Source: Porphyromonas macacae DSM 20710 = JCM 13914 (GTDB lineage: Bacteria; Bacteroidota; Bacteroidia; Bacteroidales; Porphyromonadaceae). From it: a stretch of DNA of 64,000 bases. The translations under genes and the position numbers were made by a program. Of this stretch, positions 1 through 64,000 are shown piece by piece. The stretch is from positions 186,001 to 250,000 of the forward strand of contig NZ_KB904124.1 in NCBI RefSeq assembly GCF_000379945.1, written 5' to 3'. A model generated the notes under the pieces. It saw only the letters and a program-made list of their open reading frames with translations. It did not search any database and was not told where the DNA came from. Numbering within the stretch: the first letter of the stretch is position 1; every line of letters begins with the position of its first letter.

Positions 1-1154
1 TTGCCCAGCTCTATGGATGCTTCGGAAAAGAGCTCCTTGCCGTCACGTCCGAAGAAAGGCATCGTTTCGTTTACATTCAATCCGAGCGATTTATAGTGCG
101 ACGTGTTGATGCTCACTTTCAGTGGATATTTGCCCAGCCAGCCGGCTTTGATGTCCCAGTAAACATCCAGCTGACCACCGATTTCACCGGCCAGATTCGA
201 CTGATGCGGATAAAGAGCGGGCAGGGCATATTTGTGCTGTTTGGTCAGCGCCGGTACATAGTTCATGGGGATATAGATGATTTCCTTCTTGTTGTCTATC
301 CGGAAATCCATGTGTTCGATACGGCGGAAGATACCGGAGACTCCGAAATTTTCACGCGTATAGTCCATATTCACCAGAAGCGCATCGCCGCTTTCACTGA
401 CGAAATCTCCTACCGATTCGGCAAAACTCTGGCTGGCTCCTTTGCCGGTATATTCGACGCCGAAGTTGAACAGGGCATTGCTAAAGCCTGTGCGGATGCT
501 GTATAGATTGGTATTTGTGGGGTCGGGAGATTTATCTACGGTTTCCGTATTGTGTCTGCCTACCCATGAACCGCCCAGAGTTATATCGTAAGAGGCCTCG
601 CGGTTCCAGAGTTTGGAAATGGTGAATTCGGCATCTCCTCCCCACAGTACGGCATCGGCATAAGTGAGGTACCGGCGCGGTTGACCGCCCATGACTTTGA
701 CGTTGAGCCAATCCGTAGGGCTATACTTTACGTTCAGACCGCGCAGAGAGTTGTTTACGCCCAGAGCACGCTCTTCATAGGCACGGAAAATCAGTCCGCT
801 GCCGAACTGTTCGTAGAAACTGCCCAGCGTAACATTGATTTTACTGTCGGAATAGTTTGCATAGTACTGTGTGAGGGCGTTTCCCTTGAGGTTTTCAAAA
901 CTCCGCATGGGCGGTTCGAATATTTCATATTGAAGGCCGGCACTGAAATTCCTGTAGTCATACTTAAGATTCAGGTAGGTGTTGTTTCCGTGTTTTTTGG
1001 CGTCGGGCTGATTATCGTCTTTTTTATAAAAAGCAGCATTGGATTCGATGCCTCCGTGTAAACTTCCCCAGTCTTTTTTCTTTTCCTGTGCCGAAAGGGA
1101 TGCCGTTACGGAAAAGGCCACGGCTGCCAGTATGGTCAGAGTTCTTTTTCTCAT
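1..1154 (-). CDS. DUF6029-like outer-membrane beta-barrel protein (3' end outside window)
   Basis: Reading frame on the minus strand from an ATG at 1154, open to the window edge (384 codons visible, C-terminus missing). The protein begins with a basic-hydrophobic signal peptide ending near SLSAQ. It continues as alternating amphipathic beta strands rich in Tyr, Gly and Asn (for example LNLKYDYRNFSAGLQYEIF), as in outer-membrane barrels. Composition and layout match what I know of the Bacteroidetes DUF6029 family, whose function is not known. It lies 24 bp downstream of a TlpA-like thioredoxin gene and is probably co-transcribed with it, so an envelope role linked to thiol chemistry is possible but only inferred. 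The family call is from memory; barrel and signal peptide are visible directly. Confidence 0.75.
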   Translation of the reverse strand, partial: MRKRTLTILAAVAFSVTASLSAQEKKKDWGSLHGGIESNAAFYKKDDNQPDAKKHGNNTYLNLKYDYRNFSAGLQYEIFEPPMRSFENLKGNALTQYYANYSDSKINVTLGSFYEQFGSGLIFRAYEERALGVNNSLRGLNVKYSPTDWLNVKVMGGQPRRYLTYADAVLWGGDAEFTISKLWNREASYDITLGGSWVGRHNTETVDKSPDPTNTNLYSIRTGFSNALFNFGVEYTGKGASQSFAESVGDFVSESGDALLVNMDYTRENFGVSGIFRRIEHMDFRIDNKKEIIYIPMNYVPALTKQHKYALPALYPHQSNLAGEIGGQLDVYWDIKAGWLGKYPLKVSINTSHYKSLGLNVNETMPFFGRDGKELFSEASIELG

Positions 1155-1178
1155 GATATTCGCTGATTACGCTTGTGA

Positions 1179-1652
1179 TTACTTCTTTGCATATTTCAGA
1201 GCCTCCTCTATGAGATACTCTTCATCTCCGGGGCTGTAACCGCTGTGCTTGTACACCTGTTTGCCTTTATGAAAAACGAACAGGAAGGGAACGTTCTGCA
1301 CATTGAGCCTTTTATACAAATCCTGGTTGGTGTCCAGATAGATTTCGAAAGGCAGGTTTCGTCCTTTGACAAACGACGGCACTTTGGCTTTGGAGCGCGA
1401 ATCGTCTATGGATATGGACACGATGCGCACTTTGCCGTCCCACTCGTCTTTAAGCTCTTTCAGAGCATCCATTTCCATGAGGCAGGGTTTGCACCATGTT
1501 GCCCAGAAAGAAACGATAACCGGTTTGTCGCCTTTGATCACATCCGAGAAAGAAACCTTTTCTCCTTTGAGATTTTCGATGTTTACATTTTGCGCTTTTG
1601 CCATCAAGAGGCAACAGAGAAGCAGCGTAAAGAAGTATAAAACTTTTTTCAT
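1179..1652 (-). CDS. TlpA-like periplasmic thioredoxin
   Basis: 157-residue secreted thiol:disulfide oxidoreductase. Residues 1-20 are a signal peptide ending in AKA. A thioredoxin fold follows with the active site WATWCKPC (Cys54 and Cys57) and the cis-proline loop NVPFLFVF near residue 119. TlpA/ResA-type proteins keep cysteines of exported proteins reduced or donate electrons in the periplasm; the substrate here is not evident. The gene lies between an Omp28-like lipoprotein with its own CxxC motif and a DUF6029-like barrel, all on one strand. This suggests one envelope redox unit. A strong hairpin (1681-1718) separates it from the upstream Omp28-like gene, so its transcript level may differ. 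Confidence 0.9.
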   Translation of the reverse strand: MKKVLYFFTLLLCCLLMAKAQNVNIENLKGEKVSFSDVIKGDKPVIVSFWATWCKPCLMEMDALKELKDEWDGKVRIVSISIDDSRSKAKVPSFVKGRNLPFEIYLDTNQDLYKRLNVQNVPFLFVFHKGKQVYKHSGYSPGDEEYLIEEALKYAKK

Positions 1653-1680
1653 GATGAAAGTATTTAGTGTTGATATATAA

Positions 1681-1718
1681 CATGTTGAGCAATAGAATAA
1701 AATCTATTGCCCAACATG
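1681..1718 (-). terminator. Long hairpin between Omp28-like and TlpA-like genes
   Basis: Inverted repeat with 15-base arms (1681-1695 and 1704-1718), one A/C mismatch and an 8-base AT loop. It starts 13 bp after the stop of the Omp28-like gene and 28 bp before the TlpA start. On the minus strand it is followed by TTATATAT rather than a clean T run. It may therefore be a partial terminator, an attenuator or an mRNA-stabilising 3' structure. Confidence 0.6.
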
Positions 1719-1730
1719 ATTGAGTTCGGA

Positions 1731-3458
1731 TTAGTAGCCGCGTCCGCTGTTGGCATTGGCTTTCTGAGCCGTGATGGCTTTTCTATCCTTATCTGTGATA
1801 ACGATAAGAACCTCGCAGTTTTCCGGTTTCCAACCTGTTTTCATATCGAACCGGATTTCTTTCTTAACGGATTCTCCTTTTTTGAAAGAGATATCTTCTC
1901 CCCAAAGTTTGTTTTGGTAGCTTTGACGGTAAACATGGTTATGCTCCATGTCTTTGATCGGGTTGCCCAGATCCGGGAATACTGAATTGTTTTGATCTGC
2001 AATCAGTTTGTTTTCTGTCAGAATGGCAATCCACTTCACATCGGGCATGTCCTCTTTGGCTTTGAATGTGATATCCGTTTTGACGGCATTCCCTTCCACC
2101 TTAACCTCAACGGCAATACCGAGATCGGATTTGGCGGGGATATGCTGCAAAATTTGAGCCACATTGGTATTGCTTGTTAAAGTGCTCTTATCCCGGTTCA
2201 TTACCATGCTGGGATAACCGGTTACGCCGAGATACTTGCCAACGGTATTGGTGTCCGGGCTTCCGAATTTATCATTTCCATGCATGGCCGATGCCACCAC
2301 TTGGGGATTTTTGGAGGCTTTTTCCAAAACCACGATAAGTCTGGGGCAATATTGACACCATGTAGCGGTAAATTGTTCTACAAAGACTCTGGGGGTAGGA
2401 TTGAAGTCACCGGTCGATTCTACGATTACAGGAGGTGCAGCATGTTTTTGATACTTTGCTGTTACGGTTATTTTCTCGTTTTTCGTTGTTTTGTATATGT
2501 TGCCTTCGATCTCTTTTCCGTTTACGGAGAATTTGGTTTCTGCGGTCAGGTCATTGTCTTTGTCGAGGGTATTGATGCAGGTAAACACAACCATATCGAT
2601 ACCGTCCGAAGTGAATCGGGTTTTATCCGGCTTGATAAGCAGACCGTATTTTATCGGTTCTTTTACATTTATTCTCACATAGTTCGATTTGTTGTTTTTA
2701 TACTCGGCCTGTGCTGTGAATATACCCGTAGCCGTAGGGGTAAAGACGTTGCCTTCGATAGCCTGTTCATTGATAAAGATTTTAGAATCTTTTGTAATGT
2801 CTTGTCCGTCTTTATTTTTTACGGTAAAGGTAACTTTGGCATCATCTCCTTCGAGGTAAAATTCGACTTTGTCGGCCTCCAGAATGATGTCTTGCTCTTT
2901 ATTTGCCTGGAAAACGAGCTCATTGGACTGTTCGCCCTCAGAAAAAGCGATGGCTTTGTACTCTCCCTCGCTGGTTGCGACATATTCATGTCCGGAGATT
3001 TCAATGTTGTTGACGGAAATCTTCGATTTCGCAGTTATATCTGTTCCATCGGCCTTTTTTACCGTAAACTTTATTTTGTCCTTACCATTTGCCAGAATTG
3101 AGGCTTTGTCGGCTGTAAGTACGAGGGTGCCGGCTTTTTTGGTTGCCTGAATAGTCAGTTCATTGGATTGAATCGTATTCAACCTGGCAATTACTTTGTA
3201 AGTTCCTTCTTTATCTGTAGAAAAAGTGTTGCCGGAAAGTTTTTTCCCGTCGACTGAAATTTGCACAGCGGAAGTTACATCCTTGCCATCCTGATTTTTT
3301 ACCGTGAAGGTGACTTTGTCTTCTCCATCGGCCGTTAACGTATTTTTGTCTGCAGATAGCGTAATGGCTTGTTCTTTCTCCGGCTCTTTCTTATTGTTGT
3401 CCGAGCACGATGCGATGAAAAGAACGAGCAATGATAATAAATAGATTGCTTTTTTCAT
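1731..3458 (-). CDS. Omp28-related lipoprotein with four Ig-like repeats and a CxxC thioredoxin-like domain
   Basis: 575-residue exported lipoprotein. The signal peptide ends in FIASC with Cys18 as the lipidated residue. Four tandem beta-sandwich modules follow, with an almost exact 80-residue period; the motif FTVKxxDGxD recurs at residues 51, 131 and 211, and a degenerate form (FTCINTLDKDND) at 292. After about residue 350 comes an Omp28-like domain with the thioredoxin-type motif ATWCQYC (Cys368, Cys371). Omp28-family proteins are known from Porphyromonas outer membranes, usually without such an array. The Ig-like part probably projects the redox domain from the membrane; this is inference. 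A likely -7 box (TATTTTTG) lies 65 bp upstream. The neighbours are TlpA and a DUF6029-like barrel. Confidence 0.85.
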   Translation of the reverse strand: MKKAIYLLSLLVLFIASCSDNNKKEPEKEQAITLSADKNTLTADGEDKVTFTVKNQDGKDVTSAVQISVDGKKLSGNTFSTDKEGTYKVIARLNTIQSNELTIQATKKAGTLVLTADKASILANGKDKIKFTVKKADGTDITAKSKISVNNIEISGHEYVATSEGEYKAIAFSEGEQSNELVFQANKEQDIILEADKVEFYLEGDDAKVTFTVKNKDGQDITKDSKIFINEQAIEGNVFTPTATGIFTAQAEYKNNKSNYVRINVKEPIKYGLLIKPDKTRFTSDGIDMVVFTCINTLDKDNDLTAETKFSVNGKEIEGNIYKTTKNEKITVTAKYQKHAAPPVIVESTGDFNPTPRVFVEQFTATWCQYCPRLIVVLEKASKNPQVVASAMHGNDKFGSPDTNTVGKYLGVTGYPSMVMNRDKSTLTSNTNVAQILQHIPAKSDLGIAVEVKVEGNAVKTDITFKAKEDMPDVKWIAILTENKLIADQNNSVFPDLGNPIKDMEHNHVYRQSYQNKLWGEDISFKKGESVKKEIRFDMKTGWKPENCEVLIVITDKDRKAITAQKANANSGRGY

Positions 3459-3522
3459 GTTTTTGTGTTTTTGGGATTTTAATTTGTAGTGTTTTGTATT
3501 TATTTGCTATTTTAGGTATGAG

Positions 3523-3530
3523 CAAAAATA
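3523..3530 (-). promoter_or_regulatory. Possible -7 box for the Omp28-like cluster
   Basis: TATTTTTG on the minus strand fits the Bacteroidetes -7 consensus TAnnTTTG, 65 bp before the start codon. No convincing -33 TTTG is seen at the usual spacing, so support is moderate. Confidence 0.4.
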
Positions 3531-3725
3531 ATTAATTCATTGATTTTTCCATGAAAAAAAGCAGATATTTTTAATTGTCGGAAGCAAAAAGCGATTCTAT
3601 TTTTACCATACCCTTTCTCTTTATCGTTTCGGATTGTTTCTTTTTATATTCAATCAACACTCATATAATAGAAAACGAAAAAGCCTTTTGCCTTTTTCTC
3701 TTGAAGAAATGAAAACGGCTTGTGT

Positions 3726-5186
3726 TTAATTGAATATGGTGCGTCTGGCGTCGATACCCAGAAAGATAAAGATAAGAAGGGTGAAACCCCATAAAGAGGA
3801 ACCTCCGTAGCTGAAGAAAGGCAAGGGTATACCGATGACCGGCACGAGACCCAAAACCATACCCACATTGATGAAAAGATGGAAAAGCAGGATGGAAGCC
3901 ACGGAATAGCCATAGACCCGTCCGAAAGTATGCTCCTGCCGCTCGGCCAGATAGCAGAGACGTAAGATAAGCAGGGTATAACCCAGGAGGAGGAGCATCG
4001 AGCCGAGGAAACCCTGCTCTTCGCCTATCGTGCAGAAGATGAAATCGGTGGCCTGCTCGGGCACATAGTTGAGCTTTGTCTGTGTGCCGTCCAAAAAGCC
4101 TTTGCCCAACAGCCCGCCCGAGCCGATGGCTATTTTACTCTGGTCTACGTTGTAACCGTTGCCCCGGAAATCTTCTTCGATATTGAGGGCTACTTTGATC
4201 CGTGTTTGCTGGTGAGGTTCCAGAATATGATCGAAAATATAGTTGACGGAGTAAAAATAGAGTGCCGATACGGCAATGAACAGGCCGATGAGAAAGAACG
4301 AGAGGCGGTAACGTGTCAATGTGAAAAACAGCATCAGGAGAAACAGCAGCACATCCAGCCCGATGATTACATAGCTGAAATCGAACGGAAAGAACCGGTA
4401 GGTAATGGCAGAAAGCACCAGTATGCCGCCGGTGGCAAATCCGAAATCACGGTAAAAGTTACGTGGCAACCGATGGCAATAGGTGATTATGCCGACGACG
4501 GAGAACACGAAAATCAGGGTGCCGATGATAAAAAGGTCTGCACGGGTGGTTCCCCACCAGATAATATTTTCAAAAATAAGTGAAAAGACAAAATACACGA
4601 TAGCGGCAAAAGCCAGAGAGAGTATGCTGCCCGTCATTCCTTCGCGGTAGAGAACGAGGAAGAAGGCCGAGAAAACGAGAGCCGAGCCGGTTTCGCTCTG
4701 CAGCAGGATTAAGAGCATGGGAGCGCAGATGATGCCAAAGACCATGGCATAGTTGCGCCATCCTTTGATTTTGAATCCGTACTTGCCTAACTGCCGGGAT
4801 AACATCAGAGCCGTCGTCACCTTGGAAAACTCCGCCGGCTGGAGCCGTAAGGGGCCGATGACCAACCAACTGTGCGAACCTTTGATATTGGGAGCCACAA
4901 AAATGGTGACAGCCAGAATAAGCAACATGATAACGTAGAGAAAAGGCGAGATGTCTTCGAGGAAATCCGTATCTATAAGCAATACGGCGAAGCCGATGAT
5001 TAAAGCCAATCCTATCCAAATCAATTGCATAACAGGACGGCTACCCATCTGAAAGAGAGCATACAGATTGAAGTCGTAAGAGGCCCCGCAGATAGCCACC
5101 CACCCTGCTGCTACCATCAGAAGGTAGAGAATGACCGTAAACCAGTCTACACGTTTGGCTAAAGAAAAGTTCGCTTTGTTTGCCAT
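3726..5186 (-). CDS. rodA: RodA peptidoglycan glycosyltransferase (SEDS family)
   Basis: 486-residue multi-spanning SEDS protein that polymerises lipid II into glycan strands for side-wall growth in the inner membrane. The sequence has about ten or more hydrophobic helices, the LRLQPAEFSK segment typical of SEDS proteins, and the C-terminal motif PLPFFSYGGSSL that ends this family. It is longer than E. coli RodA (about 370), as is usual in Bacteroidetes because of extra middle helices. Its start overlaps the 3' end of the PBP2 gene by 28 bp, so the two partners of the elongasome synthase are translationally linked. It is the last gene of the mreB-mreC-mreD-mrdA-rodA set. Confidence 0.96.
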   Translation of the reverse strand: MANKANFSLAKRVDWFTVILYLLMVAAGWVAICGASYDFNLYALFQMGSRPVMQLIWIGLALIIGFAVLLIDTDFLEDISPFLYVIMLLILAVTIFVAPNIKGSHSWLVIGPLRLQPAEFSKVTTALMLSRQLGKYGFKIKGWRNYAMVFGIICAPMLLILLQSETGSALVFSAFFLVLYREGMTGSILSLAFAAIVYFVFSLIFENIIWWGTTRADLFIIGTLIFVFSVVGIITYCHRLPRNFYRDFGFATGGILVLSAITYRFFPFDFSYVIIGLDVLLFLLMLFFTLTRYRLSFFLIGLFIAVSALYFYSVNYIFDHILEPHQQTRIKVALNIEEDFRGNGYNVDQSKIAIGSGGLLGKGFLDGTQTKLNYVPEQATDFIFCTIGEEQGFLGSMLLLLGYTLLILRLCYLAERQEHTFGRVYGYSVASILLFHLFINVGMVLGLVPVIGIPLPFFSYGGSSLWGFTLLIFIFLGIDARRTIFN

Positions 5187-7033
5187 AAACCGTAAATAAT
5201 GGATGTTTCCTGCATGCGCCTGGCTATTGCTTCCGTAGCGGGGGACAAGTTACCCTTATTCAGGTAATATTCCATGATGACCCGTCCGATGGGCACTCCG
5301 AAATAGGCACCGAACCCCCCGTTTTCCACATAGACAGCCACCGCTATCTGCGGATTATTGCGCGGAGCAAATCCCATGAATGCCGAGTGATCTTTGCCAT
5401 GAGGATTTTCCGCTGTTCCCGTTTTACCGCAAACTTCGATGACTCCCGGAGCAAAGTTGGCTCCGTGGCAGGTGCCCCCGGTAACGGCGCGTGCCATGCC
5501 TTCGACCACGGTTTCCCAGTGCGAGGGGTCGACGGTGGTATATTTTTTATTCGTATAGGCCGTATCCAGCGTGCTGTTTTCTATGGACCGGACAACATGC
5601 GGCCGGTAAAACCATCCGCGATTGGCTATGACTGTGGCCAGATTGGCAATCTGCAAAGGGGTGGTCAGAATTTCTCCCTGCCCGATGGCGATAGAGATAA
5701 TGGAGCTGCTCGTCCAGCGTTGCTTATGTATTTTGTCGTAAACCTTGCTGTTGGGTATGTAGCCACGCTTTTCTCCGTAGAGATCGACCTTCAGCGGATA
5801 GCCGAAGCCGATGCTGACCATCCGGTTTTTCCAGTGTTCAAAAGCTTCTTGCACGGTAGGGTATATGCTCCTGTTTTCCAGCAGAGCACGCAGACCCCAG
5901 CAGAAATAGGCATTGCACGAGGTGGCCAGCGCCGAGGGCAAATCCAGAGGAGAAGCATGCGTATGGCAGGCCGGTCTGTTCCTTAATACAGGATAGCCGT
6001 GATAGCAGGAAAAGAGGGTCGACGGGCGAATAACCCCTTCTTCCAGAAAAACGCCTGCCTGAGCAGCTTTGAAAGTGGAGCCCGGAGGGTAAGTGCCCAT
6101 TATGGCACGCGCAAAGAGCGGGTTGCCGGGAGCGTCTTCCAGCATTTGATGATTTTCGCCTTTATTGCGGTCGGAGAGCAGTTCGGGGTCATAACCCGGC
6201 GCGCTGACCATAGCCAGTATTTCACCTGTAGCCGGCTCTATGGCCACAATAGCTCCTCGTTTGCCGTTCATCAGGTTTTCTGCCAGTGTTTGCAGGTTTG
6301 CATCGATGCTCAGCGTAAGGTTGTTTCCATTGATGGCAGGCAGATCGTTCCGCCCGTTGTTAAACTGTCCCTTAATCCGTCCTCTGGAGTCTCTGAGCAG
6401 CACTTCATAGCCTTTGCGCCCGCGCAATTCTTTTTCGTAGCTTTTTTCTACGCCGATCTTTCCCGTATAGTCTCCGGGCGAGAGCAAGCTGTCTTTTTTG
6501 ATATCGGTAACATTTGCTTCGGCAATATAACCCAGAACATGTGCCGCATGATGATATTTATAACGACGGGTAGACCGGCTTTGGATGGTGAACCCCGGAA
6601 ACTTGTAGAGCTGCTCCTGAAACCGTCCGGCTTCGGTTTCGTCGAGCTGTGAAAGCAAAACCTGCGGCGTGTGGGGGGAATAACCCGGGTTTTTGAGACG
6701 GTCTTTTACTTCTGCAAATCGTTTACTCAGCACTTCGGGGGTGATATTGAGGATATCGCATAGAGTAAGCGAATCGAATGCACCCGTCTGGCCGGTGGTT
6801 ACCATCAGGTCGTACGTGGGCTTGTTGTAAACGAGCAGTTCGCCGTTGCGGTCGAAGATAACACCGCGTGCCGGATAGATGGGTTTGTAGTAATAGGCGT
6901 TTCGCTTGGCTCGCTCTTTATAGTTGTTGTTGAGTATTTGCAGATTGAACAGCCGTGCGGTAAAAATGAGCAGAACGGCTAACGTGAGCAGTGTAAACAG
7001 GTGACGGCGTTTGAAGTAGCGGTCGTTGACCAT
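5159..7033 (-). CDS. mrdA: Penicillin-binding protein 2 (elongasome transpeptidase)
   Basis: 624-residue class B PBP that cross-links peptidoglycan with RodA. Residues 11-30 form the single N-terminal membrane anchor. The pedestal domain follows, with the conserved ARGVIFDRNG segment at 55-64. The transpeptidase domain has the active-site serine in STFK (Ser319-Lys322), the second motif SCN (372-374) and KTG (537-539). All three catalytic motifs are intact. The gene starts 11 bp after mreD ends and overlaps rodA by 28 bp. It is the expected target of amdinocillin-type beta-lactams in species where the drug enters; that is family knowledge, not something the sequence shows. Confidence 0.96.
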   Translation of the reverse strand: MVNDRYFKRRHLFTLLTLAVLLIFTARLFNLQILNNNYKERAKRNAYYYKPIYPARGVIFDRNGELLVYNKPTYDLMVTTGQTGAFDSLTLCDILNITPEVLSKRFAEVKDRLKNPGYSPHTPQVLLSQLDETEAGRFQEQLYKFPGFTIQSRSTRRYKYHHAAHVLGYIAEANVTDIKKDSLLSPGDYTGKIGVEKSYEKELRGRKGYEVLLRDSRGRIKGQFNNGRNDLPAINGNNLTLSIDANLQTLAENLMNGKRGAIVAIEPATGEILAMVSAPGYDPELLSDRNKGENHQMLEDAPGNPLFARAIMGTYPPGSTFKAAQAGVFLEEGVIRPSTLFSCYHGYPVLRNRPACHTHASPLDLPSALATSCNAYFCWGLRALLENRSIYPTVQEAFEHWKNRMVSIGFGYPLKVDLYGEKRGYIPNSKVYDKIHKQRWTSSSIISIAIGQGEILTTPLQIANLATVIANRGWFYRPHVVRSIENSTLDTAYTNKKYTTVDPSHWETVVEGMARAVTGGTCHGANFAPGVIEVCGKTGTAENPHGKDHSAFMGFAPRNNPQIAVAVYVENGGFGAYFGVPIGRVIMEYYLNKGNLSPATEAIARRMQETSIIYGLWQTKRTFL

Positions 7034-7044
7034 GGCTTTTCTGC

Positions 7045-7557
7045 TTATGAAATACGGTGTGAAGAGCCGGTAATCAGGAAGATGATTACGGAGATCATGT
7101 AAGACAGAGCAACACAGGCACAGAAACGCAACAGGAGGTACAACGGGTCGAACAGGCTGAAAGCGTCCAGCAGCATCAGAAGCAGGAGATGCACCACCAG
7201 TATCTTCAGAAGCAACAGATAAAAACGGGTGTTGCTCATGTTTTGTCCGACCGTACCTTCTTCCAGAATGTTGTCGCCCAGGAAAGGTCTTATCAGGGTA
7301 TTTCTAAGGAAAGCCGTGGCCGTAAAAGCGGATGTATGCAGCCCCGGCGTACCGCTTAAGGCATCGATGGCCAAACCGGTGAAAAAACCGAAAAGAGTGA
7401 GGGCTCCCGTACCCGTATTGATGGGAAACATCAGAAGAAGTACAGGGTAGATAAACGGGGTGGCATAGCGGAATAGACTGATGGGGTTGAACAACCACAC
7501 CTGCGCTGCAATAAAAAGGAGCGATACGAATATCAGTTTAATCCACTTCTTTAGCAT
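7045..7557 (-). CDS. mreD: Rod shape-determining protein MreD
   Basis: 170-residue inner-membrane protein, nearly all hydrophobic helices (about five or six), of the length and position expected for MreD, a scaffold of the elongasome. I chose the ATG at 7557 (MLKKWIKLIFVS), which leads straight into the first membrane helix. A longer frame from 7623 would add a polar extension lying wholly inside mreC. With the chosen start the gene overlaps the mreC stop by 20 bp. Sequence conservation in MreD is low, so the call rests on topology plus its place between mreC and mrdA. Confidence 0.88.
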   Translation of the reverse strand: MLKKWIKLIFVSLLFIAAQVWLFNPISLFRYATPFIYPVLLLMFPINTGTGALTLFGFFTGLAIDALSGTPGLHTSAFTATAFLRNTLIRPFLGDNILEEGTVGQNMSNTRFYLLLLKILVVHLLLLMLLDAFSLFDPLYLLLRFCACVALSYMISVIIFLITGSSHRIS

Positions 7558-8422
7558 GACCCGGGGATATGTTTTTGAGTTCTTTGGCTTCCTCCTGTCC
7601 TTCGTTGAGAATGACGTAGACATAGGTCAGCCGGTTAAAATCTGTTGCCGTTTTCACGGGATAACTGCTGAATGTCTGACGCTGACTGTCATGGTTGGGA
7701 AGACTGTCTGTTTGCACAACGCCCACCATCAGGTTTTGAGGAAAGATGAACGAATAGCCGCTGGTTACGATGGTGTCTCCGTTTTTTATTCTGGCATGTA
7801 ACGGCAACTCCGTCAGGGCAAGCATATTGCTGCTGCGCGTTACCCGTGTAAGCGTTCCCGAAATTTCCTGTCCCAAAATGTTGCAGCTTAGCTTTAGTCC
7901 GGGGTTGATGATCGGGATAACGACCGAATAATGCTCGGAAACGTTCGTTACGATGCCTACAACGCCTTTTTTGCTCATAACGGGCATATCCGCTTTGATC
8001 CCGTCTGCTTTGCCTTTGTTGATGATGTAGTGTACATTGGCGTGCATACGGTTGTTTATACTGACGATGCGTGCCGTGAGAAATTCGTATGGAGCGAGCA
8101 TTTCGAGGCTGTCGCTGATATAGACATTCGGAACGATGCTGTCGGCCTGCTTATCGTCCATATATCGCTTAAGTACCAGATATTGCCGTTCCAGGCGCGC
8201 GTTCTCTTCCAGCAGTTCATCGTTTTCTTTCCGCAAATTCAGGTAAGATTTCCACTCGGTCATAGTTTCCGACATATGCCCCACGATGTAGTTGCCTGTG
8301 AGCAAACCCAGGCTACGGTGGTACATCCTGTTGTTGAATAGCATGAGGAGGGCTATTACCTCCAACAGGATGAACAGCAGCCAGTGTTTGTGCGTACGTA
8401 TGAATTCAAGTAGTTTGTGCAC
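7538..8422 (-). CDS. mreC: Rod shape-determining protein MreC
   Basis: 294-residue bitopic inner-membrane protein that couples cytoplasmic MreB to periplasmic PBP2/RodA. It has an N-terminal membrane helix (HWLLFILLEVIALLMLF), a coiled-coil stretch (ENDELLEENARLERQYLVLKR written in part here) and the two-barrel periplasmic domain (GVVGIVTNVSEHYSVV and following). I prefer the GTG start at 8422, giving MHKLLEFIRTHKHW, because Bacteroidetes MreC proteins begin just before the helix. The frame also extends to an ATG at 8470, which would add 16 cysteine-rich residues. The next gene, mreD, overlaps its 3' end. Confidence 0.92.
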   Translation of the reverse strand: MHKLLEFIRTHKHWLLFILLEVIALLMLFNNRMYHRSLGLLTGNYIVGHMSETMTEWKSYLNLRKENDELLEENARLERQYLVLKRYMDDKQADSIVPNVYISDSLEMLAPYEFLTARIVSINNRMHANVHYIINKGKADGIKADMPVMSKKGVVGIVTNVSEHYSVVIPIINPGLKLSCNILGQEISGTLTRVTRSSNMLALTELPLHARIKNGDTIVTSGYSFIFPQNLMVGVVQTDSLPNHDSQRQTFSSYPVKTATDFNRLTYVYVILNEGQEEAKELKNISPGHAKEVD

Positions 8423-8527
8423 TGTTTCGAGAGAGCAAGAACACGCGTTAATGTTTGCGAAGAAACGCATACCATCGTGTCTTCCGGAGTGGAAAGGTAC
8501 GGTGATATGCGGCTCGGCGGGTTGTTA

Positions 8528-9550
8528 TCAACGAATAAGGAAGTTGAATGTATCTATATGCTTCAGAGCCACTCCCGTACCTTTGGCTACGGCATGCAGA
8601 GGATCTTCGGGAACGTGGAACTCGATGCCGAAACGTTCCGTCAGCCGCTTGTCCAAACCGCGGAGCATGGCTCCTCCTCCTGTCAGCGTAACGCCGTTTT
8701 TAACGATATCGGAGTAAAGAGCGGGAGGCGTTTCTTCCAGTGTGCGGAGGATGGCTTCTTCGATTTTCTGTATCGATTTTTCCAGGCACTGCGCTATTTC
8801 GTGGTGGTTGACCATGATCTTCCGGGGCAATGTGTCCATCTGGTCGGCACCCCATACCAGATAAGGCTCGGGCACTTCTTCCAGATCTTGCAGCACAGAG
8901 CCTACGTTGATCTTGATTTGCTCGGCTGTGCGTTCGCCCACACGGATGTTGTGCGCTTCACGCATATAGGCCATTATATCGGAGGTAAATTCGTCTCCTG
9001 CAATGCGGATGGACTGGTCTTTGACAATGCCGCCCAGAGAGATTACGGCAATCTCGGTGGTTCCGCCGCCTATATCCACAATCATATTGCCTTCGGGAGC
9101 CAGGATGTCGATGCCTACCCCGATGGCGGCAGCCATGGGTTCGTAGATCATATAGACGTCCCTGCCGCCGGCGCGTTCGCTGGAGTCGCGGACAGCGCGT
9201 ATCTCTACTTCCGTACTGCCGGAGGGGATGCACACCACCATGCGAAGAGATGAAGAGCCCATGAGGCTGCGCTTTTTATTGATCATTTTTATCATGCCTC
9301 TGATCATCTTCTCGGCACCGTTGAAATCTGCAATAACACCGTCTCTCAGAGGTCTGATGGTTCGTATGTTGGCATTGCCTTTTTCATACATTTCGTGAGC
9401 CTTGGAGCCTACGGCTATGACTTCGCCCGTGCGTACGTCGAAAGCCACTACGGAGGGTTCGTCCAGTACGATCTTGCCATCCATGATGATGATTGAATTG
9501 GCAGTGCCAAGGTCCATGGCCAATTCTTGTCTGAAGGAGAATAATCCCAT
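8528..9550 (-). CDS. mreB: Rod shape-determining protein MreB (bacterial actin)
   Basis: 340-residue ATP-binding actin homologue that forms filaments under the inner membrane and organises the elongasome. The phosphate-1 loop MDLGTANSI, the phosphate-2 loop VDIGGGTTEIAVISLGG and the adenosine motif TGGGAMLRGLD are all visible. The start at 9550 (MGLFSFRQELAMDLG) matches the family; an in-frame ATG at 9586 would add 12 odd residues. mreC follows after 105 bp, and purH lies 45 bp upstream on the same strand. purH-mreB-mreC-mreD-mrdA-rodA is the usual Bacteroidales order. Confidence 0.97.
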   Translation of the reverse strand: MGLFSFRQELAMDLGTANSIIIMDGKIVLDEPSVVAFDVRTGEVIAVGSKAHEMYEKGNANIRTIRPLRDGVIADFNGAEKMIRGMIKMINKKRSLMGSSSLRMVVCIPSGSTEVEIRAVRDSSERAGGRDVYMIYEPMAAAIGVGIDILAPEGNMIVDIGGGTTEIAVISLGGIVKDQSIRIAGDEFTSDIMAYMREAHNIRVGERTAEQIKINVGSVLQDLEEVPEPYLVWGADQMDTLPRKIMVNHHEIAQCLEKSIQKIEEAILRTLEETPPALYSDIVKNGVTLTGGGAMLRGLDKRLTERFGIEFHVPEDPLHAVAKGTGVALKHIDTFNFLIR

Positions 9551-9595
9551 TTCTTTATTCTTTGGTTTGGAGTTGCCCGGGGGCAACGTGATTTG

Positions 9596-11113
9596 CTAAT
9601 GTTTAAAATGTCTGTTACCGGTTATAACCATGGCGATGCCGAGTTCGTTGCAGGCATCTATGCTATCCTGGTCTTTTTTGCTGCCACCCGGCTGTACGAT
9701 GGCGGATATGCCGGCTTCTGCCGCTGTACGGACGCAGTCGTCGAACGGGAAAAAAGCATCGCTGGCCATGACGGCTCCTTTCAGATCGAAATGGAAAGAG
9801 CGTGCTTTTTCTATGGCTTGCCTGAGCGCATCGATACGGGAGGTTTGTCCGACGCCGGAGGCTAAAAGCTGGCTGTCTTTGACCAGTGTAATGGCATTGC
9901 TTTTGGTATGTTTGACCAGTTTGTTGGCAAAAACCATATCGTCTGTTTCGTCCTCGGTAGGCTTTTTGTTTGTTACCGTACGGAAGTCTTCCGCCCCTTC
10001 GGTTCGGTTGTCGACCTGTTGTACCAGCACGCCACCCAGCATCGAACGGTATTGCCATGCTTCGTGCAACGGCTTTTTTTGTACGAGGATGATACGATTC
10101 TTTTTGGATGTGAGCAGCTGAAGGGCTTCGTTGTCGTAATCGGGAGCTACGATAACTTCGAAGAACAGCTTGTCCATTTCGGCTGCCGTAGCCGTATCTA
10201 TTGCCGTATTAGCCACGAATACCCCACCGAAAGCCGATACCGGATCTCCGGCAAGAGCCGCTTGCCAGGCCTCCAGTATTGTGCCGCGAGAGGCACAGCC
10301 GCAAGCATTGTTATGCTTGAGGATGGCCATTGTGGGAGCGGAGAATTCGCTGATGAGTTTCACCCCGGCGTCGATATCCTGAAGATTATTGTAAGAAACT
10401 TCTTTGCCGTGCAGCTTGTCGAAATAATCCTCGAAGTTCCCGAAGAATTGGCCGCGCTGATGAGGATTTTCTCCGTAGCGTAAAACTTTGGGCTGGTCGA
10501 AAGATTCGCGGAAAGCATATTGTTCGCCCTCGTCGAAATAGTGGAAAATGGCCGAATCGTATGCCGAGCTGCAAGCAAAGGCACGGCGTGCATAAACCTT
10601 GCGTTCGGCAAGTGTGGTGATACCGCGGTTGCGGTTGATCAATTCGATTAAACCGGCATACTGGTTACGACTGGAGACAATCAGCACATCGCGGAAGTTT
10701 TTGGCTGCCGCACGGATCAGGGAGATGCCGCCGATATCGATTTTCTCGATAATCTCTTCTTCGGAGCCGCCTCGGGTCACCGTATCTTCGAAAGGATAGA
10801 GATCCACAATGACCAGATCGATATCCGGAATGCGATATTTTGCAAGCTCTGCCCGGTCTTCTGCCTGTTCGCGACGGGCGAGGATACCACCGAAGATGGC
10901 CGGATGCAATGTTTTAACGCGACCGCCCAGCATCGAAGGGTAGTTGGTCAATGTTTCCACAGCCATACATTCATAACCCTGTTGTTCTATAAAACTGCGA
11001 GTACCTCCCGTGGAAATAAATTTAACACCTACGCTGTGCAGAGCGCTGAGAAGTTCTTCCAATCCGTCTTTATGATAGACAGAGATGAGTGCCGTGCGGA
11101 TTTGCTTTTCCAT
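9596..11113 (-). CDS. purH: Bifunctional AICAR transformylase / IMP cyclohydrolase
   Basis: 505-residue enzyme for the last two steps of IMP synthesis. The N-terminal MGS-like cyclohydrolase domain carries the STGGTRSFIEQQG and GGRVKTLHPAIFGGIL motifs. The C-terminal transformylase domain carries the LKHNNACG motif with the catalytic Lys-His pair and ends GISAIVQPGGSKKDQDSI. The start at 11113 (MEKQIRTALISVYHK) is preferred to the ATG at 11143, because a good -7 box (TAACTTTG) occupies 11143-11150. Full length, no defects. It precedes mreB and may supply the promoter for the cell-shape genes. Confidence 0.97.
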   Translation of the reverse strand: MEKQIRTALISVYHKDGLEELLSALHSVGVKFISTGGTRSFIEQQGYECMAVETLTNYPSMLGGRVKTLHPAIFGGILARREQAEDRAELAKYRIPDIDLVIVDLYPFEDTVTRGGSEEEIIEKIDIGGISLIRAAAKNFRDVLIVSSRNQYAGLIELINRNRGITTLAERKVYARRAFACSSAYDSAIFHYFDEGEQYAFRESFDQPKVLRYGENPHQRGQFFGNFEDYFDKLHGKEVSYNNLQDIDAGVKLISEFSAPTMAILKHNNACGCASRGTILEAWQAALAGDPVSAFGGVFVANTAIDTATAAEMDKLFFEVIVAPDYDNEALQLLTSKKNRIILVQKKPLHEAWQYRSMLGGVLVQQVDNRTEGAEDFRTVTNKKPTEDETDDMVFANKLVKHTKSNAITLVKDSQLLASGVGQTSRIDALRQAIEKARSFHFDLKGAVMASDAFFPFDDCVRTAAEAGISAIVQPGGSKKDQDSIDACNELGIAMVITGNRHFKH

Positions 11114-11142
11114 TATGTTATAATTAACCGGATGATAATGCA

Positions 11143-11150
11143 CAAAGTTA
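11143..11150 (-). promoter_or_regulatory. -7 box upstream of purH
   Basis: TAACTTTG on the minus strand fits TAnnTTTG and lies 30 bp before the purH ATG at 11113. It overlaps the alternative ATG at 11143 and so argues against that longer start. No clear -33 element is seen. Confidence 0.5.
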
Positions 11151-11317
11151 TCTAAAAATCGCTATATGTGCAGAGTATAAGACTGTTATGTATTTTATAC
11201 AGACGGATAAGAAGATTTTCTGTTGAAAATATATTCTTTATCTGCTTTTTTTAATGTTTGAAAGGAGGGAATACTGTTTCGGGAGAAGACCTTAAGGCCT
11301 GAAGACCGGTGTGGTGT

Positions 11318-12268
11318 TTAACGAGAACGAAGACCATTGAGGAAATCGGCCGATTTCATGGCTTTTTTGCCCGGAGGCTGTATCGTTTTGAGGCGCAGTA
11401 CATTGCGCCCGCAAACCACTTCGATGTTATTTTGATAGCTGATGGCATGCCCTACAGGAACCCCCGTATGGCGATGTTCGAAATCAATCTCTTCCGATGC
11501 CAGTATCTTGAGTTCTACGGGTGGCATGCCGTCTATCGAAAGTTCGCTCCGGGCTCCGGGCGAGGGTGCTAAACCACGGATCAAATTGTGTATTTTTTCG
11601 GCAGATTCAGACCAGTCTATAATGCCTGTTTCTTTGAATATTTTAGGGGCAAGTGTGGGTTTTTCATTTGTTTCTTCCTGAGGCAGGCCTGTAATGCTTC
11701 CGGCCAGCAGACCGTCTACGGTGCGAAGCAATAACCCGGCTCCTATTGTCATCATGCGGTCATGTACCTCTCCTGCCGTTTCATCATCACCGATACTCAT
11801 CTTTTCTTGCAGGAGTATTTCACCGGTGTCTATCTCATGGCGGAGGCGGAATGTTGTAGCTCCTGTTTCTTTATCCCCGTTGATCACAGCCCGGTTGATC
11901 GGTGCGGCTCCGCGATAACGGGGCAGAAGTGAGCCATGCAGGTTGATAGTACCCATGGGAGGCATACTCCATACCTCTTTGGGAAGCATGCGGAAAGCAA
12001 CTACGATACCCAGATCTGCATCGATCTCTTTCAGTCGGTTCAGGAATTTCTCATCGGTGAGCTTTTCAGGTTGCAAGATTTCGAGTCCTTGCTGTGCCGC
12101 ATACTGTTTGACGGGACTTGCCTGCAATTTGTGTCCGCGCCCCATCGGTTTATCCGGCATGGTAACTACGGCGCCGATTTTATAGCCGCCTTCCACCAAT
12201 GCCTGAAGAGAAGGCACTGCAAATGCTGCGGTGCCCATAAACAGAATTGTACAATCTTTTTTATTCAT
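11318..12268 (-). CDS. fmt: Methionyl-tRNA formyltransferase
   Basis: 316-residue enzyme that formylates initiator Met-tRNA using 10-formyl-THF. The N-terminal formyltransferase domain has FMGTAAFAVPSLQALV, the catalytic region INLHGSLLPRYRGAAPINRA, and TGATTFRLRHEIDTGEI. The C-terminal domain binds the tRNA. I use the ATG at 12268 (MNKKDCTILFMG), directly before the first strand; the longer frame from 12328 runs into the upstream ClC gene. It lies 59 bp downstream of that gene. Confidence 0.96.
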   Translation of the reverse strand: MNKKDCTILFMGTAAFAVPSLQALVEGGYKIGAVVTMPDKPMGRGHKLQASPVKQYAAQQGLEILQPEKLTDEKFLNRLKEIDADLGIVVAFRMLPKEVWSMPPMGTINLHGSLLPRYRGAAPINRAVINGDKETGATTFRLRHEIDTGEILLQEKMSIGDDETAGEVHDRMMTIGAGLLLRTVDGLLAGSITGLPQEETNEKPTLAPKIFKETGIIDWSESAEKIHNLIRGLAPSPGARSELSIDGMPPVELKILASEEIDFEHRHTGVPVGHAISYQNNIEVVCGRNVLRLKTIQPPGKKAMKSADFLNGLRSR

Positions 12269-12327
12269 CGTTAAATCGTTGTTCACCATCCCGGCGGATG
12301 TTTCGCAAAAAAAAAGAGGAAGAGGCA

Positions 12328-14130
12328 TCAGTCTCCTACAAACGTTTCCGTCAGCACTTCACGGTAGGTGTTGAATATCTTCGATTTGGACACAAAGCCC
12401 AAATAACGTCCCTCATCGTCTATAACGGGGAGGTTCCATGCTTTAGTATCATCGAAAATGGTCATGATGCTTTCCATGGACATGGATTGCTTGATCCGGG
12501 CCGGAGGAGAGACCATGATTTTTTTGACTTTGAAACGGTCATAAAGCTCCGGACGGAACATAATGTTGCGAATATTATCCAGCATCACAACACCCTGAAA
12601 CTGGTTGTTTTCGTCTACTACGGGATACATATTGCGGTGGCTGCTGGCTATCACTTTAACCAGGTCGCCGAGCGTCTTTTCCGGAAGAACAGGTTCGAAA
12701 TCCTGCTCGATAACGCTGTTTACATTCATCAGTGTAAGTACCGCCGTATCTTTGGAGTGCGTAAGGAGCTTGCCCTCCTCCGCCAGACGAAGCGAATAGA
12801 TACTGTGCGGCATGAAGACGCGTATTGTGGCATAGCTGGATAGGGAAACGAGCATAAGCGGCAGAAAGAGGTTGTAGCCCCCTGTCAGTTCGGCTATCAG
12901 AAATACGCCTGTCAACGGCGCATGCATCACCCCCGCCATTAAACCGGCCATACCGAAAAGAGTGAAATTCTTATTAGGCAGATACTCTTGTATGAATGGA
13001 AAGTAGTTGGCGCCGTAGGCAAAGAGAAAACCGGTAATAGCCCCCACGAACAGTGTGGGTGCGAACAGACCGCCGCAGCCTCCTCCGGAGTTGGTGCTTA
13101 CAGAAGCAAACACTTTGGTCAATACTGCAAGCAGCAGGAACAGGAATACCGCCCAGTAAGAATCGCCGAAAGATTCAAAAATACTGTTGTCCAGCAGTGT
13201 GCTGTATTGTCCGCCGAGCAACGTTTCCACCGTGTTGTAGCCCTCGCCGTAGAGCGGAGGAAACAGAAAGACCAGCAAGCTGAGAATCAGAACCGAAACC
13301 GACCAGCGGTAACGCAGCGATTTGATTCGTTTCATTCGCCCTTCGAGCCGGAACATCGTTCTGGAAAAATAGAGAGACATCAGTCCGCAAACGATACCTA
13401 ACAGCACGATGTACGGAACCAGATCCATCATAAAAGGATCGGTCAGGCTGAAGCTGAAAGTAGCCCGGGCATCCGTCATCACATAAACAAGCGAGGCCGA
13501 CGTAACCGATGAAATAAGCAACGGCAGGATGGAACTCATCGTAAGATCCAGAAGCAATACCTCCACAACAAAAACCAGACCCGTAATAGGAGCCTTGAAG
13601 ATACCGGCAATGGCTCCCGCCGCTCCGCAGCCTACCAGCAGCATCAGAATGCGCTGCTCCATGTGGAAGATGCGCCCCACATTCGAGCCGATGGCTGCAC
13701 CGGTCAGCACTATGGGAGACTCTGCACCGACGGAACCGCCGAAGCCGATCGTAATCGTACTGGCAATAAGAGAACTGAAGGTGTTGTGAGGCTTGATGCG
13801 GCTTTTGCGTTGCGAGAGCGATGCCAATACCTTTGTTACGCCATGGCTGATATCATCCCGAATGACATACCGCACGAATATAGCCGTAAGCAAAATGCCG
13901 ATGGGAGGCAATATGAGGTACAGGATCGTATCGCTTTGGAATGTGCCGAACAGCAGGTGCTGTATGGAGTGTATCATCGTTTTGAGCAACAATGCCAGAA
14001 TGGCTGTAATCAGCCCGATGATGAAGCTGAGGATAATGACAAAGTAACGCTCTTCCAGATGTTTTTCACGCCACCTGAGCAGGTTTTCAAAAGAATTTGA
14101 CAGTTTGGAGTTTATCGTATAAAAGCTCAT
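12328..14130 (-). CDS. ClC-family chloride channel/antiporter with tandem CBS domains
   Basis: 600-residue integral membrane protein. The first 440 or so residues hold the ClC helices, including GFGGSVGAESPIV, which carries the gating-glutamate position, and GGGCGGLFAPTLFVGA, which corresponds to the GxFxP selectivity motif. Two CBS domains follow (about 455-520 and 525-590), which in this family bind adenine nucleotides and gate transport. The usual GSGIP motif near the N-terminus reads SHGVTKVL here, so ion selectivity may differ from model ClCs. Whether it is a channel or a proton antiporter cannot be told from the sequence alone. fmt follows 59 bp downstream. Confidence 0.92.
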   Translation of the reverse strand: MSFYTINSKLSNSFENLLRWREKHLEERYFVIILSFIIGLITAILALLLKTMIHSIQHLLFGTFQSDTILYLILPPIGILLTAIFVRYVIRDDISHGVTKVLASLSQRKSRIKPHNTFSSLIASTITIGFGGSVGAESPIVLTGAAIGSNVGRIFHMEQRILMLLVGCGAAGAIAGIFKAPITGLVFVVEVLLLDLTMSSILPLLISSVTSASLVYVMTDARATFSFSLTDPFMMDLVPYIVLLGIVCGLMSLYFSRTMFRLEGRMKRIKSLRYRWSVSVLILSLLVFLFPPLYGEGYNTVETLLGGQYSTLLDNSIFESFGDSYWAVFLFLLLAVLTKVFASVSTNSGGGCGGLFAPTLFVGAITGFLFAYGANYFPFIQEYLPNKNFTLFGMAGLMAGVMHAPLTGVFLIAELTGGYNLFLPLMLVSLSSYATIRVFMPHSIYSLRLAEEGKLLTHSKDTAVLTLMNVNSVIEQDFEPVLPEKTLGDLVKVIASSHRNMYPVVDENNQFQGVVMLDNIRNIMFRPELYDRFKVKKIMVSPPARIKQSMSMESIMTIFDDTKAWNLPVIDDEGRYLGFVSKSKIFNTYREVLTETFVGD

Positions 14131-14192
14131 AGTTCAGAAGCCGGTTATATAATGTTTATCTGGTCGGAGCGGTCATGTTATTGCAGAAGCGT

Positions 14193-14786
14193 TTATTTTC
14201 GAATTATGGTTACTTCTCCTTTAGGGCCTAATTTAATAATCTCGCTGGGATTGGCCGGTGTGCGATCATCCCGCCTGTAGTCGGCGATATAGTCGACACC
14301 TTTTTTTATGGCATCGCTGATCTGATCGAAAAAGTGAGGGGTAGGCTCTCCGCTGATATTGGCCGAAGTAGAGACAACCGGCACGTTCATGCGTTTGCAG
14401 AGCTCTTTGCTCCATGCTTCACGGCTGATACGTATGCCCACGGAGCCGTCTTCTGCTATGAGGTTAGGGGCTATGTTGCGGGCTCCGCTGTAGATAACGG
14501 TGAGAGGTCTTACGCTGACATCGATTAGATCGTATGCGATTTCCGGCAGTTCGGATACCAACCCCGGCAGCTTGGCTTCACTGTCTGTGAGGATGAGCAT
14601 CGATTTGCTGTCCGAGCGTCTTTTCAGCTTGTATATTTTTTCTACGGCCTCTTTGTTCGTGGCATCGCATCCGATACCCCATACCGTGTCGGTGGGGTAC
14701 AGAATGATACCGCCCCGTCGCATCGTTTCAACGGCTTCCCTGAGAGACTGTTCGGTTTTGTCGTCCCATTGTGTCTTACTTTTCAT
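14193..14786 (-). CDS. L-threonylcarbamoyladenylate synthase (Sua5/YciO/YrdC family)
   Basis: 197-residue YrdC-fold enzyme that makes threonylcarbamoyl-AMP for the tRNA t6A modification. TsaE, encoded at 43016-43450, acts in the same pathway. Visible motifs are GGIILYPTDTVWGIGCDA, KRRSDSKSM and SVGIRISR, and the STSANISGEPTP segment of the active site. It lacks the C-terminal Sua5 domain. The ATG at 14786 is preferred over one at 14831 because a -7 box (TATATTTG) at 14818-14825 would lie inside the longer form. Confidence 0.93.
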   Translation of the reverse strand: MKSKTQWDDKTEQSLREAVETMRRGGIILYPTDTVWGIGCDATNKEAVEKIYKLKRRSDSKSMLILTDSEAKLPGLVSELPEIAYDLIDVSVRPLTVIYSGARNIAPNLIAEDGSVGIRISREAWSKELCKRMNVPVVSTSANISGEPTPHFFDQISDAIKKGVDYIADYRRDDRTPANPSEIIKLGPKGEVTIIRK

Positions 14787-14817
14787 CTTGAAAAAGAGCA
14801 GGTTAGAGTTAGGCCTA

Positions 14818-14825
14818 CAAATATA
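14818..14825 (-). promoter_or_regulatory. -7 box upstream of the YrdC-family gene
   Basis: TATATTTG on the minus strand fits the Bacteroidetes -7 consensus and lies 32 bp before the chosen start at 14786. The -33 element is not clear. Confidence 0.45.
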
Positions 14826-14882
14826 AGTCATACAAATTACAATCGCTATTTTTCAGAAAAGAAGATGGCCGGTTATGGGGTG

Positions 14883-15554
14883 TCAGTTGCTTTTGCCCTT
14901 TCTTTTCTTCAGTTTCAAGGAACCGAAAAATTTCGGACAATGGAAGTTCGGTTCAGGCAAATCGACAGGAGACCAACTCAGATAGTGAGGATATTCGGTG
15001 CCATCGGCACATTTGTAAAAGTTTGCACGTAATCGGCGCGGAGTAATTCCTTGCGGATACCCCATCGTTTGCCATGGTATCGATACCGACAGTTCCCAAA
15101 AAACAGGCCCTTCCTGCTCTTCGATTTTTTGTCCTGCAAGTTTTGTGTGGCGTTTTATTTGGGCAAACTCTTCCGGCGTAAATTTGACGCTTGCCGTGTC
15201 GTTCATGTGATGGGCGGCGTAGCAGATACCGGCAGCGTTAAACTCGAAGTTTATATAGTCTGTCCCTTCGAATGGTTGCATAAAGAACTCCACACAGCTG
15301 TCTTCGTGCACGTAGCATCCGTCTTTTTCAGCCAGTGTGCGGAGCGTCATTTCCCGTACCACAAAGTGTAAATATAAGGCTTGCGGGCTATATGCCAGAG
15401 ATACGGCCGTTAAGGGTTGGTAAGGAAACTGTTTTTTCCAGTTTCGTTTTTTGATGAAAAGTCTTTTCCCTGCGGTTTCTAATTTTTTACCCAGTCGAGT
15501 GAGATCTTCCAGTTCGCAATCCTCAAAAAAAGGAATTGTTGTTTTTTTTGCCAT
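14883..15554 (-). CDS. Carbohydrate-binding family 9-like protein
   Basis: 223-residue protein without signal peptide or membrane segment. It is a single beta-sandwich resembling the CBM9-like/DOMON group. Characteristic stretches are LYLHFVVREMTLR, the paired acidic and aromatic segment EDSCVEFFMQPFEGTDYINFEFNAAG, and a C-terminal YLSWSPVDLPEPNFHCPKFFG. In other proteins such domains bind sugars or serve as extracytoplasmic modules; here it stands alone, so the ligand and role are unknown. It lies 28 bp downstream of a LysE-type exporter gene on the same strand. The fold assignment is from recognised pattern, not a search. Confidence 0.75.
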   Translation of the reverse strand: MAKKTTIPFFEDCELEDLTRLGKKLETAGKRLFIKKRNWKKQFPYQPLTAVSLAYSPQALYLHFVVREMTLRTLAEKDGCYVHEDSCVEFFMQPFEGTDYINFEFNAAGICYAAHHMNDTASVKFTPEEFAQIKRHTKLAGQKIEEQEGPVFWELSVSIPWQTMGYPQGITPRRLRANFYKCADGTEYPHYLSWSPVDLPEPNFHCPKFFGSLKLKKRKGKSN

Positions 15555-15582
15555 TGATTAGAATGTGTGTAAAAAAGGGAAC

Positions 15583-16224
15583 TCAAATCATTCCTAAAAC
15601 GCTGGTCAAAAGGCCGATGATACCGACGATTGAAAAGATCAGCGCAGTAATGCGGTTTATCCAGTGTATACCCGATATGCTGATGTGGTTGCGCAACTTG
15701 CCTATTCCCCAAGTGAAAAGAGTCCACCAGATCAGGCCGCCCGCAGCTATGCCCAGCATGCCGAGTATGATATGGAGCAGTGTGTTCGGTCCGTCGTATA
15801 CGAAATTGAACCGCGAGTACAGTGCCAGAAAGAAAAAAACAATCAGAGGATTGGATATGGTTACTGCAAAAGCTCCGGCTATCTTGTGCCAGCCGGTTTG
15901 CTCGTCCAGTTTCTTTTCCTTGTTCGGATTGACTACTTTTTTCACAGGTGTGCGATACAGATGAATACTGAAACCGATAATCAGAATACTGCCCAGAATA
16001 CGTATGATAGAGTCGTTTTTCTCGATGAAATTAAGCACCAGGCCTACACCCAGATATGAAATGATACCGTAAATCGTATCGCTGATGGAGGCGCCTATCC
16101 CCATCAGAAATCCGTCTTTTCTTCCCCGATGAAGCGTATCTCTAAGTATGAGTATGCCCACCGGCCCCATAGGGGCGGCTACTAACATACCGATGAGGAT
16201 GCCGATGAGGAAATCAAATAACAT
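15583..16224 (-). CDS. LysE/RhtB-family exporter
   Basis: 213-residue inner-membrane transporter with six predicted helices. It has the family signature at the N-terminus (GMLVAAPMGPVGILILRDTL) and a central polar loop (KKVVNPNKEKKLDEQ). LysE/RhtB proteins export amino acids or related small cations; the substrate is not predictable. The usual NP motif in the fifth helix is present as SNPLIVFFF. Probable operon partner of the downstream CBM9-like gene. Confidence 0.88.
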   Translation of the reverse strand: MLFDFLIGILIGMLVAAPMGPVGILILRDTLHRGRKDGFLMGIGASISDTIYGIISYLGVGLVLNFIEKNDSIIRILGSILIIGFSIHLYRTPVKKVVNPNKEKKLDEQTGWHKIAGAFAVTISNPLIVFFFLALYSRFNFVYDGPNTLLHIILGMLGIAAGGLIWWTLFTWGIGKLRNHISISGIHWINRITALIFSIVGIIGLLTSVLGMI

Positions 16225-16270
16225 GATTATCTTTCTGTTTTAATGGTGGTAACAGTTTGTGCCGTGGTAG

Positions 16271-18655
16271 CTAAAAAACAAGTGAAACCTTTTCTGTATA
16301 CGACTTCTCTTTGAACACTACACGTGCCACATAAACGCCCGGAGGCACAATGCCGCCAAGGTCTAAATACGTTCTCAGACTTGTTAAATTCCGGTTGATC
16401 ACACGCATACCGCTCATGTGGTACAGTTCGACCGTTCCCAAAGCTTTTAAGTGATTCATTTGTGCAGTGTCTGTGATGGTTATGACCAAACGGTGCCCAT
16501 CGCTTTGGATCAGTACCGGTTCCTTCGTTGCCGGCTCCGGCTGATTATCGCTGACGGGGTGGATCGGCTGGGTTACTACATCTATCCAGTAGCTTCCGGA
16601 GTACGGATCGGTATCTTGATCGGCCATTAGCCATTTACCGTCTGCTTTTAAGTGAAGAGCATTGTGGCGTGTGCTCATGCCGTTGGGGAGTCTCATCGGA
16701 GCGATGCCCAAGGGTTGGCCTTTCCTGGCGGAAGCCAGACTCACCCGATACGTTCCTCCGCCGGGAAGGTCGTAGCCTGAGCCTTTGTCCGTTATTACAG
16801 GAACAAACCATTCGATCGTATCTTTGTGAACGAAACGTACGAAATCCTTGAAATCGTCGTCTTTTTTGTCGTATGCGTTGTATCCCGGCTGCCCCAATAA
16901 TATATTGAAGAGCTCTTTTGCCTCTGTTCCCTTTGCATCCGAAGCCAATGCCAATACCGTTTTCGGATAATTGTTTTCATAAAAATCTTTTGTGGGTGCC
17001 ATTACGAAATAGAAGCCGAGTACCCGGCTGTTGGCGGGAATATCGATGAGATTGCCGACACCCTCCGGCCGATTGGTCTTCGGGGTGCTTTCGATTATCG
17101 TTCCGTAAATATTTTTGATAATATGACTGTGGCGTTGTACCGGATGTTTGGCCAGAGGGTCGTAGCCCGGGCATTGAGCGGTACCGCTGTTTACCGGGTC
17201 TAACCAGGGGCCTAAAATCATATCTTGCGAGCCTGCATCGGCCGAAGGAGACCACGTTGTGGCGATGGCATAGTAGGCATCGTTTGACGGAGAATTACAA
17301 GTGGAGCTGCCCCCTGTAAGTGCTCCGATGATAAGCCCGTCTTTGTCGTAAAGAGGAGATCCGCTGCTTCCCCCGGCGGTCGTGCCCAAATCCCATCTGT
17401 CGATAAGCCAGTGATGTCCGAACCAGGAAATGGTGCCGGCGGAGAAGTTCCCTAACCGGAGTTTGTCATCTGTTTGATTGTAACGTTTGAGGTTGGACAT
17501 GGGGTGATGTATTCCCATAAAGGTCCCTTGAGGTGTGAGGCTTCTGTTCCAACCGCTAAAGTATGCATTATAATAGGCCGGTATTGTTCCCGGCTTTTGC
17601 GATGAAGCTCCCGGAAGCCCTGTTATACGCAGCAGGCATAAGTCCGAACTTTCATTAAAAGCGATGATCTCCGAACCGCTCAGCGAAAGTTCTTCGGTGG
17701 CACGGATGCTCATCTCCGGAACCGGACTTTGGAAGCCGAAGAAGAATACGGTACTTCGTGCGGATGCGTCACGGAAAGCTTTGTCGTTGGGGTGTGAAAA
17801 ACTGCCGTTCAGACAGTGGGAAGCTGTGAGCACATAGGGCGTGCCGTCATTTTTCGTGTTGTTGATGAGAGCGCCGGTGCAGACCGAGTTTCCATTTACG
17901 ATCATCAGGACCACGCTGCGAGCCTGGTTTTTAACCTTGGGAAAAGCCGCTACGTTCGGTGCACAGGTAAGCTGTCTCCAGCCTGTGTTGTACCAGGGTT
18001 CTCCCTGAAAATGGGAGGATTCCGTTTGCCTTAAATTTTTGTAGATAACTCCGATTCCTTTGTAGTCATGATAGATTTCTGTGACGGTAAAAGGAATATC
18101 CCGGACCGAGGCATTTGTTTTTTGTGCCGGGAAGTTGTACTCTATGGTTATTGCATCTCCTTCGAGTGGAGCTGTATTGAGCGTTTTGTAGGGATTGTTA
18201 TGTTCGTCGGTAAAGGCTCCTCGCACCTGTCCTTTATCGTTGTAGAGAAAAACTTTTCCTCCTTCGGGGATGAAAAAATTTTCCAGCCTTAGTCCTAAGC
18301 TGTGGGCTCCGGAACTGTGAATACGAAGCCGCCAGTATGTCTCCCCGTCCGGAGTACGATAGATAGCTCCGGCATTATGACCTGTCAGATTTACCTTTCG
18401 CGTTACGGCAAAAGGGAAAACCCGCATGTTCGGTTTGTTGTATGTTTCTTCCAGAGCCACGATCGCGGCTTCGTTTACCGGAGGCAATTTGAATGTTTCC
18501 CTTTGAATGCCGCTTGCGCGTACTTCCGCTCCGGATACCGAGTATGACAGAGGTGCTCCTCCGAGAGAAAACTGTCCGCTGGCGGATATGCTGTGGAGGA
18601 GTATGATGCAGAGAAAACAGCTCAGATAATTGAGACGCATTCGTTGTATATTCAT
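16271..18655 (-). CDS. Secreted trypsin-like serine protease (lysyl endopeptidase-like) with T9SS sorting domain
   Basis: 794-residue exported protease. The signal peptide (about 1-30) is followed by a beta-rich propeptide and an S1-fold domain. The catalytic triad is visible as His280 in TASHC, Asp338 in SSDLCLL and Ser431 in GGSSGSPLY. About 230 residues of beta-sandwich follow. The C-terminus has the features of a type A sorting domain: VELYHMSGMRV, PPGVYVARV and a final KVSLVF, which direct the protein through the type IX system to the surface. It resembles lysyl endopeptidases, but P1 specificity cannot be set from sequence. The start at 18655 (MNIQRMRLNYL) avoids six extra residues. A consensus promoter and a palindrome lie upstream. 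PorX in this window may regulate it; that is inference. Confidence 0.92.
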   Translation of the reverse strand: MNIQRMRLNYLSCFLCIILLHSISASGQFSLGGAPLSYSVSGAEVRASGIQRETFKLPPVNEAAIVALEETYNKPNMRVFPFAVTRKVNLTGHNAGAIYRTPDGETYWRLRIHSSGAHSLGLRLENFFIPEGGKVFLYNDKGQVRGAFTDEHNNPYKTLNTAPLEGDAITIEYNFPAQKTNASVRDIPFTVTEIYHDYKGIGVIYKNLRQTESSHFQGEPWYNTGWRQLTCAPNVAAFPKVKNQARSVVLMIVNGNSVCTGALINNTKNDGTPYVLTASHCLNGSFSHPNDKAFRDASARSTVFFFGFQSPVPEMSIRATEELSLSGSEIIAFNESSDLCLLRITGLPGASSQKPGTIPAYYNAYFSGWNRSLTPQGTFMGIHHPMSNLKRYNQTDDKLRLGNFSAGTISWFGHHWLIDRWDLGTTAGGSSGSPLYDKDGLIIGALTGGSSTCNSPSNDAYYAIATTWSPSADAGSQDMILGPWLDPVNSGTAQCPGYDPLAKHPVQRHSHIIKNIYGTIIESTPKTNRPEGVGNLIDIPANSRVLGFYFVMAPTKDFYENNYPKTVLALASDAKGTEAKELFNILLGQPGYNAYDKKDDDFKDFVRFVHKDTIEWFVPVITDKGSGYDLPGGGTYRVSLASARKGQPLGIAPMRLPNGMSTRHNALHLKADGKWLMADQDTDPYSGSYWIDVVTQPIHPVSDNQPEPATKEPVLIQSDGHRLVITITDTAQMNHLKALGTVELYHMSGMRVINRNLTSLRTYLDLGGIVPPGVYVARVVFKEKSYTEKVSLVF

Positions 18656-18731
18656 AAAGCCTCTAAAACTCAAACGTTTAATGCCTGTGTCAGGTTTTGT
18701 TTTACTTATTTAATATTTAATTATCCGTGTA

Positions 18732-18745
18732 ACTACACGTGTAGT
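18732..18745. promoter_or_regulatory. Perfect 14-bp palindrome ACTACACGTGTAGT in the protease leader
   Basis: Perfect dyad with further outer arms GTGTA (18727-18731) and TACAC (18749-18753). It begins about 10-12 bases after the expected transcription start and about 80 bases before the start codon, so it could be an operator or a 5' hairpin. Confidence 0.55.
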
Positions 18746-18762
18746 CGATACACTCTTAAATA

Positions 18763-18794
18763 CAAAGGTACTTTTTTACTTGCTGTTTTACAAA
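18763..18794 (-). promoter_or_regulatory. Promoter of the T9SS protease gene
   Basis: Minus strand: TTTG (18791-18794), 20-base spacer, TACCTTTG (18763-18770). This is an excellent match to the Bacteroidetes -33/-7 pattern and gives a leader of about 100 bases. Confidence 0.75.
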
Positions 18795-18891
18795 GACGTA
18801 ATTTTTCATTTCGAGTATGAGGTTTCTTTTGCCGATACATTTCCGTACGGAAGGATATTCTTTATATATGAGCAATGGATGGGAGGAGTTG

Positions 18892-18927
18892 AAAAAACAG
18901 GCGCAGAATGTGGAATCTCTGCGCCTG
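18892..18927 (-). terminator. Intrinsic terminator of the pdxB/SDR unit
   Basis: Perfect 10-bp stem CAGGCGCAGA/TCTGCGCCTG (18898-18907 and 18918-18927) with a 10-base loop. On the minus strand it is followed by a run of six T. It lies 53 bp beyond the SDR stop codon. Confidence 0.88.
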
Positions 18928-18980
18928 AAGAAGTTAAAATCCGGGCCAACTTGAAGAAACTCTCACGAAAGAGTTTCAAC

Positions 18981-19733
18981 CTAAGGCTTGACCGGTAATT
19001 TTTCCCAAATACAGCCGGGGATAAGCGACCAGCCGAGAACCAAGGCGGCGTAGCGTCTGTCGATGGTGATGCACCGGCGTCCGTTTTCGATGGCGTGTAT
19101 CATGCGTCGTGCCACCTGTCCTGCATCCATAAGCATGGGGAAACGCCTGTTTTTCAGCAGAGGGGTGTCTACAAAACCCGGTCTGATGTCGGTGATCCTC
19201 ACACGGCTGTGTCTGATAGCCGATTGCTGGCTCAGGGCTTGCAGATATTTTTGCTGGAAAGCCTTGGTTGCGGAGTAAGCCGGTATGGCACCCAGACCGC
19301 GAGTTGCGGCAATTGAAGTAATCACGGCCAAACGACCTCCTCTGTGTGCTGCCATATAGTTATAGGCGGCAGTAATCATCCGCACGAATCCTTCACCGTT
19401 GACAGCCATTGTTTTCAATTCCAACTCCGGAATGAGTTCTGTGTTTACCCAGCCTATGCCGGCCGTATGCAGGTAAACATCCATTCCTCCGATCTTTTTG
19501 ATCAGAAGATGGAGGGCATCCGGAGCGTGTGAGCTGGTTACGTCGATGTGTTGGGTATGCACACGGTTGGGAGCTAATTCTTTGAGCTCATTCAACGCCT
19601 CTTCGTTTCGTCCTGCCAACCCCAAGATGGTGTAGGGTCTGAAACGTATCAGGTAGCGTGCTGCTTCCATGCCTATACCGGAAGTGGCGCCCATGATAAT
19701 GATGCGTTGTGCTCTGGGGTGTCTAATTCTCAT
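18981..19733 (-). CDS. Short-chain dehydrogenase/reductase
   Basis: 250-residue SDR oxidoreductase. The Rossmann motif MGATSGIG binds NAD(P). The active-site serine lies in ITSIAATRG and the catalytic YxxxK in YSATKAF. The C-terminus (YAALVLGWSLIPG) is hydrophobic and may associate with the membrane, as in several classical SDRs acting on lipid-like substrates; the substrate is unknown. The ATG at 19733 is chosen because it directly precedes the first strand. It overlaps the pdxB stop by 11 bp, so the two are co-translated, but no functional link to pyridoxal synthesis is evident. Confidence 0.9.
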   Translation of the reverse strand: MRIRHPRAQRIIIMGATSGIGMEAARYLIRFRPYTILGLAGRNEEALNELKELAPNRVHTQHIDVTSSHAPDALHLLIKKIGGMDVYLHTAGIGWVNTELIPELELKTMAVNGEGFVRMITAAYNYMAAHRGGRLAVITSIAATRGLGAIPAYSATKAFQQKYLQALSQQSAIRHSRVRITDIRPGFVDTPLLKNRRFPMLMDAGQVARRMIHAIENGRRCITIDRRYAALVLGWSLIPGCIWEKLPVKP

Positions 19734-20886
19734 GTTGTTCCTGTGTTGTTGTTTCACTTGGAGCAACTTCTACCTTGAAATCCAATGCCGCAAACTGTTT
19801 TTCCAGTTCGAGAGGCACTCCTTTCACGATAAAAGCGCTCATCTCTCTTGGAAAGTTATAATTTTTTCGTTGATCTTCAAACGTTTCGTAACGTTGACGA
19901 AGGGTACGGTCTGTGGCTATGGGATCGAATGTGGCCAACAATGCCCTTTCTATCAGATAGCTGTGGTCGTATGAAAGATCGATGACGGAGTTGATGGGAA
20001 CTCCCGGACGCATCGTTTCCGGATAACCTTGGGTATCGATGGAGAAATATTTGCACACGGCAGCCAGAGCCATACGGCTTCCGTTGGCTTTGCCGTCTGC
20101 GCTGAATCCGGCAATGTGCGGAGTGGCTATGTCGCTCAGACGAAGCAGATCTTCATTGATGTCGGGTTCGCCTTCCCAGCAGTCCGTGATCAGAGAACTC
20201 ACCAGTCCCCGGCGTTTGGCTGCCAGTAAAGCTTCGGTATCGGTAACGGCTCCCCTGCATGCATTGATAATGATCGGTTTGCGGGCACACTGCTCCAAAA
20301 AATCCGTTCCGATCATGTGGTAGGTGGGGTGTGTGCTCTCTTCCGGTTTCGTTAGCGGCACATGAAATGTTATGATGTCGGCCTGTCCTGCTATTTCCTC
20401 CAACCCGATGAACCCCTCAGGTCCTTCCTGAAGAGCTCTGGGAGGATCGCAGAGCAAAATCCGATAACCCATGGCTTCGGCCAGGCGTTTAACCTGCTTG
20501 CCCACATGACCTACACCCACGATGCCCAATGTCTGTTGGCCGGGTTTCCGCCCGTTGCGCATATTTAACCTTGCCAGACAACACATGACATATTGTGCCA
20601 CGGACAGAGCATTGCATCCGGGAGCATTAGCCCAGGCGATGCCGTTTTGTTCGCAATACCGGGTATCTATATGGTCGAAACCGGCAGTGGCCGTGGCAAT
20701 CATTTTCACTTTACTTCCTTTCAACAGTTCGGGAGTACATTTGACAATGCTGCGTATGATCAGAGCATCTGCATCCGCGATACTTTCGGGAGTGAACTCG
20801 GTGTGGTCGAGGTAAGTGACTTGTGCAAACCGTTCAACTACTCCTGCGATGTAGGGTAGAGAACGTTCTATGATGATATGGATCAT
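19723..20886 (-). CDS. pdxB: 4-phosphoerythronate dehydrogenase
   Basis: 387-residue D-2-hydroxyacid dehydrogenase. PdxB oxidises 4-phosphoerythronate in the DXP-dependent route to pyridoxal phosphate. The NAD-binding motif GIVGVGHVGKQV, the catalytic Arg in NACRGAVTDTEAL and the catalytic His in TPHIAGFSADGK are present. The extra C-terminal domain beyond the common dehydrogenase length (about residues 290-387) supports PdxB over SerA or other family members. Overlaps the downstream SDR gene. Confidence 0.92.
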   Translation of the reverse strand: MIHIIIERSLPYIAGVVERFAQVTYLDHTEFTPESIADADALIIRSIVKCTPELLKGSKVKMIATATAGFDHIDTRYCEQNGIAWANAPGCNALSVAQYVMCCLARLNMRNGRKPGQQTLGIVGVGHVGKQVKRLAEAMGYRILLCDPPRALQEGPEGFIGLEEIAGQADIITFHVPLTKPEESTHPTYHMIGTDFLEQCARKPIIINACRGAVTDTEALLAAKRRGLVSSLITDCWEGEPDINEDLLRLSDIATPHIAGFSADGKANGSRMALAAVCKYFSIDTQGYPETMRPGVPINSVIDLSYDHSYLIERALLATFDPIATDRTLRQRYETFEDQRKNYNFPREMSAFIVKGVPLELEKQFAALDFKVEVAPSETTTQEQHEN

Positions 20887-20986
20887 TTTTGTATGTGGCT
20901 GTGCCGTTTAGAGGTGATTGATTTTCAAAATAAGGATTAGGGTTCGATAAACCGGTTAAAATGCAGTGATGCGCCAAGTCTGTTTG

Positions 20987-21319
20987 TCAGGCTTCACCTT
21001 TAAGATGTTTTGAAAATTGGAACTCTGCTCCGTCGCCTTTGTTGGTGCTCATTTCGGGCAGATGGATTTCGCCGAAGTTTTGCTCGTAATCCTCGATATT
21101 TTTCAGTAGCAGATGAGCCAAACGCTTAACATTGTCCGGAGACATTACGATGCGGCTTTTTACACGACTTTGTTGCTGATGAGGGAGCAGACGGATAAAG
21201 TCCAGGATAAACTCGCTCTGTGAGTGCATAACTATGGCCAGGTTGCTGTAAACACCTTCTACAAGACTGTCATCCAAATTAATGCTTACACTGTCTTTGT
21301 TTTCTTTATCTTCTTCCAT
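20987..21319 (-). CDS. DUF3467 family protein
   Basis: 110-residue cytoplasmic protein. Its core (VYSNLAIVMHSQSEFILDFIRLLP, cited in part) and the following RVVMSPDNVKRL-like segment (RIVMSPDNVKRLAHLL) are typical of DUF3467. In Bacteroidetes this protein is often encoded near RNA polymerase genes, but its role is unknown. It stands alone here between pdxB and ppx. A TATCTTTG -7 box lies 33 bp upstream. Confidence 0.88.
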   Translation of the reverse strand: MEEDKENKDSVSINLDDSLVEGVYSNLAIVMHSQSEFILDFIRLLPHQQQSRVKSRIVMSPDNVKRLAHLLLKNIEDYEQNFGEIHLPEMSTNKGDGAEFQFSKHLKGEA

Positions 21320-21351
21320 TTCTATAGCCTGTTATGGTGTGTAAATTTTTT

Positions 21352-21359
21352 TCAAAGAT
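21352..21359 (-). promoter_or_regulatory. -7 box upstream of the DUF3467 gene
   Basis: TATCTTTG on the minus strand, 33 bp before the ATG. No -33 TTTG at the usual spacing. Confidence 0.45.
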
Positions 21360-21406
21360 AGTCAAACCCGTTAAAAAGAGGAATCGGGAAAAACGGCTCA
21401 TATTTT

Positions 21407-22312
21407 TTAGTCCTTCTTTTTATCCTTCAGATAAATAGAGTCTATGATGCCATCGGCCAATCCCGAAATCGGAACCAGCACCCCCGGGGCCTTGAGATGA
21501 TCCACGATACTGATGAAGATATCGGCTGCCGGTATGATGACGTCTGCCCGGTCGGGTTTGAGATTGTAGCGAGCCATTCTTTGCCGGGTGGTATATCTTT
21601 TCAGATCTTCGGTTATACTGTGCAGTTTTTCTGCCGGCAGCAGGTTTATCTGCCCCGTGCACCGGTCGGGAGCAGCCAGCCGGATGAGTTTGTTGATGTT
21701 GCCTCCTGTTCCGATGATGTTTACCTCCGGGTATTTTGCCGATACTTTTTCCAAAAATTGGATAAACGCTTCTTTTTCTGCAGGATTAACCATGCCGCTA
21801 AGGAGACGCACCGTGCCGATATTGAAGGATTTTGACCATTCGAGTTGTCCCTCCGATACCAGATTCAACTCTGTGCTGCCCCCTCCTACGTCTACATATA
21901 GAAAATGACCGCCCCGGGCCGTAATCTTTTCCACCCGGTCGTCGGAAAGCAGTCTGGCTTCTTCCTCACCGTCGATGATCTCGATGGCAATGCCGGTCTT
22001 TTCGCGGATTTCTTCCACCAGTTTTTTCCCGTTGCTTGAGTCACGCATGGCGGATGTGGCACAAGCTCTGTATTCTTTCACATCGTAAATACTCATGATC
22101 TCTTTGTAGGCTTTCATCAGACTGATCAGCTGTTTCGATTTTTTCTTGCTGATTTTTCCTTTGGTGAAAGCATCGCCGCCCAATCGTAAAGGAACGCGTA
22201 GCAGTTGCACTTTGCTCAGAGGCTCCACAGCGTCCGGTTCGTTGACGCTTTTGATAAGCAGGCGTACTGCGTTCGAACCGATGTCTATGGCAGCGTAGTT
22301 GACTTTATCCAT
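21407..22312 (-). CDS. ppx: Exopolyphosphatase / Ppx-GppA family phosphatase
   Basis: 301-residue ASKHA-fold phosphatase that hydrolyses polyphosphate ends or pppGpp. It shows the phosphate loops AAIDIGSNAVRLLI and YVDVGGGSTELNLV and the IGTGGNINKL motif. It is the short two-domain form without the C-terminal HD-like domain. The start at 22312 (MDKVNYAAIDIGS) overlaps the ppk1 stop by 8 bp, so synthesis and breakdown of polyphosphate are encoded as one unit. Which substrate is preferred cannot be told. Confidence 0.93.
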   Translation of the reverse strand: MDKVNYAAIDIGSNAVRLLIKSVNEPDAVEPLSKVQLLRVPLRLGGDAFTKGKISKKKSKQLISLMKAYKEIMSIYDVKEYRACATSAMRDSSNGKKLVEEIREKTGIAIEIIDGEEEARLLSDDRVEKITARGGHFLYVDVGGGSTELNLVSEGQLEWSKSFNIGTVRLLSGMVNPAEKEAFIQFLEKVSAKYPEVNIIGTGGNINKLIRLAAPDRCTGQINLLPAEKLHSITEDLKRYTTRQRMARYNLKPDRADVIIPAADIFISIVDHLKAPGVLVPISGLADGIIDSIYLKDKKKD

Positions 22313-24377
22313 GATTATGTTTTTGTTGTTTTTTTCGGTAAAATTCATAAAGAGCCGTTTGTGAACGGAAGAGAGGCTTCGGTGCGGTCATTCGTTTAGG
22401 ATCTCCGTTGTTGGTGTTTACCCAGTGTCCCTGACTGGTATCGTCCAGCCCTGCCTGTACGATGTTTTTAAGTTCTTTTTTCAAATCTTTATCGTAAACG
22501 GGAGTTACCACTTCGATACGTCGATCCAAATTGCGAGCCATCCAGTCTGCCGAACCGATGAATATACGTTCGTCGCCTCCATTGCAGAAGATATAGATGC
22601 GAGAGTGTTCCAGATAACGGTCTATGATGGCATTGATGCGGATGTTATCGCTCACTCCAGGTACTCCCGGTACCACCGAGCAGTTGCCCCTCACACAGAG
22701 ATCTATTTGCACGCCGGCCTGTGATGCACGGTAGAGCTTGGCCACCATCTTTTCATCTACGATGTGGTTTGTTTTGATTTTGATGTATGCGGGTTTGCCC
22801 TCCTGACTGTTTTTGATTTCACGAGTGATGAGCATGTTGAATTTTTTGCGCATTTCGTTGGGTGATACGATGAGTTCCTTGAAGTGCACGTTCATGAACG
22901 GTTTCTCGATAAAATCGAAAACTTTGCTCACTTCGGATGTGATATTTTTATTTGCCGTCATCAGCATATAGTCTGTATAGACGTTCGCCGTACCTTCGTG
23001 CAGATTGCCGGTGCCGATGCAGGCAATATCGCCGTGTACGGTGGTAATATGGATAAGTTTGGAGTGTATTTTTAATTTTTCCGGTCCGAAGACCACGTTG
23101 ATTCCGGCTTCTTTCATTTTATGACTCCAGGAGATATTGCTCGCTTCGTCGAAGCGTGCCAGCAACTCTACCACAGCTGTGATATGTTTTCCGTTCTGTG
23201 CCGCCGCAATGAGCGCCTTGATGATTTTGGAGTTTTTGGCTACCCTGTACAATGAGATTTTAATTGCTTTTACATCTTTGCTGATAGCAGCCTCGCGCAA
23301 TACTCTGACCAGATGCTCGAAGTTGTAATAGGGAAAATGCAACCCTTGATCTTTATGCAGTATTTGGGACAGAATGCTGTCCGAATATTGCAGTTTGTCG
23401 AAGATCAGCGGTGGTTGCGGTGCGAATTTGAGCTGCGAACGTCCGCAGTCGGGAAAGCTCATCAAGTCACGCATATTGTGGTAACGTCCGCCCGGCACAA
23501 GGGTATCCTCTTTTACCAATGCGGCAGCCTCATACAGTTTATGTTGGATGCTTCGAGGCATGGAGGCATCGTAAACCATCCGAATTGCTTCGCCGCGCTT
23601 GCGTTTTTGCAGACCGGCACTGATTTTTTCCAGTACACTGCTGTGCAGATCGCGGTCGAATTCCATTTCGGCGTCTTTGGTAAACTTGAAAGTGTAGGCC
23701 TCATAGTAGGTGTAGTCCAGTCCGGTGAAGATGTACGGCAGGCAGTAGCGTATCACATCATCCAAAAACATGATGTAGCTTTCGCCGTCTTCATCCGGAA
23801 GGCGGATAAAGCGTCCGACTTCTTTTACCGGTATTTCGATGATGGCCGTCTCTCTGTTTTTCATCTTGCTCAACGATTTTCCATTGGTCAGTTCTACTGC
23901 CAGGTAAAGCGTTTCTTTGAAATTCTTTGGGGAGAATGAAATTTTTTCCAAAAAGATCGGATTCGTACTGCCGTTCAGGTTGGCTGTATAGAAAGCCAGC
24001 ACCTGCTCCCTCTGCTGTGGAGTCAACTGTTGTTCGTTGATAATGTGAATATGTTCTTTTTCCAGCTCCTGTTTCAGTTGGGAGAAGGTGTGTTCGAATA
24101 TCTTGGAATATTCGGCATTGAGTTTTGTGATGGTTTTGAGGGTCTGTTCGGTGCGGGTTTTGGTTCCTTTCGGCAGATCTTTCCCGTTATACTCCATGAT
24201 ACGGCGCAAGGAGGCTACACGAACGCGAAAAAACTCGTCCAGGTTATTTGAGTAGATTCCTAAATAATTAAGCTTTTCGAGTAGCGGCACATCTATTCGG
24301 CCGGCTTCCAGCAATATGCGTTTGTTGAAATACATCCAACTCTCATCTCGCTCGACGTAGGGAAACTTCTTGCTCAT
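22305..24377 (-). CDS. ppk: Polyphosphate kinase 1
   Basis: 690-residue enzyme that makes polyphosphate from ATP through a phosphohistidine. The N-terminal helical domain starts YFNKRILLEA; the catalytic PLD-like halves follow, with KIHSKLIHI (the phosphorylated-histidine region) and IGTGNLHEGTANVYTD. The second half has DRRIEVVTPV. The length fits bacterial PPK1. Translationally coupled to ppx. Polyphosphate kinase contributes to stress survival and biofilm growth in related bacteria (family knowledge). Confidence 0.96.
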   Translation of the reverse strand: MSKKFPYVERDESWMYFNKRILLEAGRIDVPLLEKLNYLGIYSNNLDEFFRVRVASLRRIMEYNGKDLPKGTKTRTEQTLKTITKLNAEYSKIFEHTFSQLKQELEKEHIHIINEQQLTPQQREQVLAFYTANLNGSTNPIFLEKISFSPKNFKETLYLAVELTNGKSLSKMKNRETAIIEIPVKEVGRFIRLPDEDGESYIMFLDDVIRYCLPYIFTGLDYTYYEAYTFKFTKDAEMEFDRDLHSSVLEKISAGLQKRKRGEAIRMVYDASMPRSIQHKLYEAAALVKEDTLVPGGRYHNMRDLMSFPDCGRSQLKFAPQPPLIFDKLQYSDSILSQILHKDQGLHFPYYNFEHLVRVLREAAISKDVKAIKISLYRVAKNSKIIKALIAAAQNGKHITAVVELLARFDEASNISWSHKMKEAGINVVFGPEKLKIHSKLIHITTVHGDIACIGTGNLHEGTANVYTDYMLMTANKNITSEVSKVFDFIEKPFMNVHFKELIVSPNEMRKKFNMLITREIKNSQEGKPAYIKIKTNHIVDEKMVAKLYRASQAGVQIDLCVRGNCSVVPGVPGVSDNIRINAIIDRYLEHSRIYIFCNGGDERIFIGSADWMARNLDRRIEVVTPVYDKDLKKELKNIVQAGLDDTSQGHWVNTNNGDPKRMTAPKPLFRSQTALYEFYRKKQQKHNHG

Positions 24378-24627
24378 TATCTTCTTGTGTTTTGGATGTT
24401 AGTACTTAAAAACTTTTTAAGAAGACCACAGCGTGGTTTCTATAAAGAGTATACTCTTGTAAGGTATAAAAAATATTGTGGTTCCGAAAGATGTGTGTTT
24501 CAGGGCTCTTTTTATGGAATGTGCGGCCGATCATTGCTTTTGATTCTGCCTGTGGCTTCTTGCTTTGCGCTCAGAGGTGGCATTTTGCGGATTTCATCCA
24601 TGCTTCCGGCTTTTTTATTTTATGAAC

Positions 24628-24653
24628 AAGGAGAGCCGGAAGGGGCTCCCCTT
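24628..24653 (-). terminator. Hairpin after the zinc metallopeptidase gene
   Basis: Stem of 10 bp with one G-T pair (24628-24637 and 24644-24653) and a 6-base loop, 17 bp beyond the stop codon at 24670. No T run follows on the minus strand, so termination strength is uncertain. Confidence 0.4.
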
Positions 24654-24669
24654 TTGCCATTTGGTATAA

Positions 24670-25539
24670 TCAGTTTAATGAGGGATCATTGAAGGTATCG
24701 CCCTGACGGAAGTCGCCGGTCAGAAATCCTTTCTTGAACCATGTCATCCGTTGAGCCGATGTGCCGTGTGTAAAGGTATCGGGGGCTGCCCTTCCGTTGG
24801 CTGCTTTTTGCAGCGTGTCGTCACCGATTGCATTGGCTGCGTTGAGGGCTTCTTCCAAATCTCCCTCTTCCAATTCTATGATGCCCATTTTTTGTGCATA
24901 GTGTGCCCAAAGCCCGGCGAAGAAATCGGCTTGCAACTCTACTTTTACATTCAGTTTGTTGTATTCTTTTTGACTGATTTTTCCGCGCTGGCTATGGAAT
25001 GCGTCCAGAATACCCAACAGCTTTTGCACATGATGTCCCACCTCGTGAGCCGTAACGTATGCCATGGCCAGATCTCCCGGAGCTTTGAAACGTTCGGATA
25101 GCTCCTTAAAGAAGGAAAGATCTATGTATACTTTTATATCCGCCGGACAGTAAAACGGCCCCATCTGTGCCATTGCCCCGCCGCATCCCGAGTGAGTCTG
25201 GTCGGTGTAAACCACCAAAGTCGGTTTCTCATAGTTTTTGTTTAACTGTTTGTTGAAAATATCTGTCCAGACATCGTTACAACTGTTAAAGACGTTGAGT
25301 GTGAAATCTTTCCACTCTTCATATTCATGCGCACGACCGGGGTCTATGGTTTCTTCTTTGGCACGGTCGCCCATGGCCGTATTGGCTATTTCCAGCAGTT
25401 TGCCCGGGTCTTGCCCTAAAAAGAGAGCCAATAATAAAACGATGATACCTCCGATACCGCCCAAAACATTCTTGGAACTGACACGACCTCTGCGGTCATC
25501 GAAATTTCCGGTATCGTTATTTTTCTTAATCCATTTCAT
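24670..25539 (-). CDS. Neutral zinc metallopeptidase family protein (YpfJ-like)
   Basis: 289-residue membrane-anchored protein. Residues near 28-45 form one hydrophobic helix (GGIGGIIVLLLALFLG). The extracytoplasmic domain has the zinc motif HEVGHH at 165-170 and the downstream ELQADFFAGLWAHY, where the glutamate is the likely third metal ligand. This family (putative neutral zinc metallopeptidase) is widespread, but substrates are unknown. An ATG three codons upstream (25548) is also possible. Stands alone between ppk1 and an epimerase gene. Confidence 0.9.
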   Translation of the reverse strand: MKWIKKNNDTGNFDDRRGRVSSKNVLGGIGGIIVLLLALFLGQDPGKLLEIANTAMGDRAKEETIDPGRAHEYEEWKDFTLNVFNSCNDVWTDIFNKQLNKNYEKPTLVVYTDQTHSGCGGAMAQMGPFYCPADIKVYIDLSFFKELSERFKAPGDLAMAYVTAHEVGHHVQKLLGILDAFHSQRGKISQKEYNKLNVKVELQADFFAGLWAHYAQKMGIIELEEGDLEEALNAANAIGDDTLQKAANGRAAPDTFTHGTSAQRMTWFKKGFLTGDFRQGDTFNDPSLN

Positions 25540-25603
25540 AGCTGTCAAAAATTAGAAAGGTAAAAAATTACCGGATCATCGATACTCCGATATACCTCCG
25601 GTG

Positions 25604-26626
25604 TTACAAAAGACCTTTTTCTTTAGCGTAGTTTATTGTTTCTTTAAGTCCGCTGCGCAGGTCATACTTGGGGGTAAAACCCAGCTCGAAGAGCGGGGTG
25701 GCGTCACAGAGCCAGTTTCGCTGGCTCAAAATGGTATACTTGTCTTTGTTCAGAGGAGAGAGGCGGCCTGTCAAACGTCCCCACCATTCTCCTATCTGGC
25801 AGGCTATCCGCACAATACCGAGCGGACAGCGAAGATGCAGTACATGTTTTTTTTGCAGCAGTTCCTGTGCCAGTTTGCCATACTCGATATCCGTATAGCT
25901 GTTGCCGTCGCTGATTATATAGCTTTTGCCCTGTGCCTCAGGTTGCTCGAGCAGGAAAAGCGCAGCCCTCGCCACATCTCCGGCATGGATGAATGTCAGT
26001 AACTGAGGTTTGGGGCCGGTGATGAAATCAAAACCTTTGGCGATGGCTTGCAGGCTCAGAAGATAGTCCCGGTCTCCGGGACCGTAGACCCCTGTGGGCT
26101 GTAGTATGATATAGGGCAAGCCACTGTCGGTAACCTCACGTTCGGAAAGCAGTTTGCTTTTGCCGTAAGCATTCGCCGGTTTTTGCTGTTGGCTGCTTTT
26201 GAGCGGCTCATACGCTCCCGCAGGGGGGCCATAGCTCCCCATACTGCTCATCAGGAGGAAAAGCTCCGGCGGAACAGCAGCTGCAGCCAGTCCGCGTGCA
26301 AAGCGTCCTGTCTGTTCGGCATTGATGCGAACAAATTCTTTAGCATCTTTAGCCTTGGTGATCCCCGCATTGTGTATCACATAGTGCCATGCGGGTTCTC
26401 CGGCGGTTGGTGCCGTTTCGTTGGCAAGCCTGGCAACAGCTTTTTCCGAACGGTAATCTATTTCTATGAAATGTAATCCCGGCTGTGTCAAACGTGAGCG
26501 GTTACTGTTTTTTCTAACCGCAACCCATACTTCGTATCCCCGTTTGTATGCTTCTTCCGCCAAATAGCCGCCGATAAAACCGCTGGCTCCGGTAATTAGA
26601 ACTCTTTTCGTGGTGGCATTGAGCAT
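25604..26626 (-). CDS. NAD-dependent epimerase/dehydratase family protein
   Basis: 340-residue extended SDR. The N-terminal motif TGASGFIGGYLAE binds NAD(P), and YGKSK is the catalytic Tyr-Lys pair. The position of the conserved Ser is covered by LLMSSMGSYGPP. Members act on nucleotide sugars or on sterol/dihydroflavonol-like substrates; this one could be either. It is 14 bp downstream of the MlaD-family gene on the same strand, a context that suggests an envelope lipid or sugar role but does not prove it. Confidence 0.88.
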   Translation of the reverse strand: MLNATTKRVLITGASGFIGGYLAEEAYKRGYEVWVAVRKNSNRSRLTQPGLHFIEIDYRSEKAVARLANETAPTAGEPAWHYVIHNAGITKAKDAKEFVRINAEQTGRFARGLAAAAVPPELFLLMSSMGSYGPPAGAYEPLKSSQQQKPANAYGKSKLLSEREVTDSGLPYIILQPTGVYGPGDRDYLLSLQAIAKGFDFITGPKPQLLTFIHAGDVARAALFLLEQPEAQGKSYIISDGNSYTDIEYGKLAQELLQKKHVLHLRCPLGIVRIACQIGEWWGRLTGRLSPLNKDKYTILSQRNWLCDATPLFELGFTPKYDLRSGLKETINYAKEKGLL

Positions 26627-26640
26627 ACAACAACGATTTT

Positions 26641-27516
26641 TTAGAAAACAGAGAAGTGTACGTAACGATTAGGATTTTTCTTAATATCGCTAAGCAGGCT
26701 GTCTGCGCTGTTTACCATGGCATTCAATCGATCGTACAACCCCGGATCGTTGAGCAGTTTACCCGCTGTGCCTTTGGTATCCTTAAGCTGCTCCGTAACC
26801 AACCGGAGATTGTTCGTTGTCTCTTCTATGTTTTTGATTAAAACCTTAATATCGGAGTTCTGAATGTCGTTCGTAATTTTAATGGCATTGTCGGACACCT
26901 GCTCGATATTTGCAATGACCGGCGGAAGGCGTTCTCCGGTCACACGCAATGCCTTGGCCAGCTCTTCAATTTGTTTCGTTGTGTTACGTATGTATCCTAC
27001 AGCTTCAGCAATGTCGGGATTGTTCACTTGCCTGTTCACACCGCGAACCATCGAGTCTATATGCGGCATCAGGCTGTCGATCATGGGTAAAATCTTTTCC
27101 TGTGCAATAGACATCAGATCTGTTTGCATGTTGATCGCCTCCAATTCACCTCTCGATTCTAAATACTCCGGGCTTTTGCCCATTTCAATGATAAGATCGG
27201 CTCCGCTGAGCGGATTGAGTTTGATGCGTACTTTGGAGTCTTTGGGCAATTTGACTTTCTTGTTGATACTGAGTTCTACTTTTATTCCTCTGTTATTTTC
27301 GAAGTCGAAATCCATTTTACGAACCACACCCACTTTATATCCTTCGATCAGGATGGGGGTGGATACGGTAAGCCCGTTGACTTTACTGAAAGTCGTATAG
27401 TAGGGGGTTTCTGAACTGAAGATATTAATCCCTTTCAGAAATTTGATACCAAAAAAGAGCAATCCCAACGCCACCAGCGTGAGAATCCCGATTTTAAGCG
27501 TGTTGATGTTTCTCAT
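26641..27516 (-). CDS. MlaD/MCE-family lipid transport protein
   Basis: 291-residue protein with one N-terminal membrane helix (LKIGILTLVALGLLFFGIKFLKG in part) and an MCE domain (about 38-118: TTFSKVNGLTVSTPILIEGYKVG and LNPLSGADLIIEMG). A long helical C-terminal region follows. MCE proteins form ring or tube structures that move phospholipids between membranes, usually with an ABC transporter. No MlaE/MlaF genes are adjacent here, so partners are elsewhere. It starts 21 bp after the amidase gene ends, a pairing common in Bacteroidetes. Confidence 0.92.
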   Translation of the reverse strand: MRNINTLKIGILTLVALGLLFFGIKFLKGINIFSSETPYYTTFSKVNGLTVSTPILIEGYKVGVVRKMDFDFENNRGIKVELSINKKVKLPKDSKVRIKLNPLSGADLIIEMGKSPEYLESRGELEAINMQTDLMSIAQEKILPMIDSLMPHIDSMVRGVNRQVNNPDIAEAVGYIRNTTKQIEELAKALRVTGERLPPVIANIEQVSDNAIKITNDIQNSDIKVLIKNIEETTNNLRLVTEQLKDTKGTAGKLLNDPGLYDRLNAMVNSADSLLSDIKKNPNRYVHFSVF

Positions 27517-27537
27517 CGTGCTTTTTATTAATTAGGA

Positions 27538-28755
27538 CTATAGATTGTAGATTTCTTGTGTTCGTTTCCCACTTTTATAAACAACAATAAAAGCTTTAGG
27601 ATGTTTCTTTCTGATTTGCCTGCAAAGTTGCTTGGCCTCTTTCAGAGAACCGGTGTCTCCTGCCATATAGCGGTAAATCGATTGTCCCTGATCGCGGGTT
27701 ATTTTCTGCCGGATACCTGAAAACTCTTTGCTGTTTATGGGGATTTTCTTTTTGGATGCCATAAACTGCACTCGGTAGCGGGTGCCTTTTTCCGGAACCT
27801 GTTCTTTTTTTATTTCCTTTTCTGGCGTCTTTTTAGATGTCTTTACGGTTGGCTCTGCGGCTTCATCCTCTTCCTGATTGTCGATCGTTTGTTCCGGTGC
27901 TTCTTCGCGAGGTGTTTCCTGCTCTTCGACCGCAGTCTCCCCGGCGACCTGCTTGCCCTCTTTGTTCATGAACCGTGAGTAATACCTGGAAAAAGCATTG
28001 GCTATATCCCCTGCCGCTTCACGCTGGCCTTTTTCTGAACCGAGGTACCTCGCTTCTTCTTTGTTGGAGAGAAAACCCAGCTCTATCAATACGCTTGGCA
28101 TGGCACTGTAAACCTGCACCCAAAAAACATTTTGCCTGACACCGCGGCTGGGACGCTTGTTGCCAAAATTGTTTTCGATACTTTCTGCCAGATAGATACT
28201 TTGGTCCAAAAATCTGTTCTGAATCATACTGAACATGATGTAGCTTTCGCTGCTTGTCGGATCAAATCCGCGATAGGTGGTTTTATAATCTTCTTCCAGC
28301 AGCATTGCCTTGTTTTCTTTCATGGCTACGCCGAGGTTCTGATTGAATTTTTCCAGCCCCAGCACGTATGTTTCCGATCCGCGTGCCGATCGGGAGCCGG
28401 CACTGTTGCAGTGAATACTCATAAAAACATCGCCTTTATTGTCGTTGGCGAAGTTGCACCGCTGCTGCAGACCGATAAAACGGTCTGTGCTACGGGTGAA
28501 AAGCACACGGACGTCGGGATGTCGCTGTTCGATCATTTTACCCGCCATCGTTCCCACTTTCAGTACCACATCTTTTTCCCTCAGCCCGTTGCTGATGGCT
28601 CCGGGGTCATGCCCCCCGTGTCCGGGGTCGAGGATCAGCGTATATTTTTTCGATGTTTTTCTTTGGGCGTTTGCTTTGTTTGCCCGTATGCCGAGGATAC
28701 CGGACAGGCATAAAACGGCTAAGAAAAAACGAATAAATATTCTATTGTATAGCAT
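27538..28755 (-). CDS. N-acetylmuramoyl-L-alanine amidase with C-terminal SPOR-like domain
   Basis: 405-residue exported cell-wall hydrolase. After a signal peptide (about 1-31) comes an Amidase_3 domain with zinc-binding LDPGHGGHDPGAI, the NxxxADxFxSIHxN-type segment (KGDVFMSIHCNSAGS) and the catalytic LIELGFLSNKEEARYL. A Glu/Pro/Lys-rich linker (about 275-320) leads to a C-terminal domain (YRVQFMASKKKIPINSKEF) resembling SPOR domains that bind denuded glycan at the septum. It cleaves the lactyl-L-Ala bond during cell separation (family role). A -7 box TACATTTG is 29 bp upstream. Confidence 0.93.
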   Translation of the reverse strand: MLYNRIFIRFFLAVLCLSGILGIRANKANAQRKTSKKYTLILDPGHGGHDPGAISNGLREKDVVLKVGTMAGKMIEQRHPDVRVLFTRSTDRFIGLQQRCNFANDNKGDVFMSIHCNSAGSRSARGSETYVLGLEKFNQNLGVAMKENKAMLLEEDYKTTYRGFDPTSSESYIMFSMIQNRFLDQSIYLAESIENNFGNKRPSRGVRQNVFWVQVYSAMPSVLIELGFLSNKEEARYLGSEKGQREAAGDIANAFSRYYSRFMNKEGKQVAGETAVEEQETPREEAPEQTIDNQEEDEAAEPTVKTSKKTPEKEIKKEQVPEKGTRYRVQFMASKKKIPINSKEFSGIRQKITRDQGQSIYRYMAGDTGSLKEAKQLCRQIRKKHPKAFIVVYKSGKRTQEIYNL

Positions 28756-28783
28756 CGGTTAATGGCAAGTTTGCTTAATTAGA

Positions 28784-28791
28784 CAAATGTA
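28784..28791 (-). promoter_or_regulatory. -7 box of the amidase gene
   Basis: TACATTTG on the minus strand fits TAnnTTTG, 29 bp before the amidase start. No clear -33. Confidence 0.5.
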
Positions 28792-28943
28792 GTAAATCTT
28801 CGTTATTCCCTGTATGAAAACGTCCGGTGTATATTTCTCTTTAACAGTCTCTTTTGCCGAGATATGTTTTCCGGTAACGGGAGAGACGTCTTTTTCTCAT
28901 AAATAAAAGTGTCTAAGCATTAAATTCAGGATAAAGAAAAGCT

Positions 28944-29015
28944 TGACGTGTACTGATGTGTGTGTGACGTGTACTGAAAAAAGGAGTGACGTGTACTGAC
29001 GTTGACGTGTACTGA
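28944..29015. repeat. Four direct copies of TGACGTGTACTGA
   Basis: Exact 13-bp copies at 28944-28956, 28965-28977, 28987-28999 and 29003-29015, with spacers of 8, 9 and 3 bases. The spacers are unrelated and too short for CRISPR. The array ends 6 bp before the MITE-like element. Confidence 0.9.
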
Positions 29016-29021
29016 AAAATT

Positions 29022-29143
29022 CTCTGCCTGATGGTTGAAAATTCTTCAGGCAAAGAAAAAAAATCCAAGTTAACTTCGTTGAAAATCCATTGCGCTACGG
29101 ATTTTTATCCGTTGGCTGAAGAATTTTGAACCATCAGGCAGAG
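29022..29143. repeat. Palindromic MITE-like element, copy 1
   Basis: Terminal inverted repeats of about 28 bp (29022-29049 and 29116-29143) with one or two mismatches enclose a core. The core contains an inner hairpin CGGAT-TTTT-ATCCG (29098-29111). The 73 bases 29025-29097 are identical to 47426-47498. No coding capacity, so any mobility would depend on a transposase elsewhere. Confidence 0.85.
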
Positions 29144-29259
29144 CCTCTCATCATAAAACTATAGACCACAACAAAAGACCCCTAAAAAGACAGAAGAAAA
29201 GGGAAAATATACAAAGAGAAAAGACGTTGCAGAAAGAGCGTTTTCTCTATTTGGATAAC

Positions 29260-29273
29260 GGTTTTGCAAAACC
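29260..29273. repeat. Perfect palindrome GGTTTTGCAAAACC
   Basis: 14-bp perfect dyad without loop, 51 bp beyond the FAA-hydrolase stop. It could be a protein-binding site; too little is known to say more. Confidence 0.4.
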
Positions 29274-29323
29274 TTTCGGCAATGTAAAAAGATGCCTATT
29301 GGAGAAAGGATATAAACAGCGTT

Positions 29324-29965
29324 TTATTTGATATCGAGATCCAGAAGACGATGCTCTCCCAAATAGCCGGTCAGATGTTGGCCGATGTGTACGGGGCCTA
29401 CCCCGGCAGGAGTGCCGGTAAAAATCATATCGCCTGTCTTGAGCATAAAGAATCTGCTGGCGTAACTCACCAAACGGTCTATACTGAAAATCATATCGCG
29501 TGTATTGCCCTCCTGCACTGTCCGGTTATCGATGTCGAGACGAAAAGGCAGTTCCTGCAGATCGTATTCGAGAGCATCCTTATCCATCCAGTCTCCCAAA
29601 GCTGCGCTGCCGTCAAAAGTTTTGGCAAGTGTCCATGGTAAGCCTTTGGCCACTAATTTCTGCTGTAAATCACGGGCTGTAAAATCTATCCCGATCGTTA
29701 CCTCTTTATAGTACCTGTGGGCAAATCGCTCTGCAATATATTTACCCACGCGGCTGATGCGCACGACTACTTCGGCTTCGTAGTCGAACCGGTCTGCAAA
29801 ATCGGGTATGAAGAAAGGAAAACCGGTACGCAGTGGCGTATCTCCCTTGGTGAAAAGAACCGGTTCTTCACCCTCGGTATCTACAGTGGATGAAGTATGA
29901 CCGATAATCGGAGTAATCTCACGGGTATGGGCCGGATAATTCATCCCCACACAGATTATTTTCAT
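29324..29965 (-). CDS. Fumarylacetoacetate hydrolase family protein
   Basis: 213-residue FAH-fold enzyme of the small YcgM/FAHD1 type, which hydrolyse or decarboxylate acylpyruvate-like compounds with Mg2+ or Mn2+. The N-terminal CVGMNYPAHTRE, the metal-binding FDYEAEVVVRI and the GIDFTARDLQ segment are present, as is GDMIFTGTPAGVGPV near the end. The physiological substrate is not predictable. It lies 27 bp downstream of rex on the same strand and is probably co-transcribed with it. Confidence 0.92.
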   Translation of the reverse strand: MKIICVGMNYPAHTREITPIIGHTSSTVDTEGEEPVLFTKGDTPLRTGFPFFIPDFADRFDYEAEVVVRISRVGKYIAERFAHRYYKEVTIGIDFTARDLQQKLVAKGLPWTLAKTFDGSAALGDWMDKDALEYDLQELPFRLDIDNRTVQEGNTRDMIFSIDRLVSYASRFFMLKTGDMIFTGTPAGVGPVHIGQHLTGYLGEHRLLDLDIK

Positions 29966-29992
29966 AAGAGAACGGAGTGCAATTTGTGCGGA

Positions 29993-30676
29993 TCAGTGGG
30001 TATGCAAACCGCATTTCATACGGTTGAACATCAATGCCAGATGGGCATACATCGAAGTGTTTTGAACCACCACACCTTCAGGAACGGAAATACGATACGG
30101 CGTAAAGTTCCAGATGGCATAGATGCCGCACTCGATGAGCTGATCCGTTACGGCTTGTGCTGTCTGGATAGGAACGGTAAGGATACCGATATGGACCTCG
30201 GGATGAAGTTCGGCTTGCTCCGCAAGATCGTCCATCGAGAAAATAGGAATTTCATCTATCCGGGTACCGATTACCTGGCTATTCACATCAAAGCCCGCCA
30301 CAATCTCCAGGCCGAACTGTCTTAGACCGCGATCCTCCAGCAAAGCAGCTCCGAGGTTACCGACTCCGAAGAGAAAAGCTCTGTGATTTTCAGTAAAACC
30401 GAGAAAATTCTCCAAAACTTCCACCATCTCTTCCGTCCGGTAGCCGATACGGGTACGGCCCTTAAGGTTTACATACGAAAGATCTTTTGCCACCAAAGAG
30501 CTGTCTACGCCTACGCCCTGCGCAATCTGTGTGGATGACACACTGTTTTGCCCCTCGGCCAAAAGCAGTTTGGCATAAGACAGATACCATGGAAGTCTGC
30601 GGAGCGAAGGTTCCGGTATCATACATTGATTTTGTTTGCACCCTTTTTCTCCATTGGGTTTCTTTTTTGCAGGCAT
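29993..30676 (-). CDS. rex: Redox-sensing transcriptional repressor Rex
   Basis: 227-residue NADH/NAD+ sensor. The N-terminal winged helix (LRRLPWYLSYAKLLLAEGQ... and VSSTQIAQGVGVDSSLVAKDLSY) recognises DNA. The C-terminal Rossmann domain has FGVGNLGAAL, and the domain-swapped C-terminal helix ends the protein. When NADH is high Rex leaves DNA and fermentation or alternative respiratory genes are expressed. It sits directly downstream of the sdh/frd operon, separated by its terminator. I found no canonical Rex operator in the sdh leader. Confidence 0.95.
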   Translation of the reverse strand: MPAKKKPNGEKGCKQNQCMIPEPSLRRLPWYLSYAKLLLAEGQNSVSSTQIAQGVGVDSSLVAKDLSYVNLKGRTRIGYRTEEMVEVLENFLGFTENHRAFLFGVGNLGAALLEDRGLRQFGLEIVAGFDVNSQVIGTRIDEIPIFSMDDLAEQAELHPEVHIGILTVPIQTAQAVTDQLIECGIYAIWNFTPYRISVPEGVVVQNTSMYAHLALMFNRMKCGLHTH

Positions 30677-30735
30677 ACGGAAAGATTTTTACGTGAAAAT
30701 TATCAACGGTGCCATGCCCGGCAAAGACAAAAGCA

Positions 30736-30775
30736 CATTAAAAAATCCCCCGCATACAGGCGGTACACGGGGGAT
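30736..30775 (-). terminator. Terminator of the sdhCAB operon
   Basis: Perfect 8-bp stem ATCCCCCG/CGGGGGAT (30745-30752 and 30768-30775). On the minus strand a T run follows it. It lies 19 bp beyond the sdhB stop. Confidence 0.88.
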
Positions 30776-30793
30776 AATTGTTTATTTATACTG

Positions 30794-31549
30794 TTAGTCG
30801 CAAAATTTGGCCGCAATAAACTCTCTGTTCAATCGGGCAATATTGCTCACAGAGATATTTTTTGGGCATTCCAGTTCGCATGCACGAGTATTCGTACAGT
30901 TACCGAAGCCCAGTTCGTCCATCTTGGCAACCATGGCTTTGGCGCGTCTTGCAGCCTCCACACGTCCTTGCGGCAGCAGAGCCAACTGGCTTACCTTGGC
31001 TGAAACGAAGAGCATGGCCGATCCGTTCTTGCAGGCTGCAGCACACGCACCACAGCCGATACAGGCCGCAGCATCCATGGCAGCCTCGGCCTTGTGGCGA
31101 GGCACGGGGATGGAGTTGGCATCGGGCGTACCTCCCGTATTCACAGAGACGAAACCTCCGGCCTGAATAATCTTGTCGTAAGCGGTGCGGTCTACCATCA
31201 AGTCACGGATGATAGGGAAACCGGCCGAACGCCACGGCTCGATGGTGATCGTATCGCCATCGTTGAAGTGACGCATATGCAACTGGCAGGTTGTGATACC
31301 GGTGTCGGGGCCGTGGGGGTGTCCGTCGATATAGAGCGAACACATACCGCAGATACCTTCACGACAGTCGTGGTCATAAACCACGGGATCTTTGCCTTCG
31401 TTGATCAACTGCTCGTTCAGGATGTCGATCATCTCCAGGAAAGAAGCGCTTTGCGAAACCTCTTTGAGCTCATAGACTTCAAAGTGGCCTTTTTCTTTGG
31501 CGCTCTTTTGACGCCAAACTTTAACCTTGATATTTATATTTTGGTCCAT
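30794..31549 (-). CDS. sdhB: Succinate dehydrogenase/fumarate reductase iron-sulfur subunit
   Basis: 251-residue electron-transfer subunit linking the flavoprotein to quinone. The N-terminal ferredoxin domain binds a 2Fe-2S cluster through CREGICGMC (Cys62, 67, 70) and a later Cys. The C-terminal domain holds [11 protein letters not shown] (Cys163, 166, 169, 173) and [12 protein letters not shown] for the 4Fe-4S and 3Fe-4S clusters. In Bacteroidales this complex usually works as a menaquinol:fumarate reductase, so frdB is an equal name. Last gene of the operon, 21 bp after sdhA. Confidence 0.95.
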
Positions 31550-31570
31550 TGCTTTTCAGATAATTAGTGA

Positions 31571-33514
31571 TTAATTCTTATAGTTACGCTGTTTGCGCTC
31601 TGTTTCTTCATAGATCAAAGGCTCCTTGTACATGATCGGATCCTGATCTTCACCCTGGTATGCCCAGCAGGACACATAAGAGAAGTTTTCATCATCACGC
31701 TTGGCTTCGCCCTCTTCGCTCTGATGTTCCAAACGGAAGTGACCGCCACAGCTTTCTTCACGATCCAGAGCATCGTGAGCCATCAATTCGCCGATTTCGA
31801 TAAAGTCGGCCAAACGCAGCGCTTTCTCCAGCTCGATATTCAAATCGTCGGCACGGCCGGGAATATGTACTTCTTTCCAGAACGTTTTTTTCAGCTCTTT
31901 GAGTTTCTCGATACCTTTTTTCAGACCTTCGGCATCGCGACCCATACCTACGTAATCCCACATAATGTGACCGAGTTCTTTGTGGATACTGTCCACAGAA
32001 CGGTGTCCCTGAACGGTCATGAGGTGCCGGATACGGTCGTTGATATGCTTCTCCGCTTCGTCGAACTCCGGACGGTCTGTGCTGAAACGGGGCACCTGAA
32101 TTTGGTCGGAGAGGTAATTCTGAATGGTGTAAGGCAATACGAAGTAACCGTCGGCCAGACCCTGCATGAGAGCCGAAGCACCGAGGCGGTTAGCACCGTG
32201 ATCCGAGAAGTTGGCCTCGCCGATGGCAAAGAGTCCCGGAACCGTGGTTTGCAGCTCGTAATCCACCCAAATACCACCCATGGTATAGTGAATAGCCGGA
32301 TAAATCATCATCGGCGTTTGGTACGGATTATCATTGGTGATTTTCTCGTACATCTGGAAGAGGTTGCCGTAACGAGCCTCTACCACATCTTTACCCAAAC
32401 GTCTGATGGCATCGTCGAAATCGAGGAATACGGCCAAACCGGTGTTGTTGACCCCATAGCCGGCATCGCAGCGCTCTTTGGCGGCACGGCTGGCTACGTC
32501 ACGGGGCACGAGATTACCGAAAGCCGGATAGCGACGTTCCAGATAATAGTCACGGTCTTCTTCGGGAATCTGGTGACCTTTGATTTCTCCGCTTTGCAGG
32601 CGTTTGGCATCTTCCAGTTTCTTTGGCACCCAGATACGTCCGTCATTTCTCAAAGATTCGGACATCAGGGTCAGTTTGGACTGATAATCGCCGTGCATCG
32701 GGATACAGGTGGGATGTATCTGTGCCATACAGGGGTTTCCGAAGTATGCACCTTTCTTATAGCACTGCCAGGCGGCCGATCCGTTACAAGCCATAGCGTT
32801 GGTGGAAAGGAAGAATGCGTTTCCGTATCCGCCGGTGGCGATAACGACGGCATGAGCGGCAAAACGCTCGAGTTTACCTGTAATCAGATTGCGTGCGATG
32901 ATGCCGCGTGCGCGTCCGTCGATAATCACGAGGTCTACCATTTCATAACGGGTATAGAGCTTTACAGCACCTTTACCCACCTGACGGCTCAGAGCGGAGT
33001 AGGCACCCAGAAGAAGCTGCTGCCCCGTCTGACCGCGGGCATAGAATGTACGCGATACTTGAGCGCCGCCGAAAGAGCGGTTGGCCAGTGTACCGCCGTA
33101 TTCGCGGGCAAAAGGAACACCCTGTGCCACGCACTGGTCTATAATTTCGTTGGCAACTTCTGCCAGACGGTACACGTTCGCTTCACGTGCACGGTAATCG
33201 CCTCCCTTGATGGTGTCGTAGAAGAGGCGGTAAACAGAGTCGCCGTCGTTTTGGTAATTCTTAGCAGCATTGATACCTCCCTGTGCGGCAATGGAGTGTG
33301 CACGGCGAGGAGAGTCCTGAATGCAGAAGTTCATAACGTTGAAACCCAACTCACCCAGAGAGGCTGCAGCCGAAGCTCCGGCCAAACCGGTACCCACTAC
33401 GATAATATCTAATCGACGCTTGTTGGCAGGGTTAACCAACTTTTGATTGTTTTTATAATTCGTCCACTTTTGGGCTAAAGGCCCGGCAGGGATTTTAGAA
33501 TCTATTTGGCTCAT
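31571..33514 (-). CDS. sdhA: Succinate dehydrogenase/fumarate reductase flavoprotein subunit
   Basis: 647-residue catalytic subunit interconverting fumarate and succinate. FAD binding is seen at [19 protein letters not shown], and the flavin-linked histidine at His73 in [14 protein letters not shown]. Substrate-site segments include HPTCIP and the [21 protein letters not shown] region near the FAD. It is the longer form (about 640 residues) typical of B-type, single-cytochrome complexes. Located between sdhC (63 bp upstream) and sdhB. Confidence 0.96.
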
Positions 33515-33577
33515 AATATTGAATGTTCTCTTGAGGTTAATACTTACCGATTACAGATGGCAAGCCATCTTTGCAGG

Positions 33578-34270
33578 TTAATATACGGGGCCGTTGTAAA
33601 TGAAACCGAAATAAACAGCCACAATAACAAAGTTGAGCACCAATATGGTGGCAAGCACGATACCGATTACTTTGAGACGTTTGTACCAAATGGCGTTGTT
33701 CCAGCCGATGGTCTGAAAAGCGCTCCAGAAACCGTGAGTAAGGTGGAACCACAATGCCACCAGCCAAACCAGATAAATGCAGGTGTAAACGGGATTGGCA
33801 AAAACTTCAACAATTTTATTAAAGCCCAGAGCGGCTTCCTTTCCCATCCATTCTTTGAGCTGCATATCTGCAAAGAAGTTGTACAAGTGAAGCACCAATA
33901 CGCCTAAGACAATAACACCCAGAACAAACATATTTTGAGAGTTCCATGGGATAGGAGTTTTTGAACTTACTCCATATCTGTCGTTACCGCGCGCTTTACG
34001 GTTTTGAAGGGTCAGAATCGTAGCATATATAATATGTACAATAAAACCCAAAGCCAGAACAGGTACCATAATCTGAACAAGCAGGTTGGTACTCATGAAT
34101 TCGGCAATCTGGTTGAAAAGATGCGTTGTCAGTTGACCGTTCTCGACGTGCAGCGCATCATACACTGCCATCAGGTTAAGCGAGCCGTGCAGTGCAAGAA
34201 AGATAAAAAGGAACAGCCCCGAAATACTCATCAGGAATTTCCTTCCAATCGAAGATTTGTTAAGCCACAT
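33578..34270 (-). CDS. sdhC: Succinate dehydrogenase/fumarate reductase cytochrome b subunit
   Basis: 230-residue membrane anchor with five predicted helices. It fits the B-type subunit that carries two hemes b and oxidises menaquinol. Conserved helix-embedded histidines are visible: FLALHGSLNL in helix 1, IVHIIYATIL, HLYNFFADM and FHLTHGFWSAFQTIGW. It is the first gene of the operon. Its promoter lies about 170 bp upstream, giving a long leader. Confidence 0.94.
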   Translation of the reverse strand: MWLNKSSIGRKFLMSISGLFLFIFLALHGSLNLMAVYDALHVENGQLTTHLFNQIAEFMSTNLLVQIMVPVLALGFIVHIIYATILTLQNRKARGNDRYGVSSKTPIPWNSQNMFVLGVIVLGVLVLHLYNFFADMQLKEWMGKEAALGFNKIVEVFANPVYTCIYLVWLVALWFHLTHGFWSAFQTIGWNNAIWYKRLKVIGIVLATILVLNFVIVAVYFGFIYNGPVY

Positions 34271-34437
34271 AAGATAGTTTGTATTAAATGAATAGAATTA
34301 TTATCCTTCTAAGTGATTTTTAATAAAAAAATTAAACAGTACAGATTTCTTGTCGCTCACCGGCCGGATTTCCCGAAACCGGAGTTGAAAGCTGCAAAAA
34401 AACATGTCTGTTTTGTACTAAAACTTCTTCGTTTACG

Positions 34438-34467
34438 CAAAGATAGTCCAATAAAGCAGAAACAAAA
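34438..34467 (-). promoter_or_regulatory. Promoter of sdhCAB
   Basis: Minus strand: TTTTG (34463-34467), 17-base spacer, TATCTTTG (34438-34445). A good Bacteroidetes promoter; the expected leader is about 160 bases. Confidence 0.7.
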
Positions 34468-34590
34468 GCATATTAAGGAAAAAAAATGATAATTCATTCA
34501 TTTTACTTCTTTCTTCAGACTAAAAATCCATATATATATGACTTTAATATCTGTTTTTTCCTGCTTTCCGAAATCTTTCTGCCACGACAA

Positions 34591-34753
34591 ATAAAAAGAC
34601 GGTGTGTCATCATGCGGAAAATGTCTGCGTTGCTTGCGACATCCGGCTTCGGTTACGTACTTCAGTACGCTCCCTTGAGCCTTAGTCTTAGCACCTTGTA
34701 CTTTAAGGATTCCGATGCACCTAAAAGGGGCTGTGTCAAAACTCCATTCTCCC
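34591..34753 (-). repeat. Dispersed 165-bp repeat, copy A
   Basis: Minus-strand copy of the element also found at 40677-40846 and 44975-45146. The shared core includes AAAGTACAAG, CCGAAGCCGGATGTCGCAAG and CGCATGATGACACACC, followed by a T-rich end. It lies downstream of dcp in dcp's orientation. The hairpin half at its start is altered here (GTTTTGACACAGCCCCTTTT retained, left arm lost). Confidence 0.85.
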
Positions 34754-34776
34754 TAAATCAATTATCATTTGTAAAG

Positions 34777-34821
34777 AACAATCGCTATCAAAGAGCTGAA
34801 AACTCAATGATAGCGATTGTT
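34777..34821 (-). terminator. Terminator of dcp
   Basis: Perfect 14-bp stem AACAATCGCTATCA/TGATAGCGATTGTT (34777-34790 and 34808-34821) with a 17-base loop, 114 bp beyond the dcp stop. T-rich flanks on both strands allow action in either direction. Confidence 0.75.
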
Positions 34822-34934
34822 TTATTTGATTAGAAAGGGTGGTAACTCTCAATATGAAAGGGAACTTCTCCCAATTCCATGTTTTGACACCCCCCCCCTG
34901 TGCTATGGTTGGTCTCTGTTTGCAGCAGAGGTTT

Positions 34935-37061
34935 CTATTTAATGATACCGCGACCGCGCAACAGACTGTTTACATCGGGTTTATCCTTGCCGGTAAATTC
35001 CTTGAAGGCTTCGTTGAAGTCGCGGGTGTTACCGATAGAAAGCAGGTACTTGCGAAGTTTATCTCCGTTTTCACGGGTCAATGCACCATTTTCGGTAAAC
35101 CAGATATAAGTATCCTGATCCATCACTTCACTCCACAAATAAGCGTAGTATCCGGCAGAATATCCGTTGCTCCAGATGTGACGGAAATATGAACTGCGAT
35201 AGCGAGGTGGCACCTGACGGTTCAAAAGACCGGCTTTTTTCAGCGTTTCTTCTTCGAAGGCGGTTACGTCCTGCACTTTCTTATCCTCTGCTGTCAGTTT
35301 ATGCCAACCCATATCTAAAGTAACGGCGGCCATATTCTCACCCAACGAATATGAGGAAAGGAATGTCAGAGACTCCATAAATTTGGTTTTCAGCTCGGCA
35401 GGCATTGGCTCTCCGGTGCTGTAATGTTTTGCATAGTTGTCGAAAATTTCGGGATAAGAAGCCCAGTGTTCATGGAATTGCGAAGGCATTTCAACAAAGT
35501 CGCGCGCAACATTGGTACCTGAGAGCATCGGATACTTTTGATTGGCAAAAAGTCCATGCAACGCGTGTCCGAACTCATGGAATATAGTCGTTACATGATC
35601 CCATGAAACCAGTGCAGGTTGCCCTTCTGTAGGTTTTTCTATGTTCATGACGTTATAGATAACGGGACGGGTGTTAAGCAGATGGCTTTGCTCGACCCAG
35701 TTACCCATCCAGGCACCGCCGCTTTTGGTGTCGCGACGATAGTAGTCGGTATAGAAGATCGCCATTTTGGAACCATCGGCATCAAACACGTCATAAACAT
35801 GAATATCGGTCTGATAACCGGGCAGATCGGTACGCTCCTTAAAGGTCAATCCGTACAGCTTGTTGGCCATGTAGAAGATGCCGTTCTTGACTACGCTGTC
35901 GAGTACGAAGTATTCGCTGATGGTTTTTTCGTCGATACCGAATTTCTCAGCACGCAATTTCTCTGCATAATAATCCCAGTCCCAGGCTTCCAGTTGGAAA
36001 TCGGCACCGGCAGTCTTGCGGGCGTAGGCTTCGAGCATGGCGGCGTCTTCGGCTATACGGGGTGTATAGTTTTTCACCAAGCCGCTGATAAACTCATCTA
36101 CACGTTCAGGAGTTTTAGCTACCTGATCCTGCAGTTTCCACTCGGCAAAGTTCTTGAAGCCCAGCAGTTTTGCTTTTTGCACTCTGAGTTCGGCCATGCG
36201 GGTAATCAGATTGCCTGTATCGTATTGTCCGTGGTCTGTACGATGCAGGGAGGCTTCGAGCACTTCCTTGCGCAATTCCCGATCATCCAGTTTTGTCAGG
36301 ATGGGTTGCTGTGTCGTATTGGTAATACCCAGTTTGTACATACCGCTTTTGCCATCGGCTTCTGCAGCCTTTCCGGCCGAAACGATTTCTTCTTCGGTCA
36401 TCCCTTTCAGGCGATCTTTATTATCGACATAGATAGAAGCCGCCTTGGTTGCATCGGTCAGCATGTTGCCGAATTTTGTGCTCAGTTCGGCCAGTTCGGT
36501 GTTGATGCCCTTTAGCGTTTCTTTGTCCTGTTCATTCAGCAAAGCACCGCTTTGCACGAATTTATCGTAGTAAACCTGCAGTAGCTTGGCTTCTTCTCCG
36601 CTCAAATTCTTATACTCGTTATCATAAACGGTCTTAACACGCTGGAAGAGCTTGTCGTTCATGAAGATACCATCGCTGTGAGCCGAAAGTTTGGCTGAGA
36701 TTTTCTCTTCTACTTCTCTTCTCTCATCTGTGCCATCGGCACCGGTGAGACCGAAGAATACAGCCGAGGTGCGGGTCAGCAACTGGCCGGTTTTCTCCAT
36801 AGCCTCGATGGTATTCGCAAAGGAGGGGGCTTCGGAGTTTTTGATAATGGCCTCGATCTCCTCATTTTGCTGCTTCATGCCCTCTTCGAAAGCAGGCATA
36901 AAATGTTCGATCTTAATCTTGGAAAAATCAGGAGCCTGAAACTCCAGAGTGCTGGCCGTCATCAACGGATTGTCGGTCTGGTCGGCAGCCTTTTTCTTCT
37001 GACCGCCGTTGCAAGCAGTAAGCATAATTAAAGCACTTAAAGAAAGCAATACTTTTTTCAT
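34935..37061 (-). CDS. dcp: M3-family peptidyl-dipeptidase (Dcp-like) lipoprotein
   Basis: 708-residue zinc peptidase. The signal peptide ends in LTAC with Cys17 as lipid anchor, so the enzyme is in the periplasm or outer membrane. The HEFGH zinc motif is at 495-499 inside FHEFGHALHGLF. The mostly helical N-terminal part and the C-terminal RYRSSYFRHIW...GYSAGYYAYLWSEV region match the Dcp branch of family M3, which removes C-terminal dipeptides. This suits an asaccharolytic or peptide-using lifestyle (inference). A -7 box TATCTTTG lies 68 bp upstream. Confidence 0.94.
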   Translation of the reverse strand: MKKVLLSLSALIMLTACNGGQKKKAADQTDNPLMTASTLEFQAPDFSKIKIEHFMPAFEEGMKQQNEEIEAIIKNSEAPSFANTIEAMEKTGQLLTRTSAVFFGLTGADGTDERREVEEKISAKLSAHSDGIFMNDKLFQRVKTVYDNEYKNLSGEEAKLLQVYYDKFVQSGALLNEQDKETLKGINTELAELSTKFGNMLTDATKAASIYVDNKDRLKGMTEEEIVSAGKAAEADGKSGMYKLGITNTTQQPILTKLDDRELRKEVLEASLHRTDHGQYDTGNLITRMAELRVQKAKLLGFKNFAEWKLQDQVAKTPERVDEFISGLVKNYTPRIAEDAAMLEAYARKTAGADFQLEAWDWDYYAEKLRAEKFGIDEKTISEYFVLDSVVKNGIFYMANKLYGLTFKERTDLPGYQTDIHVYDVFDADGSKMAIFYTDYYRRDTKSGGAWMGNWVEQSHLLNTRPVIYNVMNIEKPTEGQPALVSWDHVTTIFHEFGHALHGLFANQKYPMLSGTNVARDFVEMPSQFHEHWASYPEIFDNYAKHYSTGEPMPAELKTKFMESLTFLSSYSLGENMAAVTLDMGWHKLTAEDKKVQDVTAFEEETLKKAGLLNRQVPPRYRSSYFRHIWSNGYSAGYYAYLWSEVMDQDTYIWFTENGALTRENGDKLRKYLLSIGNTRDFNEAFKEFTGKDKPDVNSLLRGRGIIK

Positions 37062-37128
37062 GAGACTCTTATGTTTGATTGGTAATTAAATTTTCGGGAT
37101 AATGTAAAACAAATTGAACGCATAAGAA

Positions 37129-37136
37129 CAAAGATA
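37129..37136 (-). promoter_or_regulatory. -7 box of dcp
   Basis: TATCTTTG on the minus strand, 68 bp before the dcp start. -33 not clear. Confidence 0.5.
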
Positions 37137-37316
37137 ATAATTTTCCGACCTTTCCTTAGAGATGAAAACACTTTTTCCCGGTAAAACATTCGGAATGGCC
37201 ATTTTGCAGATCTTATTTCTCGTGTTTCGTATGTCAAATAACTTCATACGCTGTTTTGAAAGAAACCAGTCATTCCTCTGTATATAGTATATAAAGGAAC
37301 ATAGAATGGAATTCAT

Positions 37317-37324
37317 TACCTTTG
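37317..37324 (+). promoter_or_regulatory. -7 box of the Oar-like receptor gene
   Basis: TACCTTTG, 142 bp before the start codon. A long leader would result. -33 TTTG is not seen. Confidence 0.5.
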
Positions 37325-37466
37325 TGATTAGTGAAAATAAATCTCTTACAAGAACTTTAGTCCATTCGGTAACAAAAACGAAACAAATAGACATTACTTT
37401 TACCTTCATTTATTGAACAGTATAATTTAATTCCAACTAATATAAACAGACAAAAATTCAACATTT

Positions 37467-40400
37467 ATGAAAAAAAATCTACTTTATTTTTTCATGATGC
37501 TTGTGATGTTGTGCGGGTTTAACGGGCATCTTTCTGCTCAGGTAACCACCTCAGCTATGAGCGGACGTATTACAGACAACAATCATGAAGCCCTTATCGG
37601 CGCCTCTGTAAAGGCGAAACATATGCCTTCGGGCACGGTGTACGGTGCTATTACGAATGTCAACGGTAATTACAGTTTGCTGGGTATGCGCCCCGGAGGT
37701 CCTTATGAGTTGACGATCTCTTACATCGGCTATGAAACCAAAGAACTGAAAAATATTATGCTGAACTTAGGTGAAACCTCGGAGTTTGACTTTGTATTGG
37801 GCGAAAGTTCCACGATGCTTGAAGCCGTAGTGGTTACTGCTCAGCAAGGCTCTCGCTTCAATGCCCAGAAAACGGGGGCGGCAAGCAACTTCAATGCCAA
37901 GGTTATCCAAAGCACACCATCTATCAGCCGCAGTATCTTCGATGTAGCGCGCCTGACTCCTCAGGCCGTTTCAGCCGGCAGCGGTACCAGCTTTGCCGGT
38001 TCTAACAACCGTTACAACAGCTTCCAGATCGATGGTACGGTAAACAATGACGTGTTCGGTTTGTCCGGTAGCGGTACGAACGGAGGACAGACAGGTGCCA
38101 ACCCCATCTCTCTGGATGCTATTCAGGAAGTACAGGTTGTTATCGCTCCGTTCGATGTTCGTCAGAGCGGTTTTACCGGCGGTGGTGTGAATGCCATCAC
38201 CAAATCCGGTACAAACAAGTTCAGCGGTTCTGTTTACGGCTATTATAACGACGAGAATTTTGCCGGTACCACGCCTGGTAAGGATATCGAAAACCGCAAA
38301 AAACTCTCCGACCAATACAGCAAGACCTACGGTGTTACATTCGGTGGTCCTATCGTTAAAAACAAACTTTTCTTCTTCGGAAACTTCGAGTCGGTAAAAG
38401 AGTCTTACCCCACCTCTTTCAACGTGGGCGAAGGCTCTCTGATAACGAAAGAAGAGGCAGATGCTGTCGAGGCGAAAATCAAATCGCTTTTCAATGGCTA
38501 CAATGGCGGCGGCTATGGTATGATTAACATCCCCACCGAATCCAAGAAAGTTTTGGCACGTATCGACTGGAATGTCAGCGATGCACACAACATGACCCTG
38601 CGTTACAGCTATTTGGATGCAAACAAACTGAATTTCGGAAAATACCGTAATGCTCTCCGTTTTAATGATAACGGTTATACCATGGTAAATAAAACTCACT
38701 CGATTGTTGGCGAATTGAACTCTCGTTTTTCCGACAAAGTTCAGAACGAACTGCGTTTGAGTTATACCCGTGTACGCGATCACCGCGATTTCAGCGGCCC
38801 GCGTGTGCCTTATACCAAAATCGAGCTGACCAAAACAGGAGACGATACCCGCAGCATAGAGTTCGGTACGGAGCGTTATTCTACGGCCAATGCTTTGGAT
38901 CAGGATATCTATTCTTTGACGGATAACCTCACTTTTATTGCCGGTAATCATACGATCGTGTTGGGAACGCATAATGAGTTCTTCCACATGAAAAATCTTT
39001 TCATTCGCGAAAACTTCGGTTCGTATGTTTATAGGAGTCTGGATGATTTCCTCTCTATCGGTACTCAGGATGAAGCCATGCCTAAAGATTACAACTATTC
39101 TTTCTCTCGTGAGGATGTAACAGGTAGCAAAAGATGGGCTCCGGCTTTCAGTGCGGCACAGTTTGGTTTGTATCTGCAGGACGAATGGCGTGCAAATGAT
39201 TTGCTTCGTTTGACATACGGTTTACGTGTGGATATGCCGGTATTCTTTGACAAACCTACTGCAAATCCGGACTTTAATAAATCTGCTATTGCTAAAGAAT
39301 ACGATGTAGCCACGGATGTATTGCCTAAGAGCAAACCGCTGTTTTCTCCGCGTATCGGCTTCCGCTACAAATTAGATGAAGACAGCAAGAGCCTCCTGCG
39401 CGGCGGTCTGGGTATTTTCACCGGACGCATTCCTTTTGTTTGGATATCGAACAGTTTCTCTAACTCCGGTGTGGAATACAGTCGTACCCGGATTAACAGA
39501 AACTTCCCGAATGATTTCCGTTACAGCCCGGATCCGGACAAACAGTATGTGCCGAAAGGTGTGATACCGACAGAGATCGATGTCGTGGATAAAAATTTCA
39601 AATATCCTCAGGTATTACGTGGCAATTTGGCTTTCGATGCTGTTCTGCCCGGTGGTATTAAAGCTACGATTGAAAGCCTTTATTCCAAGACGATGAATAA
39701 TGTCGCCTACAAAGATCTGGCACGTAGGGCAACCGGTCAATATTTGGATATCCCGGGTATTGCAGATCATCGCCCTCTCTATGACCTTCGCCCTGATGCC
39801 AAGCAGTATAATGCCGGTCTTATCTATCTCACCAACACCAGCAAAGGATACACTTTCAACTTTACATCCAAACTGGAAAAAGATTTCGATTTCGGATTGA
39901 ATGCCATGGTTGCCTATACTTACGGGCAATCCAAAGGAATCAACGACGGAACAAGCAGTCAGGCAAGTTCTAACTGGAAATACAACGAGGTATATGGCGG
40001 AGACATCAGCCCCGAGCTTTCGTTCTCCGACTTCGATATCACACACCGTATCGTAGCATCTCTGACCTATCGCGTAGAGTATCTGAAGCACTTTGCTACA
40101 ACCATCAGTCTGCTTTACAACGGACAGAGCGGAGACCGGTACAGCCTCGTTTATAACGGCGATATCAACGGCGACGGGCAGTATGGCAATGACCTTATCT
40201 GGATACCGACAAAAGCCGAATTGGCCAAGATGCAGTTCAATAAATTCTTTGATAAACGTAAAGGCAAAGAAGTGACAGCTGAAGAGCAGCGCCGTAATTT
40301 GGAGAACTTTATCGAAGGGGATAAATACCTCTCCAAGAATCGTGGCAGTTTTGCAGAGCGTAATGCACTGCAGGCAAAATTCCACCATCACTTCGACCTG

Positions 40401-40655
40401 CACATTGCACAGGATTTCTTTATCAACGTAGGCGGTCAGCGTCATACCTTCCAGATCAATGCCGATATCCTGAACATCGGCAATCTCTTCAACCGTGGAT
40501 GGGGGCTGTACGATGCCACCTCTTATAATTATAACAATTTGGCCTATAAGGGTAAGGGCAAATTCGAGTTTGCCAACCCCGACAACGGCTTGTACGGCAT
40601 TGCTGACTACTCTTCTCGCTGGAGAGCTCAAATCGGCTTGAAGTATATGTTCTAA
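37467..40655 (+). CDS. Oar-like TonB-dependent outer-membrane receptor
   Basis: 1062-residue outer-membrane protein. The signal peptide (1-24, ending LSAQ) is followed by a carboxypeptidase-regulatory-like beta-sandwich (about 30-115: GRITDNNHEALIGASVKAK). A plug domain (about 120-245: PQAVSAGSGTSFAGSNNRYNSF, in part) and a large 22-strand-type barrel ending in an aromatic residue (LKYMF) complete the protein. It matches the Oar-like group of TonB receptors; no SusD partner gene follows, so it is not a classical SusCD pair. Oar proteins are implicated in protease or signal export in Myxococcus; the substrate here is unknown. Copy B of the dispersed repeat follows 21 bp after its stop. Confidence 0.92.
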   Translation: MKKNLLYFFMMLVMLCGFNGHLSAQVTTSAMSGRITDNNHEALIGASVKAKHMPSGTVYGAITNVNGNYSLLGMRPGGPYELTISYIGYETKELKNIMLNLGETSEFDFVLGESSTMLEAVVVTAQQGSRFNAQKTGAASNFNAKVIQSTPSISRSIFDVARLTPQAVSAGSGTSFAGSNNRYNSFQIDGTVNNDVFGLSGSGTNGGQTGANPISLDAIQEVQVVIAPFDVRQSGFTGGGVNAITKSGTNKFSGSVYGYYNDENFAGTTPGKDIENRKKLSDQYSKTYGVTFGGPIVKNKLFFFGNFESVKESYPTSFNVGEGSLITKEEADAVEAKIKSLFNGYNGGGYGMINIPTESKKVLARIDWNVSDAHNMTLRYSYLDANKLNFGKYRNALRFNDNGYTMVNKTHSIVGELNSRFSDKVQNELRLSYTRVRDHRDFSGPRVPYTKIELTKTGDDTRSIEFGTERYSTANALDQDIYSLTDNLTFIAGNHTIVLGTHNEFFHMKNLFIRENFGSYVYRSLDDFLSIGTQDEAMPKDYNYSFSREDVTGSKRWAPAFSAAQFGLYLQDEWRANDLLRLTYGLRVDMPVFFDKPTANPDFNKSAIAKEYDVATDVLPKSKPLFSPRIGFRYKLDEDSKSLLRGGLGIFTGRIPFVWISNSFSNSGVEYSRTRINRNFPNDFRYSPDPDKQYVPKGVIPTEIDVVDKNFKYPQVLRGNLAFDAVLPGGIKATIESLYSKTMNNVAYKDLARRATGQYLDIPGIADHRPLYDLRPDAKQYNAGLIYLTNTSKGYTFNFTSKLEKDFDFGLNAMVAYTYGQSKGINDGTSSQASSNWKYNEVYGGDISPELSFSDFDITHRIVASLTYRVEYLKHFATTISLLYNGQSGDRYSLVYNGDINGDGQYGNDLIWIPTKAELAKMQFNKFFDKRKGKEVTAEEQRRNLENFIEGDKYLSKNRGSFAERNALQAKFHHHFDLHIAQDFFINVGGQRHTFQINADILNIGNLFNRGWGLYDATSYNYNNLAYKGKGKFEFANPDNGLYGIADYSSRWRAQIGLKYMF

Positions 40656-40676
40656 GAGTAATTCTTCTCAACGATA

Positions 40677-40846
40677 AGGGGCTGTGTCAAAATTCATTTT
40701 TGGCGCAGCCCCTTTTACAATGCGTCAGAATGCTTAAAGTACAAGACTCTAAGACTGAGACTCAAAGGAGTATACTGAAATGTGACCGAAAACGAATGTC
40801 GCAAGCAACGCGGTCATTTCCGCATGGTGACACACCCTCTTTTTAT
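40677..40846 (+). repeat. Dispersed 165-bp repeat, copy B, with terminator hairpin
   Basis: Begins with a near-perfect hairpin (40677-40717): GGGGCTGTGTCAAAA pairs with TTTTGGCGCAGCCCC through two G-T pairs, and CTTTT follows. The conserved core continues with AAAGTACAAG, GAATGTCGCAAGCAACGC and GGTGACACACC, ending CTTTTTAT. It lies 21 bp after the Oar-like stop in the same orientation and probably serves as that gene's terminator. Confidence 0.88.
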
Positions 40847-40860
40847 GTATTCAGAAAAAA

Positions 40861-40893
40861 TCCCCTAAGCCGATTGAAAATCGTTTTAGGGGA
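40861..40893. terminator. Second hairpin after the Oar-like gene
   Basis: Stem TCCCCTAA/TTAGGGGA (40861-40868 and 40886-40893) enclosing an inner CGAT/ATCG stem. A-rich on its left side, so it could terminate transcription coming from the right on the minus strand. Confidence 0.45.
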
Positions 40894-41407
40894 CATCCTT
40901 ACTATTGATAAATAAGAAGCCGCGAAGTGGATTGCGTAAACTCCGAAAGACAGGATTTGAGGGTTTCCACATCTCTGTAATCCGCCCGAACCCCGAAGGG
41001 CGACGGCCCGCCATTAATGTGTAAACTTTAAGCCTCGGAATTATTATAGTGCTGAGTTTCCCAAATCAACAACGCGGCTATTAAAGTTTGCTATCTGCTT
41101 TTACAAATATAACAAAACCAAAAGAAACGGCAAAAACAGGATCCGGAGAGCATAAAATAACGTGAGTTTGATATAAGCTCTACTTATATTCTCCTGATCA
41201 TTGTTTATTCTCCGATTGCCGGTGCAGCATGGACAATTGTTAAATCGGTATTTGAGAGGGAATAAAGAGCATATTTCGTTTATATCGAACCCATATTATC
41301 CCGATGTTTTACGAAACAGAGAAGGGTTCGTTTCTTTGTCCTTCAAAATAGATACGCATGCAATAGCTGTTGGGATACAGTCGTTTAATAATAAGATGGA
41401 GAATAAC

Positions 41408-41415
41408 TATCTTTG
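41408..41415 (+). promoter_or_regulatory. -7 box of porX
   Basis: TATCTTTG, 21 bp before the ATG at 41437. It overlaps the alternative ATG at 41413, which therefore cannot be the start if this box is used. Confidence 0.55.
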
Positions 41416-41436
41416 AGCTTATCAAACGACAGCAAA

Positions 41437-42981
41437 ATGAAAATTTATCACATACTTTGGGCAGACGACGAGATAGACTTGCTCAAACCGCATATCTTTT
41501 TTTTGGAGCAGAAAGGGTACAGCGTAACTCCCGTACTAAGCGGTGCGGATGCCATTGAAGCCGTTAAAGAAAACAATTTCGATCTGATCTTTTTGGATGA
41601 AAATATGCCCGGACTTACCGGTCTCGAGGCACTTCAGCAAATTAAGGAAATCAAACCTTACGTTCCCATCGTCATGGTTACAAAGAGCGAGGAGGAGCAG
41701 CTGATGAACGAGGCTATCGGGCGGAAAATTGCAGACTACCTGATCAAACCGGTGAATCCGCATCAATTGCTGCTTTCTGTGAAGAAGAACCTTCACCAAA
41801 GCAGCATCATCACCGAAACCACCACCATATCGTATCAACAGGCATTCAGAGAGTTGGGCGAACAGATCGGCGTGGATATGAATCTGGACCAGTGGAAAGA
41901 GCTGTACCGTCGGCTCGTTTTCTGGGAGTTGGAGCTGGAGGAAGGCAATAACCCCATGAGCGAAATGCTGGAAATGCAGAAGGCCGAGGCCGGTCGGATG
42001 TTCAGCCGCTTTATTGCACGCAACTATGAAAACTGGATCAACACTCCCGATAAGAGGCCGCTTATGAGCCCCTCTCTCTTTAAGGACAAGGTTTTCCCTC
42101 TTCTGGATGCCGGGGAAAAAGTTTTTTTCGTGCTGATCGATAACTTCCGTTTAGACCAGTGGGAGTCGGTTAAAAAGATGCTCAACGAGTTTTTTACTTT
42201 CGACGAAGATCTTTATTTGAGTATTCTGCCCACAGCCACGCAGTATGCGCGCAATGCCATTTTTTCGGGACTGATGCCTTTGGACATAGCGAAACTCTTT
42301 CCCGATTTATGGGTGGACGAAGAAAGCGAGGAGGGTAAAAACCTCAATGAAGCACCGATGATTGAAAAGCAGCTGGAACGTTTCAGAAAGAAATACCGTT
42401 TTTCATACAATAAAATCTACGAAACGCGTTTCGGAGAAAAGCTGCTGACCAACTTTAAGCAGTTTGCCGAATATCCTCTTAATGTTATGGTGCTCAATTT
42501 TGTGGATATGCTCTCGCATGCCCGTACCGAAAGCAAGATGATTCGCGAGCTTGCGAGCACCGAGGCGGCCTATCGCTCTCTGACGCAAAGCTGGTTTAAG
42601 CATTCTACAACGTATAACCTCTTCCGCCGGATGGCCGAGTTGGGCTATCGCGTTATTCTGACTACGGACCATGGAACCATACGGGTAAAGAATCCGGTAA
42701 AAATTATCGGAGATCGCAATACGAACACCAACCTCAGATATAAAATCGGCAAGACATTGAACTACAATCCCAGGGAACTCTATGAAATCAAGGAGCCCGA
42801 AAAAATAGGGTTGCCCAAAACGCATATTTCGGATCGTTTCGTGTTCTGCCAGAATGACGACTTTTTTGCCTATCCCAATAATTATAATTACTACGTACAG
42901 TATTACCGCGATACTTTCCAGCATGGCGGTATCTCCATGGAGGAGATGCTGGTGCCTGTCGTTACGATGACACCGCGATAG
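41437..42981 (+). CDS. porX: PorX response regulator with PglZ domain (T9SS regulator)
   Basis: 514-residue two-domain protein. The receiver domain (1-120) has ADDE near the N-terminus, phosphoacceptor Asp54 in [11 protein letters not shown], and Lys in [10 protein letters not shown] helical linker leads to a PglZ/alkaline-phosphatase-like domain (about 200-510) with [31 protein letters not shown] and LTTDHGTI, all metal-site regions. In Porphyromonas PorX works with the PorY kinase and an ECF factor to control T9SS genes. PorY is not encoded nearby. The start at 41437 is supported by the -7 box. tsaE follows after 34 bp. Confidence 0.95.
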
Positions 42982-43015
42982 TCCGGAATATCAAACTCAA
43001 CGTCAATACTTATCA

Positions 43016-43450
43016 ATGGCACAATATCATATCCCCAATACCGGCTGTCTGCAAGAGGTTGCGGCAGCTTTTGCCCGTCATGAGCTTCCGGAGCATAAAA
43101 TATTTGCTTTCTATGCCCCTATGGGTACGGGCAAAACCACTTTTATCAAAGCCCTGTGCGAACATTTGGGCGTTACGGATGTCATCAACAGTCCCACCTT
43201 CTCCATCATCAATGAGTATCAGGCCGAACCCTCGGGCGAATTGCTTTATCATTTCGACTGTTATCGGCTCGAAAAGGTAGAAGATGCACTTAATCTGGGA
43301 GCAGAGGATTATTTTGAGAGCGGATGTCGTTGCTTTATCGAATGGCCGGAAGTGCTGGAAGATCTTTTGCCCGCAGATACCGTGGCTGTGAAGATGGAAG
43401 AGCAGCCGGACGGCAGCCGGATTATTACCACAATGCCTCTCTTTGAATAA
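43016..43450 (+). CDS. tsaE: tRNA threonylcarbamoyladenosine biosynthesis ATPase TsaE
   Basis: 144-residue P-loop ATPase. The Walker A motif [10 protein letters not shown] lies at residues 34-43. The conserved [10 protein letters not shown] and the YHFDCYRL and ...FIEWPE segments identify TsaE, which helps TsaD/TsaB recycle during t6A modification of tRNA. Together with the YrdC-family enzyme at 14193-14786 it supplies two steps of one pathway. It lies 34 bp downstream of porX and 10 bp before tdk. Confidence 0.95.
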
Positions 43451-43460
43451 ATACAAATCT

Positions 43461-44102
43461 ATGGAACATTACGAAATAGAAGACAATCTGCCTGTCACCC
43501 GGAGGAAGAGGGGCAGCATCGAAGTGATTTGCGGCTCTATGTTCAGTGGAAAAACAGAAGAGCTCATACGCAGGCTCAGGCGTGCCAGCATAGCCAAAAT
43601 GAATGTGGAAATATTTAAGCCTGCCATAGATGTTCGCTATGACGAAGAACAGGTGGTAAGCCATGACCGCAACGTTATAGAGTCTACTCCGGTAAATCAC
43701 TCCGGCAATATTCTGCTAATGAGTTCGGAGGTCGATGTCGTTGGCATAGATGAGGCACAGTTTTTCGACGACGGGTTGGTAGACGTGGTGCAGAAGCTGG
43801 CAGATCAGGGCATGCGAGTGGTTATTGCCGGGTTGGATATGGACTTTAGGCGAAGGCCCTTCGGTCCCATGCCCACACTTTGTGCCATTGCCGATTCGGT
43901 GAGTAAAGTGCACGCCATCTGTGTGGAGTGCGGACGGCTGGCAAACTACAGTTACCGCTTAAGTGATGCCGAGCAGCAGGTTATGCTGGGCGAACTGGAC
44001 GAATATAAACCTCTCTGCCGTTCGTGCTACATGAAACATACTCACCGGCATGGCATGGAAGAAGAAAAAGAGCAGAACGATAGCCTCTTTTCCAATGACT
44101 AA
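43461..44102 (+). CDS. tdk: Thymidine kinase
   Basis: 213-residue type II thymidine kinase of the salvage pathway. P-loop [10 protein letters not shown] at 25-34. The Mg-binding DEAQFF follows, then the lasso/zinc region with CVECGR and CRSCYMKH (two CxxC pairs). An ATG at 43443 overlaps the tsaE stop by 8 bp and would add six residues; translation by coupling from there is possible. Full length and intact. Confidence 0.95.
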
Positions 44103-44120
44103 AATCAATTGCTAAATACT

Positions 44121-44954
44121 ATGATAAAGAAATTCAGGACAGCAACCTTTTTCTCCGTTGCCGTCGTTTTGCTGTTAGCCGCCTGCACGGTAAATAAACC
44201 GGATTTACGAATGCCATCTGCCCCTTTAAGCCATCACACCATCGGAGGAAAGCTCTTTACCTCTGCCTGGATGCAGAGGTCGGCAGAGTATCAGGCCTTG
44301 TGTCTTCAGGCTTACAACATTGCTACCGAAAGATTGGATCGGGCAGTAGATTTGAACAGCCGGTCGGAAGCTCCTAAGAAGTTGGCCGTGATTACGGACA
44401 TTGACGAAACATTTCTCGACAACTCTCCCAACTCCGTTCACCAGGCCCTTTCCGGCAAAGATTATGAAGAGGTATCATGGAATGCGTGGTGTGAGTTGGC
44501 CGATGCCGATACGGTGGGCGGAGCAGTCGATTTCTTTCGTCATGCAGCAGACCGGGGAGTGGAGGTTTTCTATATCTCGAACCGTAATGAAGCAAATCGC
44601 TCAGGAACACTCAAAAATCTCCGACGCTATGGCTTGCCATACGCAGATAATGACCATTTGCTACTCAGAACGAACACATCGAATAAAGATGAACGCCGGG
44701 CTGCCGTACTTAAGGACTATGAAGTGATTATTTACCTGGGAGACAATCTGGGAGATTTCAGCCATCTTTTCGATTCGAACAGTGAAGCCGAACGCAAGCA
44801 TGCTCTCTGGAAATTCAAACGCGAGATCGGCAGCCGCTTTATCGTATTGCCCAACCCGAATTATGGCAACTGGGAAAAAGCCATGAACGGAGGCTATCCT
44901 CCGTTATCCGTTCGAGACAGTATCCTCAAGCACACATTACGGAGCCATAAATAA
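44121..44954 (+). CDS. Lipoprotein e(P4)-type acid phosphatase / 5'-nucleotidase
   Basis: 277-residue outer-membrane-type lipoprotein, lipidated at Cys22 (VLLLAAC). It is a class C HAD phosphatase with the catalytic DIDETFLDNS (first Asp nucleophile), SNRNEANRSGTL and the metal-binding LGDNLGDFSH. Such enzymes dephosphorylate nucleotides or NMN outside the inner membrane, which would feed the adjacent thymidine kinase with nucleosides; the functional link is inference. Repeat copy C starts about 20 bp after its stop. Confidence 0.93.
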   Translation: MIKKFRTATFFSVAVVLLLAACTVNKPDLRMPSAPLSHHTIGGKLFTSAWMQRSAEYQALCLQAYNIATERLDRAVDLNSRSEAPKKLAVITDIDETFLDNSPNSVHQALSGKDYEEVSWNAWCELADADTVGGAVDFFRHAADRGVEVFYISNRNEANRSGTLKNLRRYGLPYADNDHLLLRTNTSNKDERRAAVLKDYEVIIYLGDNLGDFSHLFDSNSEAERKHALWKFKREIGSRFIVLPNPNYGNWEKAMNGGYPPLSVRDSILKHTLRSHK

Positions 44955-45354
44955 GATTTGCCAAAATTTATGGATAGGGGGGTGTCAAAATTCATTTTTG
45001 GCACAGTCCCTTTCAGGTGTGTCAGAGTGCGTAAAGTACAAGGCGTTAAAGACTTGGGCTGAAGGGAGCATGCTGAAGTACGTGACCGAAGCCGAATGTC
45101 GTAAGCAACGCAGTAATTTGCGCATGATGACAAACCGTCGTTTGTATTATCCCCTGCCTCTTTTATTATTAAACAGTGCAAATAGGGGAGAAGAGTTTCG
45201 TATTTTACTTGTATAAACTAACGGTATTCAGGTGTAATTATTGATGCCATATCGATTTTTTATGTACATTTCAAGTATCTTGATAAATAAAAATGATAAA
45301 CTTTATAGAATGTAAACACACGTTATTCTTTAATTTTTCAAAATTTACAACACA
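44955..45354. other. 400-bp intergenic region
   Basis: Holds repeat copy C (44975-45146) and then about 200 bp of AT-rich DNA that should include the promoter of the next lipoprotein gene. I could not place a consensus -7 box. Confidence 0.7.
44975..45146 (+). repeat. Dispersed 165-bp repeat, copy C
   Basis: Third copy, in the orientation of the upstream e(P4) gene. The hairpin arm is shortened (AGGGGGGTGTCAAAA versus TTTTGGCACAGTCCCTTT). The core AAAGTACAAG, CTGAAGTACGTGACCGAAGC and GTAAGCAACGCAG is preserved. Confidence 0.85.
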
Positions 45355-45936
45355 ATGAAAAGTAAACTGTTTCTCGTGGCTCTTTTTGCCACTCTGATCC
45401 TCTCGTCCTGCGGATCCAACCAGAAAAAGAAAACGGAAGACAATACCGCTACGGAAACAGCGGTAAAGAAAATGGAGGTCGACAGTCTTCTTGCTCAAGC
45501 TGAAACCCTCATAGGTCAGGAAGTTACCGTACAGGGCTTTTGCACCCATCTCTGCGCTCACGGAGCATCCAAACTGTTTATGATAGGTAGCGACAGCACC
45601 AAGAGCATTCGTGTGGAGGCTGCCTCACTCGGTTCGTTCGATGCTGCCTGTGCAAACAGTATGGTGGAGGTGAAAGGTATTCTTAAAGAGCAGCGTATCG
45701 ATGAGGCTTATCTGCAGGAATGGGAAGCGAAATTGGCTGCCGGGCAAACGGAAAAACATGGCGACGGCAAAGAAGGCGGTTGTGCCTCGGAAAAGAATGC
45801 CCGTCAGGAAACAGCCAATACGCCTGAGGCTCGCATAGCCGACTTCCGGGCAAAAATAGCTCAACGCGAGGCTGAAACCGGCAAGGCATACCTCTCGTTC
45901 TACTATTTGGAAGCCAAAAGTTATGAAATTCAATAA
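45355..45936 (+). CDS. Small lipoprotein with OB-fold-like domain
   Basis: 193-residue lipoprotein lipidated at Cys19 (ILSSCGSN). After a Lys/Thr-rich linker comes a compact beta-domain (about 48-110) with IGQEVTVQGFCTHLCAHGASKLF and VEVKGILKE, resembling the OB-like tRNA_anti fold seen in small bacterial exported proteins. Two Cys and a His (CTHLCAHG) could bind a metal or form a disulfide. The second half is helical and charged. It overlaps the following PepSY-associated gene by 14 bp, so the two likely act together. The function is unknown; a role in metal or heme handling is only a guess. Confidence 0.75.
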   Translation: MKSKLFLVALFATLILSSCGSNQKKKTEDNTATETAVKKMEVDSLLAQAETLIGQEVTVQGFCTHLCAHGASKLFMIGSDSTKSIRVEAASLGSFDAACANSMVEVKGILKEQRIDEAYLQEWEAKLAAGQTEKHGDGKEGGCASEKNARQETANTPEARIADFRAKIAQREAETGKAYLSFYYLEAKSYEIQ

Positions 45937-46495
45937 AATCGGTCCCTCGGTGCGCAAGTTTTCGCGTATCATACATCGGGATTTATCTTTCTTCTTCTCC
46001 GGTATGGTGTTGATATACGCCATATCGGGGTTTGTCATGAACCATCGTGACAGCATTAACCCCAACTATTCGATAACGCGCAAAGTCTATAACCATACCG
46101 AAACGTTACCTCCGAAGAGCGAGATAAAGAAAGAAGATGTGCTGCGTCTGCTTACTCCTCTTAAGGAAGAGAAAAACTATACGAAACACTATTTCCCGCA
46201 AGAAAATACGATGAAAGTGTTTCTCAAAGGCGGCTCCAATCTTTCGGTAAACCTCACAAGCCGTGAAGTGATCTATGAGAAACTGACCCGCCGCCCTGTC
46301 ATTGGCCGGATGACTCGCCTGCACTATAATCCCGGGAGGTGGTGGACGACGTTTGCAGATATTTTTGCCATCTCGCTCATCATCATCACCGTCACAGGAC
46401 TGGTTATGATTAAGGGGAAAAAAGGACTTTGGGGGCGTGGTGGCATCTACCTGCTTATCGGCATACTCTTCCCGTTGGCATTTCTGCTGCTGTGA
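45923..46495 (+). CDS. PepSY-associated transmembrane helix protein
   Basis: 190-residue inner-membrane protein. It begins with the PepSY_TM signature RKFSRIIHRDLSFFFSGMVLIYAISGF and the NHRDSINPNY turn. A soluble PepSY-like loop follows (about 60-125), then two further helices (FADIFAISLIIITVTGLVMI and IYLLIGILFPLAFLLL, cited in part). Related proteins act in iron/siderophore reduction, but this short form has no assigned substrate. Coupled to the small lipoprotein upstream. Confidence 0.85.
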   Translation: MKFNKIGPSVRKFSRIIHRDLSFFFSGMVLIYAISGFVMNHRDSINPNYSITRKVYNHTETLPPKSEIKKEDVLRLLTPLKEEKNYTKHYFPQENTMKVFLKGGSNLSVNLTSREVIYEKLTRRPVIGRMTRLHYNPGRWWTTFADIFAISLIIITVTGLVMIKGKKGLWGRGGIYLLIGILFPLAFLLL

Positions 46496-46572
46496 AACAT
46501 TCCGGTTTTCCGGAATTCTCTATCTCTGTTTTTCTGTAAAGCAGAGTGCAGCAGGAGGGTCAGCAGTAAAAA

Positions 46573-47325
46573 TCAGATAGAGCGAAGCAGGTTCACCGTT
46601 TCCCGCACAAGTTCGGGGTGAGTGGTCGGTTGTGCATATTCGTCGATAATCACAGTGCCGCCCATGCTGACATTGCTTCGCCGATATTGCATGGCGCTTG
46701 GCACATCGGTTCTTAAAGAGCAGTGAAACTGATTGATGCCGGTTTGCCGTGCCAATTCGGCTATGTTGGATGCTCTTACTCCACTGCCTGCCATGATGCC
46801 GATGCGTCCTGCAGCACGGTACACCAGTCGCCCGATCAGAGCAGCTCCCTCCGGTGCCGTGGGGGCACATCCGCTGGTAAGAATACGGTTGAATCCTCCG
46901 GCAGTGATAATCTCCTCCAACATCCTTTCGGGGTCGGCACACATATCGAAAGCCCGGTGAAAAGTTACGGCCATCCCTTCGGCCGCCTCCAGCAATATGC
47001 CGTTAGCCCGTTTATCGTAAAATCCCTCGGGTGTCAGACAACCGAAAACAACACCGTCGGCTTTCAACTCCCTTGCCACCCGGATATCATAAACCATCTG
47101 TCGCAGTTCCGTATCGCTGTAAAAGAAGTCGCCGGCACGTGGTCGGATAATGACATGTACAGGAATATCTATTGTTTCGCATGCTTCTTTAATCATGCCC
47201 GCAGAGGGAGTTGTCCCCCCCTCGGGAATACCCTGGCAGAGCTCTACGCGGGTGGCTCCGCCCTCTTGTGCCGCTATACAGCTGTCCACCGAGTTGGCAC
47301 AAATTTCCAGTTCGAAGTTTTTCAT
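46573..47325 (-). CDS. cutC: CutC family protein
   Basis: 250-residue TIM-barrel protein. Family motifs ELEICANSVDSCIAAQEGG, GGTTPSAGMI, VIIRPRAGDF, VTFHRAFDMC and LTSGCAPTAPEG are present. CutC was named for copper tolerance in E. coli, but its chemistry is unresolved and the copper link is disputed. Stands alone on the minus strand between plus-strand genes; the island to its right begins with MITE-like copy 2. Confidence 0.93.
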   Translation of the reverse strand: MKNFELEICANSVDSCIAAQEGGATRVELCQGIPEGGTTPSAGMIKEACETIDIPVHVIIRPRAGDFFYSDTELRQMVYDIRVARELKADGVVFGCLTPEGFYDKRANGILLEAAEGMAVTFHRAFDMCADPERMLEEIITAGGFNRILTSGCAPTAPEGAALIGRLVYRAAGRIGIMAGSGVRASNIAELARQTGINQFHCSLRTDVPSAMQYRRSNVSMGGTVIIDEYAQPTTHPELVRETVNLLRSI

Positions 47326-47425
47326 CGGGAAAGTAGTGTTAATCCGGACTTTTATTCCGGTAAAGGTAGCGATAAGAAATAATCTCTAAAGAAATAAGGC
47401 AAAACAGAGGTGGCGGAAAATCCGT

Positions 47426-47519
47426 TGCCTGATGGTTGAAAATTCTTCAGGCAAAGAAAAAAAATCCAAGTTAACTTCGTTGAAAATCCATTGCGCTAAG
47501 AATTTTCAACCATATTGCA
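47426..47519. repeat. Palindromic MITE-like element, copy 2 (shortened)
   Basis: Bases 47426-47498 are identical to 29025-29097 over 73 bp. The right end is a shorter inverted repeat (AAGAATTTTCAACCAT) and the inner CGGAT hairpin of copy 1 is missing, consistent with an internal deletion. It lies between cutC and the zinc-ribbon gene. Confidence 0.85.
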
Positions 47520-47573
47520 ACTATTCGAGCTTATAAGAGTTAAGCTCAGTATTTTCATGTAAACTTGTGTAAA

Positions 47574-48014
47574 TCATCGTTCCGAAAGATATTGTCTTAT
47601 TTCGTTAGCAGTCAATCTTCTCACCTGCGTATCTGTAAATTCTCTATATTCTTCCATGCGGAAAAGCGGACTCATGCCATCGCATCTCTTCCCTTTGTTT
47701 CTTCTTAAGTATAATTCCAAATCTTCCTCGTCTGCAAAGATTTTATACGTGCTTTTTCCTTTCCCGTCCTTTATTTCATAAATACCGCATGGTTTCCTGT
47801 TCGTGTAGTCTGCGGTCCGCAAATACAGCTTTGCAATTTCTAAGGATTTGAACGGGAAATTCCATCTTTGCAATCCTCTTTTCGGGTCGTGCTCTATGCA
47901 GATACAGCGACCACAGGTGCCGCATATATATTGTGTGTGGTTTTCCAGGCAGTCCGAAGGATTGAGTAGTGGTGTAATTCTATTTCGGTCGCTATAGCAT
48001 TCTTTACATATCAT
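47574..48014 (-). CDS. Uncharacterised zinc-ribbon-like protein
   Basis: 146-residue cytoplasmic protein. Two CxxC pairs (Cys3/Cys6 and Cys31/Cys34, plus Cys37) at the N-terminus form a likely zinc knuckle: MICKECYSD and YICGTCGRCICIEHD. The rest is alpha/beta with YEIKDGKGKSTYKIFADEED. I do not recognise a named family. The codons and motifs look real, and the start is preceded by an AT-rich leader. It could bind nucleic acid. It lies between MITE copy 2 and the AT-rich gap before two unknown genes, on the opposite strand, so a joint role with them is not shown. Confidence 0.8.
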   Translation of the reverse strand: MICKECYSDRNRITPLLNPSDCLENHTQYICGTCGRCICIEHDPKRGLQRWNFPFKSLEIAKLYLRTADYTNRKPCGIYEIKDGKGKSTYKIFADEEDLELYLRRNKGKRCDGMSPLFRMEEYREFTDTQVRRLTANEIRQYLSER

Positions 48015-48705
48015 AATGAAGTTATTTTTTTATTTTCTTGATGATTGTTAGGTGAATTATTCAATAAAACAACAATGTAGCGATGACTACATGCGTCGGT
48101 ATTTTGTTCGGCGTTTTTATTTCTACATGACTGTTGACTTATTTGCACTTCTTACGAAACTTCACCAATATAACCATTTTAGTTTGCCTGTCGCAAGTAT
48201 AGAGAGTTGTTATTACTATATCTGTTTGTTGTTGTCTAAATCTTTATTGATAATTTATACGGAGCCATACCGCTCAAAAGAGCAATTGCCTTACAAAACG
48301 ATTAGATACCTAATTTATTTGATGCGTCTCCTTTGTTAGGCGAGGATTTCTTGCCTTTTTGGATTTAGTGATTGTCTGTTTGCAGATTGCATTTTGTTTT
48401 TTCTTGAATGATATATGTTTGTTTTGTTTTATTTGTTTAATAGGGTCTTTTTTTGGTTTTATTGTTAAAGTTGATTTGGGTAATTGGTTTTCTGTAGTCA
48501 AAAAATAGATGTATTACTGTTTGATTATTAATTTATGTTGGTTCTGTTGTTTGATATTATAAATAAAATATATAAATTTATTAAACGAAGAAAGAAGGGT
48601 GTCGAATAGAATATTTCGTGAGACTGGAGGATGTTAACGGGTTCTGTGCTTTCATGTCTCTATGTTGAAATAGGTAAAACAGGGCCTAATTAAAACTATT
48701 GTATT
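48015..48705. other. 691-bp AT-rich intergenic region
   Basis: Clearly AT-richer than the coding DNA on either side. Short frames (for example a GTG frame at 48052-48339) have no family features. It should hold divergent promoters for the zinc-ribbon gene and the 676-residue protein; none matches the consensus well. Confidence 0.7.
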
Positions 48706-50736
48706 ATGGCGAACGTAACACCCATGGGTTACCCGCATTATGGAGCGGGAACCGTAGAAGTTTTAGTAAAAGATGTGGACGGAGTGGATTACTCATTGCT
48801 GTTTGCTCCTGATCCGAAGAACAATGAATTGCGCAATGCCGGGCTGCCCATGCAGTTTTATTATTACCCAAAGGCTCCCAGGCTTGCTAAATATCCTGAT
48901 GGTCGTTTCAAGTTTTCAATGCAAGTGTTTAAAAGTACCGGAGACGAGTCTACGGTAATTGGTGCCGAGGGGTTGGAAGAAGAGGCCGGTGCTTTCACTT
49001 CTCTTACCAGTACCATTGATGTGCCCGAGCCTATATTGCTAAAGGCGATCGAAAAGTTTAAGACAACCATAGAGAAACAATTTGGAACACACCGGAATGG
49101 TTTGTTGGGGCTTTTCTCTTGGTTAAGGGGAAAAGATAAGGATATAACCCTTGCCAATATTCGTCCTGTTCAATTGATAGAGAATAACATTTCGATGCAC
49201 ATTATCGGAGAGGAAGATCCCGACAAGCAACCCTTTGGCGGCCTTAATCCGTGGACTATGAATGTGCAGGGTAAAGGTGCGGGGCAAACTTTCGGACTCG
49301 GAGAGAATGCTTTTTCCATCATGATGGGGCGTAACTCTGCATCCCTTTTGAAAGCTTCTTTAGAAAGCGGAGGCAATAATCTGGTAATAGAAAATGTCAT
49401 TAAGTATAAGGCCTACATGCCTACTACCATTATTCGTACGGTAGTAAAAACATCAAGAGTGCATAAATACTTTTCGTCCAAACTTTCTGTTCCGGGGAGA
49501 TTTATTGATTTTAACTGGGAGCATGAATACGAAAAGCTACGCACATCGGGGGCTATTGAAACTGAGATTATTGCCGATGAGCAGTTTTCGACCGAAGATC
49601 GCAAGCGATTGGAAGAATCTTTGATTGAAAAACAGAGAGATTATGCTTTTAAGGCTGTCGAGAAGTGTATTTTTGAGCCGGAAATAAAGAAGTTTACCCC
49701 GGCAAAAGAACCGGACACAAAAAGAACGAAAACAATTAGATTTTTGGGTATCTCGGTTTCTATTTCCAGACGCTGTGTCGGATGGAGTCTGAAAACGGCT
49801 TCGGATATTAAGGAGCTTGACTTTAAAGATGAAGTTAAGTTTAGCGGTATTTGCGTGCTTGATTCCAAAATTAGCGGAAACCTGGATCCTCTTATCAATA
49901 AGGGGGATCAGGAAACTTTGAAGCAATACGTTTCCGAGGTGCGTCTTGATGAAGATTTTGCTAAGGTTCATATTATTACCGCTCTTAATGGAAGCCTTGT
50001 CAAGATGGACCGGGATAATGAGATTTTGAACGATAGCCCCGTCAGTCAGGTGGCGATCGAAGTCGGTTATCCGGATTCAAAGGGTAATATGATCTGGAAG
50101 AGTTCGGGGCGCATGATTGCAGAGGGGGGCACCCCTTATATTCAGAAGACCTCACGGAGCGGAAAGACTGTAGATGCGATCTATCCTGCATTGTGGAACT
50201 CTCCGGCTATGGATCAAAACCTGTTTGTTTTTGATTTTGTACGTAATACTCCGCCCAGCGAAGTGACTGTGCGTCAGGAAGTAATGTATGAAAAGGATAA
50301 AAGAGTAAAAGTCAAGGACAAAAAAGCGGAATTCGTGTTTAAGGGTACGAAAGTCTTTATCGAATTACCTGTATTGACATTTGTCGATTATAATCTTTCT
50401 GCCGAAGAGCTTTATGAATGCGATACTCTGGAGGTGACATTGAAGGTTGATAAGATGAGCGCTAAGACATTTAAGTTCAGCTCTGAAAATTTTGGAGATA
50501 TTATCCCTTATAAAGTTTGGTATGAAGCCGGTTACTCTGTCAAACCTACCGAATATAAAGTGAAGTATACCTGTAAGGGTAAGGTCAATAAGGCTTTGAA
50601 GAAGGTAACCATTAATAGTGGCTGGCAGAAACTGGACTATCTTGAGGGGGATGTTATCTTTGAAATCCCTTCAGGAACAGAAAGTCAGAATGAAGCCGTT
50701 CAAGCTATTCGCCGGAAGTTTACCGAAGAGGAATAA
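48706..50736 (+). CDS. Large uncharacterised beta-rich protein 1 of two-gene module
   Basis: 676 residues; no signal peptide and no membrane segment, so probably cytoplasmic or exported by an unusual route. The N-terminus is rich in Gly/Tyr/Pro (MGYPHYGAG). The motif FYYYPKAPRLAK at 51-62 precedes a strand DGRFKFSMQVFK. Further strands include FGLGENAFSIMM and ENVIKYKAYMPTTIIRT. A charged helix at about 290-325 (EDRKRLEESLIEKQRD) interrupts beta-rich sequence that continues to the end. I do not recognise the family and propose no function. It is followed, 133 bp later, by a second large protein with a related motif, on the same strand. Confidence 0.85.
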   Translation: MANVTPMGYPHYGAGTVEVLVKDVDGVDYSLLFAPDPKNNELRNAGLPMQFYYYPKAPRLAKYPDGRFKFSMQVFKSTGDESTVIGAEGLEEEAGAFTSLTSTIDVPEPILLKAIEKFKTTIEKQFGTHRNGLLGLFSWLRGKDKDITLANIRPVQLIENNISMHIIGEEDPDKQPFGGLNPWTMNVQGKGAGQTFGLGENAFSIMMGRNSASLLKASLESGGNNLVIENVIKYKAYMPTTIIRTVVKTSRVHKYFSSKLSVPGRFIDFNWEHEYEKLRTSGAIETEIIADEQFSTEDRKRLEESLIEKQRDYAFKAVEKCIFEPEIKKFTPAKEPDTKRTKTIRFLGISVSISRRCVGWSLKTASDIKELDFKDEVKFSGICVLDSKISGNLDPLINKGDQETLKQYVSEVRLDEDFAKVHIITALNGSLVKMDRDNEILNDSPVSQVAIEVGYPDSKGNMIWKSSGRMIAEGGTPYIQKTSRSGKTVDAIYPALWNSPAMDQNLFVFDFVRNTPPSEVTVRQEVMYEKDKRVKVKDKKAEFVFKGTKVFIELPVLTFVDYNLSAEELYECDTLEVTLKVDKMSAKTFKFSSENFGDIIPYKVWYEAGYSVKPTEYKVKYTCKGKVNKALKKVTINSGWQKLDYLEGDVIFEIPSGTESQNEAVQAIRRKFTEEE

Positions 50737-50869
50737 ACTGAAATAATCAAATGAGGGTGGGGGTGTCCACCCTCTGTTATTTTAATTAAGTAAGTACAAT
50801 CATATAACCTGCAAAAAACGTTATGATGTGTCTTTTGCTGTCCTGTTATATCTTTTTATAAATAATACT

Positions 50870-53131
50870 ATGGATACTGTATATAAAGAAATGGATGGAA
50901 AGCTTGTTCCCATTGAACGGTTTAATTTGGGAAGAGCTAAAGCTTCTGTTGCATATTTCCGGGGGCAGGGTAAAACAGAGGAGGATGAGTTTGCCGTAAG
51001 AAGGCATCCGGTGGTGCAATCTATTCCTTTGGAAAAGGCTCTTTTGGATGGTGATGTGAGAGTAAAACTGCCTGATTCTTTGGAACGCGGAACGGTAATA
51101 AATCGGGAGATTATAAAGCTGCTTGTTGAAAGTGAATCCGATTATCCTGTTGTTGAAAATGTCAGTGCAATTGATCCAAAGAGCACTTTCAAGAATAAAA
51201 AAGGAGACAAGATACTTGTCTTTCCTGAAGTTAAAATTCAGCCGTATGGGGGGAAAGAGTTGTTTTATTATGAAAAAGTCAAAAGCATCGAAAGCAGGGA
51301 AAGCGTACAGGAAGCAGAAAGAAAGCGGTTAAAATATACAGGCCGTATTACGCTTGAATATGAGCTGATTGATCGGGCAGCTCAGAATCAGACCTCTATT
51401 ACGATTCGATTAAGTGAGGCGGTGCTGAATTTGAAGTCCGCAAAAGAAAAGATCTGTATCAGTGGACAGATCGATGAGGATAAGAAGATGTTGACTTTTC
51501 CCATGAAAGACGATGCTGTCGAAATTGCTTTTTGGAATTTGGTTTCAGATTTTCCGGAGAATCATTGTAGTGTGAGTCTTTTCTTCGAGTTTAAGGGATA
51601 TGAGCCGGTGTCAAATAGTATTTTAATTTCCGGTAATCGAGAATTGCTGGCAGAGGTTTTTCTCGAACGGCATAATGAAAGACTTGTGGGATTGACAAAG
51701 GCCAGTTTTTTGCGGGAAATTGCCGTTCCAAAATCAGAAATTCATTTTCAAAGAAGAGAAGGCATATTACGGAAAAATCCACAGAGAAGAGCAATTCGAA
51801 GGGAATTTATAGGGAGTAAAATCTTTTCTGAAGGAGAGATGCAGAAAAGCTCTTTTATCTTAAAGGTCGAGAATACAATAAACTACCCTTGGAAAAGGGA
51901 TAAAAAAGATACGTTGTACCGGGATATCGACGGTGGGATCACTTCCAATCCGTTTAATTTGAATGAAAAGTTTTCAGAGTTCGAACAGTTGTACTGTCCC
52001 GGTATTTCATTTCATGATGTGGCTGTATACAAGTCAAAAACACAGCCGGATTTGTTTCTTCTTTTCCCGAAGAGATATTTCCTGGCGAGAGACAGTGATA
52101 CGTCTTTGCCATGTATGACACTGACGGCTCATTTAAGCGAGGGGGGAAGCGGTAATTATGAGGAAATCTCCAAGGTTTGCTTCTCGTATGCACTCTCTCC
52201 GGATTTGTCGGACTTAAAGCTCTGTGAATTGAAGATGAAATTGTATCAGAACAAATTATTGGATGATGACAGTCCCGGTTATCTGGATCGTATTCGATTT
52301 TGGTATCCGAGTGATATCAATGCCGATTTGGAGGTGACCGGCAATCAAAATATCCTGCCGGAATCTATTCTTGAAGACGGGAGACACTTTGTGGTTTCCT
52401 ATGTCACAGAGAGCCTGTCCGATGCCAGTCTGTTTATCACGGCTCTTAACAATGAAATATCACAATATGCAAATATTACTTTCTCTCATCGCGAGATACG
52501 TAACACTGCTATCATGGAGTTGAATATGGGAAAAACAATAGGCTCTTTTGTGGATATTGTGCCGAATGATGAGAAAAAGACTTTCACAATTACAAATAAT
52601 TCTCTTTCTCCATGCCGTATATCCAACGTTCTGCTCGTTTCAAAGGAAGAGAAACCGTATTATAATCCTGTCTATTTCAGCAATAAATCGAATCTTAAAA
52701 GTAAAGAAAAAAGAGAATTGCCAATCCAAGACTTGACCAGTGGCAGGGAATATCTAAATCCTAAATATATACATCTTGATTATGAAAGTTTGGAAGATAT
52801 CAGTAAAGAGTTTAAACAGGAAATAGCGACAACATCCAATTATCAACGTTCGGTCATAATAAACTTTAGTAAAATTGCGAATAAAAAAATCTGTCGGTTA
52901 TGGGGGGCATTGAAAATAGGGGCGACCGGCAACTCTTTTACTTTTGAAAGAGAGAAATCCGAGTTTTCAACACCTCTTTTATTAAGCTTCATTATCAAAA
53001 ACGAAAAAGCGAATAATAATTATCTGATTTCTTATGAGATAACATATTATGATCAAAATGGTAATGTTTTGAAAAATCAGAAAGAAACATTTGATTATTC
53101 GAAGAGTGGACGTATTGACTTGCGATGCTGA
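50870..53131 (+). CDS. Large uncharacterised beta-rich protein 2 of two-gene module
   Basis: 753 residues from the ATG at 50870 (MDTVYKEMDGKLVPIE); a frame from 50828 would add 14 hydrophobic residues of doubtful reality. No signal peptide or transmembrane helix. Mostly strands and turns throughout, with several sandwich-like segments (for example RITLEYELIDR, CSVSLFFEFKGYEP, LLLSFIIKNE). The motif FLLFPKRYFLAR at about 396-407 matches FYYYPKAPRLAK in protein 1. No catalytic motif was recognised. Lower GC and more Lys/Asn/Ile than the neighbouring core genes suggest accessory origin. Function unknown; a structural or binding role would fit the composition. Confidence 0.85.
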   Translation: MDTVYKEMDGKLVPIERFNLGRAKASVAYFRGQGKTEEDEFAVRRHPVVQSIPLEKALLDGDVRVKLPDSLERGTVINREIIKLLVESESDYPVVENVSAIDPKSTFKNKKGDKILVFPEVKIQPYGGKELFYYEKVKSIESRESVQEAERKRLKYTGRITLEYELIDRAAQNQTSITIRLSEAVLNLKSAKEKICISGQIDEDKKMLTFPMKDDAVEIAFWNLVSDFPENHCSVSLFFEFKGYEPVSNSILISGNRELLAEVFLERHNERLVGLTKASFLREIAVPKSEIHFQRREGILRKNPQRRAIRREFIGSKIFSEGEMQKSSFILKVENTINYPWKRDKKDTLYRDIDGGITSNPFNLNEKFSEFEQLYCPGISFHDVAVYKSKTQPDLFLLFPKRYFLARDSDTSLPCMTLTAHLSEGGSGNYEEISKVCFSYALSPDLSDLKLCELKMKLYQNKLLDDDSPGYLDRIRFWYPSDINADLEVTGNQNILPESILEDGRHFVVSYVTESLSDASLFITALNNEISQYANITFSHREIRNTAIMELNMGKTIGSFVDIVPNDEKKTFTITNNSLSPCRISNVLLVSKEEKPYYNPVYFSNKSNLKSKEKRELPIQDLTSGREYLNPKYIHLDYESLEDISKEFKQEIATTSNYQRSVIINFSKIANKKICRLWGALKIGATGNSFTFEREKSEFSTPLLLSFIIKNEKANNNYLISYEITYYDQNGNVLKNQKETFDYSKSGRIDLRC

Positions 53132-53468
53132 AGACAAGAACCTTTCTTTTCATGTAGATTGATACGCTTGGTGTGCGGTGATTGGCGGTGTGCGAGAGAG
53201 CCTGTTTTTATGTTTTGAGTCGTCTTTAAGGGATAATGCCGATGGAATATCGGAACAAGATAAAAGGCCAGGTCTTTCAATTTTGTTCGGCAAGGACAAT
53301 CGTTATTTTCGGAGTAAAGTAAAAACAGGTGTTTGAATGTTGTAAAAAGGAGTCTTCAAATAGCTGTTATGCACGCTGTTAATCCATTACATTTACTAAC
53401 TTTGTGGGAAATTAGAAACACGACTGTCTCCGAGCTTATATCTAATCTATAGGGATTGTTAGAAATAA
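53132..53468. other. 337-bp intergenic region
   Basis: No gene; AT-rich and G-poor stretches mark the right end of the accessory module. A TAACTTTG -7 box near the right end belongs to the dCMP deaminase gene. Confidence 0.7.
53397..53404 (+). promoter_or_regulatory. -7 box of the dCMP deaminase gene
   Basis: TAACTTTG, 64 bp before the start codon. -33 not clear. Confidence 0.5.
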
Positions 53469-53900
53469 ATGACAGAAAAGGAAAAAAAGCAGTTGGCCTT
53501 AGACCGGCGCTATCTGCGTATGGCACAAATATGGTCCGAAAACTCATACTGTAAACGCCGGCAGGTGGGTGCCCTGATCGTTAAAGATCAAATGATTATA
53601 TCCGATGGCTATAACGGAACACCGTCAGGGTTTGAAAATGTTTGTGAAGATGAACATGGGGTAACCAAACCTTATGTGCTCCATGCAGAGGCCAATGCTA
53701 TTACGAAAGTTGCCGCTTCGACCAATGACAGTCGTGGAGCCACTATTTATATTACCGCTTCTCCCTGTATAGAGTGTGCCAAACTGATTATTCAGTGCGG
53801 TATCGTAAGAGTCGTTTACTGTGAGGAATACCGCCTGACCGAAGGAGTGGATTTACTGAAAAAGGCCGGCGTAGAGGTTGCGTATGTTCCCATCGATTGA
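53469..53900 (+). CDS. dCMP/cytidine deaminase family protein
   Basis: 143-residue zinc deaminase, probably converting dCMP to dUMP. It has the HAEANAI motif with the catalytic Glu and the zinc cysteines in PCIECAKLI. The N-terminal RRYLRMAQIWSENSYCKRRQVGA is typical of ComEB-type dCMP deaminases. It begins a run of plus-strand core genes; the downstream peptidase starts 24 bp later. Confidence 0.92.
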   Translation: MTEKEKKQLALDRRYLRMAQIWSENSYCKRRQVGALIVKDQMIISDGYNGTPSGFENVCEDEHGVTKPYVLHAEANAITKVAASTNDSRGATIYITASPCIECAKLIIQCGIVRVVYCEEYRLTEGVDLLKKAGVEVAYVPID

Positions 53901-53924
53901 TACATGTTTAATTGACTGCAAGAG

Positions 53925-55559
53925 ATGACACGAAGAAATTTTTGGCGAGGAATGCTTCTTTTCCTCTGCGCCGCAGCTGTTTATTCGTTAGGGCATTATG
54001 TGGGAGGATTATCCGAGCGACGCTCTCTCAGGGGTGGTAAGCTGGATCGGGTAATGAAACTTATCCGCACGGCTTATGTGGATACGGTAGACGTCGACAA
54101 ACTGGAAAGCGATGCTATCCCGATGGTTTTGAGCCATTTGGATCCTCATTCGGCTTACCTGAGCAAAGAGTTGAATACTTCGGAGGTGGAGAAACTGGAC
54201 GGTTCGTTCAGCGGTATCGGTGTACAGTTCAATACGGTTTTGGATACGCCTGTTGTAGTTAAGGTAATACCCGGAGGACCCAGTGAGAGAGCCGGCATTC
54301 AGGCAGGAGATCGCATATTGAGAGCCGATGGATTCCCCCTTTTCGGCGAGAAATTGGACAGTAAGGAGATTATTTCCAAACTCAAAGGTCCCAGAAAGAG
54401 TGTTGTTAAACTGGATATACTCAGAGAAGGCAAAAGCGTGGAAGCCAAAGTTTTGCGTGATGATGTGCCTGTGCCTACGGTGGAAGCTTCTTATATGGCA
54501 GCCCCCGGCGTTCTGTTCGTCAAACTTAATGGCTGGGGATTGCAGACGCATGGCGAGGTGTTGACGAGCTATGCCAAACATAAACCTGAAGGAGTCGAAG
54601 GTATTGTAATCGATTTGCGAAACAACGGTGGCGGTTATCTGGAGGCTGCCACGTCATTGAGCAGTGAATTTTTACCAAAGAACAAGCTTATACTTTATGC
54701 CGATGGCAATGCTTTCAGCCGGCAGGACATCCGGAGTACGCGTGACGGGTTACTGAAAGATGTGCCTCTTGTGGTGCTTTTGGACGAATTTTCTGCCAGC
54801 TCCAGTGAAATTTTTGCCGGAGCCATGCAGGATCATGACCGGGCGTTGATCGTAGGGCGACGAAGCTTCGGTAAAGGACTGGTACAACGTCCGTTTATGC
54901 TCCCTGACAGTTCGGTGGTACGTCTCACCGTAGCCCGATATTACACTCCGAGCGGAAGATGTATCCAGAAACAATATGATCCGGAGAATTATGACGGGTA
55001 TGTTCGGGATATTCAGGATCGCTATCTGCATGGTGAACTTTTCAATGCGGATAGCATACGGTTCAACGATTCGCTCCGTTATTTTACAGAAGGAAAACGT
55101 GTGGTTTACGGTGGCGGCGGTATTACTCCCGATGTTTTTGTGCCGCGTGACAGTTCGGGTATCACATCCTATTATATAAGGCTTATCGATTCCGAGATTT
55201 TGCCCAAGTTTGCGTTCCTCTATGCCGACGGCAATCGTGCGATGCTATCTCAGGCTAAAAATGTAGAAGAATTGACGGCCATGCTGGATGCGCAGGGCGT
55301 ATTGTACAAGCTGACAGCTTTTGCGCAGAAGGAAAACATACAGATGCGTACGACATTGTTTAAACGTTCTTTTGAGCTTTTGCGCACCAATCTGTATGCT
55401 CTTATTGCCGATTATTTCTTCGACCGTGAAGGTCTTTACCTTATTATGTATGAGAAGGATGAAGCTTTGAGTAAAGCTGTCGATGCCATTAATGAAGGAA
55501 AAACTTATCCGGTAATGAGCGAAGATAAAAGGAAAGCTTTGCCGGGTAAAGGCGTTTAG
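53925..55559 (+). CDS. C-terminal processing peptidase (S41 family)
   Basis: 544-residue periplasmic serine peptidase with an N-terminal signal anchor (LLFLCAAAVYSLGHYVGG). The PDZ domain spans about 85-170 (GSFSGIGVQFNTVLDTPVVV in part). The S41 catalytic core contains the SASSSEIFAGAMQDH serine motif and the downstream GKGLVQ lysine, which form a Ser-Lys dyad. The C-terminal 180 residues are helical. Tail-specific proteases trim or degrade envelope proteins. Confidence 0.94.
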   Translation: MTRRNFWRGMLLFLCAAAVYSLGHYVGGLSERRSLRGGKLDRVMKLIRTAYVDTVDVDKLESDAIPMVLSHLDPHSAYLSKELNTSEVEKLDGSFSGIGVQFNTVLDTPVVVKVIPGGPSERAGIQAGDRILRADGFPLFGEKLDSKEIISKLKGPRKSVVKLDILREGKSVEAKVLRDDVPVPTVEASYMAAPGVLFVKLNGWGLQTHGEVLTSYAKHKPEGVEGIVIDLRNNGGGYLEAATSLSSEFLPKNKLILYADGNAFSRQDIRSTRDGLLKDVPLVVLLDEFSASSSEIFAGAMQDHDRALIVGRRSFGKGLVQRPFMLPDSSVVRLTVARYYTPSGRCIQKQYDPENYDGYVRDIQDRYLHGELFNADSIRFNDSLRYFTEGKRVVYGGGGITPDVFVPRDSSGITSYYIRLIDSEILPKFAFLYADGNRAMLSQAKNVEELTAMLDAQGVLYKLTAFAQKENIQMRTTLFKRSFELLRTNLYALIADYFFDREGLYLIMYEKDEALSKAVDAINEGKTYPVMSEDKRKALPGKGV

Positions 55560-55613
55560 ACTCACTGATTTGGACAGAATGATCTCCGGTCTGTAATGTG
55601 TCGTTTGGTAAAT

Positions 55614-56162
55614 ATGGATAAAAAAGAACTGCGCAGGGTGTTGAGGCGTATGAGCCGTGAAGATCTGACGCCTGAAATGCGGAATAAAGCATCGGAACAT
55701 GTGTGCAATATGCTGGCTGTACATCCTCGATTTCAGGATGCGAAAAATGTAGGACTGTATATGGCTTTGCCGGATGAGCCCGATGTCAGCAGTCTGATAC
55801 GTCAGAGTGAAAAAGAGAAAAATATTTCTGTGCCTCGTGTGATAGACGAGGAAATTATTCGTTTTTATCGTTTGACCGGGAATACCGAGCTTTGTGCAGA
55901 CAATAAGTTCGGCATAGAGGAGCCGGGAGAAAATGAGCAAACGCTGGTCGATCCGCAGGAGTTGGACCTGATTGTGGTGCCGGCCCTGTGTTTCGATAAG
56001 AAAGGCTACCGCCTGGGACGAGGCAAAGGGTATTACGACCGTTTTTTGGCCCTTTGTCCGCAGGCCTATAAAATAGGGGTTACAATAGGTATGATGAGTG
56101 TGGAAGAACTGCCCGGCGATCCCTGGGATTTACCCATGCACGAGGTTATTTCCGGTATGTAG
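55614..56162 (+). CDS. 5-formyltetrahydrofolate cyclo-ligase
   Basis: 182-residue enzyme that converts 5-formyl-THF to 5,10-methenyl-THF with ATP. The ATP-binding C-terminal motif GYRLGRGKGYYDRFL and the N-terminal KKELRRVLRRMS helix are present. The ATG at 55614 is preferred; the frame extends to 55596 with an unlikely leader. Supplies folate carriers used by PurH and Fmt elsewhere in the window. 23 bp before yaaA. Confidence 0.93.
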   Translation: MDKKELRRVLRRMSREDLTPEMRNKASEHVCNMLAVHPRFQDAKNVGLYMALPDEPDVSSLIRQSEKEKNISVPRVIDEEIIRFYRLTGNTELCADNKFGIEEPGENEQTLVDPQELDLIVVPALCFDKKGYRLGRGKGYYDRFLALCPQAYKIGVTIGMMSVEELPGDPWDLPMHEVISGM

Positions 56163-56185
56163 AAAACGACGTCTGTTTCTGAATT

Positions 56186-56962
56186 ATGTTAGTCTTTCTG
56201 TCTCCGGCCAAAACTTTTACTCCTCCCCGGCGTATCAAGAGTGAAGAACTTCCGGCTACCCGGCCTCTTTTCTACGATGAAGCTCAATTGTTGGCTGCAT
56301 CGGCTGCCTCGCTTACTGCAGAACGGTTGGGTGCCGGTATGCAGATAAGTCCTGATCTGGCAGCTTCTGCTTGTAGATTGTTGCAAGAGTTCCCGGGAGA
56401 AAGTACGCCGGCCGCTCCTGCTGCTTTGGTTTATTCGGGTATGGTTTTCAAGAAGCTGGATGCTGCGGGCTTCGGCCGGGATGAGTGGACTTATGCTCAG
56501 GAACATTTGTTGCTTGCTTCTTTTATATATGGTCTTTTGAAGCCATCGGATTTGATCCGGCCCTATCGTATGGAGGGGAATTTGCTGCTTCCCGAGCCGA
56601 TCGGCAAGACGCCTTTCGATTACTGGAAAGATAAACTGACCGATATTTTTATCGAGCGTATTCGGATTGCAGGAGGGGTACTTTGCGATTTGGCCAGTGA
56701 AGAAATGAAAAACTTGTTTCACTGGCACAAAATCAAAAAAGCTGTTCATATTGTACAACCGCTCTTTCTGGTCCGCAGACCTGACGGCCGAACCAAACAG
56801 ATCGTTATCTATACCAAAATGGCGAGGGGGTTCATGGCACGAAATATTATCAAAAACCGTATTGAAGACGTTGAGGTGTTAAAGAGAATGACGCCCAACG
56901 GCTTTGTTTACAGTGAGGCCGATTCTTCACCGGATATTTTTCGGTTTATTTTAGAAGATTAG
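56186..56962 (+). CDS. yaaA: Peroxide stress protein YaaA
   Basis: 258-residue DUF328 protein. Family features are the N-terminal LSPAKTF, the central YSGMVFKKLDA and LLKPSDLIRPYRMEG, and the KMARGFMARNIIKNRI segment near the C-terminus. In E. coli YaaA limits free iron and damage under peroxide stress. The gene stands alone ahead of a 280-bp gap. Confidence 0.94.
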   Translation: MLVFLSPAKTFTPPRRIKSEELPATRPLFYDEAQLLAASAASLTAERLGAGMQISPDLAASACRLLQEFPGESTPAAPAALVYSGMVFKKLDAAGFGRDEWTYAQEHLLLASFIYGLLKPSDLIRPYRMEGNLLLPEPIGKTPFDYWKDKLTDIFIERIRIAGGVLCDLASEEMKNLFHWHKIKKAVHIVQPLFLVRRPDGRTKQIVIYTKMARGFMARNIIKNRIEDVEVLKRMTPNGFVYSEADSSPDIFRFILED

Positions 56963-57244
56963 TCTTCCTCTTTTTTACGGAATTTTTCTGTATAGCCTGT
57001 GCTTGTATGATTGAGGAGAAGAGTCTGTTTCTTTTCCTTGATGGCTGGGTTATGAAAAAAATAGTTATCTTTCGCAAAACGAGAACAGATAGAGTTCCGA
57101 AGTATCAGCGGAGTAAAAGCCTGTATTGCATTCGATTGCAGGGCTTTGATAACGTGAGGTGTTTCGGGCTTATTTTTTTATCGTTTTTTCACAGAGAGGC
57201 AGGAGTGTTGTGTGAAAATGGTAAACGATTAAAAAAGGAAAAAT

Positions 57245-57715
57245 ATGGCATACAGTTATATGACTCAGGAAGGCTATGACAAGATCATGGCCGAGATCAA
57301 TGAACTCGAGAGCGTTCAGAGACCGGAGATTTCAAGACAGATAGCAGAGGCACGCGACAAAGGAGATTTGAGCGAGAATGCCGAATACGATGCAGCTAAA
57401 GAAGCACAGGGTATTTTGGAAGCCAAGATTGCTCAGCTCAAAGGGCTTATTGCGAATGCCCGCATCATAGATGAGTCTCAGGTGCAAACCGATACGGTGC
57501 AGATTTTGAATAAGGTTACGATCAAGAATCTGAAAAACAATGCCGAAATGACCTATACATTGGTATCGGATTCGGAATCGGATCTCAAGCAAAACAAGAT
57601 TTCCGTGAATACCCCCATTGCTCAGGGACTGATGGGGCATGCCGTTGGCGACGTGGTAGAGATCAAAGTGCCCGGTGGTGTGATGAACTTCGAGATTGTT
57701 AAGATCAGTCTCTAA
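57245..57715 (+). CDS. greA: Transcription elongation factor GreA
   Basis: 156-residue factor that rescues backtracked RNA polymerase. The N-terminal coiled coil carries the tip acidic residues (RDKGDLSENAEYDAAKEAQG), and the C-terminal domain has ISVNTPIAQGLMGHAVGDVVEI. Full length. A TATCTTTC sequence near 57066 may be part of its promoter. Confidence 0.96.
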   Translation: MAYSYMTQEGYDKIMAEINELESVQRPEISRQIAEARDKGDLSENAEYDAAKEAQGILEAKIAQLKGLIANARIIDESQVQTDTVQILNKVTIKNLKNNAEMTYTLVSDSESDLKQNKISVNTPIAQGLMGHAVGDVVEIKVPGGVMNFEIVKISL

Positions 57716-57763
57716 AATAATGGTTGTACCTCGGTGGCGTAGAGCCCAAAATACATTCTTATT

Positions 57764-58183
57764 ATGTCAACCGTATTCAGTAAAATCATTCGGGGTGAAA
57801 TACCCTGTCATAAAATAGCAGAGTCCGATCGCTATTTTGCTTTTTTGGATATCAGCCCCGTAACTGTGGGGCATGTGCTGGTCGTTCCCAAACAAGAGAT
57901 CGATTATATTTTCGACCTCGAGGACGATTTGTTAAGCGGTATGATACTTTTTGCAAAACGTATTGCTGTGGCACAGAAGAACATATTCGATTGCAAGCGT
58001 GTTGCCGTAGCCGTTATGGGTATGGAGGTTCCGCATGCCCATATTCATTTGGTGCCGATGAATAAAGAGGGCGATTTGAATTTTGCGAAAGAAAAACTTA
58101 ATTGTACGCAGGAGGAGCTGGCTGCAATTGCAGAACGCATTCGCGGCGAGTACGATCGTCTGGCCGGAGGAAAGAGCCTGTAA
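57764..58183 (+). CDS. HIT family nucleotide-binding hydrolase
   Basis: 139-residue histidine-triad protein. The active site is PHAHIHLVPM (HxHxH), and the N-terminal FSKIIRGEIPCHKI is characteristic of the HinT group, which hydrolyse nucleoside phosphoramidates. It starts 48 bp after greA and lies 30 bp before ugd, suggesting an operon. Confidence 0.94.
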   Translation: MSTVFSKIIRGEIPCHKIAESDRYFAFLDISPVTVGHVLVVPKQEIDYIFDLEDDLLSGMILFAKRIAVAQKNIFDCKRVAVAVMGMEVPHAHIHLVPMNKEGDLNFAKEKLNCTQEELAAIAERIRGEYDRLAGGKSL

Positions 58184-58213
58184 GAATAAAAGTCGGTTTA
58201 AGCATAGGAACCA

Positions 58214-59524
58214 ATGAAAATAGCGGTCGTAGGTGTCGGATATGTAGGCTTGGTCAGTGCTGCATGTTTTGCCGAACTGGGAGCTTGTGTGCATTGCCTA
58301 GATGTGGATGTACAGAAAATAACCCTGCTGAAACAGGGGAAAACACCTATTTACGAGCCGGGTTTGGATGCTTTGGTGCGCAATAATATATCTGCCGGCC
58401 GTTTACTCTTTTTTACGGAACTTGAAGAGGCAATTCAAGAAGCCGAGATGATTTTTATTGCCGTAGGTACACCGCCTGATGAAGATGGATCTGCCGACCT
58501 CTCTCATGTGCTGAGCGTGGCATCGGAAATAGGTCGTTCGTTACAGCATTACAGTTTGGTGGTGACCAAAAGTACGGTGCCGGTGGGTACGGGCGAGAAG
58601 ATCCGTCACGTTATCGAGAGTGAACTCGAAAAGAGAAAAGCGTCGATTCCTTTTGATGTTGCTTCCAATCCTGAATTTCTGAAAGAGGGTAGTGCCATTC
58701 AGGATTTTATGCGTCCCGATCGCGTGGTGGTCGGAGTGGATTCGGAAAAGGCAAAGGATCTGCTTACCCGTCTTTACAGGCCTATGCTTCTCAATAACTT
58801 CAGGGTTCTCTTTATGGATATCCCTTCTGCCGAGATGACCAAGTATGCCGCTAATGCTATGCTGGCAACACGCATCAGTTTTATGAACGATGTGGCGAAT
58901 TTGTGCGAACGGGTAGGTGCCGATATTCATCAGGTGCGTTTAGGGGTCGGATCCGATAACCGTATAGGCCAGAAGTTTTTGTATGCCGGATGCGGTTATG
59001 GCGGAAGCTGTTTCCCTAAAGATGTAAGGGCTTTAATTCATACTGCCCGTGAAAACAGTTGCCGTATGCAGGTGCTGGAGGCCGTGGAGGCTGTAAACGA
59101 GAGTCAGAAACAAATTCTTTTTGAAAAATTCAGCCGTCATTATGCCGGGAAGCTGGCAGACCGTAAAGTGGCGGTTTGGGGACTTTCGTTCAAACCCGGC
59201 ACAGACGATATGCGGGAGGCGACCTCTTTGGTGCTTATCGATCAGTTGTTGGCTGCCGGTTGTCGCATTTCTGTGTATGACCCTGTGGCAATGAAAGAGG
59301 CCGAAAGCAGATTGGGAAATCGTGTGACTTATGCCACCGATATTTATGCGGCGGTGCAGGGTGCCGATGCGCTATTTCATGTAACTGAGTGGAAAGAGTT
59401 TCGTATGCCCGACTGGAAGCGTATTTATCATCTGATGAAGACTCCGTTGTTGATAGACGGCCGTAATGTTTATGGTGTGGAGCCGTCGGAGGCCGGACTG
59501 CAGGTTATGGGTATCGGTTACTGA
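58214..59524 (+). CDS. ugd: UDP-glucose 6-dehydrogenase
   Basis: 436-residue NAD-dependent oxidoreductase of the UDP-glucose/GDP-mannose dehydrogenase family. The Rossmann motif GVGYVGLVSAACFAELG binds NAD, and the catalytic cysteine lies in GGSCFPKDVRAL. KSTVPVGTG and the C-terminal GLSFKPGTDDMREATS complete the fingerprint. It makes UDP-glucuronate for capsule, O-antigen or other polysaccharide; the route is not encoded nearby. The exact sugar could be another UDP-hexose. Confidence 0.94.
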   Translation: MKIAVVGVGYVGLVSAACFAELGACVHCLDVDVQKITLLKQGKTPIYEPGLDALVRNNISAGRLLFFTELEEAIQEAEMIFIAVGTPPDEDGSADLSHVLSVASEIGRSLQHYSLVVTKSTVPVGTGEKIRHVIESELEKRKASIPFDVASNPEFLKEGSAIQDFMRPDRVVVGVDSEKAKDLLTRLYRPMLLNNFRVLFMDIPSAEMTKYAANAMLATRISFMNDVANLCERVGADIHQVRLGVGSDNRIGQKFLYAGCGYGGSCFPKDVRALIHTARENSCRMQVLEAVEAVNESQKQILFEKFSRHYAGKLADRKVAVWGLSFKPGTDDMREATSLVLIDQLLAAGCRISVYDPVAMKEAESRLGNRVTYATDIYAAVQGADALFHVTEWKEFRMPDWKRIYHLMKTPLLIDGRNVYGVEPSEAGLQVMGIGY

Positions 59525-59647
59525 GCCTGTGTGTCTTTGAGGTGCTTTTTTTGGAATTCTTGTGAAAGATTTTCGGTTTCTGGATTTTGTGTGAAAGATT
59601 TTTTGAACGTTAATCTTGTCTTTCTCAATAATATATCAAAGGAACTA

Positions 59648-59677
59648 TTGTTAAAAAGAAAAATATAACTACCTTTG
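59648..59677 (+). promoter_or_regulatory. Promoter of the str/S10 ribosomal operon
   Basis: ATTG ending at 59650, a 19-base spacer and TACCTTTG (59670-59677). A near-perfect Bacteroidetes promoter, about 72 bp before rpsL. Confidence 0.8.
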
Positions 59678-59748
59678 CACGACCGAATGGAATAGTGTGT
59701 CCGTTCGTTTGCGAAAAGCATTTTATGATCAGTTATAAATAATTAGAA

Positions 59749-60129
59749 ATGCCTACTATTCAACAGTTAGTTAGAAAAGGTCGGGAAACATTGCCGGAAA
59801 AGGGGAAAAGTCCTGCTCTGGAATCATGTCCTCAGCGTCGTGGCGTATGTGTACGTGTTTACACAACAACGCCTAAGAAGCCTAACTCTGCCATGCGTAA
59901 GGTAGCCCGTGTGCGCCTGACCAATGGTAAAGAAGTGAATGCTTATATTCCGGGTGAAGGTCACAACTTGCAAGAGCACAGCATCGTGTTGGTGCGTGGT
60001 GGTCGTGTGAAAGACCTGCCGGGTGTACGTTATCACATCGTTCGCGGTACTTTGGATACTGCGGGTGTGAACAACCGTACGCAACGTCGCTCCAAGTACG
60101 GTGCAAAGCGTCCGAAGGCTAAGAAATAG
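59749..60129 (+). CDS. rpsL: Ribosomal protein S12
   Basis: 126-residue decoding-site protein of the 30S subunit. The core [13 protein letters not shown] and [13 protein letters not shown] segments are intact, and the lysines that mutate to streptomycin resistance in other bacteria are wild type. First gene of the operon. Confidence 0.97.
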
Positions 60130-60451
60130 TATGGTGTAAGGTGGCCTTGCGGGTCGCCTCGTCATACGAAGCCTTTCGATGGATGGACAGGCGGTCCTCC
60201 GGCTTACCAAGTTTGAATGTTCTATTTAGCCTCTTGTGAGGGTTTGATGAAGATCGCCCTTTAAGTTGAGCATGAAAAAGGGATAACCCCAGAGAAAGAG
60301 TAATGCTCCCCGACAAGTTTTAGAACCGGTTTTCGAGTTCGATTTTGAATAGGCTACGAAACAGGGTTGAGTAAATGCTCCGGCGGGAGCGTTGAAGACA
60401 AAACTAAAACGACAACCAACAAGTAAACGTAATTTTTTTACATCAGAGACA
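60130..60451 (+). other. 322-bp rpsL-rpsG spacer
   Basis: No gene. It holds a hairpin near 60374-60390 (GCTCC-GGCG-GGAGC core) and other structured, GC-rich segments. In other bacteria the S12-S7 gap contains the S7 autoregulatory RNA; that could be so here, but the sequence alone does not show it. Confidence 0.55.
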
Positions 60452-60928
60452 ATGAGAAAAGCAAAACCAAAGAAAAGGCAGGTATTACCTGATCCGGTGT
60501 TTGGAGATGTAAAGGTGACGAAGTTCGTGAATCACCTGATGTATGACGGTAAGAAGAATACCGCCTATAATATCTTCTACTCGGCGCTCGAAATCGTTAG
60601 AGGAAAGATGAAAGACGAGGAGAAGAGCCCGCTGGAAATATGGAAAGCTGCATTGGATAATATCACTCCGCAAGTGGAAGTAAAGTCTCGCCGTATCGGT
60701 GGTGCTACCTTCCAGGTTCCTACAGAAATCCGTCCGGATCGTAAGGAGTCGGTTTCAATGAAAAACTTAATTCTCTTCGCACGTAAGCGTGGCGGTAAAT
60801 CTATGGCAGACAAGCTGGCGTCTGAGATTATCGACGCATTTAACAGCCAGGGTGCTGCATTCAAACGTAAAGAAGATATGCACCGTATGGCGGAAGCTAA
60901 CCGCGCATTCGCTCACTTTAGATTCTAA
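60452..60928 (+). CDS. rpsG: Ribosomal protein S7
   Basis: 158-residue 30S assembly protein. The start at 60452 ([19 protein letters not shown]) fits the family; the frame extends 20 codons further upstream. [20 protein letters not shown] and [16 protein letters not shown] are diagnostic. 8 bp before fusA. S7 often represses its own operon. Confidence 0.96.
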
Positions 60929-60936
60929 TAACGAAA

Positions 60937-63060
60937 ATGGCAAAGAATAATCATCTCGAACTTACCAGAAATATTGGTATTATGGCGCATATCGATGCCG
61001 GTAAAACAACGACATCGGAGCGTATTCTTTTCTATACCGGCTTGACCCACAAAATCGGTGAGGTGCACGACGGTGGCGCCACCATGGACTGGATGGAGCA
61101 GGAACAGGAAAGAGGTATTACTATTACATCTGCTGCCACCACTACTTTCTGGAATTACGATAACACACGCTACAAAATTAACTTGATTGACACCCCGGGG
61201 CACGTTGACTTTACCGTTGAGGTAGAGCGCTCTTTGCGTGTATTGGATGGTGCAGTGGCTGCGTTCTGTGCTGTTGGCGGTGTGGAGCCTCAAAGTGAAA
61301 CCGTTTGGCGTCAGGCTGATAAATATAAAGTACCCCGTATCGGTTATGTAAACAAAATGGACCGTTCGGGTGCCAACTTCTTTGAAGTAGTGCGTCAGGT
61401 AAAAGATGTGCTGGGTGCTAACCCCTGTCCTATTCAAGTGCCTATCGGAGCCGAAGAAAGCTTCAAAGGTGTTGTGGACCTGGTTCGCATGAAAGCGATT
61501 ATCTGGCATGATGAATCTATGGGTTCTGAATACAGCGTTGAGGAAATTCCCGCTGAATTGGTAGCCGAGGCTCAGGAGTGGCACGATAAGATGCTGGAGA
61601 CTTTGGCCGAAGTGGATGAGACACTGATGGAGAAATTCTTCGATGATCCTTCTACTATTACGGAGGATGAAATCCGCACGGCTTTGCGTAAGGGTACGCT
61701 GGCGATGGATATTAACCCGATGATGTGCGGTTCTTCATTCAAGAACAAGGGTGTTCAGACTTTGCTGGATGCTGTATGTGCATATTTGCCCAGCCCTATC
61801 GATACGCCTGAGGTAGTAGGTACATTGCCTGATGATGCCGAAACACAGGTTGTTAGAAAAACAGATCCTTCAGAACCTCTTTGCGCACTTGCTTTCAAGA
61901 TTGCCACAGACCCTTATGTAGGTCGCTTGTGTTTCTTCCGTGTATATTCCGGTGAGTTGAATGCCGGTTCTTATGTGTTGAACTCTCGTTCGGGCAAGAA
62001 AGAGCGTATCTCTCGTATTTTCCAGATGCACTCAAACAAGCAAAACCCGATGGAAGTGATCGGTTGCGGAGATATCGGTGCCGGTGTCGGTTTCAAGGAT
62101 ATTCGTACCGGTGATACACTTTGTGATGAAAACCACCCGATTACTTTGGAATCCATCGAATTCCCCGATCCTGTGATCTCCATTGCTGTAGAGCCCAAAA
62201 CTCAGAAAGACCTGGATAAACTGGGTGTAGGTCTGGCCAAGTTGGCTGAAGAAGATCCTACTTTCAGAGTGAAGAGCGATGAGGAAACAGGCCAAACGGT
62301 TATTAGCGGTATGGGTGAATTGCACCTTGAGATTATCGTAGACCGTCTGCGTCGTGAATTTAAGGTCGAATGTAACCAGGGACGTCCTCAGGTTGCTTAC
62401 AAGGAAGCCATCACACAGTCTGTTCAGATCCGTGAGGTTTATAAGAAGCAGACCGGTGGTCGCGGTAAGTTTGCCGATATCATTGTTCGTGTAGAGCCGG
62501 CTGATGAGGGCTTCGAAGGTGAATTGCAATTTATCGATGAGGTTAAGGGCGGTAACGTACCTAAAGAATTTATTCCTTCGGTACAGAAAGGTTTTGCCCG
62601 TGCGATGAAGAATGGCGTATTGGCCGGATATCCGCTGGATAAGTTGAAAGTGACGTTGGTAGACGGTTCTTTCCACCCGGTAGACTCAGACCAGTTGTCA
62701 TTCGAAGTTGCCGCTGTTTCTGCGTTCAAGACAGCTTCCGCTCAAGCCGGTCCGGTGTTGATGGAGCCGATGATGAAACTCGAAGTGGTAACTCCGGAAG
62801 AAAACATGGGTGACGTAATCGGAGACTTGAACAAACGTCGCGGTCAGGTGGAAGGCATGGAAAGCAGCCGCACCGGTGCGCGTATTGTTAAAGCTAAGGT
62901 GCCTCTGTCAGAAATGTTCGGTTATGTAACCGCTCTTCGTACTATTACTTCCGGCCGTGCAACCTCTACGATGAGTTTCTCTCATTATGCCGAAGTTGCC
63001 TCTTCTATCGCTAAGCAAGTGCTGACAGAGGTAGATGGTCGCGTAGACTTGATTAAATAA
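60937..63060 (+). CDS. fusA: Elongation factor G
   Basis: 707-residue translocase GTPase. G1 [16 protein letters not shown]2 [11 protein letters not shown]3 DTPGHVDF and G4 NKMDRSGA are present, followed by domains II-V. Full length; the sequence shows no obvious change in the regions that bind fusidic acid, though no comparison was run. No tuf follows, as is usual in Bacteroidetes. Confidence 0.97.
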
Positions 63061-63081
63061 TAATTCCCCATATCATAATCT

Positions 63082-63387
63082 ATGAGCCAAAAAATTAGAA
63101 TTAAACTAAAGTCTTACGATTATATGCTGGTCGATAAGTCCGCAGAGAAAATCGTTAAGACCGTAAAGGCTTCCGGAGCTGTAGTTAGCGGTCCTATACC
63201 TCTGCCTACACACAAACGGATCTTTACTGTTAACCGCTCTACGTTCGTAAACAAAAAGTCTCGCGAACAGTTTGAGCTAAGCTCTTATAAGAGACTGATC
63301 GATATCCATAATTCTACAGCCGAAACAGTGGATGCTCTGATGAAATTGGAGTTGCCCAGCGGTGTGGAAGTGGAAATCAAAGTGTGA
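63082..63387 (+). CDS. rpsJ: Ribosomal protein S10
   Basis: 101-residue 30S protein and NusG partner. [33 protein letters not shown] and the C-terminal [11 protein letters not shown] are typical. First gene of the S10 segment, 21 bp after fusA. Confidence 0.97.
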
Positions 63388-63414
63388 GAACAATAATCAA
63401 TAAACAAAACTGAA

Positions 63415-64000
63415 ATGCCAGGTTTATTAGGAAAGAAAATCGGAATGACATCCGTATTCAGTGCCGAGGGTAAGAATTTGCCATGCACTGTTATCGAAGT
63501 AGGTCCTTGTGTGGTATCGCAGATCAAAACGGTAGAAAAAGACGGCTATGAGGCTCTTCAATTGGCCTTCGGTGAAGCAAAGGAGAAGAATACTTCTGCT
63601 CCCATGAAAGGTCACTACCGCAAAGCAAACTCTGCACCCATGAGGCACTTGGCCGAGTTCAAGGGTTTTGATCTCTCTCAGTACAAACTGGGTGATGTGA
63701 TCAATGTAGATTTGTTTGCAGATACAGCATTTGTAGACGTTGTCGGTACCTCTAAAGGGCACGGCTTCCAAGGTGTTGTGAAACGCCATGGTTTTGGTGG
63801 TGTGGGTCAAAGCACTCACGGTCAGCATAACCGCTTGCGTGCTCCCGGTTCTATCGGTGCCTGCTCTTATCCTGCGAAAGTATTTAAGGGTACCCGCATG
63901 GCCGGTCAAATGGGAAATGAACGCGTTACGGTACAAAACCTTAAAGTGATTAAGGTTATGCCCGAGCACAATTTGCTGCTGGTTAAAGGCAGTGTGCCAG
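63415..64000 (+). CDS. rplC: Ribosomal protein L3 (3' end outside window)
   Basis: 195 codons visible of about 205. Start [15 protein letters not shown]. The L3 signature [19 protein letters not shown] and the extended loop [20 protein letters not shown] are present. 27 bp after rpsJ; the gene runs off the right edge. Confidence 0.96.

What the first reader, a model, noticed from the sequence alone, without database searches (positions are those of the whole stretch)
48706..53131. Two-gene module of large, leaderless, beta-rich proteins of unknown function
Two adjacent genes (676 and 753 residues) on one strand have no recognisable family, no signal peptide, no membrane helix and no catalytic motif. 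Both are mostly beta strands. They stand in an AT-rich island between the cutC/zinc-ribbon region and core genes, and a repeat copy marks the left side. A structural or binding function is possible, but nothing in the sequence identifies it.
Basis: partly seen in the sequence, partly recalled or inferred. Interest (0 to 1): 0.75.

Follow-up and report, generated by a model that had tools for sequence, protein, structure and literature searches.

The report
Unknown paired proteins beside cell-wall hydrolases
Two neighbouring bacterial genes with no known family turn out to be the core of an undescribed gene module that, in other bacteria, sits directly beside changing lytic enzymes and proteases, which hints at a shared device for deploying such enzymes.

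Summary
The two ORFs are real, intact and leaderless, with no match in Pfam, NCBIfam, PADLOC, PHROGs or PDB sequences beyond noise. They are not orphans: gene A (676 aa) has 56-63% identical relatives in 24 loci (23 Flavobacteriaceae, one Prevotellaceae MAG), all with gene B downstream. In 23 of the 24 a hydrolase gene follows (22 of the N-acetylmuramidase type, of which 4 were scanned, and 1 GH46); the 24th ends at its contig end. Profiles tie A to a wider unnamed family (hhalign E 1e-20) in Bacteroidota and Alphaproteobacteria, with Pfam-supported hydrolases in 7 of 11 distant clusters. Family members and hydrolases share a compartment: nearly all have Sec-type leaders in four clusters, none in the other clusters scanned. 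A terminator-like hairpin follows A in 25 of 25 Bacteroidota loci; B abuts the hydrolase gene in 20 of 24; B evolves faster than A. Best reading: A is an abundant structural part and B a scarcer variable partner of a hydrolase-deploying assembly. In this genome the pair looks horizontally acquired and has no linked hydrolase. The mechanism is inferred.

The parts
48706..50736 (+). Gene A, 676 aa, leaderless; abundant-subunit candidate
   Evidence: ORF; 24 relatives at 56-63% identity; intact
48826..49695 (+). Conserved N-terminal region of A (residues 41-330), the part best shared with the wider family (motif FYYYPKAPRLA)
   Evidence: hhalign A3 vs A6 prob 99.3, E 1e-20, A residues 41-463; A3 vs A5 residues 47-330, prob 96.3, E 1.6e-9
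50368..50679 (+). C-terminal beta-sandwich of A (residues 555-658)
   Evidence: block pLDDT 62-92; best VIA match PUD-1/PUD-2 Z 7.0, rmsd 3.5, 103 aligned: a level common by chance, not a family assignment
50753..50774 (+). Terminator-like hairpin between A and B (9 pairs, tail TGTTATTTTA)
   Evidence: pattern scan; best 40-nt fold -16.9 kcal/mol, stronger than the best of 20 mononucleotide shuffles; equivalents after A in all 24 related Bacteroidota loci
50870..53131 (+). Gene B, 753 aa, leaderless; chain of Ig-like domains, fast-evolving
   Evidence: ORF; relatives at 35-41% identity downstream of A in 24 of 24 loci; model
52019..52249 (+). B residues 384-460 (QPDLFLLFPKRYFLARD), possible diverged copy of the A-family start motif
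   Evidence: weak: hhalign A4 vs A8 E 4e-4 but probability only 34; A4 vs A6 did not support it
52841..53128 (+). C-terminal Ig-like domain of B (residues 658-753)
   Evidence: VIA Z 7.5 (2yjl_C, rmsd 3.4, 90 aligned); teneurin, FN3 and CDC domain 4 rows lie within about 1.5 Z: a common sandwich

Best explanation
A and B are the non-enzymatic core of an undescribed multi-protein module whose job is to hold, target or deploy a hydrolytic enzyme encoded next to it. A is an abundant, slowly evolving structural subunit. B, a chain of Ig-like domains made in smaller amount, is the variable partner, and its gene usually abuts the enzyme gene. The enzyme slot is exchangeable: muramidase, chitosanase, amidase, CHAP-PG_binding, astacin, papain with its inhibitor, caspase, PLD-like. 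The likely use is attack on, or regulated opening of, cell envelopes. Shown here: the family, the co-occurrence, the hydrolase association, the shared compartment (by hydropathy), the hairpin, and the rate contrast. Inferred: that the proteins bind each other, that A is more abundant, that B targets, and that the purpose is antagonistic or lytic. In this genome the pair was probably acquired horizontally and lacks a linked hydrolase, so it may work with an unlinked enzyme or be a reduced remnant.
For: A-B adjacency in 24 of 24 loci; a hydrolase-type gene next in 23 of 24 (L021 ends at its contig end). Of the 22 muramidase-type genes 4 were scanned and all 4 match PF11860 and PG_binding_1; the other 18 were recognised by length and N-terminus; the GH46 gene of L023 was scanned. 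Distant clusters: hydrolases above Pfam cut-off in 7 of 11: Deinococcus, G207, Paracoccus, G534 and G633, G703 and G675; Amidase_2 below cut-off in G325 (23.4 of 26 bits) and G698 (19.0 of 26). Family link: A3 vs A6 E 1e-20; a profile built without A finds the window gene at E 6.7e-11. Compartment. Hairpin after A in 25 of 25 Bacteroidota loci, against 2 of 21 other same-strand gaps. B-hydrolase junction within -4 to +4 nt in 20 of 24. ENC lower for A than B in 23 of 23. Mean pairwise identity 0.81 for A, 0.65 for B.
Against: No physical interaction or activity is shown. No hydrolase lies beside the pair in the window; no relative of the Flavobacterium muramidase is in the own genome, nor a caspase. 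Two of 11 distant clusters (Pararhizobium, G710) have no Pfam-supported hydrolase. The Deinococcus locus lacks the hairpin. The codon case is mixed: by C-ending codons A (0.310) is about average for flanking genes (0.288; mean percentile 0.56), only B is low (0.236); in the window A is not more biased than B (ENC 54.3 vs 53.3). No export route for leaderless peptidoglycan hydrolases was found. The link of B to distant clusters is weak.
Confidence: 0.42

Rival explanations
1. A programmed cell-death or phage-defence module: proteases (caspase, trypsin, papain) or lysins are the killing part, A and B sense infection or hold them inactive.
For: Caspases in the Deinococcus, G207 and F. amniphilum loci, and in the last a trypsin-like gene just under its cut-offs; the Paracoccus cluster lies next to trypsin-like (as annotated), EAD1 and AAA_16 genes, a combination like that of published conflict systems (PMC7159879, section 32 read); patchy distribution.
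Against: No PADLOC match; the commonest enzyme in the loci read is a cell-wall hydrolase; four clusters look secreted as a whole, which does not fit an intracellular sensor; no caspase in the own genome.
Confidence: 0.2
2. A cell-envelope housekeeping or matrix module: A and B form a surface or periplasmic layer and the hydrolases remodel the wall around it.
For: Ig-like chains, PG_binding_1 domains on several enzymes, secreted-looking versions, up to five family paralogues per cluster.
Against: Most versions read have no leader; presence is very patchy (1 of 295 in the order; 7 of 299 in Flavobacteriaceae), which is unlike housekeeping; proteases and PLD-like genes do not fit.
Confidence: 0.18
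3. Effectors or structural parts of a contractile injection system (type VI, eCIS) or a domesticated phage tail.
For: Leaderless proteins with leaderless lysins; papain next to a chagasin-type inhibitor in one locus resembles toxin and immunity; TssC is present in 5 of 17 genome handles and a sheath match (PF04984) in 10 of 17, 5 of them over cut-off.
Against: The own genome has neither TssC nor a sheath match; TssC is absent in 12 of 17 handles (the 17 handles are about 15 distinct genomes, since G387 and G1006 give identical places and G473 and G1007 appear to be one species). No phage or viral-contig relative and only noise in PHROGs.
Confidence: 0.07
4. In this genome the pair is a non-functional horizontally acquired remnant.
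For: Foreign codon usage: C-ending FYNI codons 0.27 and 0.25, the two lowest values in the window, against a mean of 0.58 (minimum 0.31) in 28 other ORFs of 250 aa or more; no linked hydrolase; A absent from 25 of 25 congeners.
Against: Both frames are full length, the hairpin is kept, conserved residues are kept.
Confidence: 0.13

Closest known systems
NTP-dependent conflict systems with EAD1, trypsin and caspase (Kaur et al. 2020, PMC7159879)
   Same: Exchangeable proteases and peptidoglycan-attacking enzymes in one neighbourhood; the Paracoccus cluster lies directly beside such genes
   Different: A and B carry no EAD, STAND or NTPase domain by Pfam and I saw no such gene beside the window or Flavobacterium modules, though not every neighbour was scanned; the paper's main text has no 'muramidase', 'Flavobacterium' or 'Porphyromonas'
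Polymorphic toxin or type VI effector modules (recalled)
   Same: Shared core plus exchangeable enzyme; one possible inhibitor gene (I42 beside papain)
   Different: Enzymes are separate genes, not fused C-terminal tips; no immunity gene recognised elsewhere; no TssC in the own genome
Phage lysis cassettes with muramidase (recalled)
   Same: PG_binding_1 plus PF11860 muramidase without leader
   Different: A and B have no phage relatives in the collections searched
Bacterial gasdermin with caspase-type protease (recalled)
   Same: Caspase next to a large partner in some loci
   Different: No protease beside the pair in the window; no gasdermin comparison was run

Membership tests
Any curated protein family | Match of A or B to Pfam, NCBIfam, PHROGs or PADLOC above noise or cut-off | tested here: not met
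   likewise no match over cut-off for 8 distant A-family members in Pfam and 8 distant A- or B-like proteins in NCBIfam
Wider A family (defined here) | Profile match over the N-terminal ~280-420 residues | tested here: met
   E 1e-20; E 6.7e-11 with a profile that lacks A
Type VI secretion effector | TssC in the same genome | tested here: not met
   matches in 5 of 17 handles, none in the own genome; the 14 control genomes did not ring, but the 5 hits show that the search works
Contractile tail or eCIS | Sheath protein PF04984 in the same genome | tested here: not met
   none in the own genome; 10 of 17 handles have a match, 5 over cut-off
Type IX secretion cargo (recalled definition) | Sec signal peptide | tested here: not met
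   hydropathy scan of window A and B
Caspase-linked death module | Caspase gene in the module or genome | tested here: not met
   none in the own genome; 2 of 9 genomes match (G207 and G1005, the F. amniphilum genome)
EAD conflict system | EAD domain protein in the module | tested here: inconclusive
   EAD1 beside the Paracoccus cluster; A and B have none; not every neighbour was scanned
Toxin with immunity gene | Cognate inhibitor beside the enzyme | tested here: inconclusive
   I42 inhibitor beside papain in one locus; no systematic search elsewhere
Cholesterol-dependent cytolysin / MACPF / aegerolysin | Shared fold | tested here: inconclusive
   C-terminal domains of A and B align with CDC domain 4 or PUD at Z 4.4-7.0, a level common by chance

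The most novel reading that the evidence does not exclude
A new class of enzyme-arming machine, spread by horizontal transfer over Bacteroidota, Deinococcota and Alphaproteobacteria, that exists in cytoplasmic and secreted forms: a high-copy structural protein (A family, 1 to 5 recognised paralogues per cluster) forms an assembly, a fast-evolving Ig-chain protein (B) aims it, and any of many hydrolases is plugged into the last slot to kill or open cells.
Probability: 0.25. Interest if true: 0.88.

Novelty: categorically new. Interest (0 to 1): 0.64.

Why it matters
A conserved, multi-phylum protein family with no entry in the main family libraries stands beside peptidoglycan hydrolases and caspase-type proteases. 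If A and B really arm these enzymes, this would be a new way for bacteria to lyse neighbours, invaders or themselves, with a built-in exchangeable enzyme slot. The shortest versions (A, B and a muramidase in environmental Flavobacterium) make it directly testable.

Tried and rejected
Foldseek of the B model against PDB and BFVD gave only generic multi-Ig chains (TM-score by query length 0.05-0.11); of the low-confidence A model nothing usable. VIA second look: only common sandwich folds; no listed family is claimed and no unlisted one excluded. PDB profile searches with A1 and A6: only noise. Rfam on 47300-53600: nothing at gathering threshold. Muramidase family PF11860 in the own genome: no match, but no control rang either, so I repeated it with the F. 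johnsoniae protein, which rang in 2 of 6 genomes (its own and G305) and not in the window's. Phages, viral contigs and near-identical plasmid DNA: none; the viral search with the wide alignment could not run. A Paraburkholderia hit of B (E 0.1) looks like chance; the PGU19 hit lies in a stretch without annotated genes where one ORF on the opposite reading scores weakly and was left. Direct comparison of the G325 A- and B-like proteins with A3/A4 was weak; G325 is placed in the family by the A6 profile (E 2.3e-14), and its B-like gene is not shown to be homologous to B. Three of the six large genes of the G207 row match the A-family profile; the other three are not shown to be related. An empty-site test failed because cutC and the deaminase are not neighbours in the congeners read. 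Covariation of the hairpin was not counted, because MAFFT put the window copy out of register. Reading the ~362-aa protein of G534/G703/G675 as caspase-like (GHG and GCAA motifs) and the Pararhizobium 588-aa protein as papain-like is by eye only; Pfam gave nothing for the two scanned.

Literature: five searches, seen as listings only, except PMC7159879 (passages and section 32) and PMC12419801 (one passage). None of the listings named this family; absence from print is not established, since preprints and most subscription papers are not held.

Full report
What is there. The finding names two + strand ORFs. Both are intact: A 48706-50736 (676 aa) and B 50870-53131 (753 aa). Pfam, NCBIfam and PADLOC give nothing up to E 5; PHROGs (best E 0.029 and 4.5) and PDB sequences (best E 2.1) give noise. 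A hydropathy scan finds no signal peptide or membrane helix. GC is lower than the window mean (0.427 and 0.385 against 0.464), and codon choice is foreign: the share of C-ending codons for Phe, Tyr, Asn and Ile is 0.27 and 0.25, the two lowest in the window, against a mean of 0.58 and a minimum of 0.31 in 28 other ORFs of 250 aa or more.

Relatives. In the own neighbourhood A is absent: 1 of 100 relatives has it (the own genome; 25 congeners are among the misses), and 1 of 295 genomes of the order (the own one). A pattern scan of one genome per species, which finds close relatives only, gave 24 loci: 23 Flavobacteriaceae, 22 of them named Flavobacterium, and one Prevotellaceae MAG, at 56-63% identity to A. 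All 24 have B downstream of A, at 35-41% identity; in two (L016, L017) one small gene lies between them. The A tree places the window with the Prevotellaceae copy (100/99) and then with F. ichthyis (95/94), within the Flavobacterium rows when a Deinococcus relative is the outgroup; these are long branches, whose place the tool calls unsure. The B tree does not resolve the window's place. With the codon data this points to horizontal acquisition; donor and date are not known.

The wider family. A Deinococcus plasmid protein matches A at 24% (E 1e-20) and is followed by a protein that aligns with B in order but weakly (E 0.019). A profile of A that holds the Deinococcus row finds members in 5 of 395 genomes of the phylum: the own one, three of one genus, and G207 (E 6.3e-12). 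In G207, six large genes stand in a row before two caspases; three of the six match the family profile, the other three are not shown to be related. Similar rows are on Pararhizobium and Paracoccus plasmids. A profile of those proteins, without A, matches 5 of 296 genomes: the window gene at E 6.7e-11, two Flavobacterium copies, G207 itself, and one new genome, G325. Profile against profile gives probability 99.3, E 1e-20 over residues 41-463 of A. A search of 299 Flavobacteriaceae genomes with a profile that includes G325 gave 7 with members. (That this family is Flavobacteriaceae follows from G387 and G1006, the genome of locus L017, showing identical places.)

The hydrolase association. In 20 of the 24 close loci a 272-274 aa gene starts within -4 to +4 nt of the B stop; in L016 and L017 a 286- or 272-aa gene of that type comes after one 220-aa gene; in L023 a GH46 gene comes 36 nt later; L021 ends at the contig end. 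Four of the 22 muramidase-type genes were scanned and all four are PF11860 muramidases with PG_binding_1; the other 18 were recognised by length and N-terminus. L016 also has a caspase and a trypsin-like gene (just under its cut-offs) upstream of A, and L017 a papain-family gene with a chagasin-type inhibitor gene. In the 11 distant clusters read, a Pfam hydrolase above cut-off is present in 7: Deinococcus caspase-PG_binding, G207 caspases, Paracoccus PLD-like, G534, G703 and G675 CHAP-PG_binding, G633 astacin-C70. Two more, G325 and G698, have an Amidase_2 match below cut-off. Pararhizobium and G710 have none by Pfam in the proteins scanned. The window has none, and the own genome shows no relative of the muramidase (the query's genome and G305 rang, 2 of 6) and no caspase.

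One compartment. By the hydropathy scan, 21 of 23 scanned proteins of G325, G698, G633 and G710 (family members, hydrolases and neighbours) pass as Sec-type starts; the two that fall under my threshold of 2.0 (L068 at 1.65, L066_5746 at 1.87) look like leaders by eye. In the other clusters scanned (window, five close loci, Deinococcus, G207, G534, G703, Pararhizobium, Paracoccus) no family member or hydrolase passes; one 2-TM protein of G703 passes without being a leader. G675 was not scanned. The family and its enzymes therefore seem to work in the same place.

Amounts. After A every one of 25 Bacteroidota loci has a strong hairpin, -13.6 to -22.0 kcal/mol in the best 40 nt, stronger than the best of 20 mononucleotide shuffles in each case; the Deinococcus locus does not. 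In L016 and L017 it lies before the extra small gene. Among other same-strand gaps of 50-150 nt in these loci, 2 of 21 reach -13.6. The stem letters differ between genera. The window hairpin is also picked by a terminator pattern scan, which found 12 sites against 3.8 expected in the stretch. In 23 close loci (L021 left out) A has a lower effective codon number than B in 23 of 23 (means 41.5 and 47.1; 119 flanking genes 46.5). By C-ending codons, however, A (0.310) is about average (flanks 0.288; mean percentile 0.56) and only B is low (0.236), so the codon support for high expression of A is partial. A is more conserved than B (mean pairwise identity 0.81 against 0.65). Hairpin and rate contrast are what one expects if A is made in larger amount and is structurally constrained, while B, whose gene abuts the enzyme's, is scarcer and variable. 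In the window itself the ENC contrast is absent (54.3 and 53.3).

Structure. B models as a chain of Ig-like sandwiches (pLDDT 67.9); Foldseek and VIA give only generic multi-Ig matches. A models poorly (50.8), with long strands and several helices; its C-terminal sandwich is the only good long part.

Mechanism. I take A and B to be the holding and aiming parts of a hydrolase-deploying assembly. Shown: family, co-occurrence, association, compartment by hydropathy, hairpin, rate contrast. Inferred: binding, stoichiometry of the proteins, targeting, antagonistic or lytic purpose. How leaderless wall hydrolases leave the cell is open: TssC is missing in 12 of 17 genome handles checked (about 15 distinct genomes), the own genome among them, and no sheath gene was found in the own genome, though 10 of the 17 handles have a sheath match. 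Release by lysis of the producer would fit, but is not tested.

Comparison with what is known. The nearest published idea is the conflict systems with EAD1, trypsin and peptidoglycan-attacking effectors (PMC7159879, section 32); the Paracoccus cluster lies beside such genes, but A and B carry none of the defining domains. I therefore do not file it there.

Genome context. cutC and the deaminase (so named by recall and by the finding), which flank the island, are not neighbours in the five congeners whose deaminase region was read, and in G022 cutC lies beside homologues of window genes 24670-28755. A 90-bp repeat stands both at 29016-29105 and next to cutC at 47417-47506, so this side of the island looks like a rearrangement point.

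Noticed in passing
window 29016-29105 and 47417-47521: A 90-bp repeat (94% identical), part of an imperfect palindrome at 47424-47521, lies beside cutC and again near genes that are cutC's neighbours in congener G022: a likely repeat-linked rearrangement.
   Followed up: partly
window 47574-48014 (-): 146-aa cysteine-rich, zinc-ribbon-like protein with only sub-threshold Pfam matches (DUF2180 13.7 of 22.2 bits).
   Followed up: no
L021:10083-13097: The Prevotellaceae copy of B carries an extra stretch of about 280 residues of degenerate R-P-T-rich repeats near its N-terminus.
   Followed up: no
L016:10081-10479 and L017:9946-10512: A small gene between A and B repeats a middle domain of A (profile match residues 414-555 in G387, apparently the same genome as L017, E 2e-23).
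   Followed up: partly
L063:2115-2684 and L064:17660-18187: A leaderless protein of 175-189 aa with two hydrophobic stretches is part of the CHAP-type clusters and could be a membrane or holin-like part.
   Followed up: no
L063:1030-2118, L064:18184-19269, L065:18154-19242: A ~362-aa protein at the end of three clusters; two of them, checked by pattern, have GHG and WGCAA motifs that look like a clan CD peptidase by eye; no Pfam match for the one scanned (L063).
   Followed up: partly
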